Assembly: GCA_013792005.1 (NCBI GenBank)
Contig: VMSU01000136.1
Coordinates: 1-40,388 of the forward strand
Direction: 5' to 3'
Source: Desulfobulbaceae bacterium
GTDB taxonomy: Bacteria > Desulfobacterota > Desulfobulbia > Desulfobulbales > VMSU01
Length of the DNA: 40,388 nucleotides
Below the pieces are notes generated by a model, which was not told where the DNA came from, made no database searches, and saw only the letters and a program-made list of their open reading frames with translations. The first letter of the stretch is position 1. Each line of letters starts with the position of its first letter. The position numbers and the translations under genes are program-made. Below are positions 1-40,388 of the stretch, piece after piece.

Positions 1-95
1 CCACCACCACTACCGCTGCGCCGACTACTACAACCACTACCGCTGCGCCGACTACTACAACCACTACCGCTGCGCCGACTACTACAACCACTACC
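1..95 (+). repeat. 27-bp tandem repeat coding for Thr-rich linker
   Basis: Perfect 27-bp units occupy 24-50 and 51-77, with a partial unit before (1-23) and a decaying one after (78-95). Each unit encodes nine residues, TTTTTTAAP, in the frame of the surface-protein gene, so the array is a Thr/Ala/Pro stalk typical of secreted proteins. Being exactly in frame, copy number can change without breaking the gene. The array runs off the left edge, so its real length is unknown. Confidence 0.85.
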
Positions 96-1016
96 TCCAC
101 GACAACTACTACAACCACAATCCCAAATACTACCACCCCAACAATCAAGATTAGCGTACCATCAGTCACAGTCACTAAGAGCGGTCCAGTAACCTACACA
201 ATCTTTTACAGCAATGCTGCCAGCGTCTCTCTTACAACTGCTAAAATCACCGTCAACAAGACCGGAACCGCCAATGGCACGGTAACCATCAGCGGCAGCG
301 GATCAACCACCCGCACCGTCACCATCTCCAGCATCACTGGCGACGGGACCCTCGGCATTACCCTCGCCGCAGGAACGGCCAAAGACCTCGCTGGCAACAG
401 TGCCTTGGCAACACCAGCCAGCTCCACCGTATCTATCAAAAATACCGAAAATATTACTCTTATGTTAACCCCTGGTTGGAATCTGGCAAGCTGCATGGTG
501 GAATTCAACGCCAGTGAAGTCTTTGGAGACTCCACCACCTACGCCAGCGTATGGAAATGGCTTGCCTCCGAGAAAAGATGGGAAGTATACCTGCCAACCG
601 ACCCTGATAACGGTGAAGCATATGCAAAGAGCAAAGGCTTCGAGTTGCTCTCCACTGTTCTGCCGGGCGAGGGTTTTTGGGTAAACGTACAAAGCGATAA
701 GCCACCAACAACGGACATACGCGGAGAGTTAGCGAAAGATCCATCATTAGCACTTGCAAAAGGCTGGAACTTACTCGGGCTGAAGAGCGGTCAATCCCTC
801 TGGATAGAGGACCGCAGTGATGCAGAGAAAACCGCTATCGAGTCTCTCTGGAAGTGGAAGGGGAAGGAGAAAAAATGGGCTGTCTCGTTACCAAATGCCC
901 CAGATGGCGATGGCGGCCAAGCCTATGCCGACAGCAAAGGCTTCACCCTACTCGAATCCATTGATCCTGGAGAAGGGTTCTGGGTAAACGCCAACGAGGC
1001 GATCACATTGCCATAA
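3..1016 (+). CDS. Thr-rich surface protein, C-terminal part (5' truncated by window)
   Basis: The open frame enters from the left edge and ends at TAA 1014-1016; the N-terminus is outside the window. Order visible: a Thr/Pro linker (about 50 residues), then a beta-rich bacterial Ig-like domain (about 170-440 nt; 'VTYTIFYSNAASVSL', 'VTISSITGDGTLGITLAAGT', ending 'DLAGNSA'), then two copies of a roughly 90-residue module. Each module begins 'GWNL' and contains 'S(V/L)WKW', 'W.V.LP', 'AYA.SKGF.LL' and 'PGEGFWVN'. The module is recognisable from extracellular proteins of deltaproteobacteria but I cannot assign it a function. The frame is more likely secreted/surface-exposed than cytoplasmic. No sorting signal is seen at the C-terminus. 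Convergent with the next operon, with about 280 bp of non-coding sequence between them (1017-1299) in which I see no clear terminator. Confidence 0.8.
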   Translation, partial: TTTTAAPTTTTTTAAPTTTTTTAAPTTTTTTSTTTTTTTIPNTTTPTIKISVPSVTVTKSGPVTYTIFYSNAASVSLTTAKITVNKTGTANGTVTISGSGSTTRTVTISSITGDGTLGITLAAGTAKDLAGNSALATPASSTVSIKNTENITLMLTPGWNLASCMVEFNASEVFGDSTTYASVWKWLASEKRWEVYLPTDPDNGEAYAKSKGFELLSTVLPGEGFWVNVQSDKPPTTDIRGELAKDPSLALAKGWNLLGLKSGQSLWIEDRSDAEKTAIESLWKWKGKEKKWAVSLPNAPDGDGGQAYADSKGFTLLESIDPGEGFWVNANEAITLP

Positions 1017-1299
1017 ATTTCCCATTATTCGACTATAACATAATCCCCTGCTGTGGTGACAAGACATCGTTCTTCCCAACAAATGTCCGTAACTTCGAAG
1101 CCTTCACCCCAGCTGGCAGTTAAATAACCAATCGATTTGAAAGGCGGCACGATCATACACTCTTGCGCTCAACAGCGGTTTTCATCAGGGTGCGGCAGAA
1201 GAATAGACTATGGGATAGCAAGCAGAGAACTTGGGCATCACTAGAATATCACGAACACTATACAATTAGCGTAACAAGTGACGAAACAACCCATTCACC

Positions 1300-3168
1300 T
1301 CATCGCCAAATGGCTGAATTACGCCGAGACTGGATACTGACCTGAAGGTCGCGGGACACGCTCCACCCTTTTTCATCAGTTGCCGTAACCCTCAACAACA
1401 CGCCCGGGTTAGAAACTGTGTTAAAAGTAGCTGGAGCCACAAAGGAAATCTGTGACCCCTCGCTATTCAAGAATTTAATCACTACTGGTACTCCTGAAAT
1501 CTGCTCCCAACGAAATTGCACGGAAGAACGCATGTCGTCCTTAGTCTGGCTGGCGTTTAGGATGACGGTATCTCCTGGATGATAGACTGCGGAATATGTC
1601 GCGACATGAAGCTCTGGCGACCTGTTCTTGCTTTTAACCGTAATAGTTACAGTCTTGGTTGCTGAATGAAGCTCACCCACCGTAAATCGATACGCAATGG
1701 TGTCTTTGCCACTGAACGAACTCTCTGGCTCATAGACAGAACGACGACCGTTCAACATTTCCAATGTCCCATGCCCGGGGGACTGAACGATATCTACGCC
1801 CACGCCCTGATTGTAAGGCTGCGAATTAGCCTTTTGCCAAATCTTTTCCCACGGGACAACTAAACTCTTACTGATAGTATATGATACATTGCTTGCCGAA
1901 ATCCCCTCCTGCTTTAAGGCAGGCTCCGGCTCAGCAGGCGGAAGGGGTTCCTGTTGAGCAGCATTCATTGGAACCACCGAGGTTGCCGGTGGTTCTGGGA
2001 TCGCGAAGGACTTCTCTCTAGTGATCGTGACCTTGGCAGTAGGACTGAAATGTTTTCCGTTAGTAGCCCGGATAGTAAAGCTGTCCTGCCCCGCAAAATC
2101 AGCCATCGCACTATAAACAAGTACCGGGGCTTGACCAGATATCTGACCATGCTCGGGCATAGACTGAAATTCATACTCCAGGGGCAAATTTTCCGGGTCT
2201 TTACCATCTAGAGTTATTGCCAGTTCAGTGCTCCCCGGAGGCATAACCAAGGTTAGATCAGAGAGCGTCAGCATTCCTGCTGCGCTAGATTCCTGAGGCG
2301 CCACTTCAACAACAGTTGCCGGCGCTTCCTGTGGAGAGACTTCCGGCTCTGGCAATTCCCTCTCCTGGACCACCTTTGCTGGAACTTGCTCAAGCGCCTT
2401 TTTGTCCGCCGTATCCTCCCCTCCTGTAAAAAGAAAAAATCCTACCAAAAGGAGTATAAAAAGAACAACCCCTCCACCAACAGCAAGAAGGCGCTTACGA
2501 TTGGCTAAGAGTTTATTCCATCTGCCTTGCTGAGGCAGGACAGGATCCTTAGCCTCCTCGGTGATAGCGGCAGACACCGCAGCAATAGCTACTTCTTCCG
2601 GAATGGAAACAACTGTCTCTTCATCCAAGAACGACATATTGTCATTCCACCCGCCGCTTGAATCAGGAATATCGGGAATACCAGGGATATCCTCCTCAAG
2701 CTTAAACTCATGATCATCAAAATCGGACGACAAATCGGTCTGGGCGAGGGACGGATCAGCCGTCTCAAAGGTATCAACGAAATCAATATCATCTGTCACA
2801 AAGGACCGTGATTCCTCCCCCCCTGAGTCTGGCTCCGAAAACAACTTGTCAATTTCATCCTGATCCGGATCGAAAAACGGCTGATCCGAAGCTGGGGTGT
2901 CAGCGCCCGCGAGCAAGGCTTCGATATCTGATTGGTCCAGCCCTCCACTGACGACATCATCACTTTTTGACACCGAGGAAGACGGTTCATCCCCAGACAG
3001 CAATGCGTCAATATCCGCCTGACCAAGATCCTCTCCCTCGTTAGAAGAGGGGGGGCTCAAATCATCAGAACCGGAAAGGAGCGCGTCAATATCGGACTGT
3101 CCAAGCTCAGACTCCTTTTCTTCTGAATCCTCTAAATCATCCAGCCAGTCATCTTTTTCTTCAGCCAT
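1300..3168 (-). CDS. Single-pass membrane protein with four FliM/FliN-like motifs and periplasmic Ig/cadherin-like domains
   Basis: 622 residues from the ATG at 3168, preceded by AAGG seven bases upstream; a TTG 27 bases earlier is open but has no better site. The N-terminal ~215 residues are very acidic and hold four copies of a short motif: LGQSDIDALLSG (22-33), LGQADIDALLSG (48-59), LDQSDIEALLAG (77-88) and a weaker PDQDEIDKLFSE (101-112). This resembles the N-terminal 'LSQ-E-IDALL' segment of flagellar switch proteins FliM and FliN/FliY, which in FliM binds phospho-CheY. A basic stretch (NRKRLL) precedes one transmembrane helix at about 227-248, giving an inside acidic tail and an outside C-terminal half. 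The outside half contains two cadherin/Big-like domains ('GQDSFTIRATNG', 'GKDTIAYRFTVG') and a PKD/REJ-like domain ending 'LLRVTATDEKGWSVS'. Last gene of the FlgO-like operon, 27 bp after the preceding stop. The function is not known to me; a role in an envelope-spanning or motility-linked complex is inference. Confidence 0.8.
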   Translation of the reverse strand: MAEEKDDWLDDLEDSEEKESELGQSDIDALLSGSDDLSPPSSNEGEDLGQADIDALLSGDEPSSSVSKSDDVVSGGLDQSDIEALLAGADTPASDQPFFDPDQDEIDKLFSEPDSGGEESRSFVTDDIDFVDTFETADPSLAQTDLSSDFDDHEFKLEEDIPGIPDIPDSSGGWNDNMSFLDEETVVSIPEEVAIAAVSAAITEEAKDPVLPQQGRWNKLLANRKRLLAVGGGVVLFILLLVGFFLFTGGEDTADKKALEQVPAKVVQERELPEPEVSPQEAPATVVEVAPQESSAAGMLTLSDLTLVMPPGSTELAITLDGKDPENLPLEYEFQSMPEHGQISGQAPVLVYSAMADFAGQDSFTIRATNGKHFSPTAKVTITREKSFAIPEPPATSVVPMNAAQQEPLPPAEPEPALKQEGISASNVSYTISKSLVVPWEKIWQKANSQPYNQGVGVDIVQSPGHGTLEMLNGRRSVYEPESSFSGKDTIAYRFTVGELHSATKTVTITVKSKNRSPELHVATYSAVYHPGDTVILNASQTKDDMRSSVQFRWEQISGVPVVIKFLNSEGSQISFVAPATFNTVSNPGVLLRVTATDEKGWSVSRDLQVSIQSRRNSAIWR

Positions 3169-3195
3169 ATCGCCTTGTCCCAGAGATCTGGTCAA

Positions 3196-3741
3196 TTATA
3201 GATGCGTATGCAGAGCACGATAAATAGGCTCGGACATTTCAACAATAACGACATAAGAGGTTCGCTGCCCTGCAGCATTGATCCCGCTCAAATGAACTCT
3301 CAAATAGCCATCAACCTCCAGCAGCACGCCATGCAATTGTTGTTTGATGTCACCCCGGGCTGATCCAAGGTTGTCCTTGGTATCGTTGTTGATCATAACG
3401 ACCATTTGATCGGCAAGAATCACCCCCAATTCAGACTGCTTGTCTTTTTCTGAAAATCCGATGGAGGAAAAAGGAACTACCATGACGACAGAGGGTCCAT
3501 AAAACCCTCGGAATCGTTCCATGGCATTTTCGCAAATCATCGTAATAACATCAGCCAACCCGGAATAATTCTGAAAGCTAGGGTCACCTGCCGGAATGGC
3601 GGTGTCAGACTGGAAGCCCTCTTTGAAATCACCCTCGTCTGCCCAGACCAAGTGCGGTGTCGTGGCCACCAGAACAAGAAAAATCCCAAAAAAAATACCC
3701 CTGGGAAGAATTCGAGAATAAAGAGGACTTATAATGTTCAT
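3196..3741 (-). CDS. Small exported protein of the FlgO-like operon
   Basis: 181 residues. A long N-terminal hydrophobic segment ('GIFFGIFLVLVATTPHLVWA') followed by DEGDF looks like a Sec signal peptide cleaved after VWA. The mature part has the alternating pattern 'VVMVVPFSS', 'SELGVILADQM', 'LHGVLLEVDGYLRVHLSG', 'SYVVIVEM', which resembles the alpha/beta layout of FlgO/LpoB/CsgG-type envelope domains, but no conserved motif lets me name it. Its ATG shares the sequence ATGA with the stop of the upstream FlgO-like gene, so the two are translationally coupled; a GGGAGAGAG stretch lies before the ATG. Probably periplasmic or outer-membrane-associated and part of the same assembly as its neighbours. 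Confidence 0.7.
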   Translation of the reverse strand: MNIISPLYSRILPRGIFFGIFLVLVATTPHLVWADEGDFKEGFQSDTAIPAGDPSFQNYSGLADVITMICENAMERFRGFYGPSVVMVVPFSSIGFSEKDKQSELGVILADQMVVMINNDTKDNLGSARGDIKQQLHGVLLEVDGYLRVHLSGINAAGQRTSYVVIVEMSEPIYRALHTHL

Positions 3742-4511
3742 TTCAGTCTCTCTCCCGGCCCCTTAACCGCAATGGCAAATGGTTCCCGGTCGCCACCACC
3801 CCCTAGCAGGGTGATAAGCTCCTGGTTCAACGGCATATTATAACGCCACGAGGTCACGACCAGTCCGGTTTGCACTGCGATCATCCGCCCCTGAAGGATA
3901 AGGGTCTTACTGGTGTTAGTAAAAGTTGAAACCACGACATAATCAATAGCTGGAGCCTCATTGGCCAATTCGCCGATATTTTGAGATAGGATAAATTCGC
4001 CCGCCTGAGGCACGATAGTGACATCTTTGCCCAATCGTAACTCTTCCACGAGAATGCCGCGGTCAGCCAAATCTGTCAGAAAAAACTCCGCCACCATCCG
4101 CCCAAACTCAGTTTCTCGCTTCAAATCAGAAAGTGGCACGGCAGAGACCACCGCAACCCTGGAGGTCAGGACATGCTGTCCCTCGTCTTTCATCTCATAA
4201 AACACCTTGCCCGCCACTTCTTTTGATAACTCAGAAAAGATATTCTCTATACCATACGACCTAGATAGAGCTGTTCGGGACTGAAGGACTCGACGGTCTC
4301 TTCGAGGCTCTGGCCCGGAAGCTGGCAGGAGAGTCTCGACATCCGTCACAGATGCCTGTTCACGATTGACATGCCGGCCCCCATGATCATTTGACCACGA
4401 CCATGCAGTGGGGATCTCCGCCAGAAAACCCAAGCTCACCACCAACACAGCGACAGATAAGGTTTTACCTTTCTTCATGGAATTCATTACACTCCGTGGC
4501 AGATAATGCAT
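3738..4511 (-). CDS. FlgO-like domain protein, second of a tandem pair
   Basis: 257 residues from an ATG that overlaps the upstream stop as TAATG, implying translational coupling; internal Met-9 has a GGAG close before it and is an alternative start. A signal peptide follows ('KKGKTLSVAVLVVSLGFLAEIPTAWS'-like stretch, no lipobox Cys). The C-terminal ~150 residues have the FlgO-domain layout: 'VAVVSAVPLSDLKRETEFGRM' region, 'FFLTDLADRGILVEELR', 'EFILSQNIGEL', 'YVVVSTFTNTSKTLILQGRM', 'TGLVVTSWRYNMPL'. FlgO in Vibrio is an outer-membrane protein of the flagellar H-ring region; here no other flagellar structural gene is within the window, so the link to flagella is by family only. It is a diverged paralogue of the gene directly upstream and ends with ATGA overlap into the next gene. 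Confidence 0.75.
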   Translation of the reverse strand: MHYLPRSVMNSMKKGKTLSVAVLVVSLGFLAEIPTAWSWSNDHGGRHVNREQASVTDVETLLPASGPEPRRDRRVLQSRTALSRSYGIENIFSELSKEVAGKVFYEMKDEGQHVLTSRVAVVSAVPLSDLKRETEFGRMVAEFFLTDLADRGILVEELRLGKDVTIVPQAGEFILSQNIGELANEAPAIDYVVVSTFTNTSKTLILQGRMIAVQTGLVVTSWRYNMPLNQELITLLGGGGDREPFAIAVKGPGERLK

Positions 4512-5218
4512 TATAGTTCGAGCTGTTTCATCAATGTCATCCCCTGATGACTTGCCGTCGTGAGCACCGCGCTATCAGCAAGCAGCAGGTCTACCTCTTT
4601 GGTCCGAGGAAATACCATGGTGGCGCTCGACAGGAGGACCGCTGTCTTGCTGTCCAAGACCTTGGCATTAACCAAAATATGATTCCCGGCCAAGGTATAG
4701 GTCCCGGTAATCATAGTGCGAGCCCGGACTGTTGAACTAACTTCGTTCATATCACGTGACAATCCATACTCTCCTCGTTTCTCCTGGATCGTAATTGATA
4801 AGCTTTTGCGCACATCAACCACACGATATCCTTCCTGCTGAAACTCGGTCATCAATTGTTCCGAGAGGTATCTGCCAAATGACGATGTCCTGGTCAAATT
4901 ATTGAGATCGACAAAACTTGCCACCGCAATCCCGTCAGCAAGATCCCCGGCGCCAGGATCGGGATCCTCAAGATACGCAAACAACACCATGGCCATCTGT
5001 TGAATTTCAGAGGTAAAGAGTTCTGCGGGATTGGCACCTGCTACGGCAATTTCAGATGCAGAGGAGATGGTTTCGGTTGGTGCTTCTTCGACCGAAACTC
5101 GATTGAGAGAACAACCGAGCAAGACGCTCCCTACAATAGCCGCCAGTACTAAAAATAACGGCCGATATATCAAACAAAGAGGCGATTGCAGTTTTCTGCG
5201 GGTAGGACAACGAGTCAT
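4511..5218 (-). CDS. FlgO-like outer-membrane lipoprotein, first gene of the operon
   Basis: 235 residues, with a type II signal peptide: hydrophobic 'PLFLVLAAIVGSVLLGC' ending in the lipobox LLGC at about residue 36, followed by Ser-Leu, which favours outer-membrane sorting. The rest is a clear FlgO-type domain: 'IAVASFVDLNNLTRTSSFGR', 'YLSEQLMTEFQQEGYRVVDVR', 'GEYGLSRDMNEV', 'ARTMITGTYTLAGNHILVNA', 'VLDSKTAVLLSSATM'. FlgO proteins sit at the outer membrane around the flagellar motor in Vibrio. It is first of four minus-strand genes joined by TAATG and ATGA overlaps. The start is the ATG at 5218; the upstream 180 bp separate it from the divergent gene at 5404 and contain AT-rich sequence including a TATAAT on the minus strand (5278-5273) without a convincing -35. 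Confidence 0.82.
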   Translation of the reverse strand: MTRCPTRRKLQSPLCLIYRPLFLVLAAIVGSVLLGCSLNRVSVEEAPTETISSASEIAVAGANPAELFTSEIQQMAMVLFAYLEDPDPGAGDLADGIAVASFVDLNNLTRTSSFGRYLSEQLMTEFQQEGYRVVDVRKSLSITIQEKRGEYGLSRDMNEVSSTVRARTMITGTYTLAGNHILVNAKVLDSKTAVLLSSATMVFPRTKEVDLLLADSAVLTTASHQGMTLMKQLEL

Positions 5219-5354
5219 GGCGGAAGGATCCCATAGTATAGAGAAAATACAGGTATCAAAGTCGATTCTTTAATTATATCGGTCTTCCCCGGACTTTTCT
5301 TAATTGTTTTTTAGTATTGGCTCATTTTCTTGCCAAACAAAATGATCAGAAAAA

Positions 5355-5383
5355 TTTGCACATTTTTAATAACGACGTATAAT
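5355..5383 (+). promoter_or_regulatory. Candidate sigma-70-type promoter for the 5404 gene
   Basis: A perfect TATAAT lies at 5378-5383, with TTTGCA (4/6 to TTGACA) at 5355-5360 and a 17-bp spacer. The predicted start (~5390) leaves only a very short leader that still includes the AGGAGG at 5390-5395. A sigma-54-like GG...GC pair nearby (5319/5332) is spaced 11, not 10, and was discounted. Confidence 0.4.
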
Positions 5384-5403
5384 AAGGGCAGGAGGTGACA
5401 ACC

Positions 5404-5691
5404 ATGCAAATCAATTCCCCGAAAAATTTAAACACCCTATACGGCCCCAATCAAATCGGATCTAAGCCTCAGCCCGAGAAGACCGAACGGGTTCAAACCC
5501 CGGCGCCAGGAACAAAAACTGACTCCGTTTCCATCTCGAATGAGGCCCTTCGCAAACAAGCCGAAACCAAAAAACTTGAAACCTCAACAACTAAAGACAT
5601 TGAACGTTCTCGCCAACAACAAACCCAAACAGCAGCTCCTTCAGCAACAACCAAAAATTTGGCGGCGCAACGAATTGATCTCATGGCCTAA
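5404..5691 (+). CDS. Small protein with FlgM-like N-terminal motif
   Basis: 95 residues from the ATG at 5404, chosen because a strong AGGAGG (5390-5395) ends eight bases before it; an in-frame GTG at 5395 lies inside that site. The sequence is hydrophilic, rich in Gln, Thr and Lys, with 'DSVSISNEALRKQAE' around residues 36-50. That 'VSIS-x-EA' segment is typical of the N-terminal part of FlgM and of several small flagellum-linked proteins. The C-terminal helices of FlgM that bind sigma-28 are not evident, and the tail ends 'AAQRIDLMA'. Divergent from the FlgO-like operon and six bases upstream of the Crp/Fnr gene. An anti-sigma role is only a possibility; hypothetical protein is the safe call. 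Confidence 0.6.
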   Translation: MQINSPKNLNTLYGPNQIGSKPQPEKTERVQTPAPGTKTDSVSISNEALRKQAETKKLETSTTKDIERSRQQQTQTAAPSATTKNLAAQRIDLMA

Positions 5692-5697
5692 CCGCCC

Positions 5698-6377
5698 ATG
5701 AAGATTGAAGAGGCGCTGACAACAATTCCCCTTTTTAAGGGGATGAACCAAGGACAGTTACAGAAACTCACGGCCATAGTTACTGACAAAAATTATGGCC
5801 GCGGGCAATCAATTTTTGCCGAAGGTGATGAGGGGATTGGATTTTACGTTGTAATCAGCGGTAAAGTTAAGATTTACAAACTCTCGTCAGAGGGTAAAGA
5901 GCAAATTCTTCACATCTTCGGAGGCGGTGAACCTTTTGCCGAAGCGGCAGTATTCGTTGGCGCCCGCTTCCCGGCCCATGCTCAAGCCCTTGAAACAAGT
6001 CGCATATTTTTTTCCCCCGCCAAGCCTTCATCCATCTGATTGAGGAAAACCCAGCCCTGGCCATGAACATGATGGCCGCCCTGTCTATGCGCCTCAAAGA
6101 ATTCGCCCACCTGATCGAGTCATTATCGCTCAAAGAGGTTCCAGGGCGATTAGCCGTTCATCTTCTCCTCTTGGCCAACGAACAAGAACGGGATGAGATT
6201 CGCCTTGACCTGACAAAAACCCACCTCGCAAGTCTCCTCGGCACTATCCCTGAAACCCTTTCCCGAATTCTCACCAAAATGGCCAAACTAGGTGTAATTG
6301 CCACCAATGGCCCACTCATCTCCATTCTCGACCGAGACGCCCTTGAGGCAATTGCCTCAGGCGATGAACGACTCTAA
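5698..6377 (+). pseudogene. Crp/Fnr-family regulator interrupted by a one-base frameshift
   Basis: The first frame (5698-6039) encodes the start of a cyclic-nucleotide-binding-like sensor domain ('IPLFKGMNQGQLQKLTAIV', 'IFAEGDEGIGFYVVISGKVKIYKLSSEGKEQIL'), then stops after 'TSRIFFSPAKPSSI'. Shifting back one base in the T7C5 run at 6007-6018 restores the family sequence 'SRIFFFPRQAFIHLIEENPALAMNMM', which continues in the second frame to 6377. The second half has the dimer helix and a winged helix-turn-helix ('LDLTKTHLASLLGTIPETLSRIL'). Together they give about 226 residues, the usual Crp/Fnr length. No N-terminal cysteine cluster as in classical FNR is visible. The break could be a real mutation, a homopolymer error in the assembly, or slippage; the rest is fully conserved, so a recent event or an error is more likely than long decay. 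Confidence 0.85.
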
Positions 6378-6434
6378 TACGGTCCCTTAGCAAAATCAAA
6401 ATGGGTGCTGAGAAGAACATCCCAAAGGGGACTA

Positions 6435-7835
6435 TTATCGTGGGGGCTCAAGCGTTTTACGCAGATATTCCGGAAGGATTTTATAGGCATCGACAGGGGC
6501 AATAGGCGGTTTTCGTCGATCAATCTTAATCCCTGAACCTTCTCCCCTATCCAACACCACTACTTCCGGCTTGGACTTGAGTGTTTCTCCCTGCTCATTG
6601 GTTACCGGCAACAACACTGGACCCTGGCTGTCAAGGACATAGGCCAACTGGCCATTGGTCAAGGAAACAATGCTGCCCGGTGGATAAATCCCTACCGACT
6701 TAACAAATGAGTGAAGGATATACTGAAGCAGAGGATCTTTTTCTGCATATTTATGAAAGATATCAGTCACCACCGCTACCGGGTTTAAGGCATCCTTATA
6801 GCACCGTTTTGAAGTCATTGCGTCATAAATATCCGCCAATTTACAGACCTTGACATAAGCAGGAATCGACTCTGGGATAACCTCAACAGGATAACAGCGA
6901 GGCTCATCGTGAAACAGCCTGGCATGGTGATACAGGCTGATATTGGCAAGATAGGGATTGGTCAAGCTATTCTTCTTAAGCAACTCCAACCCTTTTTCGG
7001 TACTATGCAGCTTAATCATCTCAAATTCAAGCTCGGTCAATCTGCCTGGCTTATTCATGATTGCCCGATCAATCAAAATCTTGCCCAAATCATGCATGAA
7101 AAACCCTATGGATATATCGTGCAGTTCAGCTGGTAAGAAATAGGTAAATGATCGTTTGTCGGGCTTCGACTCACCCAAGGCGTTACCTGCCGCACTATTG
7201 AGAAAAGTATTAACAGCAGCGCTGAAGTTCTCATTGAACTTCTTCATGATCACCGTGCCAATAGTACAAACATTGATGGAATGGTTATAGAGATAATCGT
7301 CGTAGGAAAAGATTTCGCGGGTAAGATAGGAAAAAGCGTTTTCATTTTTTACGATAAAATCAACTAGGCCCGTGACGGTATCAGTGATGGGCTCAAAATC
7401 AAATCTGCCACCAGTTTCCTGAATCGCGAGCAATGTCTGCTTAACACAATCCTTGGCCTGTTCATATTTTTGGGCAGCAACTTTTTTTAAGTCTTGAATC
7501 TCACCGATCCTGCGATCAACATCTGACCTCTGAACTGCAGTCCTTGGCACAGAAGGAGACAGAGGGGGAGTGACAACACCAACGGGTGGCTTAGCAACGA
7601 CCTGCTGCCCATTCTTGTCCCATAGGCCGCCTGCATTGGTGCTAACAATCGGAATCCATTCCACTCCCAGGCGTTTAACTTTCTGCAACACCCGAACATC
7701 AGAAACCAAAACATCCTTTTCCAGCAGCAGCTGTCCTTGACGATTAAAAATATCAATCCCGGTTCTGATCGCGCCACCTTCTTGGACGTGGCAAATCAAC
7801 TGATCAATGGCAAGCTTAGGAATGGCTTCAGGCAT
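6435..7835 (-). CDS. HD-GYP-type domain protein with degenerate GYP motif
   Basis: 466 residues from ATG 7835 ('MPEAIPKLAID'); an upstream TTG at 7883 is open but poorer. The N-terminal ~90 residues resemble the small domain that often precedes HD-GYP ('GIDIFNRQGQLLLEKDVLVSDVRVLQKVKRLGVEWIPI'). A linker follows, then an HD domain: 'YNHSINVCTIGTVIM', 'IGFFMHDLGKILID' (the HD pair), 'KPGRLTELEFEMIKLHSTEKG', 'ISLYHHARLFHDEPRCYP' and 'YVKVCKLADIYDAMTSKRCYK'. Active HD-GYP enzymes hydrolyse cyclic di-GMP and carry HHE-x-x-DG-x-GYP; here the DG and the G of GYP are replaced (FHDEPRCYP), though the histidines and the HD pair remain. It may be a weak phosphodiesterase or a binding protein. Convergent with the Crp/Fnr gene. 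Confidence 0.85.
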   Translation of the reverse strand: MPEAIPKLAIDQLICHVQEGGAIRTGIDIFNRQGQLLLEKDVLVSDVRVLQKVKRLGVEWIPIVSTNAGGLWDKNGQQVVAKPPVGVVTPPLSPSVPRTAVQRSDVDRRIGEIQDLKKVAAQKYEQAKDCVKQTLLAIQETGGRFDFEPITDTVTGLVDFIVKNENAFSYLTREIFSYDDYLYNHSINVCTIGTVIMKKFNENFSAAVNTFLNSAAGNALGESKPDKRSFTYFLPAELHDISIGFFMHDLGKILIDRAIMNKPGRLTELEFEMIKLHSTEKGLELLKKNSLTNPYLANISLYHHARLFHDEPRCYPVEVIPESIPAYVKVCKLADIYDAMTSKRCYKDALNPVAVVTDIFHKYAEKDPLLQYILHSFVKSVGIYPPGSIVSLTNGQLAYVLDSQGPVLLPVTNEQGETLKSKPEVVVLDRGEGSGIKIDRRKPPIAPVDAYKILPEYLRKTLEPPR

Positions 7836-7892
7836 GGGATATCCAGGCAGAAAAGTAAGGATCTCTATGAACGTTATGAACAAATATTTCTA

Positions 7893-7938
7893 ATATAATG
7901 CCTGATCATTATATCATCAACAAATGGAAACGTGTCAA
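7893..7938 (-). promoter_or_regulatory. Divergent regulatory region: palindrome and minus-strand promoter for the HD-GYP gene
   Basis: On the minus strand, TTGACA (7938-7933) and TATAAT (7913-7908) are both perfect, with a 19-bp spacer, slightly longer than ideal. The -10 is part of a perfect inverted repeat, ATATAATG / CATTATAT at 7893-7900 and 7907-7914 with a 6-bp centre, which could be a repressor site. It lies between the HD-GYP gene and the divergent 7962 gene. Confidence 0.45.
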
Positions 7939-7961
7939 ATTTTAATTATATTGAAATCACA

Positions 7962-8339
7962 ATGAACAAACCCAAGGTGAATAGTAAGATGATTTTTTCA
8001 GAACTGCTTGCGAAGCAGCCGTGCACGAGCGTGGCAAGTCTGAAAAAGGCTAAGCCCTCCGGCCGAACTCAGGCTCAGGGGCTAATTTTCAAGGAATTAC
8101 CCACAGATTCTGCGGAAGAGGCCAAAATCCTTGAGGCTATTAGCTTTCCCGGCAGGAGTCAACACGTCATCGAACACGCCAAACTTCTTTCAATGGGTTT
8201 GGAACTGTTACAGGAATTCAAGGACTCGGCGCTTACTATGGGTTATATCTTCCAATTTCTGGCATCCGAGATGGTCTTGCAACATATGCTCACGGCCGAC
8301 CTGGAGTATTTCCCGTTTATCATCGAAGATGGGGTTTAG
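7962..8339 (+). CDS. Hypothetical protein
   Basis: 125 residues if started at ATG 7962; a GTG at 7932 and an ATG at 7989 are alternatives and no site has a strong ribosome-binding sequence. Mostly helical, soluble-looking: 'AEEAKILEAISFPGRSQHVIEHAKLLSMGLELLQEFKD' then a hydrophobic 'TMGYIFQFLASEMVLQHMLTADLEYF'. I do not recognise the family. It is followed by a fragment resembling a chromate-transporter C-terminus in another frame, so it may be one end of a rearranged region. Confidence 0.5.
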   Translation: MNKPKVNSKMIFSELLAKQPCTSVASLKKAKPSGRTQAQGLIFKELPTDSAEEAKILEAISFPGRSQHVIEHAKLLSMGLELLQEFKDSALTMGYIFQFLASEMVLQHMLTADLEYFPFIIEDGV

Positions 8340-8340
8340 G

Positions 8341-8496
8341 TTGATATTCAGTAACAACCTCGGATCTGCATATTTCTATAGTTCCATTTCAACATCTATA
8401 GCTTTTATAGGTATGCTCCGCCTTAAATGGGGCATGATTCCTGTCATTATCGGCTCCGCTCTGGCGGGGTTTATCTGGAAAATCATCATTCAATAA
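8341..8496 (+). pseudogene. Remnant resembling the C-terminus of a chromate transporter
   Basis: The frame ending TAA 8494-8496 reads 'SISTSIAFIGMLRLKWGMIPVIIGSALAGFIWKIII'. The pattern 'LRLKW..IPVIIGSALAGFI' matches the last transmembrane hairpin of ChrA-family chromate transporters ('...R.K.NP..VI...A..G.'). Nothing upstream in any frame looks like the rest of ChrA, and there is no own ribosome-binding site, so this is read as a 3' relic. Rhodanese-containing proteins like the one at 8807 are common neighbours of chromate transporters, which supports the reading. It could instead be a short membrane peptide. Confidence 0.4.
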
Positions 8497-8510
8497 TAAG
8501 GAGAATCGTT

Positions 8511-8804
8511 ATGCCGCCTACCGAAAAACATTTTGCAACGAGTATGGACAGAACAGGCAAAGACTACGCCGACTTGCACCGTTGGATAGATGATCCGGAG
8601 CATAAAAATGAACGGCACGATTTCACCAGGATATGGGATTTCGGGCCGCAAATAACCGAACAATATGGCGAGGAAGGTGTGCGGGAATACATCGAACATC
8701 TCCGTGAGGACATGGAGAAGAAATTCAAGAAAATCCGTCACGAATACAAAGCCGCCATGGGTGAGGCTTATGAGTATTTCGGCATTAAGCGCAGGGAGGT
8801 TTAA
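8511..8804 (+). CDS. Hypothetical 97-residue soluble protein
   Basis: The ATG at 8511 is preceded by AAGGAG seven bases upstream and so is preferred over the longer open frame. Highly charged and helical: 'YADLHRWIDDPEHKNERHDFTRIWDFGPQITEQYGEEGVREYIEHLREDMEKKFKK' (shown in parts by pattern; key features are HRWID, HDFTRI and a long amphipathic helix). No signal peptide or membrane segment. Three bases separate it from the HDIG-rhodanese gene, so the two are co-transcribed. It reads like a small domain of unknown function; I cannot name it. Confidence 0.75.
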   Translation: MPPTEKHFATSMDRTGKDYADLHRWIDDPEHKNERHDFTRIWDFGPQITEQYGEEGVREYIEHLREDMEKKFKKIRHEYKAAMGEAYEYFGIKRREV

Positions 8805-8806
8805 TT

Positions 8807-9667
8807 ATGAGCCAAGACTATACGATTCAGCAAAAAGATATTGACACACTCCAACAGGCCGGGGTCAGTCAGCCCGATATCGACCACTCCCGTGCGGTGG
8901 CTGCAAAGGCTTTAGACATTGCCAGACGCACTCATGCAGACCTGGACATGGAACTGGTGGGCAGGGGCGCGTTGTTCCACGATCTGGGCAAAGCCAAAAC
9001 CCATGACATCATTCATGGCCGTATAGGCGCTGAAATGGGCGAGGCGCTTGGACTGTCTGTTGCGATTACTGCAATTATGGAAAAGCACATTCGGGGAGGT
9101 TTGACGGCAGAGGAAGCCATGGAGCTGGGCTTACCGGTTAAAGATTATACTCTCCGGCGTTTAGAGGAAAGGATTGTCATCTATGCCGACCGCCTAGTCG
9201 ACATCATCCACGATGGTATCGTGAAGATCAGCGAAGAATCCGAAGGCGAGACACAGTTCGTTGAGATCCTTAGAGAGATTCCCAAATACGGCAAAAATGA
9301 CATCACCCTGAACCGCTACCTTGCTTACCACGCAGAGATTCAAGGATTGATCGCAGGACGGATTGTCGGTGTGAAACAACTTAAAAACCTGGGCAGCCGC
9401 GAGGCTATTATTCTCCTGGATGTTCGACGTAAGGCGGACTATGAGGCAGCCAAAAAAAAAATCCCTGGTGCGGTCTGGCGCGACCCTGAATTAATAGACG
9501 AATGGAGCGCCAATCTACCGAAAAACAGCCAAATGGTCATCTACTGTGCGCGGGGTGGCTCTGTGAGTCAGGCGGTGAGTAAGCAGCTTCGCGAAAAAGG
9601 CGTTAAGGTCGCCTATCTCCATGGCGGACTGAAGGCATGGACCGATCAAAATGAAGCCGTTGAGTGA
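8807..9667 (+). CDS. HDIG-domain phosphohydrolase fused to a rhodanese domain
   Basis: 286 residues. N-terminal HD domain (about 20-185) with 'HSRAVAAKALDIARR', 'GALFHDLGKAKTH' (HD pair), 'HGRIGAEMGEALGL', 'IMEKHIRGG' and 'ERIVIYADRLVDI', as in the TIGR00295/HDIG proteins, which are predicted metal-dependent nucleotide or phosphoester hydrolases. The C-terminal ~95 residues are a rhodanese: 'ILLDVRRKADYEAAKKKIPGA', then the loop 'VIYCARGGSVSQAV' with a catalytic cysteine, and 'VAYLHGGLKAW'. Such sulfurtransferase domains move sulfane sulfur. The ATG is three bases after the previous stop with GGGAGG before it. The fusion suggests one polypeptide serving two steps, but the substrate is unknown. 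Genes around it (chromate-transporter remnant, MFS exporter) hint at toxic-ion or sulfur stress. Confidence 0.85.
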   Translation: MSQDYTIQQKDIDTLQQAGVSQPDIDHSRAVAAKALDIARRTHADLDMELVGRGALFHDLGKAKTHDIIHGRIGAEMGEALGLSVAITAIMEKHIRGGLTAEEAMELGLPVKDYTLRRLEERIVIYADRLVDIIHDGIVKISEESEGETQFVEILREIPKYGKNDITLNRYLAYHAEIQGLIAGRIVGVKQLKNLGSREAIILLDVRRKADYEAAKKKIPGAVWRDPELIDEWSANLPKNSQMVIYCARGGSVSQAVSKQLREKGVKVAYLHGGLKAWTDQNEAVE

Positions 9668-9715
9668 AGCAGCGAAACATTGAAGCCTGCAGCGCTGTTT
9701 TTCACCCAACACCTC

Positions 9716-9946
9716 ATGAGAGACAAGATAACTGACCAAAAAAAATCAATCGCAGAAGAAGTCGAAACCCATCTGGCGCGCGCCGCGTTTGCCGAAGAAA
9801 GTGAGCCTTGTCCGCTTGACACTAAAGAAGAGATAGGCGCTAACGACACTGGCGTACCTACCCAGAAGGATGATGGAGAATCTCTCATGCAATCCCTTGA
9901 TAATGATTTGCCTTTTGCCGGGATAAGAACAAATAAACGGGCATGA
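9716..9946 (+). CDS. Short hydrophilic hypothetical protein
   Basis: 76 residues from ATG 9716 (a TTG at 9680 would add 12 residues). Acidic and low in hydrophobics: 'KKSIAEEVETHLARAAFAEESEPCPLDTKEE'. Its TGA overlaps the start of the MFS gene as ATGA, so translation of the two may be coupled, which is the main reason for accepting it. No family recognised. Confidence 0.4.
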   Translation: MRDKITDQKKSIAEEVETHLARAAFAEESEPCPLDTKEEIGANDTGVPTQKDDGESLMQSLDNDLPFAGIRTNKRA

Positions 9947-11130
9947 AGCTCAACCCCTTTTTATTTCTCTGCGCCACCGGGCTTTTGGCGATTTTCAGCT
10001 CCACCATCTCCAAAAGCCCGGCGCTGCCACTCTTTGCCAGACACTTAGGCGCTGACCCGTCCGGCATTGGCTTTATCGCCGGTATTTCGGCCTTTGCCGG
10101 TGTCGCCTTCAGTGTCCCTGCCGGCATGATGGCAGATCGCTTCGGTAAAAAGCAGATGATCCTGGTGGCGACAACCATCTTTGCAACGGCACCTTTCGGC
10201 TATCTGGTGGTAAACACACTTTGGCAACTGGCTCTGGTGCGTTTTTTCCATGGGTTTGCCACAGCCATTTTCATACCTGTAGCCATGGCCTTAGTTTCAG
10301 GACTGTCACAGAAAGAACGGGGTGAAAAGCTGGGCTGGTTTTCCACCGCGACGCTCTTGGGACGATTCATGGCCCCGATCGTTGGCGGTGGCATCCTAGG
10401 CCTTTATTCTCTAGAATCATCTACTGGCTACACCCTTGTCTACCTTGTCTGCAGCGGAGTTGGCATAGCCACACTTGCCATGGCAAGCAGTCTGTCTGTG
10501 CCTCAAGAGCCTAAGCAGATCAGCCAATCATGGTTGGAGATGTTTTATGTCTTCAAGACAGTCGCCCTCCACCGCAACATCCTGCTGACCTGTTTTGTGG
10601 AAGCAGCTATTCTTTTTGCCTATGGCACATTTGAGACATTTCTCCCCCTGTATGCTGTAAACAACGGTTTAACTACCACCCAAATCGGCATCTTTCTCTC
10701 TGGCCAAATCATTGTGTTGGCGCTGACCAAACCGATCATGGGAAAATTTTCAGACCGTCATGGCCGCAGACCGCAAATATTCGCAGGCGGCGTGCTCGGG
10801 GCGGCCAGCATCGGCGGCTTTTATTTCGTTTCATCCTTCCTCCCCCTGTTCTGCCTCAGCATAACCTTCGGCCTTTGTCTTTCGGTAGTGACCTCGGCAA
10901 CGTCGGCCTACATCGCAGACCTGAGCTCTTCCGAGGCCCATGGCTCCGCCATGGGGCTACTCGGCTCGATCATGGATATTGGACACACTACCGGCCCACT
11001 GCTTTCAGGGATTGTGGCGGCCTCGTTCGGTTACGCACACTCTTTTTTGGGGGCGGCGCTCGTTCTCCTCTGCGTCTCCTTACTTTTTCATTTCATGATT
11101 GGGCAACGCCCTGAAGGGTGTGCCTCATGA
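9943..11130 (+). CDS. Major facilitator superfamily transporter
   Basis: 395 residues, about twelve hydrophobic segments. Motif A occurs twice as expected for the two halves: 'GMMADRFGKKQM' after helix 2 and 'GKFSDRHGRRPQ' after helix 8. 'RFFHGFATAIFIPVAMALVSGL' in helix 4 resembles drug/H+ antiporters. Substrate cannot be read from sequence; an efflux role is most common in this subgroup. Start overlaps the previous stop (ATGA). It is the last gene of the small cluster beginning near 7962. A stem AAGCACTG/CAGTGCTT (11239-11268) lies about 110 bases downstream but lacks a following T-run. Confidence 0.88.
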   Translation: MKLNPFLFLCATGLLAIFSSTISKSPALPLFARHLGADPSGIGFIAGISAFAGVAFSVPAGMMADRFGKKQMILVATTIFATAPFGYLVVNTLWQLALVRFFHGFATAIFIPVAMALVSGLSQKERGEKLGWFSTATLLGRFMAPIVGGGILGLYSLESSTGYTLVYLVCSGVGIATLAMASSLSVPQEPKQISQSWLEMFYVFKTVALHRNILLTCFVEAAILFAYGTFETFLPLYAVNNGLTTTQIGIFLSGQIIVLALTKPIMGKFSDRHGRRPQIFAGGVLGAASIGGFYFVSSFLPLFCLSITFGLCLSVVTSATSAYIADLSSSEAHGSAMGLLGSIMDIGHTTGPLLSGIVAASFGYAHSFLGAALVLLCVSLLFHFMIGQRPEGCAS

Positions 11131-11585
11131 GGGAACCGTTCATTGCTTCGACATCACATGCTGAAATTTTGAATCCAAGATTTTTAAAATCGGTGGTTAA
11201 AATGATTTCCCACACCACACTCTCTAATTGTCCTAACGAAGCACTGATCGTTTTACTTCGCAGTGCTTTGCTGAATTGATAGGGCTGGTCAATTTTACTC
11301 AAATTTTTCTCACACAAACTCTTTTCTTTTTCTTTCTTGAATCCGCCATCGAAAAGCCATTGACTTACATAATATGCTAGGCTACTAGTTTCCTATCATT
11401 GAACGCTGGACTGAATATTTTTGAAGTTCTAAAATGAGCGCCCTGGAAAAACAACGGCTTAGTTTTCGATCCAACCAACCTTCCACTTTGCAGAAGAGCG
11501 GTTTTCCGGAATGGCTGGCGTGATTTTTTCGTATCGTGCCGAGCTCTCAAAAAGCAAAATCCTATCACAGAAAGGAGAGTTATCT
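11131..11585 (+). other. 455-bp intergenic region before the secreted DUF1566 gene
   Basis: No gene supported on either strand. It holds a perfect 8-bp inverted repeat (AAGCACTG 11239-11246, CAGTGCTT 11261-11268) of unknown role and a TTGACT at 11360 with a weak -10 (TACTAG, 11383-11388) at 17-bp spacing. The last 15 bases contain AAAGGAGAG, the ribosome-binding site of the next gene. Confidence 0.5.
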
Positions 11586-12131
11586 ATGTCATGGCCCGTA
11601 TTCTGCCGCTTGATGCGTGTAACGTTTTTTCTCTTTTTGGGCCTTATAGCGAGTACTCTTCCGGCTGGAGCCGAAGAGTCCGGAGTGGTAAGTGGCAGCC
11701 TCTTTGTTAAGCTTGATGCCTTAGGTAACGAACTTTCTAAAGATGCGGTCGCGTGGGCCATGGTCAAGGATACGCAGAAAGGTCTGACATGGGAGGCAAA
11801 AACCGTGGACGGCTCAATCCATAACGCCACTAATGAGTATACCTGGAAGGAGGCAAAAGAGGTGTTTCTGGCGGAATTGAATGGAGCGAAATTCGGCGGA
11901 TTTGATGATTGGCGCATGCCGAACGATACTGAAATCAATACACTTATGAGGCGTGACCAGGAAGAGCCCTATGTCGATCGAGCATACTTTCCTAATATCC
12001 TGCCTGTGACTTACTGGAACTTTTATATTTGCGGCAGCGGAGCGGTTATGAGTGATACGAAAAGCTTCGGCAAGAAAAGCGTCCGTGCCGCCAAGCATCA
12101 TGCCATCGCGGTACGGGGAAGGGAATTATAA
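11586..12131 (+). CDS. Secreted DUF1566 (Lcl C-terminal domain) protein
   Basis: 181 residues from ATG 11586, which sits behind AAAGGAGAG; an open frame extends 25 codons upstream without a site. An N-terminal signal peptide ('VTFFLFLGLIASTLPAGAEE', cleavage likely after GAE or AGA) exports it. The body is a DUF1566 domain: 'DTQKGLTWEAK', 'TWKEAKEVFLAELN', 'FGGFDDWRMPNDTEINTLM', 'FPNILPVTYWN', ending 'HAIAVRGREL'. These domains are frequent in secreted proteins of deltaproteobacteria and look like sugar- or ligand-binding folds; no function is established for this one. Followed by a good terminator, and convergent with another DUF1566 gene. Confidence 0.82.
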   Translation: MSWPVFCRLMRVTFFLFLGLIASTLPAGAEESGVVSGSLFVKLDALGNELSKDAVAWAMVKDTQKGLTWEAKTVDGSIHNATNEYTWKEAKEVFLAELNGAKFGGFDDWRMPNDTEINTLMRRDQEEPYVDRAYFPNILPVTYWNFYICGSGAVMSDTKSFGKKSVRAAKHHAIAVRGREL

Positions 12132-12164
12132 GTCCATGGTAAAAAGAGCCACGGCAATCAGTCA

Positions 12165-12196
12165 AAGGCAGAGCCACCTCTGACCCTGCCTTTTTT
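12165..12196 (+). terminator. Rho-independent terminator between convergent DUF1566 genes
   Basis: AAGGCAG (12165-12171) pairs with CTGCCTT (12186-12192), followed directly by a run of six or more T (12191-12196). It ends the 11586 transcript. Confidence 0.75.
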
Positions 12197-12238
12197 CTAA
12201 CCACCTATCTTTCCCGGCCTACTTGTATTTCCCTACCA

Positions 12239-13183
12239 TTAGGCCGTACGGCATAACCTCCCGAAAGCACCGGGAATTGTCCCAGAAGCCCAGAAGAAGG
12301 TGGCCTGCTTGTAGTCGACAAACCAATACCCTCCAGGCAACCGCTGACCGGCAACGAAAATAAATGGCTGAAGACGAGAAAAACAGGGATGAATGAATTG
12401 TTCATTGTCGTTTAACTCCGGTTGCACCAACGACATGGCCTCTTCTAAAGTAGGCATGCGCCAGTCGGAGAAACCGGCAAACCCTTTTTTATTGATCTCT
12501 GCAATATAATTTTGAACTTGCCGAAGCGAGGTAATATCACAGCCTTGACGCTGCCACATTATTCCTGTCACGGCCTCGGTGACAGTCAGGCCATCACCAT
12601 TATCCACCAAATGAGTTTCAAAGCGCCCTTCCGGATTACATTTGCTATCGAAAAATCCATATTGCTTTATAATTCCAGGGATTTCCTCTTCTTTCACCAC
12701 CGATGCCTCAGCAGGAAGATGGACCTTTTTTAGGCCAGGAGGCAGCGGTTGATCTTTAGTGGGCAGGCCGGTTTCTAGATCATCAATCTGGACACTGACG
12801 ATAATCGGCTTGATTAACCCTCCGCCATCTCCTTTCAAGACATTATCGGTCAACCACTGCTTTAAAGCAGCATCCACGGCATAACACTTATCAAGACCGG
12901 CCTTTTCCCCTTGGGCTGCAATACAGTTCTGAATCATTTCCTGGGGTGCATCGATCTCGGCCAAAACTCGGGCGTGCTTAATTCCCCGCTCCATGAGGCA
13001 GAGTTTTGCCGGCTCCTGCCAGCTATCTATATAAAAATAGTAATAGCGTTCCCCCTTGGTGCGGATATTCCGCTCCTTGCTGCCCCAACTTTCAAAAATC
13101 GTGAAGGTCAATGCCGGGGTAATGTCCCAGTCAATTGTAGCCTGAGCGCTCGTTGCCAGTCCCAACTTTTCAAAAATTCCCAT
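12239..13183 (-). CDS. DUF1566-domain protein with an unusual N-terminal domain
   Basis: 314 residues from ATG 13183 with GGAAGGAGA just upstream. There is no signal peptide. Residues 1-115 form a separate domain rich in aromatic residues and cysteines ('DWDITPALTFTIFESWGSKE', 'ERYYYFYIDSW', 'KLCLMERGIKHARVLAEIDA', 'CIAAQGEKAGLDKCYAV'); I have a sense of having seen this in other sulfate reducers but cannot name it. The C-terminal ~120 residues are a DUF1566 domain: 'DNGDGLTVTEAVTGIMWQRQG', 'AEINKKGFAGFSDWRMPTLEEAMSL', 'YWFVDY'. The two DUF1566 genes face each other, share the DWRMP core and differ in location signals, so they may be a secreted/cytoplasmic pair from an old duplication. Confidence 0.8.
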   Translation of the reverse strand: MGIFEKLGLATSAQATIDWDITPALTFTIFESWGSKERNIRTKGERYYYFYIDSWQEPAKLCLMERGIKHARVLAEIDAPQEMIQNCIAAQGEKAGLDKCYAVDAALKQWLTDNVLKGDGGGLIKPIIVSVQIDDLETGLPTKDQPLPPGLKKVHLPAEASVVKEEEIPGIIKQYGFFDSKCNPEGRFETHLVDNGDGLTVTEAVTGIMWQRQGCDITSLRQVQNYIAEINKKGFAGFSDWRMPTLEEAMSLVQPELNDNEQFIHPCFSRLQPFIFVAGQRLPGGYWFVDYKQATFFWASGTIPGAFGRLCRTA

Positions 13184-13283
13184 AATAAATCTCCTTCCGC
13201 GATTATTGGTGGTATGCCCGGCATATTTCTGCCTGACATGTTTTCAATATTGTCATTTTGCAATTTTGTTATTTTACCCAACC

Positions 13284-13309
13284 ATGAGATAGATTATAGT
13301 ATATCTCAT
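13284..13309. promoter_or_regulatory. Perfect 8+8 inverted repeat, candidate operator upstream of glgX
   Basis: ATGAGATA (13284-13291) and TATCTCAT (13302-13309) are perfect inverted repeats with a 10-bp centre, containing a -10-like TATAGT (13295-13300). It lies in the 169-bp divergent gap between the 13183 DUF1566 gene and glgX, 44 bp before the glgX start, a position suited to a dimeric regulator. Confidence 0.4.
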
Positions 13310-13352
13310 CACAATTTGGAATACTTTTAGGAATTATTATTAACAATGAAAA

Positions 13353-15436
<2,084 letters not shown>

Positions 15437-15440
<4 letters not shown>

Positions 15441-15943
15441 AGCTCTGCTTTTTAGGAGATTCTCTCATCGAATACTATGACTGGCAGGCACGGTTTCCTG
15501 GACATACGGTCGACAATCTAGGTATTTCCGGTGAGACAACAGCCGAACTCCTTTTTCGGATTCCCTATCTCGACCTTACCACAGAAGCTCCTGATTGTGT
15601 CATTATCATGACCGGAACGAACGATATCCTGATGAACACCAACTTCCTGCCCACCTACGAACAGATTGTCATCTCCATCCGGCAACTCTTGCCCAAGACA
15701 TCGCTTGTGGCCTGCGGGCTCTTTCCGATGACCATTTCGTGGATGGCGCAAGGCTCGATACCCCAGATAAACGCCGAACTGAAGGCCCTCTGCCTGCGTT
15801 ACAAAATAGGGTATCTCGACGGAGACCGCCTGATCCCTGATGCTATGACCAGCCACCTCTTTTTTCTTGAGGATGGGGTCCATTTGACTCCCCATGGCTA
15901 TACCGTCTGGAGTAAGGCTATTACCCGCCACTTACATCTCTGA
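15437..15943 (+). CDS. SGNH/GDSL hydrolase
   Basis: 168 residues with all four SGNH blocks: '[12 protein letters not shown]' (nucleophile Ser), '[15 protein letters not shown]' (Gly), '[13 protein letters not shown]' (Asn) and '[13 protein letters not shown]' (Asp and His). Family members hydrolyse esters of lipids or acylated sugars; there is no signal peptide, so this one is cytoplasmic. Translationally coupled to glgX by ATGA, which suggests a role with glycogen-derived oligosaccharides, but that is inference from position. TCTGACA/TGTCAGA repeats (15939-15970) follow without a T-run. Confidence 0.88.
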
Positions 15944-16056
15944 CAGGCCACCTCTTTAACCTTTGTCAGAAGTTACTGACTACAACATGGCATTACCCAA
16001 ACACTTTCTGTCCCCAAGAACTTCTCTCTCGTATCCAGTTTAGGAAATCTAAGATC

Positions 16057-17610
16057 ATGACCACCAAGCGACACGACAAAGACCTGGCCAACTTAACCTG
16101 TCTCTATGAGATCACCAAGGTCCTGGCCTCATCAACCGACCTTCACGATTGTCTCAAACGCTCTTTGACCATCTTGTCCGCCTTTGCTGGACTGCAGAAC
16201 GGCACAGTAACCCTGATCAACCAGAAATCTGGCCAGCTGGAAATCGAAGTAGCTTACGGCATGAGCGCTGAAGCCAGAAAACGCGGAGTCTATGATATTG
16301 GTGAAGGGATCACCGGTCGAGTGGTCGCCAGCGGCACCCCGATTATCGTACCCCAGGTCAGCAAGGAACCCCTTTTCCTGAACCGCACCAGGACCCGCGG
16401 CAACTTAAGCGGCAAACCCATCTCTTTCCTCTGTGTGCCAATCAAGCATGGCAAAAACACTATCGGTTCCTTAAGCGCTGATTGTGATTTCCAGGAAGGG
16501 GCGAACTACGAGGAAGAGATCCGCTTACTCACCATCGTCAGCGGCCTGTTCGCCCAGACCGCAACCAGAATTCAAGCCTTCAATCAAGAAAAAGAGCAGC
16601 TCGTAAACGAAAACAGCCAGCTCAGGCAGCAGCTTTCCGAAAAATACCGGATTGACACCATCATCTCCAACAGTAGCCGAATGCAGGAGGTCTTAGAGAT
16701 GACCAGGCGGGTCGCGGACTCCACCGCTACTGTCCTCCTCCGAGGCGAATCCGGCACCGGCAAAACCATGGTGGCCAAGGCCATCCACTTCAACAGTAAA
16801 CGGACAAAGAAACCCTTTGTTGCGGTAAATTGCTCCGCCCTACCTGAAACCCTCCTGGAAAGTGAATTGTTCGGACATGAAAAAGGGGCCTTTACCGGGG
16901 CAAGCGCCCTGAAAAAGGGGCGTTTTGAAGAGGCAGAGGGTGGCACCCTCTTCCTGGATGAAATCGGAGAATTGTCCCTGGCTGTTCAAGTCAAGCTCCT
17001 AAACGTGGTGCAAGAGCTTGAATTTCAGCGTCTGGGCAGCGCGACCGTTCGTAAATGTAATGTCCGACTGATCACCGCCACCAACAAGGATCTCGAAAAA
17101 GCTGTTGCGCAAGGCACCTTCCGCGAGGATTTCTATTACCGGCTCAATGTCTTCCCTGTCTATATCCCGCCGCTCCGCGAACGGCGAACCGACATCCTGC
17201 TGCTGGCTGAATTTTTCCTGCAAAAATATAATGAAGAAAATAACAAGAATGTCCAACGAATCTCCACCTCGGCCATTGACCTGCTGGTTCAGTACCATTG
17301 GCCAGGCAATGTCAGAGAACTGCAAAACTGCATGGAGCGGGCGCTGCTGATCTGCGACGAGGATACCATCAAAAGCTATCACCTGCCGCCAACACTACAG
17401 AGCTCCGCATCCCTCGGAGAAGCAAAACCCTTGTCGTTTACCGCTGCAGTAGAAAATTTCGAGCGGGAGCTGATTATCGATGCCCTCAAACGCTTCACTG
17501 GCAATCAAAGCAAGGCGGCCGAACACCTCGACACCAGCCTCAGGATCATCAATTATAAGATCCACAAATATAGCATTGACCCCAATCAATTCAAGGTTGG
17601 CAAACCGTGA
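16057..17610 (+). CDS. nifA: NifA-type sigma-54-dependent activator (GAF-AAA+-Fis)
   Basis: 517 residues. N-terminal GAF domain (about 15-185): '[25 protein letters not shown]', '[21 protein letters not shown]', '[19 protein letters not shown]', the pattern of NifA and NifA-like sensors. AAA+ domain (about 210-440): Walker A 'GESGTGKT', the sigma-54 contact loop GAFTGA, Walker B '[11 protein letters not shown]', arginine-finger region and '[10 protein letters not shown]'. C-terminal Fis-type HTH: '[39 protein letters not shown]', close to NifA. It binds upstream sites and opens sigma-54 promoters by ATP hydrolysis. No nif structural genes are in this window, so the target is unproven and 'NifA-like' is the cautious name. 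Its TGA overlaps the GTG of queH. Confidence 0.85.
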
Positions 17611-18176
17611 ACGTCCTCCTCCATGTCTGTTGCGGACCCTGCGCCATCTACCCCCTCTCGATTATCCGCAAGCAGGGCCATGAGGCACAGGGCTATTTCG
17701 TCAACCCCAACATTCACCCCTTCAAGGAGTTTCAGCGCCGCATCGAAACCTTAGAAACCATGAGCCAACAGCTCAAATTTGAGGTCGAGTTTGAGCGACA
17801 ATATGGCCTCCGTGAGTTCCTGCGCCAAACCGTCTTTCATGAAGAGAGCCGCTGCGGACTCTGCTATGCCATGCGCCTGAGGCCAACGGCGGAGAGGGCC
17901 GTTGCCATCGGGGCCGATGCCTTTTCCAGCACCCTACTCTATAGCCGATTCCAAAACCATGCCCTGCTCAGGCAGCAGGGGGACTCCTTGGCCGCTGAGT
18001 TGGGAATTGCCTTCTATTATGAGGATTTCAGGACTGGATGGCAAAAAGGAATTGATCAGTCGGTTGCCATGGGCCTTTACCGACAACCTTACTGCGGCTG
18101 TATTTATAGCGAACAGGAACGTTACGACAAGCTATGGAAGAAAGCTGCAGAGAAACGTACGAACAAAGATAAATAA
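17607..18176 (+). CDS. queH: Epoxyqueuosine reductase QueH
   Basis: 189 residues. QueH reduces epoxyqueuosine to queuosine in tRNA, a cobalamin-independent replacement for QueG using an iron-sulfur cluster. Family cysteine motifs are present: '[14 protein letters not shown]' at the N-terminus, '[12 protein letters not shown]' in the middle and '[14 protein letters not shown]' near the C-terminus. Starts with GTG overlapping the nifA stop (GTGA). The pyrimidine-dimer glycosylase follows after four bases, so the three genes probably share a transcript. Confidence 0.9.
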
Positions 18177-18180
18177 CACC

Positions 18181-18621
18181 ATGCGCCTATGGTCTCTCCA
18201 TCCAAAATACCTCGACACCCAGGGCCTGGTCGCCCTGTGGAGGGAGGCGCTATTAGCACGAGCGGTTATTCGGGGCGAGACAAAAGGCTACCGCCGCCAC
18301 CCCCAACTTATCCGCTTTCAAGCCCACCCCTCTCCTCTCAAGGCCATCAATCTCTATCTCGCTGAAATTTTATCCGAGTCAAGGGTTCGTGGCTACTCGT
18401 TTGATTGCAGTAAGATAACAGCGGCTGAAGCCTGCTCGCCACTCCCGGTGAACACCGGGCAACTTGCCTACGAGTGGAATCACCTGCTCAAGAAGCTTAA
18501 ATCGCGAAGCCCTGAGTGGTATTCCAACTGGCGAGAGAAGGACTCACCAGAGGCGCACCCTCTGTTTACCCTCAGAGAAGGCCCTACGGAACCGTGGGAG
18601 CGATTGAAATTATTCCCCTGA
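18181..18621 (+). CDS. Pyrimidine-dimer DNA glycosylase (T4 endonuclease V-like)
   Basis: 146 residues from ATG 18181. The start 'MRLWSLHPKYLDTQGLVALWREALLARAV' (first 20: MRLWSLHPKYLDTQGLVALW) is characteristic of the PF03013 family, as are 'GYRRHPQLIRFQAHPSP' and 'INLYLAEILSESRVRGYSFD'. T4 endonuclease V removes UV-induced pyrimidine dimers; bacterial homologues with this N-terminus are commonly annotated that way, though many are untested. The product would be cytoplasmic. Its last 12 bases overlap the end of convergent bamD. Confidence 0.8.
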   Translation: MRLWSLHPKYLDTQGLVALWREALLARAVIRGETKGYRRHPQLIRFQAHPSPLKAINLYLAEILSESRVRGYSFDCSKITAAEACSPLPVNTGQLAYEWNHLLKKLKSRSPEWYSNWREKDSPEAHPLFTLREGPTEPWERLKLFP

Positions 18622-19416
18622 AGGAGCGCCAGGGGCCAGGGTGGTGAAGGTACGCCAATCAGGCAGAGCAAGATCTGGAACCCAATCCTTCCATGTTCGT
18701 TTTGGCGGGTTCCCGGCCTTAATATCCGCTAAAATTTTCTGGGCATCCTTGGCCCTCAGCGAGTCAGGGTAGGTATCATTAAGATAGCGCAGGCGACCTT
18801 CGGCCTGTCCAAGTTCATTAGTGCGGATATAATACATTGCGACATAAAACTCATGATTGGCCAGAAAGTTCAAGGCTGCCAACCGCCGACCCTCGGCCTC
18901 GGTGCGATAGGCAGAAACAGGAAATGCCTTTAGCTGTTTTTCAAAGGCGGCTATGGCATCGGTAGCAGCGCCGGGGTCCCGATCAATGGTGTCGATCTGT
19001 TGGTAATGGCTCATACCGATTTGAAACAAGACATAAGACAGGGCCTCGTTAGTGGGATGGTTACTCTCAAATCCCTGATAGAGTCCGATAGCCTCGGGAT
19101 AATGTTTTAAATAATATTGACAATCTGCTGACTTAAGTTCTGCAAGCAAGCTGTGGGGACTGAAGGGAAAGCGCTCCTTGATTTCTTCAAAAAGCTTGAG
19201 AGCATCGCTGTATTCGCCTCGATTAAAGTCATCAATAGCAGTCATGGCCATACCATCCGGGGTGTCCGCCTTGGAACTGCCCCCACCGGCACCAAAAAAA
19301 CTAAAAACCCCATCCATTGCCGAACACCCCGCAAGGGTCAGCACAGAGGCCAAGGCAAACACCAGGAGCAGGCCTTTCCCTGCCTCTTGAATTCCGAACT
19401 TACTGCGTGCGCTCAT
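18610..19416 (-). CDS. bamD: Outer-membrane assembly lipoprotein BamD
   Basis: 268 residues. Type II signal peptide with lipobox 'TLAGC' followed by Ser, pointing to the outer membrane. TPR-like helices follow: 'AMTAIDDFNRGEYSDALKLFEEIKERFPFSPHSLLAELKSADCQYYLKHYPEAIGLYQGFESNHPTNEALSYVLFQIGMSHY' (read as successive TPRs; key blocks DFNRGEYSDAL, RFPFSPHSLLA, HPTNEALSYVLFQIGMSHY), 'ALNFLANHEFYVAMYYIRTN'. BamD is the essential partner of BamA in folding outer-membrane beta-barrels. Seven bases separate it from the trxB stop, so it is probably read from the trxA-trxB transcript. Confidence 0.92.
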   Translation of the reverse strand: MSARSKFGIQEAGKGLLLVFALASVLTLAGCSAMDGVFSFFGAGGGSSKADTPDGMAMTAIDDFNRGEYSDALKLFEEIKERFPFSPHSLLAELKSADCQYYLKHYPEAIGLYQGFESNHPTNEALSYVLFQIGMSHYQQIDTIDRDPGAATDAIAAFEKQLKAFPVSAYRTEAEGRRLAALNFLANHEFYVAMYYIRTNELGQAEGRLRYLNDTYPDSLRAKDAQKILADIKAGNPPKRTWKDWVPDLALPDWRTFTTLAPGAPSGE

Positions 19417-19423
19417 CTATTGC

Positions 19424-20362
19424 CTACTCCACATGGTTGATATTCTCAAGATAGTGCTCCACCGACTTTGCGGCCACAGCGCCCTCACCTGCCGCCGAAA
19501 CCACCTGCCGGATGGAATCGTGACGGAGATCACCAACAGCCATAACCCCAGGAATATTGGTCCGCATCATCCCATCAGTGATAACAAAACCCTGCTCGTG
19601 GCGCAACTGATCAAGCGGCAGACTCTCAGTGTTTGGAGTAATGCCGATAAGGATAAAAACCCCCTGAAATCGACGCGTCTCCTCGTTCCCGTCCCGATAC
19701 CGGATCTTCAACGATTCAACTTCCTTTTCTCCCAGGATAGCCTCAACTTGGGCATCATAGAGAAAATTGATCCGTTCATGGGCCATGGCAGCTTCCTGAA
19801 TAATTGGGGCTGCCCTGAACTCCTTCCGACGATGGATCACAGTCACGCTCTTGGCAAACTTGGTCAGATATACAGCCTCTTGCAAGGCCGTATCTCCACC
19901 ACCAACCACAGCAATATCCATGTCCCGATAAAAAGGGCCGTCACAGGTAGCGCAATATGAGACACCCTTACCAGTCAATTCCAACTCGCCAGGAGCGTTC
20001 AGCCGGTTAGGCCGAGCCCCTGTGGAAATAATCACAGCATGCGCCTTAAGAGTAGTCCCATCCTCACACTGGATGATCTTGACTTTATCCGTCAAATTCA
20101 TGCTGACCGCACTCTTAAGGGCGATATTCAGGCCAAAACGCTCGGCCTGAGCCCGCATCCGCTCAGCTAGGTCAAACCCGCCCACCCCTTCAGGAAAACC
20201 AGGATAATTGTCTATCCAATCGGTTACCAGTATCTGGCCGCCGGCTGCACCCTTTTCCAACAGCACCGTATCAATCCTTGCCCTAGAGGCATAGATCCCC
20301 GCATTCAGTCCACCCGGACCGCCGCCAACTATAATAAGTTGATGTATCAAATTATTATCCAT
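19424..20362 (-). CDS. trxB: Thioredoxin reductase
   Basis: 312 residues, the normal length of low-molecular-weight TrxB. FAD site 'IIVGGGPGGLNAGIYASRA', redox pair 'CATC' in 'KGVSYCATCDGPFYRD', NADPH site 'VVGGGDTALQEAVYLT' and the C-terminal FAD motif 'GVMAVGDLRHDSIRQVVSAAGEGAVAA'. It passes electrons from NADPH to thioredoxin in the cytoplasm. Located 21 bases downstream of trxA on the same strand, so the pair is co-transcribed, followed by bamD. Confidence 0.95.
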   Translation of the reverse strand: MDNNLIHQLIIVGGGPGGLNAGIYASRARIDTVLLEKGAAGGQILVTDWIDNYPGFPEGVGGFDLAERMRAQAERFGLNIALKSAVSMNLTDKVKIIQCEDGTTLKAHAVIISTGARPNRLNAPGELELTGKGVSYCATCDGPFYRDMDIAVVGGGDTALQEAVYLTKFAKSVTVIHRRKEFRAAPIIQEAAMAHERINFLYDAQVEAILGEKEVESLKIRYRDGNEETRRFQGVFILIGITPNTESLPLDQLRHEQGFVITDGMMRTNIPGVMAVGDLRHDSIRQVVSAAGEGAVAAKSVEHYLENINHVE

Positions 20363-20383
20363 AAAAAAGGGTTCAGGCTATCC

Positions 20384-20713
20384 TCAACTGGCTTTTTCAA
20401 TCATGGCCAGCAGCTGAGCCTTGCCCACGGCGCCTGTTACCTGGTCAATCACCTTGCCATCCTTGAACAGGATCAGAGTCGGAATAGCTCTGATACCATA
20501 TTTCCCAGGGGTGGCCGGGCTTTCATCGACATTCATCTTCGCAATCTTGACCTTACCGTCAAACTGAGCGGCAAGTTCAGAAATCACAGGGCCAATCGCC
20601 TTGCAAGGGCCACACCAAGGAGCCCAGAAGTCAACCAGGCAGGGCAGTGCCCCGTTCAGCGCTTCCGCTTCGAAGTTGGTGTCATTAAGATGGAGTACTT
20701 TGTCATCGCTCAT
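20384..20713 (-). CDS. trxA: Thioredoxin
   Basis: 109 residues from the ATG at 20713, which has AAGGAGAG upstream; the longer open frame is not needed. Active site WCGPC in 'VDFWAPWCGPCKAIGP', then 'KMNVDESPATPGKYGIRAIPTLILFKDGKV' with the cis-Pro (IPT), all as in classical thioredoxins. Substrate partner of the adjacent TrxB. The 238 bp upstream contain a TATAGT on the minus strand (20774-20769) without a good -35. Confidence 0.95.
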   Translation of the reverse strand: MSDDKVLHLNDTNFEAEALNGALPCLVDFWAPWCGPCKAIGPVISELAAQFDGKVKIAKMNVDESPATPGKYGIRAIPTLILFKDGKVIDQVTGAVGKAQLLAMIEKAS

Positions 20714-20951
20714 GGTTATCTCTCCTTTATGTTGCATGTAATAATGATAAATTTTGATTTGAGGAAACACTATACTCGATTTAGAACGATCGAGAAATAG
20801 CATATTTGCGCACAATCCTCTCCTTTTCCAGGGGCAATACGCAGCAAAGAGGTTGACAAGGTTCCTTTCAAACTTATACAGTAAGATCAGCACCTGACCA
20901 ATCAACCATGCCAACCATTTTCCCTTGCTGAGAATGACTAATAGAGACCAT

Positions 20952-21299
20952 ATGCCGATCACTAAATTTTTGCAAGAGGCCAAGAGATTTGAAATTCTGA
21001 CCATTACCAAGAGTCAGCGCTTCAGCGACCTTCGGGATACCCATGTCCCTTTTTCCGGCACACCCCATCGCCACCCCTATGCCACCAGCAAATTCATCCT
21101 GATGGTTGACCCTTACTGCTCCAGTGTCTTCTATGAGTTTGACACCGAGGACATCGATTTTGTCGAAGAACTACCGAGCATCGTCAACCTTGACGGTGAG
21201 ACAATGACCATGGTCCTGGTCTGGGTCAAGAAGCAGAGCGTCGCCCTGCGCTGCTCCCCCTTTGTAGTGGAAAGCCTCGCACCTGGGAACAAGGGCTAA
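20952..21299 (+). CDS. Hypothetical protein, 115 residues
   Basis: Start set at ATG 20952 ('MPITKFLQEAKRFEILTITK'); ATG 20934 is also possible and neither has a strong ribosome-binding site. Features: 'FSDLRDTHVPFSGTPHRHPYAT', 'FILMVDPYCSSVFYEFDTEDIDFVEELPSIVNLDGET', 'MTMVLVWVKKQSVALRCSPFVVES'. Beta-rich, no signal peptide or membrane helix. Codon use looks like the neighbours. Family not recognised. Confidence 0.7.
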   Translation: MPITKFLQEAKRFEILTITKSQRFSDLRDTHVPFSGTPHRHPYATSKFILMVDPYCSSVFYEFDTEDIDFVEELPSIVNLDGETMTMVLVWVKKQSVALRCSPFVVESLAPGNKG

Positions 21300-21321
21300 A
21301 CTATACTCCCACAACGAGCTA

Positions 21322-21522
21322 CTACTTTCTGAAGATTCTGGCCAACAGGGTCAGGAACGCGCTAATCACGATCATCGAAGTCACCGGGATATAAACCTTA
21401 AATCCCGGTCGGTCAATCATGATATCCCCCGGCAACCGCCCTAAGGGAATACGGTGGAGCCACGGCCATGCCAGCCCCAGTACTATCACGATAATCCCTG
21501 TGTAGATCAGCGCTCGCTGCAT
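21322..21522 (-). CDS. DUF2905 small membrane protein
   Basis: 66 residues, two transmembrane segments ('ALIYTGIIVIVLGLAWPW' and 'VYIPVTSMIVISAFLTLLARIF') around the conserved loop 'IPLGRLPGDIMIDRPGF', the signature of DUF2905. Function unknown in the family. GGAGGGTGAAAA precedes the ATG. Confidence 0.88.
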   Translation of the reverse strand: MQRALIYTGIIVIVLGLAWPWLHRIPLGRLPGDIMIDRPGFKVYIPVTSMIVISAFLTLLARIFRK

Positions 21523-21556
21523 TTTTCACCCTCCGCCTTTCCAATATCGTTTTACT

Positions 21557-21585
21557 TTGACCAAGTCAATGATTCATTGTAGTAT
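21557..21585 (+). promoter_or_regulatory. Candidate promoter for the PilZ-histidine kinase pair
   Basis: TTGACC (21557-21562, 5/6) and TAGTAT (21580-21585, 4/6) with a 17-bp spacer, upstream of the GTG at 21649. Confidence 0.45.
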
Positions 21586-21600
21586 TTTCAGTCTTGACTA

Positions 21601-21619
21601 GCGGGAAACCGCCTTTTTT
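21601..21619 (+). terminator. Short GC hairpin and T-run in the PilZ leader (possible attenuator)
   Basis: GCGG-GAAA-CCGC (21601-21612, GNRA-like loop) is followed by CTTTTTT. It lies between the proposed promoter and the PilZ start, in the leader rather than after a gene. The 4-bp stem is short, so it may only be a weak terminator. Confidence 0.35.
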
Positions 21620-21648
21620 CACTATTATCTGCATCTCCGGAGAACCTC

Positions 21649-22020
21649 GTGAACCGCCAACAATCCAATCGAAAAAAACCGCGAATTCCCTACCACGGCA
21701 AAGTCGATCTGTTTTTCGACAACCACAATTACCTTAAATGCTCGGCCCAAAACCTCAGCTTGATCGGCATGTGGGTCCTTGGCTGCCCCGACCAGGAAGA
21801 GGGCAACCAGTGCGATATCGAGTTCCACGATGCCACATCAACCACCAATCGTCCACTACGGATCAAGGGTGAGGTGATCCGAACAGACGAGGGCGGAATC
21901 GCCCTACTTTTCCTCAATATCAACGTCAGGGCCTATACCGATTTGGAAGCGTTTATTCACGAACAGGGCAAGGGGCCATTAATGGAGGAAAACGAATTTC
22001 TTGACGAACTGCCAGCCTGA
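21649..22020 (+). CDS. PilZ-domain protein
   Basis: 123 residues from a GTG with CCGGAGAAC upstream. 'RKKPRIPYHGKVDLFF' near the N-terminus gives the RxxxR-type arginine pattern (RKKPR) and 'CSAQNLSLIGMWVLG' the (D/N)-x-S-x-x-G motif, the two c-di-GMP contacts of PilZ domains; 'LRIKGEVIRTDEGGIALLFLNI' completes the barrel. Predicted c-di-GMP-binding effector. Eight bases before the histidine kinase gene, so a two-gene unit. The HD-GYP-like protein elsewhere in the window is another possible part of c-di-GMP control. Confidence 0.82.
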   Translation: MNRQQSNRKKPRIPYHGKVDLFFDNHNYLKCSAQNLSLIGMWVLGCPDQEEGNQCDIEFHDATSTTNRPLRIKGEVIRTDEGGIALLFLNINVRAYTDLEAFIHEQGKGPLMEENEFLDELPA

Positions 22021-22028
22021 GGGCGCAA

Positions 22029-23153
22029 ATGACCTCTTTGCGCACCCTGACCGGCACCATCCTCAGCGTTATCAATAACGCCATCTTGATCGTCGACGCC
22101 AACGACCGGATCACCTTTGCCAACCATAAAGCCGCTGCCATGTTCCAAACAGCCGGAACCGCCGAGCTTACCGGCAAGTCAATCTTTTCACTCTTCATGA
22201 CCGATGACCAGGACATCCTGGCCCCCAACCTGCTCCATCTGGCCCGCACCGCTCCTGAATACGAGGATGAGGTCATGTTGCGGCGCTTCGATGACACCCG
22301 CTTCATCGCCCAGATCTCCACCTCCAAATTCCACAGTGAGGGCCAGACCAACGCCATCCTGTCGATCCACAACATCAGTGGCATCAAGGGCATCGAAAAG
22401 ACTCTGAAACGCACCGAACGAGTCGCCTCGGTCGGACGGATGCTCGACGACATCAACCACCAGATCCGCAACCCGATATCAGTCATCGGCGGCCTGGCCA
22501 ACCGCCTGGCAAGACAACCAGGTTCCGACAACCGATACTGCCAGGCTATTCTCGATGAATCAAAACGCCTGGAAGGCCTCCTCGACAGCCTGGGCGCCTT
22601 CTCGAAACTCCCGCTGCCAATGGTCTGCCCCGTTACCCTGACGACTGTGGTTAACGAAATCACCGCCACCATAACTCCTCAGGTAGAAAAATTTGCCCTT
22701 TCCCTCACCATCCACAACACTGAAAAGATGCCAAAGGAATCGGTATCCATTGATCTCGGACTGATCATCAAGGCCCTTGTCGCCATTGTAGAGAATGCCT
22801 GTGACGCCTCGAGCCCGGACAGCGAAATCGAAATCACCATCGGTCCCAGCGGCAAATCTTTACCCTACCAGATTACCGTCACCGACCACGGATGCGGAAT
22901 CAGCCCCGAAGACCAACCCCGGGTCTTCGCTCCCTTCTATACCCGTAAAACCAGACGCCACGGCATGGGACTCACCCTGGCCCAAAAAATCGTCAGTGAA
23001 CAAGGAGGGGCGATTTCCATAGAGTCACGCCCCGGCAAAGGCACGACAGTAACCATATTTCTGATCGCTGATCGGCGGAGAGCCATTCGAATCCGACGGT
23101 TAAGCAACGAGAACAACAGCCGTGGCCTTTCACCCGAGATACCAGCACTTTGA
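22029..23153 (+). CDS. PAS-domain histidine kinase (no membrane segment)
   Basis: 374 residues. PAS domain (about 10-125: 'VINNAILIVDANDRITFANHKAAAMF', 'LTGKSIFSLF'), then the H-box 'VGRMLDDINHQIRNPISVIGGLANRL' with the phospho-accepting His, then the ATP domain: N box 'IVENACDASSPDSEI', G1 'VTDHGCGISPEDQPRVFAPFYT' and G2 'HGMGLTLAQKIVSEQGG'. No transmembrane helix or receiver domain is visible, so it is a cytoplasmic orphan kinase; no response regulator is adjacent. Likely co-expressed with the PilZ protein upstream. Confidence 0.88.
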   Translation: MTSLRTLTGTILSVINNAILIVDANDRITFANHKAAAMFQTAGTAELTGKSIFSLFMTDDQDILAPNLLHLARTAPEYEDEVMLRRFDDTRFIAQISTSKFHSEGQTNAILSIHNISGIKGIEKTLKRTERVASVGRMLDDINHQIRNPISVIGGLANRLARQPGSDNRYCQAILDESKRLEGLLDSLGAFSKLPLPMVCPVTLTTVVNEITATITPQVEKFALSLTIHNTEKMPKESVSIDLGLIIKALVAIVENACDASSPDSEIEITIGPSGKSLPYQITVTDHGCGISPEDQPRVFAPFYTRKTRRHGMGLTLAQKIVSEQGGAISIESRPGKGTTVTIFLIADRRRAIRIRRLSNENNSRGLSPEIPAL

Positions 23154-23347
23154 GCCCTGCAGGGTGGACAACTTTTTTTTATTACGTTCGCGAACCGGGA
23201 CAGTTTCCTCCACTCGGCACACAAAATAACTCAGTGAAAATAATGACAAAAAACTGGCCTTTTAACGGGTTGCTTATTATTTTACTGATATGCCTTTTTC
23301 CACCTCTTCAACATACCTATCCAGCCGCCTAAACTCAGGAAATTACC

Positions 23348-23569
23348 ATGTCGACCAACAAAGTAGCTCTTTTCACACCATATCCATTTACCCTCGGACA
23401 AAAGATCAGGATTACAGGCGACAAGCGTGGAGGAGACTGGGAGGTAATTGGATTGACGGAACGAAAAGTAATCCTGCGCTGCCCGATCTCAGGACGCGAG
23501 TTTGAATGGGATCGATTCTGCTATCTGCTGGAGGAAAAAGACAATGAACCGTGGCCTGCTGAACATTAG
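23348..23569 (+). CDS. Small hypothetical protein
   Basis: 73 residues. 'FTPYPFTLGQKIRITGDKRGGDWEVIGLTERKVILRCPISGREFEWDRFCYLLEE' shows a small beta-barrel-like pattern with two cysteines (CPISG, FCYLL). No motif that I recognise. Its end overlaps the start of the lipoprotein gene by 26 bases, with the ribosome-binding site of that gene inside it, so the two are coupled. The 194 bp before it (23154-23347) hold no gene I can support. Confidence 0.65.
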   Translation: MSTNKVALFTPYPFTLGQKIRITGDKRGGDWEVIGLTERKVILRCPISGREFEWDRFCYLLEEKDNEPWPAEH

Positions 23570-24023
23570 CTGTTGGCGCCTGAAAAGAGTCGGCGGATTG
23601 CTTGCCGTCTGTGCGTTTTTTTGTCTCGCCGCGACTGGCTGCGAGACCCTGGACAGCCGGCTGACCAGAAACAAAGCGACGCTTGGCGCCCTGCCGGAAA
23701 CCCACCAGAGTCTCATCCGCCAGGGGAAAATCCAGATCGGATTCACCCCGGCCGAAGTCTATCTTGCCTGGGGCGCGCCGACCCACAAGTCCTTTACCGA
23801 AAACGCTCAGGGGAGCATTGAGACCTGGCACTACACCAACACCCAGACCGAAACCTATTACCGGGAAGAGCGCTACTTCGATCGGGATTACGGTCGGTGG
23901 CGCTTCATCGACCGGCCCTACTACCAGTATTTTGAGTACCTCTACCAAGAAGCCATGTTCACCAACGGGGCGCTGTCGTCCTTTACCCTCTATCCCTCCG
24001 CTCTGCCATACCTCAGGAATTGA
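23544..24023 (+). CDS. Lipoprotein of unknown function
   Basis: 159 residues from ATG 23544, chosen because CTGGAGGAAAA precedes it; an upstream ATG (23502) would place 14 extra charged residues before the signal peptide. Lipobox at 'LAATGC', followed by Glu-Thr, suggests outer membrane. The mature protein has 'IRQGKIQIGFTPAEVYLAWGAPTHKS', a motif seen in SmpA/OmlA-like envelope proteins, then a tyrosine-rich tail ('ERYFDRDYGRWRFIDRPYYQYFEYLY'). Overlaps the end of convergent rnr by 11 bases. Confidence 0.72.
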   Translation: MNRGLLNISCWRLKRVGGLLAVCAFFCLAATGCETLDSRLTRNKATLGALPETHQSLIRQGKIQIGFTPAEVYLAWGAPTHKSFTENAQGSIETWHYTNTQTETYYREERYFDRDYGRWRFIDRPYYQYFEYLYQEAMFTNGALSSFTLYPSALPYLRN

Positions 24024-26289
24024 TCACAAAATTGATCCGGCGGCGGGCCTTTTCCACACTTGAAACGGTGACCTGCACCAAGGTGCCGATCTGATAGATA
24101 CGGTTGGTCCGTTTGCCGATCATCCGGTGATTACGTTCATCCAGATGATAATAATCATCGGTCAAATCGGTGATCGCCACCGCCCCGCTAATAAAAGAGT
24201 CAAGCAGCTCGACAAAAAGCCCAAAGGAAGCGACGCCAGAGACAATGCCGGCAAATGACTCGCCGATCTTGTCCTCCATGTAACGGACCTTGAGACGATC
24301 AACCATCTCCCGTTCGGCATCAACCGCCACCCGCTCACGGCTGGAAAGAAACTCACCAGCGGCCACCACAGGGTCCTGATACTCCTCGCCTTCCTTGAGC
24401 TTAGGTGGCTTCCTTGCCGGTTTCGGAGTCCCGGAACTCAAAAATCCGGCCAAGGCCCGATGGACCATTAGGTCGGGATAACGGCGGATGGGCGAAGTAA
24501 AATGACAGTAGTGGCTTGCCGCAAGCCCAAAATGTCCGGCATTATCTGGAGAATACCGGGCCTGCTTCATGGTCCGAAGCAAGAGATTATTGACGATATA
24601 CTCCTGGGGCGTCCCCTTACCCAGCTCCAGAACCTTGCCAAACCAGGCTGGCGTACCAGGCCCCTCGTTCGGGATAGCAAGCCCCATGGTCTTGGCAAAT
24701 TGAGCAAATTCAGCCACCTTGATCGGGTCCGGGGTCTCGTGAATTCGATAGAGGCCGCGGGTCAGATGCTTATCGTCCATGGCATGGGCCACGGCCTCGT
24801 TGGCCGCAAGCATAAACTCCTCGATCAACTGATGGGCAAAATTCCGCTCACTACGGGCGACATTCTTGACCGTATCGTCTTCCGCCACCTCCACGAAGGC
24901 TTCCGGCAGTTCAAAACCAATACTGCCCCTGGCCATCCGTTCTTTAAGGAGCAGACGGGCCAATTTTTCCATCTCCGCCAAGGGTTCAAGCAGGACTGAA
25001 TACTGCTCGCGCACAGCAGGGTCCTGATCGATCAATATCTGGCGGACCAAAGTGTAGGTCATCCGATAACGGCTCAAGATCACGGACTTACCAAAACGTT
25101 TGTTCTGGAGGCGACCCTGATGGTCAAAATCCATAATGGCGCTGAAGGCATACCGATCTTGATTCGGCACCAGGCTGCACAGATTGTTGGACAGGCGCTC
25201 CGGCAACATGGGCACCACCATGGTCGGGAAATAGACACTGGTGCCACGCTGGTAGGCCTCGGCATCCAGGGCGCTGCCTTCTTGGACATAATGGCTGACA
25301 TCGGCAATAGAGACATAAAGCCGGCAGCCCGTTGCCGTAGTCTCAACAGCCACCGCATCGTCAAAGTCGCGGGCCGTCTCACCATCAATGGTGATGTGCA
25401 AAATATTGCGCAGATCAAGCCGACCAGGACCAACTTCCACAATATCGCTTACCGCCGCCAACTGCTGCTCCACTTCAGGGCTGAAGACATGGGGCAGCTT
25501 GAATTTACGAATAACAATCTCCGTTTGCACCCGAAGACTGTCCGGATTACCCAAGACCTCGACAATCTCCCCCTTGCAGTTAACCCCGCCGACGTTCTGA
25601 TACTCTGTGATCCTGGCCACGACCGCCTCGCCATCCTTGGCCCCGCAGCTCTGTTCCCTACGGACCAGGATATTGAAAGCGAAACGCTCATCCTCCGGGC
25701 TTACCATCCCCACCGGAGTTCCGGCCTTATAGATGCCGACAATCAACTCAGTACCCCGGTCCAAAACCTTAATGACCCGGCCCTCCTGCTTGCCTTCCCG
25801 ACCGACGGAGCTGATCTTGATCAGTACCCGATCGCCATGAAGGGCCGTGCTGAGATTGCGCTCAGCAACAAAAACGTCGGAGGGCTGATTCCTGGCCGGA
25901 GGCGGATCAAGGACCACGAAACCAAAGCCACGGGGGTTGACAGTCAAGATCCCTTCACTATACTCCTGGCTGTCGCGAACGCCATAGGTGTCGTCATCGA
26001 TCTGGCGCAGGACTTTCTGGGTGACCAAGGCATGCAACCCGTTATGGAGTTCCTTGCGAGCGCTGCGTCCCAAGTCAAAGGCCCCCATGATCTCAGCAGT
26101 CTCCGCCTGTCCGCCACTGGAGAGGATAAAGCCTACGATATCATCAGCCGAGACCTGAAACCGCCCGATAATAGTCTTGCTGCCTTCGTGCTGCTGGTGA
26201 CGCCGGGATTCGCCCCGCCGTTTACCATTGCCTGCCGATCGCTCAATGCGTGAGCCCTTGCCTCGCCTGGGTTGTCGTTTTCTGATCAC
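24013..26289 (-). CDS. rnr: Ribonuclease R
   Basis: 758 residues from a GTG at 26289 with GAGG upstream; an open frame continues 42 codons further but crosses no good start. A basic N-terminal tail (RKRQPRRGKGSR...) precedes two cold-shock domains, the RNB catalytic domain and a C-terminal S1 domain. The catalytic aspartates sit in 'HITIDGETARDFDDAVAVE'; 'HYCHFTSPIRRYPDLMVHRAL' and 'RVAVDAEREMVDRLKVRYM' are RNB signatures; 'FAGIVSGVASFGLFVELLDSF' starts S1. RNase R degrades structured RNA 3'-5'. Ends convergent with the 23544 lipoprotein. Confidence 0.95.
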   Translation of the reverse strand: MIRKRQPRRGKGSRIERSAGNGKRRGESRRHQQHEGSKTIIGRFQVSADDIVGFILSSGGQAETAEIMGAFDLGRSARKELHNGLHALVTQKVLRQIDDDTYGVRDSQEYSEGILTVNPRGFGFVVLDPPPARNQPSDVFVAERNLSTALHGDRVLIKISSVGREGKQEGRVIKVLDRGTELIVGIYKAGTPVGMVSPEDERFAFNILVRREQSCGAKDGEAVVARITEYQNVGGVNCKGEIVEVLGNPDSLRVQTEIVIRKFKLPHVFSPEVEQQLAAVSDIVEVGPGRLDLRNILHITIDGETARDFDDAVAVETTATGCRLYVSIADVSHYVQEGSALDAEAYQRGTSVYFPTMVVPMLPERLSNNLCSLVPNQDRYAFSAIMDFDHQGRLQNKRFGKSVILSRYRMTYTLVRQILIDQDPAVREQYSVLLEPLAEMEKLARLLLKERMARGSIGFELPEAFVEVAEDDTVKNVARSERNFAHQLIEEFMLAANEAVAHAMDDKHLTRGLYRIHETPDPIKVAEFAQFAKTMGLAIPNEGPGTPAWFGKVLELGKGTPQEYIVNNLLLRTMKQARYSPDNAGHFGLAASHYCHFTSPIRRYPDLMVHRALAGFLSSGTPKPARKPPKLKEGEEYQDPVVAAGEFLSSRERVAVDAEREMVDRLKVRYMEDKIGESFAGIVSGVASFGLFVELLDSFISGAVAITDLTDDYYHLDERNHRMIGKRTNRIYQIGTLVQVTVSSVEKARRRINFVINS

Positions 26290-26480
26290 GATGGGGTCCT
26301 CGTTAGTCTTTTTGTAATTTATAGTAACTGCCCAGCAGCGCCATATCCGCTTTGTCATCGGTCTGCTCATGTGCAACAGCACACTTCGCAGACCTCTTTC
26401 GTGCATCTGTGGCACAGCTGAACAGTTGCGGTTCAGAGCTTATCGAGTGTTCCCGGCCTCGAACCGAGTAGTTACAGTTA

Positions 26481-26573
26481 AGGGACTCGGAAAATACCAA
26501 TTTACCTGGATCGCGACCAAATCTGTCCCAAAGCCGGGATGCGTTATGGTAAATTGGTATTTTCCGAGTCCCT
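26481..26573. repeat. Palindromic mobile repeat, short copy (93 bp)
   Basis: Perfect 26-bp inverted repeats at 26481-26506 and 26548-26573 (left arm begins AGGGACTCGGAAAATACC) with a 41-bp centre containing AAATCTGTCCC (26519-26529), the complement of GGGACAGATTT. The same ends occur at 34772-34952. Lies between the TIGR01777 gene stop and rnr; the remaining 26290-26598 intergenic sequence shows no gene. Confidence 0.9.
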
Positions 26574-26598
26574 AATATATCAATGCCAATGACTACAG

Positions 26599-27468
26599 TT
26601 ACAGGCAATGAGCCACCGCCTGCTCGATAGTAGAAAAAGAAAATTGAAACCCTCCCTCCAGTAATCGTTTAGGGATGACTTCTTGTCCCTGCGTCAGGAT
26701 TGTGGCCGCTTCACCAAAAATCAATGAGAGTATCAGCCCTGGAACTGGTAGCCAGGTCGGCCGCCCAAGGGTTACCCCCAGGGCTCGGGTCAATGCCGCG
26801 TTGGTGGTTGGATGGGGAGCCGTGAGATTATAGGCTCCCTCCCACTGCGAATCACTTATGGCGGCGCTATAGGCCCGGATCAGGTCATCGCAATGAATCC
26901 AGGAAAAGGCCTGGCTGCCGCTACCAATGGTCCCGCCCAAACCCAATCGAAACATGGGCGCCATTTGAGCCAAGGCCCCGCCTCCGGGCCCCAAGACCAC
27001 GCCCAAACGGAAGATGCAGGTACGAACGCCAAGATCCCTGGCCTGCCAGGCCTCGTGCTCCCATGCCTTGGCCAGATTGCCAAGAAAACCCTCGGCTGGA
27101 AGATGATCGGCTTCGGTGTGACGCCGGCCAGCAGCATAATACCCCACGGCTGAGGTGGAAATAAATACGGTAGGGGATTTCTTGAGCCTGGACATGGCCT
27201 CGACCAGACGACGAGTCACCCCGATCCGGCTTTCAACCAAAATCTTCTTATATTCCTCGGTCCAACGCTTGAGGATCGGAGCGCCGGCAAGGTTAATGAC
27301 AGCCCGGACCCCATGCAGGCGATTGACCAATGCGTCGACATCACCGAGATCCTGTCGACCCAAGGGCACAACATTCCACCCGTCACTCTGCAGGACGCGG
27401 GTAAGATGGGAGCCGACAAATCCACTCGCCCCACTTATAGCTATAGTGCCTTGACTTTGTTCCTTCAT
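26599..27468 (-). CDS. TIGR01777-type NAD-dependent epimerase (SDR family)
   Basis: 289 residues. Nucleotide-binding 'IAISGASGFVGSHLTRVLQSDGW' at the N-terminus, 'VINLAGAPI', 'FISTSAVGYY' (Tyr of the SDR catalytic region), 'RTCIFRLGVVLGPGGGALAQMAP' and 'SWIHCDDLIRA' are the hallmarks of the YfcH/TIGR01777 group, related to nucleotide-sugar epimerases. Substrate unknown. The start is the ATG at 27468. Reads toward rnr; the palindromic repeat begins 25 bases after the stop and could act as a transcript hairpin. Confidence 0.88.
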   Translation of the reverse strand: MKEQSQGTIAISGASGFVGSHLTRVLQSDGWNVVPLGRQDLGDVDALVNRLHGVRAVINLAGAPILKRWTEEYKKILVESRIGVTRRLVEAMSRLKKSPTVFISTSAVGYYAAGRRHTEADHLPAEGFLGNLAKAWEHEAWQARDLGVRTCIFRLGVVLGPGGGALAQMAPMFRLGLGGTIGSGSQAFSWIHCDDLIRAYSAAISDSQWEGAYNLTAPHPTTNAALTRALGVTLGRPTWLPVPGLILSLIFGEAATILTQGQEVIPKRLLEGGFQFSFSTIEQAVAHCL

Positions 27469-27575
27469 GCCCCAACTGTAGCAGAAATGAGAACAAATCT
27501 GAAAGGATTTTGTAACTTATTCAGGTTAATAGCCCAAAATGGCTTGGGGGGGGTACAGAAGAGGAGGAAATGACA

Positions 27576-27610
27576 CGGGGCAGCTCTTCCTGTCTGGAGA
27601 AACTGCCCCG
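27576..27610 (-). terminator. Hairpin downstream of secB, possible terminator
   Basis: CGGGGCAG (27576-27583) and CTGCCCCG (27603-27610) pair perfectly, with partly pairing inner bases. It lies 27 bases past the secB stop. The following minus-strand bases are pyrimidine-rich (TGTCATTTCCTCC) rather than a pure T-run, so termination is likely but not certain. Confidence 0.5.
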
Positions 27611-27637
27611 GCGGGCCAAGTGCGGAGATGGTACAAA

Positions 27638-28123
27638 TTACTGCTGTTGCTGCTTCTCTTGAGCTGTGGCCTGACGCTGTTGATTCTGGTACAGGGCCAG
27701 AAAGTTAACCGGCTCCATCAAGAAGGGAACGAACCCGCCATCAACAGTAAGTTGGCTGATAATCTGGCGAGTGTAGGGGAACATCATGGACGGACAATCA
27801 ACCGCCAATACCACCGGGACATGCTGCTCCGGGATATGCTTGATGGTGAAAACGGCACAGTGCTCAACCTCGATAATAAAGAGAGTTTGGGCCGTCTCTC
27901 CCTGAGTCACCTTGGCGGTAATGGAGAGGGAGACCTCATAAAGGCTGTCCCCTGGGACAATCTTGTGCTTGAGGCCAAGATTAACTTCAACTTTCGGCTC
28001 ACTCTGCTTGACGGTAAAGACCTCTGGTGCATTGGGGTTTTCAAAAGAGAGATCTTTTACATACATCTTCTGGAGGCGAAAGATCGGGGCCTCAGCCTGT
28101 TGGTCGTTTGTCTGATCAGTCAT
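27638..28123 (-). CDS. secB: Protein-export chaperone SecB
   Basis: 161 residues from the ATG at 28123 behind AAGGA; the open frame upstream is not needed. SecB features: 'PIFRLQKMYVKDLSFENPNAPEVF' (typical opening), 'LYEVSLSITAKV', 'TLFIIEVEHCAVFTI' and 'LAVDCPSMMFPYTRQIISQLTVDGGFVPFLMEPVNFLALY' (blocks PFPR-like region, FPYTRQIIS and PFLMEPVNF). The tetrameric chaperone keeps exported proteins unfolded and hands them to SecA. The C-terminus is Gln-rich. A large plus-strand open frame across this gene is only its mirror. Confidence 0.93.
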   Translation of the reverse strand: MTDQTNDQQAEAPIFRLQKMYVKDLSFENPNAPEVFTVKQSEPKVEVNLGLKHKIVPGDSLYEVSLSITAKVTQGETAQTLFIIEVEHCAVFTIKHIPEQHVPVVLAVDCPSMMFPYTRQIISQLTVDGGFVPFLMEPVNFLALYQNQQRQATAQEKQQQQ

Positions 28124-28421
28124 GATGGAATCCTTAAAAGTATGGGTGTATGAAAAAAATGAGTTAAGGGGAACTATCCAGCAATACCCCAACTAAAGAG
28201 GCCTACTGAACAATTACAATTACGAAAATCCGCTCATTTTAAAGCTTAAACACGACAGTTACAATGCAAGCAGTTATAATGGAAACACAGTAAAGTTGAA
28301 AGGATTTTTTGGTACTTTACCGGATGGTACACCTTCTTGCTCTCACTTGTTTCTTGACAAAAAACGTGTCTTTTAGGAACCTCTCGCAGAGGTCACTTCC
28401 TGTCATCCTACTCCAACCAAC
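28124..28421. other. Intergenic region between secB and glrR
   Basis: AT-rich, no gene supported. A perfect hairpin ACCTCT-CGC-AGAGGT lies at 28379-28393, just past the glrR stop on its strand; the T-run that follows in the transcript comes only after about 15 bases, so it is a doubtful terminator. A plus-strand TATAAT near 28276 has no partner gene. Confidence 0.4.
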
Positions 28422-29771
28422 TCACTCCTTCTTGAACAAGGCCGGGATAATGTGGTTACGCTGGAGGAGGGTGTAAAAATCGGTGCGGTTGCGGTCGGCG
28501 ATCCGGGCGGCCTGGGTGACATTGCCCTCGGTCATCTTCAAGAGGCTGATCAGGTACTCCTGCTCAAAACGCATCCGGGCCTCGGCAAAGGTCGGGTAAC
28601 GGGCAAAGTTTTTCTGGATGGTCATGCCGATGAGCGACGCAGGGATGATCGGCGAGGTGGCCAGGGCCACCGAGTGTTCCACCACGTTGTAGAGCTGGCG
28701 GATATTGCCCGGCCACGGAGCGCCGATCAACATCTCCATGGCCTCGGGAGCAAAGCCGTGGATGGTCTTGTCCGCGCTGCGGGCGCTCTCGCGCAGAAAA
28801 TAATTGGCCAGGAGGGGAATATCTTCCGCCCGCTCGGCAAGTTTCGGCAGACTAAGAGAGACAACATTCAGCCGGTAATACAGGTCCTCCCGAAAAAGCC
28901 CGTCACTCACCATCTGGGCCAGGGGTCGGTGGGTGGCTGAGATGATCCGGACATCAACACCCACCGACTCGGCTGAACCTACCGGGCGCAAAATCCGCTC
29001 CTGGATGACCCGCAGCAGCTTGACCTGAAAAGAGAGCGGCGTATCCCCGATCTCATCAAGAAACAGGGTCCCTTGATCCGCCGCCCGGATCAGACCATGG
29101 TGATCCCGCACCGCCCCGGTAAACGACCCCTTGACGTGACCGAACAGCTCCGACTCAAGCAAGGTCTCAGGGATGGCCCCGCAGTTAATGGCAATAAACG
29201 GCTTGTGACAGCGAGGGCTGGCCCGATGAATGGCCTTGGCCAGCAGCTCCTTGCCGGTCCCGCTCTCGCCGAGGATCAGGATATTCACCCGACCTCCCGC
29301 CACCAGTTGCGCTTGGGCCAGAATATCGGTCATCGCCTGGCTTTGATGAATAATATCCTGGCGCCAACTCTCCTCTTGCCGGACGGCCGGGAGCTGGCTG
29401 GCGCCGCTGAGATTCAAGGCCCGCTTGATCTCCATGAGCAGGGCCATGCCGGACAAGGGCTTGGTGAGAAAAGAGAAAACACCTCGCTGGGTGGCCGCGA
29501 CGGCCTCGGGAATCGAGCCGTGGGCAGTCATAATGATCACCGGCAGGAATGGATTGCCGGCGCGGATGCTGTCAAAGAGATTCAGCCCGTCCATGCCGCT
29601 CATCCTCAAGTCGGTCACCACCAAATCCGGACGAACAACCGAGAGCCTTGCCAGCGCCTCTTCGGCGCTGGTCGCCTGGTGAACTTGGTATCCCTCAGCA
29701 ACAAGACGCATCGAGAGAAGGCTTAAGAGGTCGGTATCATCATCGACCAGCAGAATCACACTCTGGGGCAT
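28422..29771 (-). CDS. glrR: GlrR/QseF-type NtrC-family response regulator
   Basis: 449 residues from the ATG at 29771, preceded by GAGGA. Receiver domain (about 1-120: 'ILLVDDDTDLLSLLSMRL', phospho-Asp in 'LVVTDLRMSGMDG', 'VIIMTAHGS', 'TKPLSG'). AAA+ domain (about 140-370): Walker A 'GESGTGKELL', loop 'GSFTGA' instead of the usual GAFTGA, Walker B '[12 protein letters not shown]', 'WPGNIRQLYNVVEH'. C-terminal Fis-type HTH 'GNVTQAARIADRNRTDFYTLLQRN', with the RTDFY/L pattern typical of GlrR. Activates sigma-54 promoters when phosphorylated, by family. Third of the kinase-lipoprotein-regulator set. Confidence 0.88.
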   Translation of the reverse strand: MPQSVILLVDDDTDLLSLLSMRLVAEGYQVHQATSAEEALARLSVVRPDLVVTDLRMSGMDGLNLFDSIRAGNPFLPVIIMTAHGSIPEAVAATQRGVFSFLTKPLSGMALLMEIKRALNLSGASQLPAVRQEESWRQDIIHQSQAMTDILAQAQLVAGGRVNILILGESGTGKELLAKAIHRASPRCHKPFIAINCGAIPETLLESELFGHVKGSFTGAVRDHHGLIRAADQGTLFLDEIGDTPLSFQVKLLRVIQERILRPVGSAESVGVDVRIISATHRPLAQMVSDGLFREDLYYRLNVVSLSLPKLAERAEDIPLLANYFLRESARSADKTIHGFAPEAMEMLIGAPWPGNIRQLYNVVEHSVALATSPIIPASLIGMTIQKNFARYPTFAEARMRFEQEYLISLLKMTEGNVTQAARIADRNRTDFYTLLQRNHIIPALFKKE

Positions 29772-29796
29772 AGGGTTCCTCTGGAGAGCAGCTGGT

Positions 29797-30405
29797 TCAT
29801 TTTTTTCGCCCCCGGTCAATCAAACCGCGCTCAATATCCTGAAGTTTCTTAAGCTTAAACGCCAGGTCATCCCGCTCTTCACGGCAGGCCACCAGTTCTC
29901 CGCCTTGGGTCTTTGCTTTCTTACGGGCGACGCGCAGGGCATTGGCACACTCCTGGTCCTGGCTGATCGTCTTCTCACAAGATACCAACTGGTCGTTGAT
30001 CAGGATGAACAGATCTCCCAACCGGCGATGGAACTCGGAATCCTGGCGTGCCGCAGCAAGAGCCTTCACCGCCTGATTGCCATCAACAAAAGGCTGGCCC
30101 GGCAGAGAGGCCAGCATCACCAGCTGGACGTTAGCGAGCCGATTATCGGTTGAATCAAGGGCCTTGAGCAGGCGCTGATACTCCAGAACCAGCTCCTCGC
30201 TAGTCAGAACTTTTAGGGCAGCATAGTACGCCAGGGCATCGGCAGGGACAACTTCTGCCGATACTTGATGCCAATACGGCCCAACCTCCCCAGTGAGCGC
30301 TGGCGGCGCACCCTGACCGGCTGGCGCTGACGGAAATTTTACAGGAAGACACCCTGCGGTAACCGCACATACAATAATACAACAGACAAAAGCTACACGA
30401 CGCAT
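29797..30405 (-). CDS. QseG-like lipoprotein of the glr operon
   Basis: 202 residues with a type II signal peptide ('VAFVCCIIVCAVTAGC', lipobox TAGC). The mature part is helical, ending in a coiled-coil-like segment ('ARKKAKTQGGELVACREERDDLAFKLKKLQDIERGL'; key heptads around VACREERDDLAFKLKKLQ). Sequence identity to QseG is not obvious to me; the name rests on the position between a GlrK-type kinase and a GlrR-type regulator, as in enterobacterial qseEGF, on lipoprotein status and on size. There QseG is an outer-membrane lipoprotein that binds the QseE sensor. Confidence 0.75.
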   Translation of the reverse strand: MRRVAFVCCIIVCAVTAGCLPVKFPSAPAGQGAPPALTGEVGPYWHQVSAEVVPADALAYYAALKVLTSEELVLEYQRLLKALDSTDNRLANVQLVMLASLPGQPFVDGNQAVKALAAARQDSEFHRRLGDLFILINDQLVSCEKTISQDQECANALRVARKKAKTQGGELVACREERDDLAFKLKKLQDIERGLIDRGRKK

Positions 30406-30413
30406 GATATTCC

Positions 30414-31847
30414 TTAACAGATGTGGGGCAGGGTAATCCTAAAGCAGGCTCCGGTTTCTACCAACTGCACCAGTTCCAAAGTGCCGTTATGGGCGGCGAC
30501 GTACTCCTTGGCAATAGCAAGGCCAAGCCCCGTGCCCTTAACATGGCTGCGGCAGGTAGTGGCAGCGCCATGAAAAAATGGTGAAAAGATCTGCTCTTGT
30601 TCCGATTCCGGGATTCCAGGCCCGGAATCGTGAATCTCAAGCACCACCTGCCCATTGGCGTTTTGACCGAAAATCGTGATCGTGCCGCCGGAAGGGGTGT
30701 ATTTAATAGCGTTTGACAGCAAGTTGTCAACCACGGTTTTAATCCGCTGACGATCGGCCAGCAGGGTACAGGTATCGATCACCATGGTAAGGGTCAAGGT
30801 ATTGTTGACGATTGCCGGCTTGTAGTCACCGACAACCTCAGCGACAAGGTCTTTGAGATCAAATTCACTCATCTGCAAGCAGGCCCTTTCGGCCTGGGCC
30901 ATGGTCAGTCCCACCAGGTTTTCGATCAATCTCTTCAGTTCCCCGCAGTTTTTACGCAGGATGCCGATAACCTCACGCTGCTGTTCGCTCACCGGGCCTG
31001 CAACCCCATCGCCCAGGAGTTCGGCGGCCTCGTGGATTGAGGCCAGCGGGGTCTTGAGTTCGTGCGAAATGTGGGAGGCGAATTTATTTTTTTCCTGTTC
31101 GTAATAGGCCAACTGCTGCCTGAGCCAGTTGAGGCGGGTGCCTAGAGAGGCAAGATCGTCAGGACCGTTCACCGTAATTTCGGTGGTAAAATCTCCCTGC
31201 CCCAAGAGATGGAGGCCCTGGTCAATCTGTTTGATGGGCCGGGTAATCAACCGGGTGAGAAAAAAGACTAAGATAATGGTCAGCGGCAAACAGGTACTGG
31301 CCAGAGCAAAGAGTAATTTCTCCGCCTGCTCCTCTTCGCGATGCAAGGTTTCAACCTCGTTATAGATACCACGCTGGCTCAGCAGGTAGATCTGACGCCC
31401 TGTGTCGTTAATGGCGCTAAAATCGTCATCACTGATGGTCGCGCCCACGCCCCTGGTAGGCTGGAGCGAGGCCTGAATCTTCTTTTGCTGGTTGGCCAGA
31501 AGATCGAACAACGCCTTAAGCTCAAGGTTATGCGGGATAGCAAGGAGGCTTGAGATAGTGCCGTTGATCTGAGCGATCGCACTTTGCAGATCCTCCTGAA
31601 TCGAGTCATCCCCCAGGACCAAATATTGCCGGTAACGGCGCTCCTGCCGAGTGAGCTGCTCCTGCAGGGCCTGACTCAATTCACTGGCGGTCACCGAGCG
31701 GTAGACTGAGCGGGTGCTATCAAGCACCAAACGGTCCATCAGCAGGTCAGAGGCAATCACCACCAACAGCAGCGGCAACGAAACGACGAACATAGCCGAA
31801 AGGACCAGGGAGAAAAAGGATTTGGGCCTCAGACGAAACAAGTTCAT
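30414..31847 (-). CDS. glrK: GlrK/QseE-type sensor histidine kinase
   Basis: 477 residues. TM1 about 12-35, a ~150-residue helical periplasmic sensor, TM2 near 185-208 ('[23 protein letters not shown]'), HAMP ('[23 protein letters not shown]'), H-box '[26 protein letters not shown]', then N box '[10 protein letters not shown]', G1 '[18 protein letters not shown]' and G2 '[13 protein letters not shown]'. Autophosphorylates on the H-box His and passes phosphate to the GlrR-type regulator. Its ATG overlaps the uvrA stop (ATGA) and the lipoprotein gene follows after eight bases. Confidence 0.88.
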
Positions 31848-34687
31848 TCGTCCCCTTCACTTGAACTCAGCACCTGCCGGAGAAAAATCCCGGTGGCAGA
31901 CTCAGCGCACGCCGCCACCTGTTCCGGGGTGCCGGTGACGATGATCTGACCACCGCCATCGCCGCCTTCAGGGCCTAAATCAATAACATGATCAGCTGTC
32001 TTGATCACATCCAGATTGTGCTCAATGACCACAATGGTATTGCCGGCATCGACCAGCCGCCGAAGTACGGTCAACAGATGCTGGATATCGGCGGGATGAA
32101 GGCCGGTGGTCGGCTCATCAAGGATATACAAGGTCCGGCCAGTCCCCCGCTTACTCAACTCCCGCGCCAGTTTGATCCGCTGGGCCTCACCACCGGACAG
32201 GGTGACCGAGGACTGGCCCAAGGCCAGATACGAGAGACCGACATCAAAGAGGGTCTGGAGCCGGGAACGGATCGGCGGGATATTTTTAAAAAAATCCAAG
32301 GCCTCCTCAACATTCATGCTGAGCACCTCGGCTATTGATTTGGCCCGGTAAAGGATATCAAGGGTATCGCGATTGTAGCGCTTTCCCCGACAGGCCTCGC
32401 AGGTGACATAGACATCGGGCAGAAAATGCATGGCGATCTTGATCACCCCATCTCCCTCGCAGGCCTCGCAGCGACCGCCCTTGATGTTGAAACTGAAGCG
32501 ACCAGGCAGGTACCCCCTGGCCCTGGACTCGGGCAACCTGGCGAACAACTCACGGATAGGAGTCAGCACCCCGGTGTAAGTGGCCGGGTTCGAGCGTGGG
32601 GTCCGGCCAATGGGGCTCTGATCGATGTCGATGACCTTGTCGAGATGCTCCAGCCCCCGGATTCGCTCGCACTGAGGCGAAGGTCCGTGGCTGCCCTGAA
32701 CGATGGCCGCGGCCCCGGAAAGCAAGGTCTCCATCACCAGAGAACTCTTCCCGGACCCGGAAACCCCGGTAACACAGGTGAACAACCCCAAGGGGAAGGC
32801 TACGGTCAAATCATGGAGGTTATTGGCGTGGGCCTTGATGATGGTAATAGCCTTACCCCGTTCAGCTTTGCGCCGCTTGGAGGGCAATGCAATATTTAAG
32901 CGGCCAGACAGGTAGCCACCGGTAACAGAATTTTCATCGGCAATCAAGCCCGCCACCGGCCCGTTATAGACCACCTGCCCCCCATGGACCCCGGCCCCTG
33001 GGCCCATGTCCAAGACATGATCGGCTGCAAGAATGGTATCGGCATCATGTTCAACCACAATCACAGTGTTGCCCAGATCCCTAAGCCGAGTCAGGGTCCT
33101 GATCAACCGCTCGTTGTCCCGCTGGTGCAGACCGATACTCGGTTCGTCCAGGATATAGAGGACCCCGGTAAGCGAGGTGCCGATCTGGGAGGCCAGGCGA
33201 ATGCGCTGAGACTCCCCACCGGACAAGGTCGAAGCGCTCCGAGCAAGCGACAGATAGCCAAGACCGACACCCTTCAAAAAGGTGAGGCGTTCACAGATCT
33301 CTTTTAAGATCGGCGCCGCGATAGCCGACTCTTGGGCGGAGACCGGAATTGTGGGCAATTCGCTCAACACCTGATCAATGCCCAGACTGCACAGTTGATG
33401 GATGTTCCACGAGCCAAATTTCACCGCCAGCGGGGCCGGGCTGAGCCGGGCGCCTCCGCAGGCAGAACAGGAGCAGGCGCTGATATAGTGCTCCAGCTCC
33501 TCGCGAACAGGGCCTGAATTGGTCTCTTCATAGCGGCGAGCCATCTGGGGAATAATCCCTTCATAGGGCTTGGCAAAATGGAGTAGCCGCTGCCGCCGTT
33601 CATAACTAAAGGCAATCTCCTGGATACCGGTGCCGTGGAGGATAGCGTTCTTGGCGATTTCGGGCAAGCTCTTAAACGGCGCGGTCAGACTAAAACCATA
33701 GTGACGGGCCAATGAGGCCAACAACTGATGGGAGTACGACATCGCAGAACTGTTGCGCCATGGGGCAATGGCCCCCTTCTTGATGCTGAGTTCCGGGTCC
33801 GGCACAATCAGGTTGGGGTCGAAGAACTGCTTAACCCCCAACCCACCGCATTCGGCGCAGGCCCCTTTAGGGTTATTAAAAGAAAAAAGCTGGGGCGAAA
33901 GATCGGGCAAGCTGATGCCGCAGGTGATACAGGCGGCCCGCTCGGAGAAGAGCATCTCCTCTTTGGTCTCAGGGACGAGGACCAGCAGCAGCCCATCGGC
34001 CAGACCGACCGCCGTGGCCACCGACTCGGCCAGACGCCGCTCAATCGACTCCTTGATCACCAACCGGTCAACCACGGCTTCGATGGTGTGGCGCTTGTTC
34101 TTATCCAGCTCAATCTCTTGGTCAAGAGAGACAAATTCACCGTTTACCCGCAGCCGGATGAAACCCTCCTTGCGCATCCGGGAGAAGACCAAGGCATGAC
34201 TGCCCTTCTTGCCCTCCACCAGAGGAGCGAGGAGGATGATCTTGCTGCCCTCCGGACGATTGATCAGACTGGTAACCATGGCCTCAACACTCTGGGCGTG
34301 AATGGCCTTGCCGCATTGAGGACAGCTGGGCCTACCGACCCTGGCGAAAAGCAGCCGCAGATAATCGTAGATTTCGGTAATGGTGCCGACCGTTGACCGG
34401 GGGTTGCGGTTGGTAGTCCGCTGCTCGATGGAGACGGCGGGAGAGAGTCCCTCAAGACTATCCACTTCGGGCTTATCCATCTGCCCCAAGAATTGCCGAG
34501 CGTAGGTGGACAACGATTCGACATACCGCCGCTGGCCCTCGGCATAGAGGGTGTCAAAGGCCAAAGTCGATTTACCGGACCCGCTCAATCCGGTAAAGAC
34601 AATGAACTTATCGCGCGGGAGATCAAGATCGATATTTTTTAAGTTGTGCATCCGGGCGCCCCGGATGCGGATATGAGACTGGGACAT
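31844..34687 (-). CDS. uvrA: Excinuclease ABC subunit A
   Basis: 947 residues, the full UvrA length. Opens '[20 protein letters not shown]'; first Walker A '[20 protein letters not shown]', second '[16 protein letters not shown]'; ABC signatures '[17 protein letters not shown]' and '[20 protein letters not shown]'; zinc-finger cysteines in 'CPQCGK', 'CITCG', 'CAECGG', 'CSACGG' and 'CEACEGDG'...'CEACRGKRY'. UvrA recognises DNA damage and loads UvrB in nucleotide excision repair. First gene of the operon with glrK, qseG-like and glrR. The second copy of the palindromic repeat lies 85 bases upstream of its start. Confidence 0.97.
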
Positions 34688-34771
34688 GATTTAATCAGAA
34701 TTTGTGTGGTGAAAGGGGAACTCCTCAAGCGAGACTGCGAAACAGGTGGAGTGTCCTGTGATCGCTTACTT

Positions 34772-34952
34772 AGGGACGCGGAAAATACCAATTTACCTGG
34801 ATCGCGCCCGGATCTGGGACAGATTTGGGCGCGCCGATTGAACAAAACCGCAGGCGTAGCAGCGCTACGTCGAGGATTTTGTGATTGAGTCTCGACCAAA
34901 GATGGCCCAAAGCCGGGATGCGTTATGGTAAATTGGTATTTTCCGTGTCCCT
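34772..34952. repeat. Palindromic mobile repeat, long copy (181 bp)
   Basis: Inverted ends of 26 bp at 34772-34797 and 34927-34952 (one mismatch) match those of 26481-26573. Inside are a hairpin CGCGCCC/GGGCGCG spanning GGGACAGATTT (34816-34826), and a second imperfect palindrome around GGCGTAGC-AGC-GCTACG. The last ~20 internal bases (AAAGCCGGGATGCGTTAT) match the short copy, so the two are related versions. The following 34953-35247 is AT-rich with no gene seen. Confidence 0.9.
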
Positions 34953-35308
34953 TAGGAAAGGAGTTAATTTATCACCCATACTTCATATTAACAAAGATAA
35001 TCATCAAACGATCTCCTTTTGCATCAATTTCGTTTCTACGGTATATTCTGCGCCGATTCACCCTTACCGTTTTGGGCTATAGCCGTTTTTTTGTTTTCAG
35101 ACAAAAATTACCTCGGCAGATCATTAACGAAACCTCCACCTCATACTTAAAAAACCATGACCCCCCACCACCTCCCTCTCCTCCGATCCCTATTATTTTG
35201 ATCGTGATGCCCTTCAGACCATCGCCGACGAGACATGATGAATTTATACTTTTCCGGACACACAACATCGGGTATGAATGATGCCCCAATCTAAGGAGGT
35301 GTGTCCAA

Positions 35309-35608
35309 ATGAGTGAGAGAAAGAAACCTGTCGAATATACAGCTGAGTTTCGAGCGTCAGCTGTTAAACTTGCCGTGGAGAGCGCTCAACCAGTTTCCCA
35401 GACCGCAAAGGAACTGGGGGTTAACAAGAATACGTTATATACATGGATCGGCCAGATTCACCGCCCTGTTAAAAATAAGGGTGAAAAGGTGGCTGATGAG
35501 CATATCTATGAGGAAGTGAAACGTCTCCGCCTTGAGACTCGCCGTTTGAAGGAGGAGCGAGATATCCTAAAAAAGGCCGCAGCGTACTTTGCGCGAAGCA
35601 TGTCGTGA
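35309..35608 (+). CDS. IS3-family transposase OrfA
   Basis: 99 residues behind AAGGAGGT (35293-35300). HTH: 'YTAEFRASAVKLAVESAQPVSQTAKELGVNKNTLYTWI', then a leucine-zipper-like helix 'YEEVKRLRLETRRLKEERDILKKAAAYFA'. It binds the element ends and, fused to OrfB by -1 frameshifting at 35569-35575, forms the transposase. Its stop overlaps the GTG that can start OrfB. Confidence 0.92.
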   Translation: MSERKKPVEYTAEFRASAVKLAVESAQPVSQTAKELGVNKNTLYTWIGQIHRPVKNKGEKVADEHIYEEVKRLRLETRRLKEERDILKKAAAYFARSMS

Positions 35609-36388
35609 AGTACGCTTTCATTCAACAGCACAACAAAGAATTTCGAGTCACCCTGATGTGCTCAGTTCTGGGTGTTCCTCGTAGCGGCTATTATGATTGG
35701 CTGGAACAGCCAGAAAGTCCTCATCGTGTCGCCGATAAGCGAGTTAGCCAAAAGATAAAAGCAGTTTTCGAAATAAACCGCAAAGTATATGGCACCCGGC
35801 GCATCAAGCAGGATCTGGCAGCAGGCGGAGAAATTGTCAGTCGTCCACGTATCAGTCGCCGCCAATGTACTGGACCGCCAATTTCAAGTTGCCTGCCCGG
35901 ATACAATTTATGCCGGAGATATCACTTACATCCAAACTGGTGAAGGTTGGTTATATTTAGCCGTTTTGATAGATCTTTTCTCAAGGGCAGTGGTCGGATG
36001 GAGCATGTCGTCTCGCATCAATGCTCAGTTGGTAGACGATGCACTCCATATGGCAATGACAAAAAGAAAACCGGCAGCTGGATTGCTTCTGCATAGTGAT
36101 CGTGGAAGTCAGTATGCATCAGAACTCTACCAAGGGTCGATCCAGAAATCTGGCTTTGCCTGCAGCATGAGTCGAAAAGGAAACTGCTGGGATAATGCGC
36201 CATCGGAAAGTTTTTTCCATACCCTCAAAACCGAATTGACTCATCACGAACACTATGAGACCAGGGCCGACGCGAAAAGCAGTATTTTCGAATACATTGA
36301 GGTCTTTTACAATCGCCAGAGGCGTCACTCAGCTATAGGTTATTTGAGCCCAGCTGCCTATGAGGCGGCTCATCAAAAAGCTGCGTAA
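35605..36388 (+). pseudogene. IS3-family transposase OrfB, internally deleted and frameshifted
   Basis: The first part (35605 to about 35865) gives 'FRVTLMCSVLGVPRSGYYDW', '[26 protein letters not shown]', the HTH_21 region. The frame then changes and continues '[25 protein letters not shown]' to 36388. All three DDE residues are in the second part: D in 'YAGDITYI', D in '[12 protein letters not shown]', E in '[14 protein letters not shown]'. Between 'RPRISR' and 'NVLDRQF' family members have roughly 25-35 more residues, so a segment not divisible by three has been lost near 35860. The catalytic domain is intact but cannot be joined to the N-terminus without another shift. Confidence 0.85.
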
Positions 36389-36471
36389 TTATTTGTCCGG
36401 AAAAGTCTTGCCAGATCATTCCCCCGGACCGTAATTGGTGCGTGATTCAATATATTTCGTCATTCCAAAAT

Positions 36472-36496
36472 GTTGGGTTTCGTGCCTCAACCCAAC
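36472..36496. repeat. Hairpin repeat GTTGGGTT...AACCCAAC
   Basis: GTTGGGTT (36472-36479) and AACCCAAC (36489-36496) flank a 9-base loop. Similar TTGGGTTTCG...CAACCCAA hairpins are scattered in many bacterial genomes. The surrounding 36419-36695 has no gene I can support. Confidence 0.5.
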
Positions 36497-36695
36497 CTAC
36501 CGGGTTGAGCTACCGGAGCCAAGCGTTGGGCTAAAGAGAGTAATTCCAGATTTCTCAAGCACCACATTCAATGTCGTAGGGTTTGCAAACAGGGGGTATC
36601 GTTTGCGAACCAATTGAGGTTCCACAACCGAAAACCCAAGGTTGTATGATCTGTTAGCTGATAGGGGCACGCCTCAATGCTTATCACTTTTGTCG

Positions 36696-36965
36696 TTAAT
36701 AATGATAGCGGGCTTGTAGGAAATCAATTCGATCATCGCGGACAAGATACACTATACGGTGTTCTTGAGTCAATCGACGGAACCATGTGCCAGGGGAGAG
36801 ATATTTGAGAGGTTCCGGCTTACCGATGCCAGAAAAAGGGTCTCGCATAATGGCTTCAATCAGACTAAAAGCCCGAAGTGTAACTTTACGATCGGTTTCA
36901 ACCCAATGACGTAAATCATCGCGGAATTCTGGTTGAAAAATAGCCTCACGGCTCTTACTCTTCAA
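36696..36965 (-). CDS. yoeB: YoeB/Txe-type mRNA interferase toxin
   Basis: 89 residues if started at TTG 36965, which overlaps the antitoxin stop by 11 bases; the open frame runs further upstream but enters the antitoxin. 'RDDLRHWVETDRKVTLRAFSLIEAIMRDPFSGIGKPEPLKYLSPGTWFRRLTQEHRIVYLV' pattern (blocks DPFSGIGKPEPLK, WFRRLTQEHRIVY) and terminal 'QARYHY' are the YoeB/Txe signature with its catalytic His/Tyr tail. YoeB cleaves mRNA at the ribosome. No separate ribosome-binding site is needed if coupled. Confidence 0.88.
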   Translation of the reverse strand: MKSKSREAIFQPEFRDDLRHWVETDRKVTLRAFSLIEAIMRDPFSGIGKPEPLKYLSPGTWFRRLTQEHRIVYLVRDDRIDFLQARYHY

Positions 36966-37233
36966 AACCCATATCCTTGCGAAGTTCCGAAATAGTGGCA
37001 GGTCCCCCCTCACATTTAAGAGCGCGGTCAAGAGCGGCAAGTAACCTTTCTGCGTTGACAGGAGAACGGAGCAAATGAGTTGTTTCCAGCAGGCTTTCCA
37101 ATTCATCAGCTGCAATCATAGCTACGCTACCACCTTTACGACGACGGATAACAACAATTTCACGATTGTCCGTCACCTCGTCACATAAACCAGCAAAATT
37201 TGCTCGGGCATTAGAGTAAGTTGTTTGAAGCAT
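36955..37233 (-). CDS. yefM: YefM/Phd-type antitoxin
   Basis: 92 residues, ATG 37233 behind AAGAGGTGA. Phd/YefM fold: 'TTYSNARANFAGLCDEVTDNREIVVIRRRKGGSVAMIAADELESLLET' (blocks YSNARANFAGLCDEV, IVVIRRRKGGSVAMI, DELESLLET). The C-terminus binds and neutralises the toxin; the N-terminus binds the operator found just upstream. First gene of the pair. Confidence 0.92.
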   Translation of the reverse strand: MLQTTYSNARANFAGLCDEVTDNREIVVIRRRKGGSVAMIAADELESLLETTHLLRSPVNAERLLAALDRALKCEGGPATISELRKDMGFEE

Positions 37234-37253
37234 AGTGTCACCTCTTAAGATTG

Positions 37254-37288
37254 TTGTACCGTAATATTGTACAATAGAATTTTATCAA
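37254..37288 (-). promoter_or_regulatory. Promoter and operator of the toxin-antitoxin pair
   Basis: On the minus strand TTGATA (37288-37283, 5/6) and TATTAC (37266-37261, 4/6) are 16 bp apart. The -10 is inside the inverted repeat TTGTAC...GTACAA (37254-37274), resembling the TGTACA operators bound by YefM-YoeB, so the pair is probably autorepressed. Confidence 0.6.
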
Positions 37289-37357
37289 AGCGATAAAAAT
37301 AAACAGCCTTCTAGGGAACAAGTAAACTGTCCGGATTTGTCGCACATGATCAATTTT

Positions 37358-38230
37358 TCAAGTATGATGCTGAGTGATACGCTCAACAACCTGCCCTCCA
37401 ACCAAGTTGATCGTAACCACCCTGGCAACAGTTATTCCATCCTCCAATTTATGTCTATTCTCCTGTGCTGTAGCTGTCATAGCCCCACATCTGTATCCTA
37501 CCGTTACCGTTATTAACTTGAGGGACGCTGAAACTCGAGGTGTCCAATTGTACTGAAGTCGTTGAGGGCAGCAGATGTTCTGAATCCACATAATTATCAT
37601 TGCTCCCGTCCCACCAGCCAATCATTACCCCATTCATAGTGACCCCTCCTGTTGGGTTAGTCCAACTAACGGTCTGCAACCCTGGAATATTCATGGTGGA
37701 AACATCATGCGAAGCCGGGACGATTACGGTGGGGAAGAGTGCGGCAGAAAGTTCAGTATTCAGATAGGGACGCTTAGCGATTGTTCGACTAAAGTACGCA
37801 GCGGAGCATTCCCTACCAAAACTGCATCAGCCGTTTCGGCGGACAGCTTGACGGTGTACACTGCCTGGTCTGGAATAGCGTTCAGAACTGTATCATCCGC
37901 AATCGGGTACATGTAATCACCGTTACCCCCATACATATAAAAGTTAGTCTGCTCCTCAACACTACTGGCAGGAACACGGCATTCCACTCAGCATAGGTGA
38001 TAAGATCACGGTACGCGGCTCCAAGGCTCAAGAAAATGATGGCACCATCTATATTATCGCCCAAAAAATTATCAACACCACCCAAAATTCCAGTGTTGTC
38101 CTCCGCGACAGATCCGGCCGGCCGGCGTGGGCCGGTAAAGGAATCAGGAGGAATCATGGCCGGAGAAACAACCAGGCTTCACCGCCACCTCCGCAATTAC
38201 CGTAAAAGAAAAACTCATTTGGTGTTGTAA
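37358..38230 (-). pseudogene. Frameshifted relic of a beta-rich protein gene
   Basis: Minus-strand fragments in changing frames read in order: 'SFSFTVIAEVAVKPG' (near 38215-38170), 'VVSPAMIPPDSFTGPRR' with 'GGVDNFLGDNIDGAIIFLSLGAAYRDLITYAEWNAVF' (from 38157), 'VPASSVEEQTNFYMYGG' to 'LVGNAPLRTLVEQSLSVPI' (37987-37760), 'NIPGLQTVSWTNPTGGVTMNG' to 'IQMWGYDSYSTGE' (37694-37455) and 'HKLEDGITVARVVTINLVGGQ' (to 37358). Junctions at about 37980 and 37470 are one-base shifts. It looks like a secreted or surface protein broken in several places. I do not recognise a family. The frames may also reflect poor sequence. Confidence 0.4.
38156..38230 (+). CDS. Possible 24-residue basic peptide
   Basis: ATG 38156 follows AGGAGGAATC, a near-perfect ribosome-binding site. 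The peptide is short and strongly basic (RLHRHLRNYRKRKTH). It lies opposite the relic on the other strand. Only the strength of the site supports it; it may be chance. Confidence 0.2.
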   Translation: MAGETTRLHRHLRNYRKRKTHLVL

Positions 38231-38253
38231 ATTTGCTTTTGGAAGTGTATTTT
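38225..38253 (+). promoter_or_regulatory. Candidate promoter for the leader ORF and Kef antiporter
   Basis: TTGTAA (38225-38230, 4/6) and TATTTT (38248-38253, 4/6) are 17 bp apart, about 49 bp before the leader ATG. Confidence 0.3.
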
Positions 38254-38301
38254 TTTGCTCCTACACAGGTTGATTGCATCAAAAACCATCCAGGAGTAGC
38301 C

Positions 38302-38355
38302 ATGAAATTTAATTTTCATCTAGAATTTTACCTCACCAAACACGTCATACTTTGA
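38302..38355 (+). CDS. 17-codon leader ORF coupled to the Kef-type antiporter
   Basis: ATG 38302 is preceded by CAGGAG five bases away. It encodes MKFNFHLEFYLTKHVIL and stops at TGA 38353-38355, whose last base is the A of the antiporter ATG (TGATG). The antiporter itself has no ribosome-binding site in the preceding 20 bases, so ribosomes probably load at the leader and re-initiate. Confidence 0.55.
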   Translation: MKFNFHLEFYLTKHVIL

Positions 38356-40013
38356 TGATGGATTTCCTGCACACCCCAACTTTTGTCAATAGCGCCTGGA
38401 TTGCCAGCGCCTTTCTTTTCGGCTTTGCCTTCAAACAGTTCAATCTGCCGCCCATGCTCGGATTTCTCCTCTCCGGCTTTCTCATGAACTTTCTTGGCTT
38501 AACCGATGGTTCGCTTGATCTGGAAAAGATTGCCGACCTGGGAATTCTCCTTCTCTTGTTCACTATCGGCCTGAAACTCGACCTCAAAGGGATGACAAAG
38601 CCCGAGGTCTGGGGCGGAGCCACCATCCATGCCCTGCTTACCATCACCTTTTTGTCCCTGCTCGTCCTGGTCGGCTCAGCCTTTGGCTTGCATCATTTTA
38701 CCGGTCTTAGTTTAGCGCAAGCCACATTGATCGGTTTTGCTTTAAGTTTTTCCAGCACGGTTTTTGCCGTCAAATTCCTTGAAGAAAAAGGCCAGATGAA
38801 TGCCCTGCATGGACGGGCCTCCATCGGCATCCTCATTATGCAGGATCTGATGGCTGTCTTCTTTCTCGCTATATCCAAGGGCGAGTTCCCCGCCATCTGG
38901 GCACTGGCTCTTCCCCTGGTACTCATTGCTGCCCGACCTCTTTTACTCTATCTCATTGATCATATTGGTCATGGAGAGCTTCTGCCGCTGTCCGGTTTTT
39001 TTATTGCGCTGGTGGTTGGCGCCACCAGCTTCTCCATGGTGGGGCTCAAACCCGACCTTGGCGCTCTGATTGCTGGCATTCTGGTGGGCTCCCATACACG
39101 GTCCTCTGAATTGTCCAACTCCCTCTATGGCTTCAAGGACCTTTTTCTGATCGGGTTCTTTTTTCAGATAGGACTAACCGGTATCCCCCAAATGGAGCAT
39201 GTACTTATTGCCCTGGCCCTGTTAGCTACTCTTGTCGTCAAGTCAATATTGTTTTTCCTGGTGCTGACCCTCTTCCGCCTTCGGGCCCGAACAAGTTTAC
39301 TGGCCGCGCTCACCCTCTCCAGTTACTCTGAATTCGGCCTGCTGGTCGCGGCGATTGCCGCCAAAAAGGGCTGGCTCGACCCTCAATGGCTTATCATTGT
39401 CGCTTTGGCACTGACCTTTTCCTTCCTGGCAGCGGCGCCATTAAACAGCAAGGCTCTGGTCATCTATGACCGGTTTGCCGGTTTTTTCCGCCGATTTGAA
39501 ACCAGAACCCGCCATAAGGATGACCTTGAAATAAATCTTGGCCCTGCCGATATTCTTATTTTCGGGATGGGTCCCTTCGGAACAATGGCCTATAACACCA
39601 CGAGGGAACGCCAAGCTGACAAAGTGCTTGCCGTAGATTACAATAAAAAAACGGTAACCAAGCATCAGAGCGAAGGGCGTCGGGTAATCTGGGGGGATGC
39701 GACGGATTATGATTTCTGGCGCAAGATCGACCTGCAAAAGATCAAAATCATCATGCTGACCATGACCAAACACCAGGCAAACCTCTTGGCCCTGCAGGAA
39801 ATCAAGTCCGCGGGCTTTCAAGGACCGGTTTCCGCCACGGCCCGCTTTGAGGATGAACTTCTGGAACTTGAACAAGCCGGAGCCACCGCGGCCTATAATA
39901 TTTTTGCCGAGGCAGGAGCGGGTTATGCAGACCATGTATGCAAAACCACCGGCCTGGTCTGCAAGACAGAGTTCTTCGTGTCAGGCACTGAAATCCCGGT
40001 TTTAAAAAAATGA
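38355..40013 (+). CDS. Kef/YbaL-type cation:proton antiporter (CPA2) with TrkA-N domain
   Basis: 552 residues from ATG 38355 (a second ATG follows directly). The first ~370 residues form about twelve membrane segments of the Na/H-exchanger family: 'PPMLGFLLSGFLMNFLGL', 'ADLGILLLLFTIGLKLDLKGM', 'GFALSFSSTVFAVKFLEEKGQM', 'GRASIGILIMQDLMAVFFLA'. The C-terminal part is a TrkA-N/RCK nucleotide-binding domain: 'DILIFGMGPFGTMAYNTT', 'VLAVDYNKKTV', 'VIWGDATDYDFW', 'IIMLTMTKHQANLLAL'. CPA2 members exchange K+ or Na+ for H+, often in stress. It resembles KefB/YbaL but is shorter at the C-terminus. Translationally coupled to the leader ORF. Confidence 0.88.
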   Translation: MMDFLHTPTFVNSAWIASAFLFGFAFKQFNLPPMLGFLLSGFLMNFLGLTDGSLDLEKIADLGILLLLFTIGLKLDLKGMTKPEVWGGATIHALLTITFLSLLVLVGSAFGLHHFTGLSLAQATLIGFALSFSSTVFAVKFLEEKGQMNALHGRASIGILIMQDLMAVFFLAISKGEFPAIWALALPLVLIAARPLLLYLIDHIGHGELLPLSGFFIALVVGATSFSMVGLKPDLGALIAGILVGSHTRSSELSNSLYGFKDLFLIGFFFQIGLTGIPQMEHVLIALALLATLVVKSILFFLVLTLFRLRARTSLLAALTLSSYSEFGLLVAAIAAKKGWLDPQWLIIVALALTFSFLAAAPLNSKALVIYDRFAGFFRRFETRTRHKDDLEINLGPADILIFGMGPFGTMAYNTTRERQADKVLAVDYNKKTVTKHQSEGRRVIWGDATDYDFWRKIDLQKIKIIMLTMTKHQANLLALQEIKSAGFQGPVSATARFEDELLELEQAGATAAYNIFAEAGAGYADHVCKTTGLVCKTEFFVSGTEIPVLKK

Positions 40014-40231
40014 AGTAGATGTTGCCAGCCCCACCTGCTTCCCATGAACCTTACCCCAGAACAGCAACTGATCCTCACCCTTGCTGGCTGACAACCAGAT
40101 CATGATCCTGATGTTCAACCGCTCGGCCAGCGACTCCTTCAGCGCCAACCTGATCGTCGCCTTAAAACCAACCGGCCTCGCTCCGCCCTAAGTCCGCACC
40201 TTGTCTGTTTCGAGAGAAAATGGGGACAGAT
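40014..40231 (+). other. Short region with a gene fragment
   Basis: A frame ending TAA near 40192 reads 'DNQIMILMFNRSASDSFSANLIVALKPTGLAPP' (key: FNRSASDSFSANLIVAL), which looks like coding sequence without a start. An upstream ATG frame ('MNLTPEQQLILTLAG') stops early; a one-base shift would join them. I do not recognise the product. GGGACAGATTT lies at 40223-40233, next to the RAYT stop. Confidence 0.3.
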
Positions 40232-40388
40232 TTATTTTTCTTCTTTTCTTGGCCGACCAGGGCCTCTTAGCTCTAAACGGCGACCAACTTTTACAGAAAT
40301 TTCTCTGATAAACTTTCTGTTTGCGGTCAACTGGCCACGCTGGGTGGCTTCCCGAATAAGTTTCCACTCCGTATCAGGAATTGTTTCC
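40232..40388 (-). CDS. REP-associated tyrosine transposase, C-terminal end (cut by window)
   Basis: The minus-strand frame enters at the right edge and ends TAA 40234-40232, giving 51 residues. 'WKLIREATQRGQLTANRKFI' and 'VGRRLELRGPGRPRKEEK' match the C-terminus of RAYT/TnpA_REP proteins, which end '...GR....GRP.K'. These Y1 transposases of the IS200/IS605 type act on REP palindromes. The catalytic HUH and Tyr lie outside the window. Classification rests on the C-terminal pattern only. Confidence 0.65.
   Translation of the reverse strand, partial: ETIPDTEWKLIREATQRGQLTANRKFIREISVKVGRRLELRGPGRPRKEEK

Follow-up and report, generated by a model that had tools for sequence, protein, structure and literature searches.

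We identified a membrane protein of Desulfobulbaceae that carries a conserved array of FliM-type motifs, is encoded in an operon with FlgO-family proteins and is tied to flagellar genes in its distribution. The gene lies in the 40,388-nucleotide stretch of DNA analysed here (the window), and arrays of the same motif also occur on FliN and FliY proteins of other phyla. We interpret the protein as a flagellar accessory membrane protein that forms a multivalent docking array for phosphorylated CheY (CheY-P) tied to a FlgO-type outer ring, a reading to which we give an even chance.

The protein, strand and coordinates of the original prediction were correct according to the translation of the open reading frame. 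The coding span is 1303–3168, with the stop codon at 1300–1302. The ATG at 3168 was preferred over an alternative TTG at 3195 because relatives keep the start MAEEKDDWL. The acidic N-terminal tail, which bears the four FliM-type motifs, is followed by one transmembrane helix and three Ig/cadherin/PKD-like domains (Table 1). The single helix had been predicted and was confirmed by the hydropathy profile and the AlphaFold model, and the predicted C-terminal domain types were borne out by Pfam (Big_9, K319L-like PKD and, weakly, Cadherin_5). The AlphaFold model, based on 29 homologues, consists of a disordered tail with short helices, a long membrane helix and confident beta domains from residue 300, which are cadherin-like according to Foldseek. 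M1, D6, and W8 are invariant among the 29 homologues, and a helix was predicted at residues 10–17, in the DDWLDDL segment. Pfam assigned only the Ig/cadherin/PKD domains; neither an SPOA (FliMN_C) domain nor a FliM middle domain was found in the protein. The N-terminal tail is inferred to lie inside and the C-terminal domains outside; that the cytoplasmic placement of the tail is merely inferred counts against the docking-array reading. An open-ended protein at positions 1–1016 of the window faces the array gene and contains Thr/Pro-rich repeats (TTTTTTAAP) and, after them, a region whose two similar C-terminal stretches end in GEGFWVN.

Table 1. Features of the array gene and its operon (positions in the window).
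Feature	Position	Strand	Basis and remarks
Transmembrane array protein, 622 aa	1300..3168	minus	ORF and translation
DDWLDDL segment, conserved, N-terminal	3133..3153	minus	short helix predicted
FliM-type motif 1, LGQSDIDALLSG	3070..3105	minus	Q24 QSDIDALL; AlphaFold helix 24–32
FliM-type motif 2, LGQADIDALLSG	2992..3027	minus	Q50 QADIDALL; AlphaFold helix 50–57
FliM-type motif 3, LDQSDIEALLAG	2905..2940	minus	Q79 QSDIEALL; AlphaFold helix 79–86
FliM-type motif 4, DPDQDEIDKLFSE	2833..2871	minus	Q103 QDEIDKLF; AlphaFold helix 103–111
Transmembrane helix	2425..2493	minus	hydropathy maximum 2.77 at residue 226; AlphaFold helix 216–248
Ig-like domain (Big_9)	2020..2226	minus	Pfam, best stretch residues 315–383
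Cadherin-like domain	1633..1902	minus	Cadherin_5 weak; second Big_9 stretch; strands in model; Foldseek to cadherins
PKD-like domain	1336..1587	minus	K319L-like_PKD 2.1e-07 (Pfam)
FlgO-family protein 1 (FlgO1), first operon gene	4511..5218	minus	PF17680 4.3e-35; lipobox LLGC
FlgO-family protein 2 (FlgO2)	3738..4511	minus	PF17680 7.8e-23
ORF3, 181 aa, signal peptide and small alpha/beta domain	3196..3741	minus	family kept in operon

The four FliM-like motifs claimed for the acidic tail were confirmed, with approximately 0.01 expected in the shuffled tail. Counted as Q..[IV][DEN].[LIM][LFIM], 226 motifs were present in 55 homologous tails from one order, against 0.25 expected in shuffled tails, and none was found in the 20,091 residues behind the transmembrane helix of these homologues. 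The tails contain 1 to 8 copies, with a single strict match in three of the most diverged homologues, and the spacing is mostly 23–35 residues. The consensus is [ED]LDQ[SDA][DN]ID[AS]L[LF][GS]G. The motif itself, 8–12 residues long, is fixed (I 99%, D 98%, and L 98% of the 226 copies) in linkers that diverge, and motif 4 (DPDQDEIDKLFSE) is the best-conserved copy within the protein's own family. AlphaFold placed the short helices on all four motifs with low to moderate confidence. The tail is acidic, repetitive and predicted to be disordered, and PF17680 can take in non-flagellar proteins. These properties would fit motifs that are generic acidic low complexity without a specific partner, beside proteins whose FlgO-like label describes a fold without flagellar meaning. 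However, the motif excess at fixed positions in fast-changing linkers, the independent occurrence of arrays on five FliN/FliY proteins and the near confinement of strong FlgO matches to flagellated genomes of the class (see below) argue against generic low complexity, which we consider very improbable and already refuted as far as sequence alone permits.

We compared the motifs with the N-terminus of FliM, which is MGDSILSQAEIDALLNG in Escherichia coli and MEQILSQDEVDALLKG in the source genome and 18 relatives, one of them with one extra residue. The array motifs and the EIDAL peptide of FliM share the Q-x-x-[IV]-D-x-L-[LF] core, a short helix and the contact positions. The four array positions conserved at 98–99% among the 226 copies (I, D, L, and L/F) correspond to I11, D12, L14, and L15 of E. 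coli FliM, and the CheY-contact residues of FliM map onto these near-invariant positions. The EIDAL motif of FliM is bound by CheY-P (PMC6946799, PMC9126983); in the complex, FliM D12 forms a salt bridge with CheY K119 and FliM residues 8–15 are helical (PMC7012829), as the array motifs are predicted to be within their disordered tail. The CheY of the source genome is 55% identical to that of E. coli and keeps D57, Y106, and K119. On the other side, the residue at position -1 of the motif is D in the array tails (82%) and S in FliM, which counts against a CheY-P docking array. FliM is a soluble C-ring protein with one copy at its extreme N-terminus, whereas the array protein is a membrane protein with 2–8 copies and no FliM/SPOA domains.

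In a degenerate DNA scan of the 4-Mb source genome, the pattern Q-x-[DE]-[IV]-[DE]-x-L-[LF] matched at 13 sites and its reversed form at 2. The in-frame matches were the FliM N-terminus, the four array motifs, the C-terminus of a CheZ-like protein, a 102-aa protein and matches inside folded enzymes, namely DnaB and one large enzyme. The non-array matches inspected in 24 other genomes were DnaB, RdgB, MltB and the like; those in DnaB, RdgB, and MltB were dropped as chance matches, since they lie inside folded domains. The CheZ-like protein, a 475-aa coil protein, ends in ASQDDIDRLLAELG (contig C234, L157:15695-17122). It has no CheZ match in Pfam, and the label therefore rests on its C-terminus and shape. 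The C-terminal peptide of CheZ binds CheY, and in E. coli this C-terminus (ASQDQVDDLLDSLGF) has Q, V/I, D, L, and L at the intervals found in the array motif, but CheZ is a soluble phosphatase with a single C-terminal copy, unlike the membrane array. CheD-HDOD and PilZ-like genes are located near the gene of the 475-aa protein. The 102-aa protein belongs to an unknown family and bears a FliM-type motif at its end, ITQEEVDALLEG (contig C216, L156:7713-8021).

The main rival ligand to CheY-P is FlhG, a MinD-like ATPase that limits flagellar number. If the array bound FlhG, the protein would serve as a landmark or reservoir governing flagellar place and number, similar to HubP/FimV though unrelated to it. 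HubP/FimV proteins cross the membrane once and extend a long, acidic, repetitive tail into the cytoplasm, an arrangement that the array protein recalls, but the order is opposite (the tail comes first in the array protein), and neither LysM nor the FimV C-terminal TPR domain was found in the array protein with Pfam and NCBIfam. The FliM N-terminus mediates the interaction of FliM/N with FlhG (PMC12826062), and flhG and flhF adjoin cheY in the source genome. The motifs, however, give no preference for FlhG over CheY, and the same motif occurs at the C-terminus of the CheZ-like protein, a position at which the known partner is CheY. Moreover, an operon with FlgO genes suggests an outer ring and not a pole marker. 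We regard the FlhG reading as unlikely. We give even odds that CheY-P is the principal ligand at the motor; the absence of binding data counts against this.

Arrays in other phyla were sought in 84,980 species using two patterns derived from a 7-row alignment of the array family, neither of which contained FliN sequence; a single-protein scan of the genome collection gave no matches, and a 55-row alignment was too diverse. Of the 60 confirmed loci, about 46 encode true homologues, and about a dozen encode unrelated proteins with nothing but the array in common with the family. Five of the latter have a FliN domain (PF01052, E about 1e-21). FliN with arrays was found in three Phycisphaerae records and a SAR324 bacterium (12 copies), and a Lachnospiraceae CheC-FliN (FliY) protein also bears an array. 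EIDAL motifs outside FliM are known from FliY of Bacillus and Campylobacter and from FliN proteins, which share the motif with the array protein and in some cases carry multi-copy arrays but are soluble switch proteins with SPOA/CheC domains. No other independent evidence speaks as strongly for a switch-type motif as these arrays on FliN and FliY. The FliN/FliY arrays consist of 2–12 EIDAL motifs that precede or flank the FliN domain (loci L276, L275, L283, L285, and L273), and no paper describing those of SAR324, Phycisphaerae, or Lachnospiraceae was found.

The scan also returned a Planctomycetota protein with a motif array. Proteins of an Acidobacteriota type contain 9–23 motif copies and a common unknown C-terminal domain (L277:5992-8691, L280:5131-7656, and L278:5998-7290); two of them begin with LSQEEISMLLG and are encoded near PilZ-like genes. 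A Hydrogenedentota protein combines an array, one transmembrane helix and TPRs beside a response-regulator gene (L271:245-3934), the same layout as the array protein built from unrelated domains.

The array gene is the last of an operon on the minus strand (5218 to 1300) with the order FlgO1, FlgO2, ORF3 and array protein. The two FlgO-like neighbours that had been noticed are FlgO proteins by Pfam, with profile scores of 120.8 (FlgO1) and 81.2 bits (FlgO2) against a curated cut-off of 22.6. FlgO1 resembles PDB chains 9yfg/9yds, which are named only "FlgO domain-containing protein" and are present in 58 copies per entry. The proposed operon of FlgO and array genes held, but a third secreted protein, ORF3, sits between them. 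Likewise, the stop/start overlaps ascribed to the operon exist between FlgO1 and FlgO2 (TAATG) and between FlgO2 and ORF3 (ATGA), where they measure one to four bases, but 27 bases separate ORF3 from the ATG of the array gene. ORF3 had no Pfam match. Its model has a pLDDT of 82 overall and above 90 in the core, and Foldseek gave weak matches only, the best meaningful one being LpoB (probability 0.97, TM about 0.4–0.5). A profile comparison of ORF3 with FlgO was merely suggestive (probability 73). ORF3 is suspected to have a divergent FlgO/LpoB-like fold.

Homologues without a FlgO-like neighbour would have spoken against the prediction; FlgO-FlgO-ORF3 precedes the array gene in nearly all neighbourhoods. 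In Vibrio, FlgO contributes to the H-ring, which encircles the L-ring (PMC6375700). The array operon has FlgO in common with the Vibrio H-ring (FlgO, FlgP, and FlgT), but two FlgO proteins, ORF3 and the array protein form a different gene set, and neither FlgP nor FlgT was found in the operon with Pfam. The surroundings of the operon are rpe, an M16 peptidase gene and lgt, with no flagellar or chemotaxis cluster; we judged these downstream neighbours to be housekeeping genes, and the position of the operon among them counts against a role at the motor. A 98-aa protein (5395–5691) is encoded divergently from the operon and has a very weak FlgM-like match (10.7 bits, below the cut-off). Next to it, a CRP/FNR-type regulator (5698–6377) is split into two frames, with the cNMP-binding part at 5698–6039 and the HTH part at 6063–6377, by a frameshift or an assembly error.

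We determined the distribution of the array gene in 219 genomes of the class. A full homologue was present in 63; any match at 1e-15 was obtained in 68, five of which had the Ig domains only. The gene was not found in the searched genomes of the phylum outside the class, and the named records are metagenome-assembled genomes (MAGs) of Desulfurivibrionaceae and Desulfobulbaceae. FliM was present in 167 of the 219 genomes and fell into two score groups, with 64 genomes above 150 bits (or with split pieces of that type) and 103 below 136 bits. The array gene occurred in 61 of the 64 genomes with the first FliM type, in none of the 103 with the second and in 2 of the 52 without FliM (p = 7e-48). 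Within the families holding the first type, 61 genomes had both genes, 3 FliM only, 2 the array gene only and 5 neither (p = 8e-5). Four of the five double losses belong to one family, so the correlation rests on few independent losses, a point against the motor reading. Both genomes with the array gene only have four FlgO genes, as their flagellated kin do, and fliM is therefore probably missing through an assembly gap. The array gene is not essential for flagella, because three flagellated genomes of the clade lack it, and this absence also weighs against the motor reading.

The number of FlgO genes was mostly four in genomes with the array gene, two or three in the three genomes with FliM but without it and mostly one in those with the second FliM type; genomes without flagella had none or weak matches. 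A second FlgO pair lies 11–17 kb from fliM in over fifteen array-gene genomes, which indicates that FlgO is flagellar in these genomes. The flagellar association of the FlgO matches is based on co-occurrence only, as seen in this second pair and in strong matches following fliM across the 219 genomes.

The array might alternatively bind C-ring proteins or a non-flagellar receiver-domain protein and serve another envelope system, for example in surface sensing. A receiver protein from a different system is a possible ligand because the Acidobacteriota arrays adjoin PilZ-like genes, and the Planctomycetota array, the Hydrogenedentota array by a response-regulator gene and the distance of the operon from flagellar clusters point the same way. 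Against this, all 63 array-gene genomes had flagellar genes, either FliM or a complete set of FlgO genes, and the array gene was in none of the 50 class genomes without FliM outside that set. We regard such a ligand as doubtful.

A CheY-P docking array at the motor is a likely mechanism because CheY-P binds the FliM EIDAL motif, FlhG acts through the FliM N-terminus and FlgO belongs to the Vibrio H-ring. The periplasmic Ig/cadherin/PKD domains would rest on, or extend towards, a ring of FlgO type built by the other operon products, and this contact would position the protein around the motor. Each protein would hang 2–8 EIDAL-type helical peptides, like the one at the FliM N-terminus, into the cytoplasm, where they would bind CheY-P in the groove used by FliM and CheZ. 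Each peptide would be weak, but many together could keep CheY-P pooled near the switch, with a raised local concentration or buffering as the result. The original prediction, that the protein presents switch- or CheY-binding peptides on one side of the membrane and reaches a FlgO-like layer on the other, is supported. The data show the array and its conservation, the operon, the link with flagellar genes, the FliN/FliY arrays and, by prediction, the topology. That the protein binds CheY-P or switch proteins, sits at the motor, touches FlgO or affects switching is inferred.

The original prediction named no described counterpart, and the open-licence literature yielded neither a protein of this layout nor papers on tandem CheY-binding or EIDAL arrays. 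The parts are of known kinds (EIDAL motif, FlgO, and Ig-like domains), and it is their combination that was not found there. We classify the protein as a new family of flagellar accessory proteins in which a known docking motif takes on a novel form, multivalent and transmembrane. Somewhat more tentatively, it may be a new motor part, a trans-envelope protein with a FlgO-type ring that surrounds the C-ring with CheY-P docking peptides to concentrate or buffer the signal, multi-copy EIDAL arrays being a general device that arose on FliN, FliY and several other proteins, membrane-bound or soluble, in different phyla.

CheY-P is normally thought to diffuse to the motor and to be caught by one peptide per FliM. 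The array protein may link the chemotaxis signal to the outer parts of the motor, because it is inherited with FlgO-type genes and only in bacteria with flagellar genes. If the proposal is true, bacteria would have a novel means of adjusting switching sensitivity, namely a membrane-tethered multivalent array by the C-ring that is genetically tied to a ring in the outer membrane. With FlhG as the ligand, the array would instead offer a novel means of counting and placing flagella. The FliN/FliY arrays of other phyla suggest a wider, so far overlooked design.
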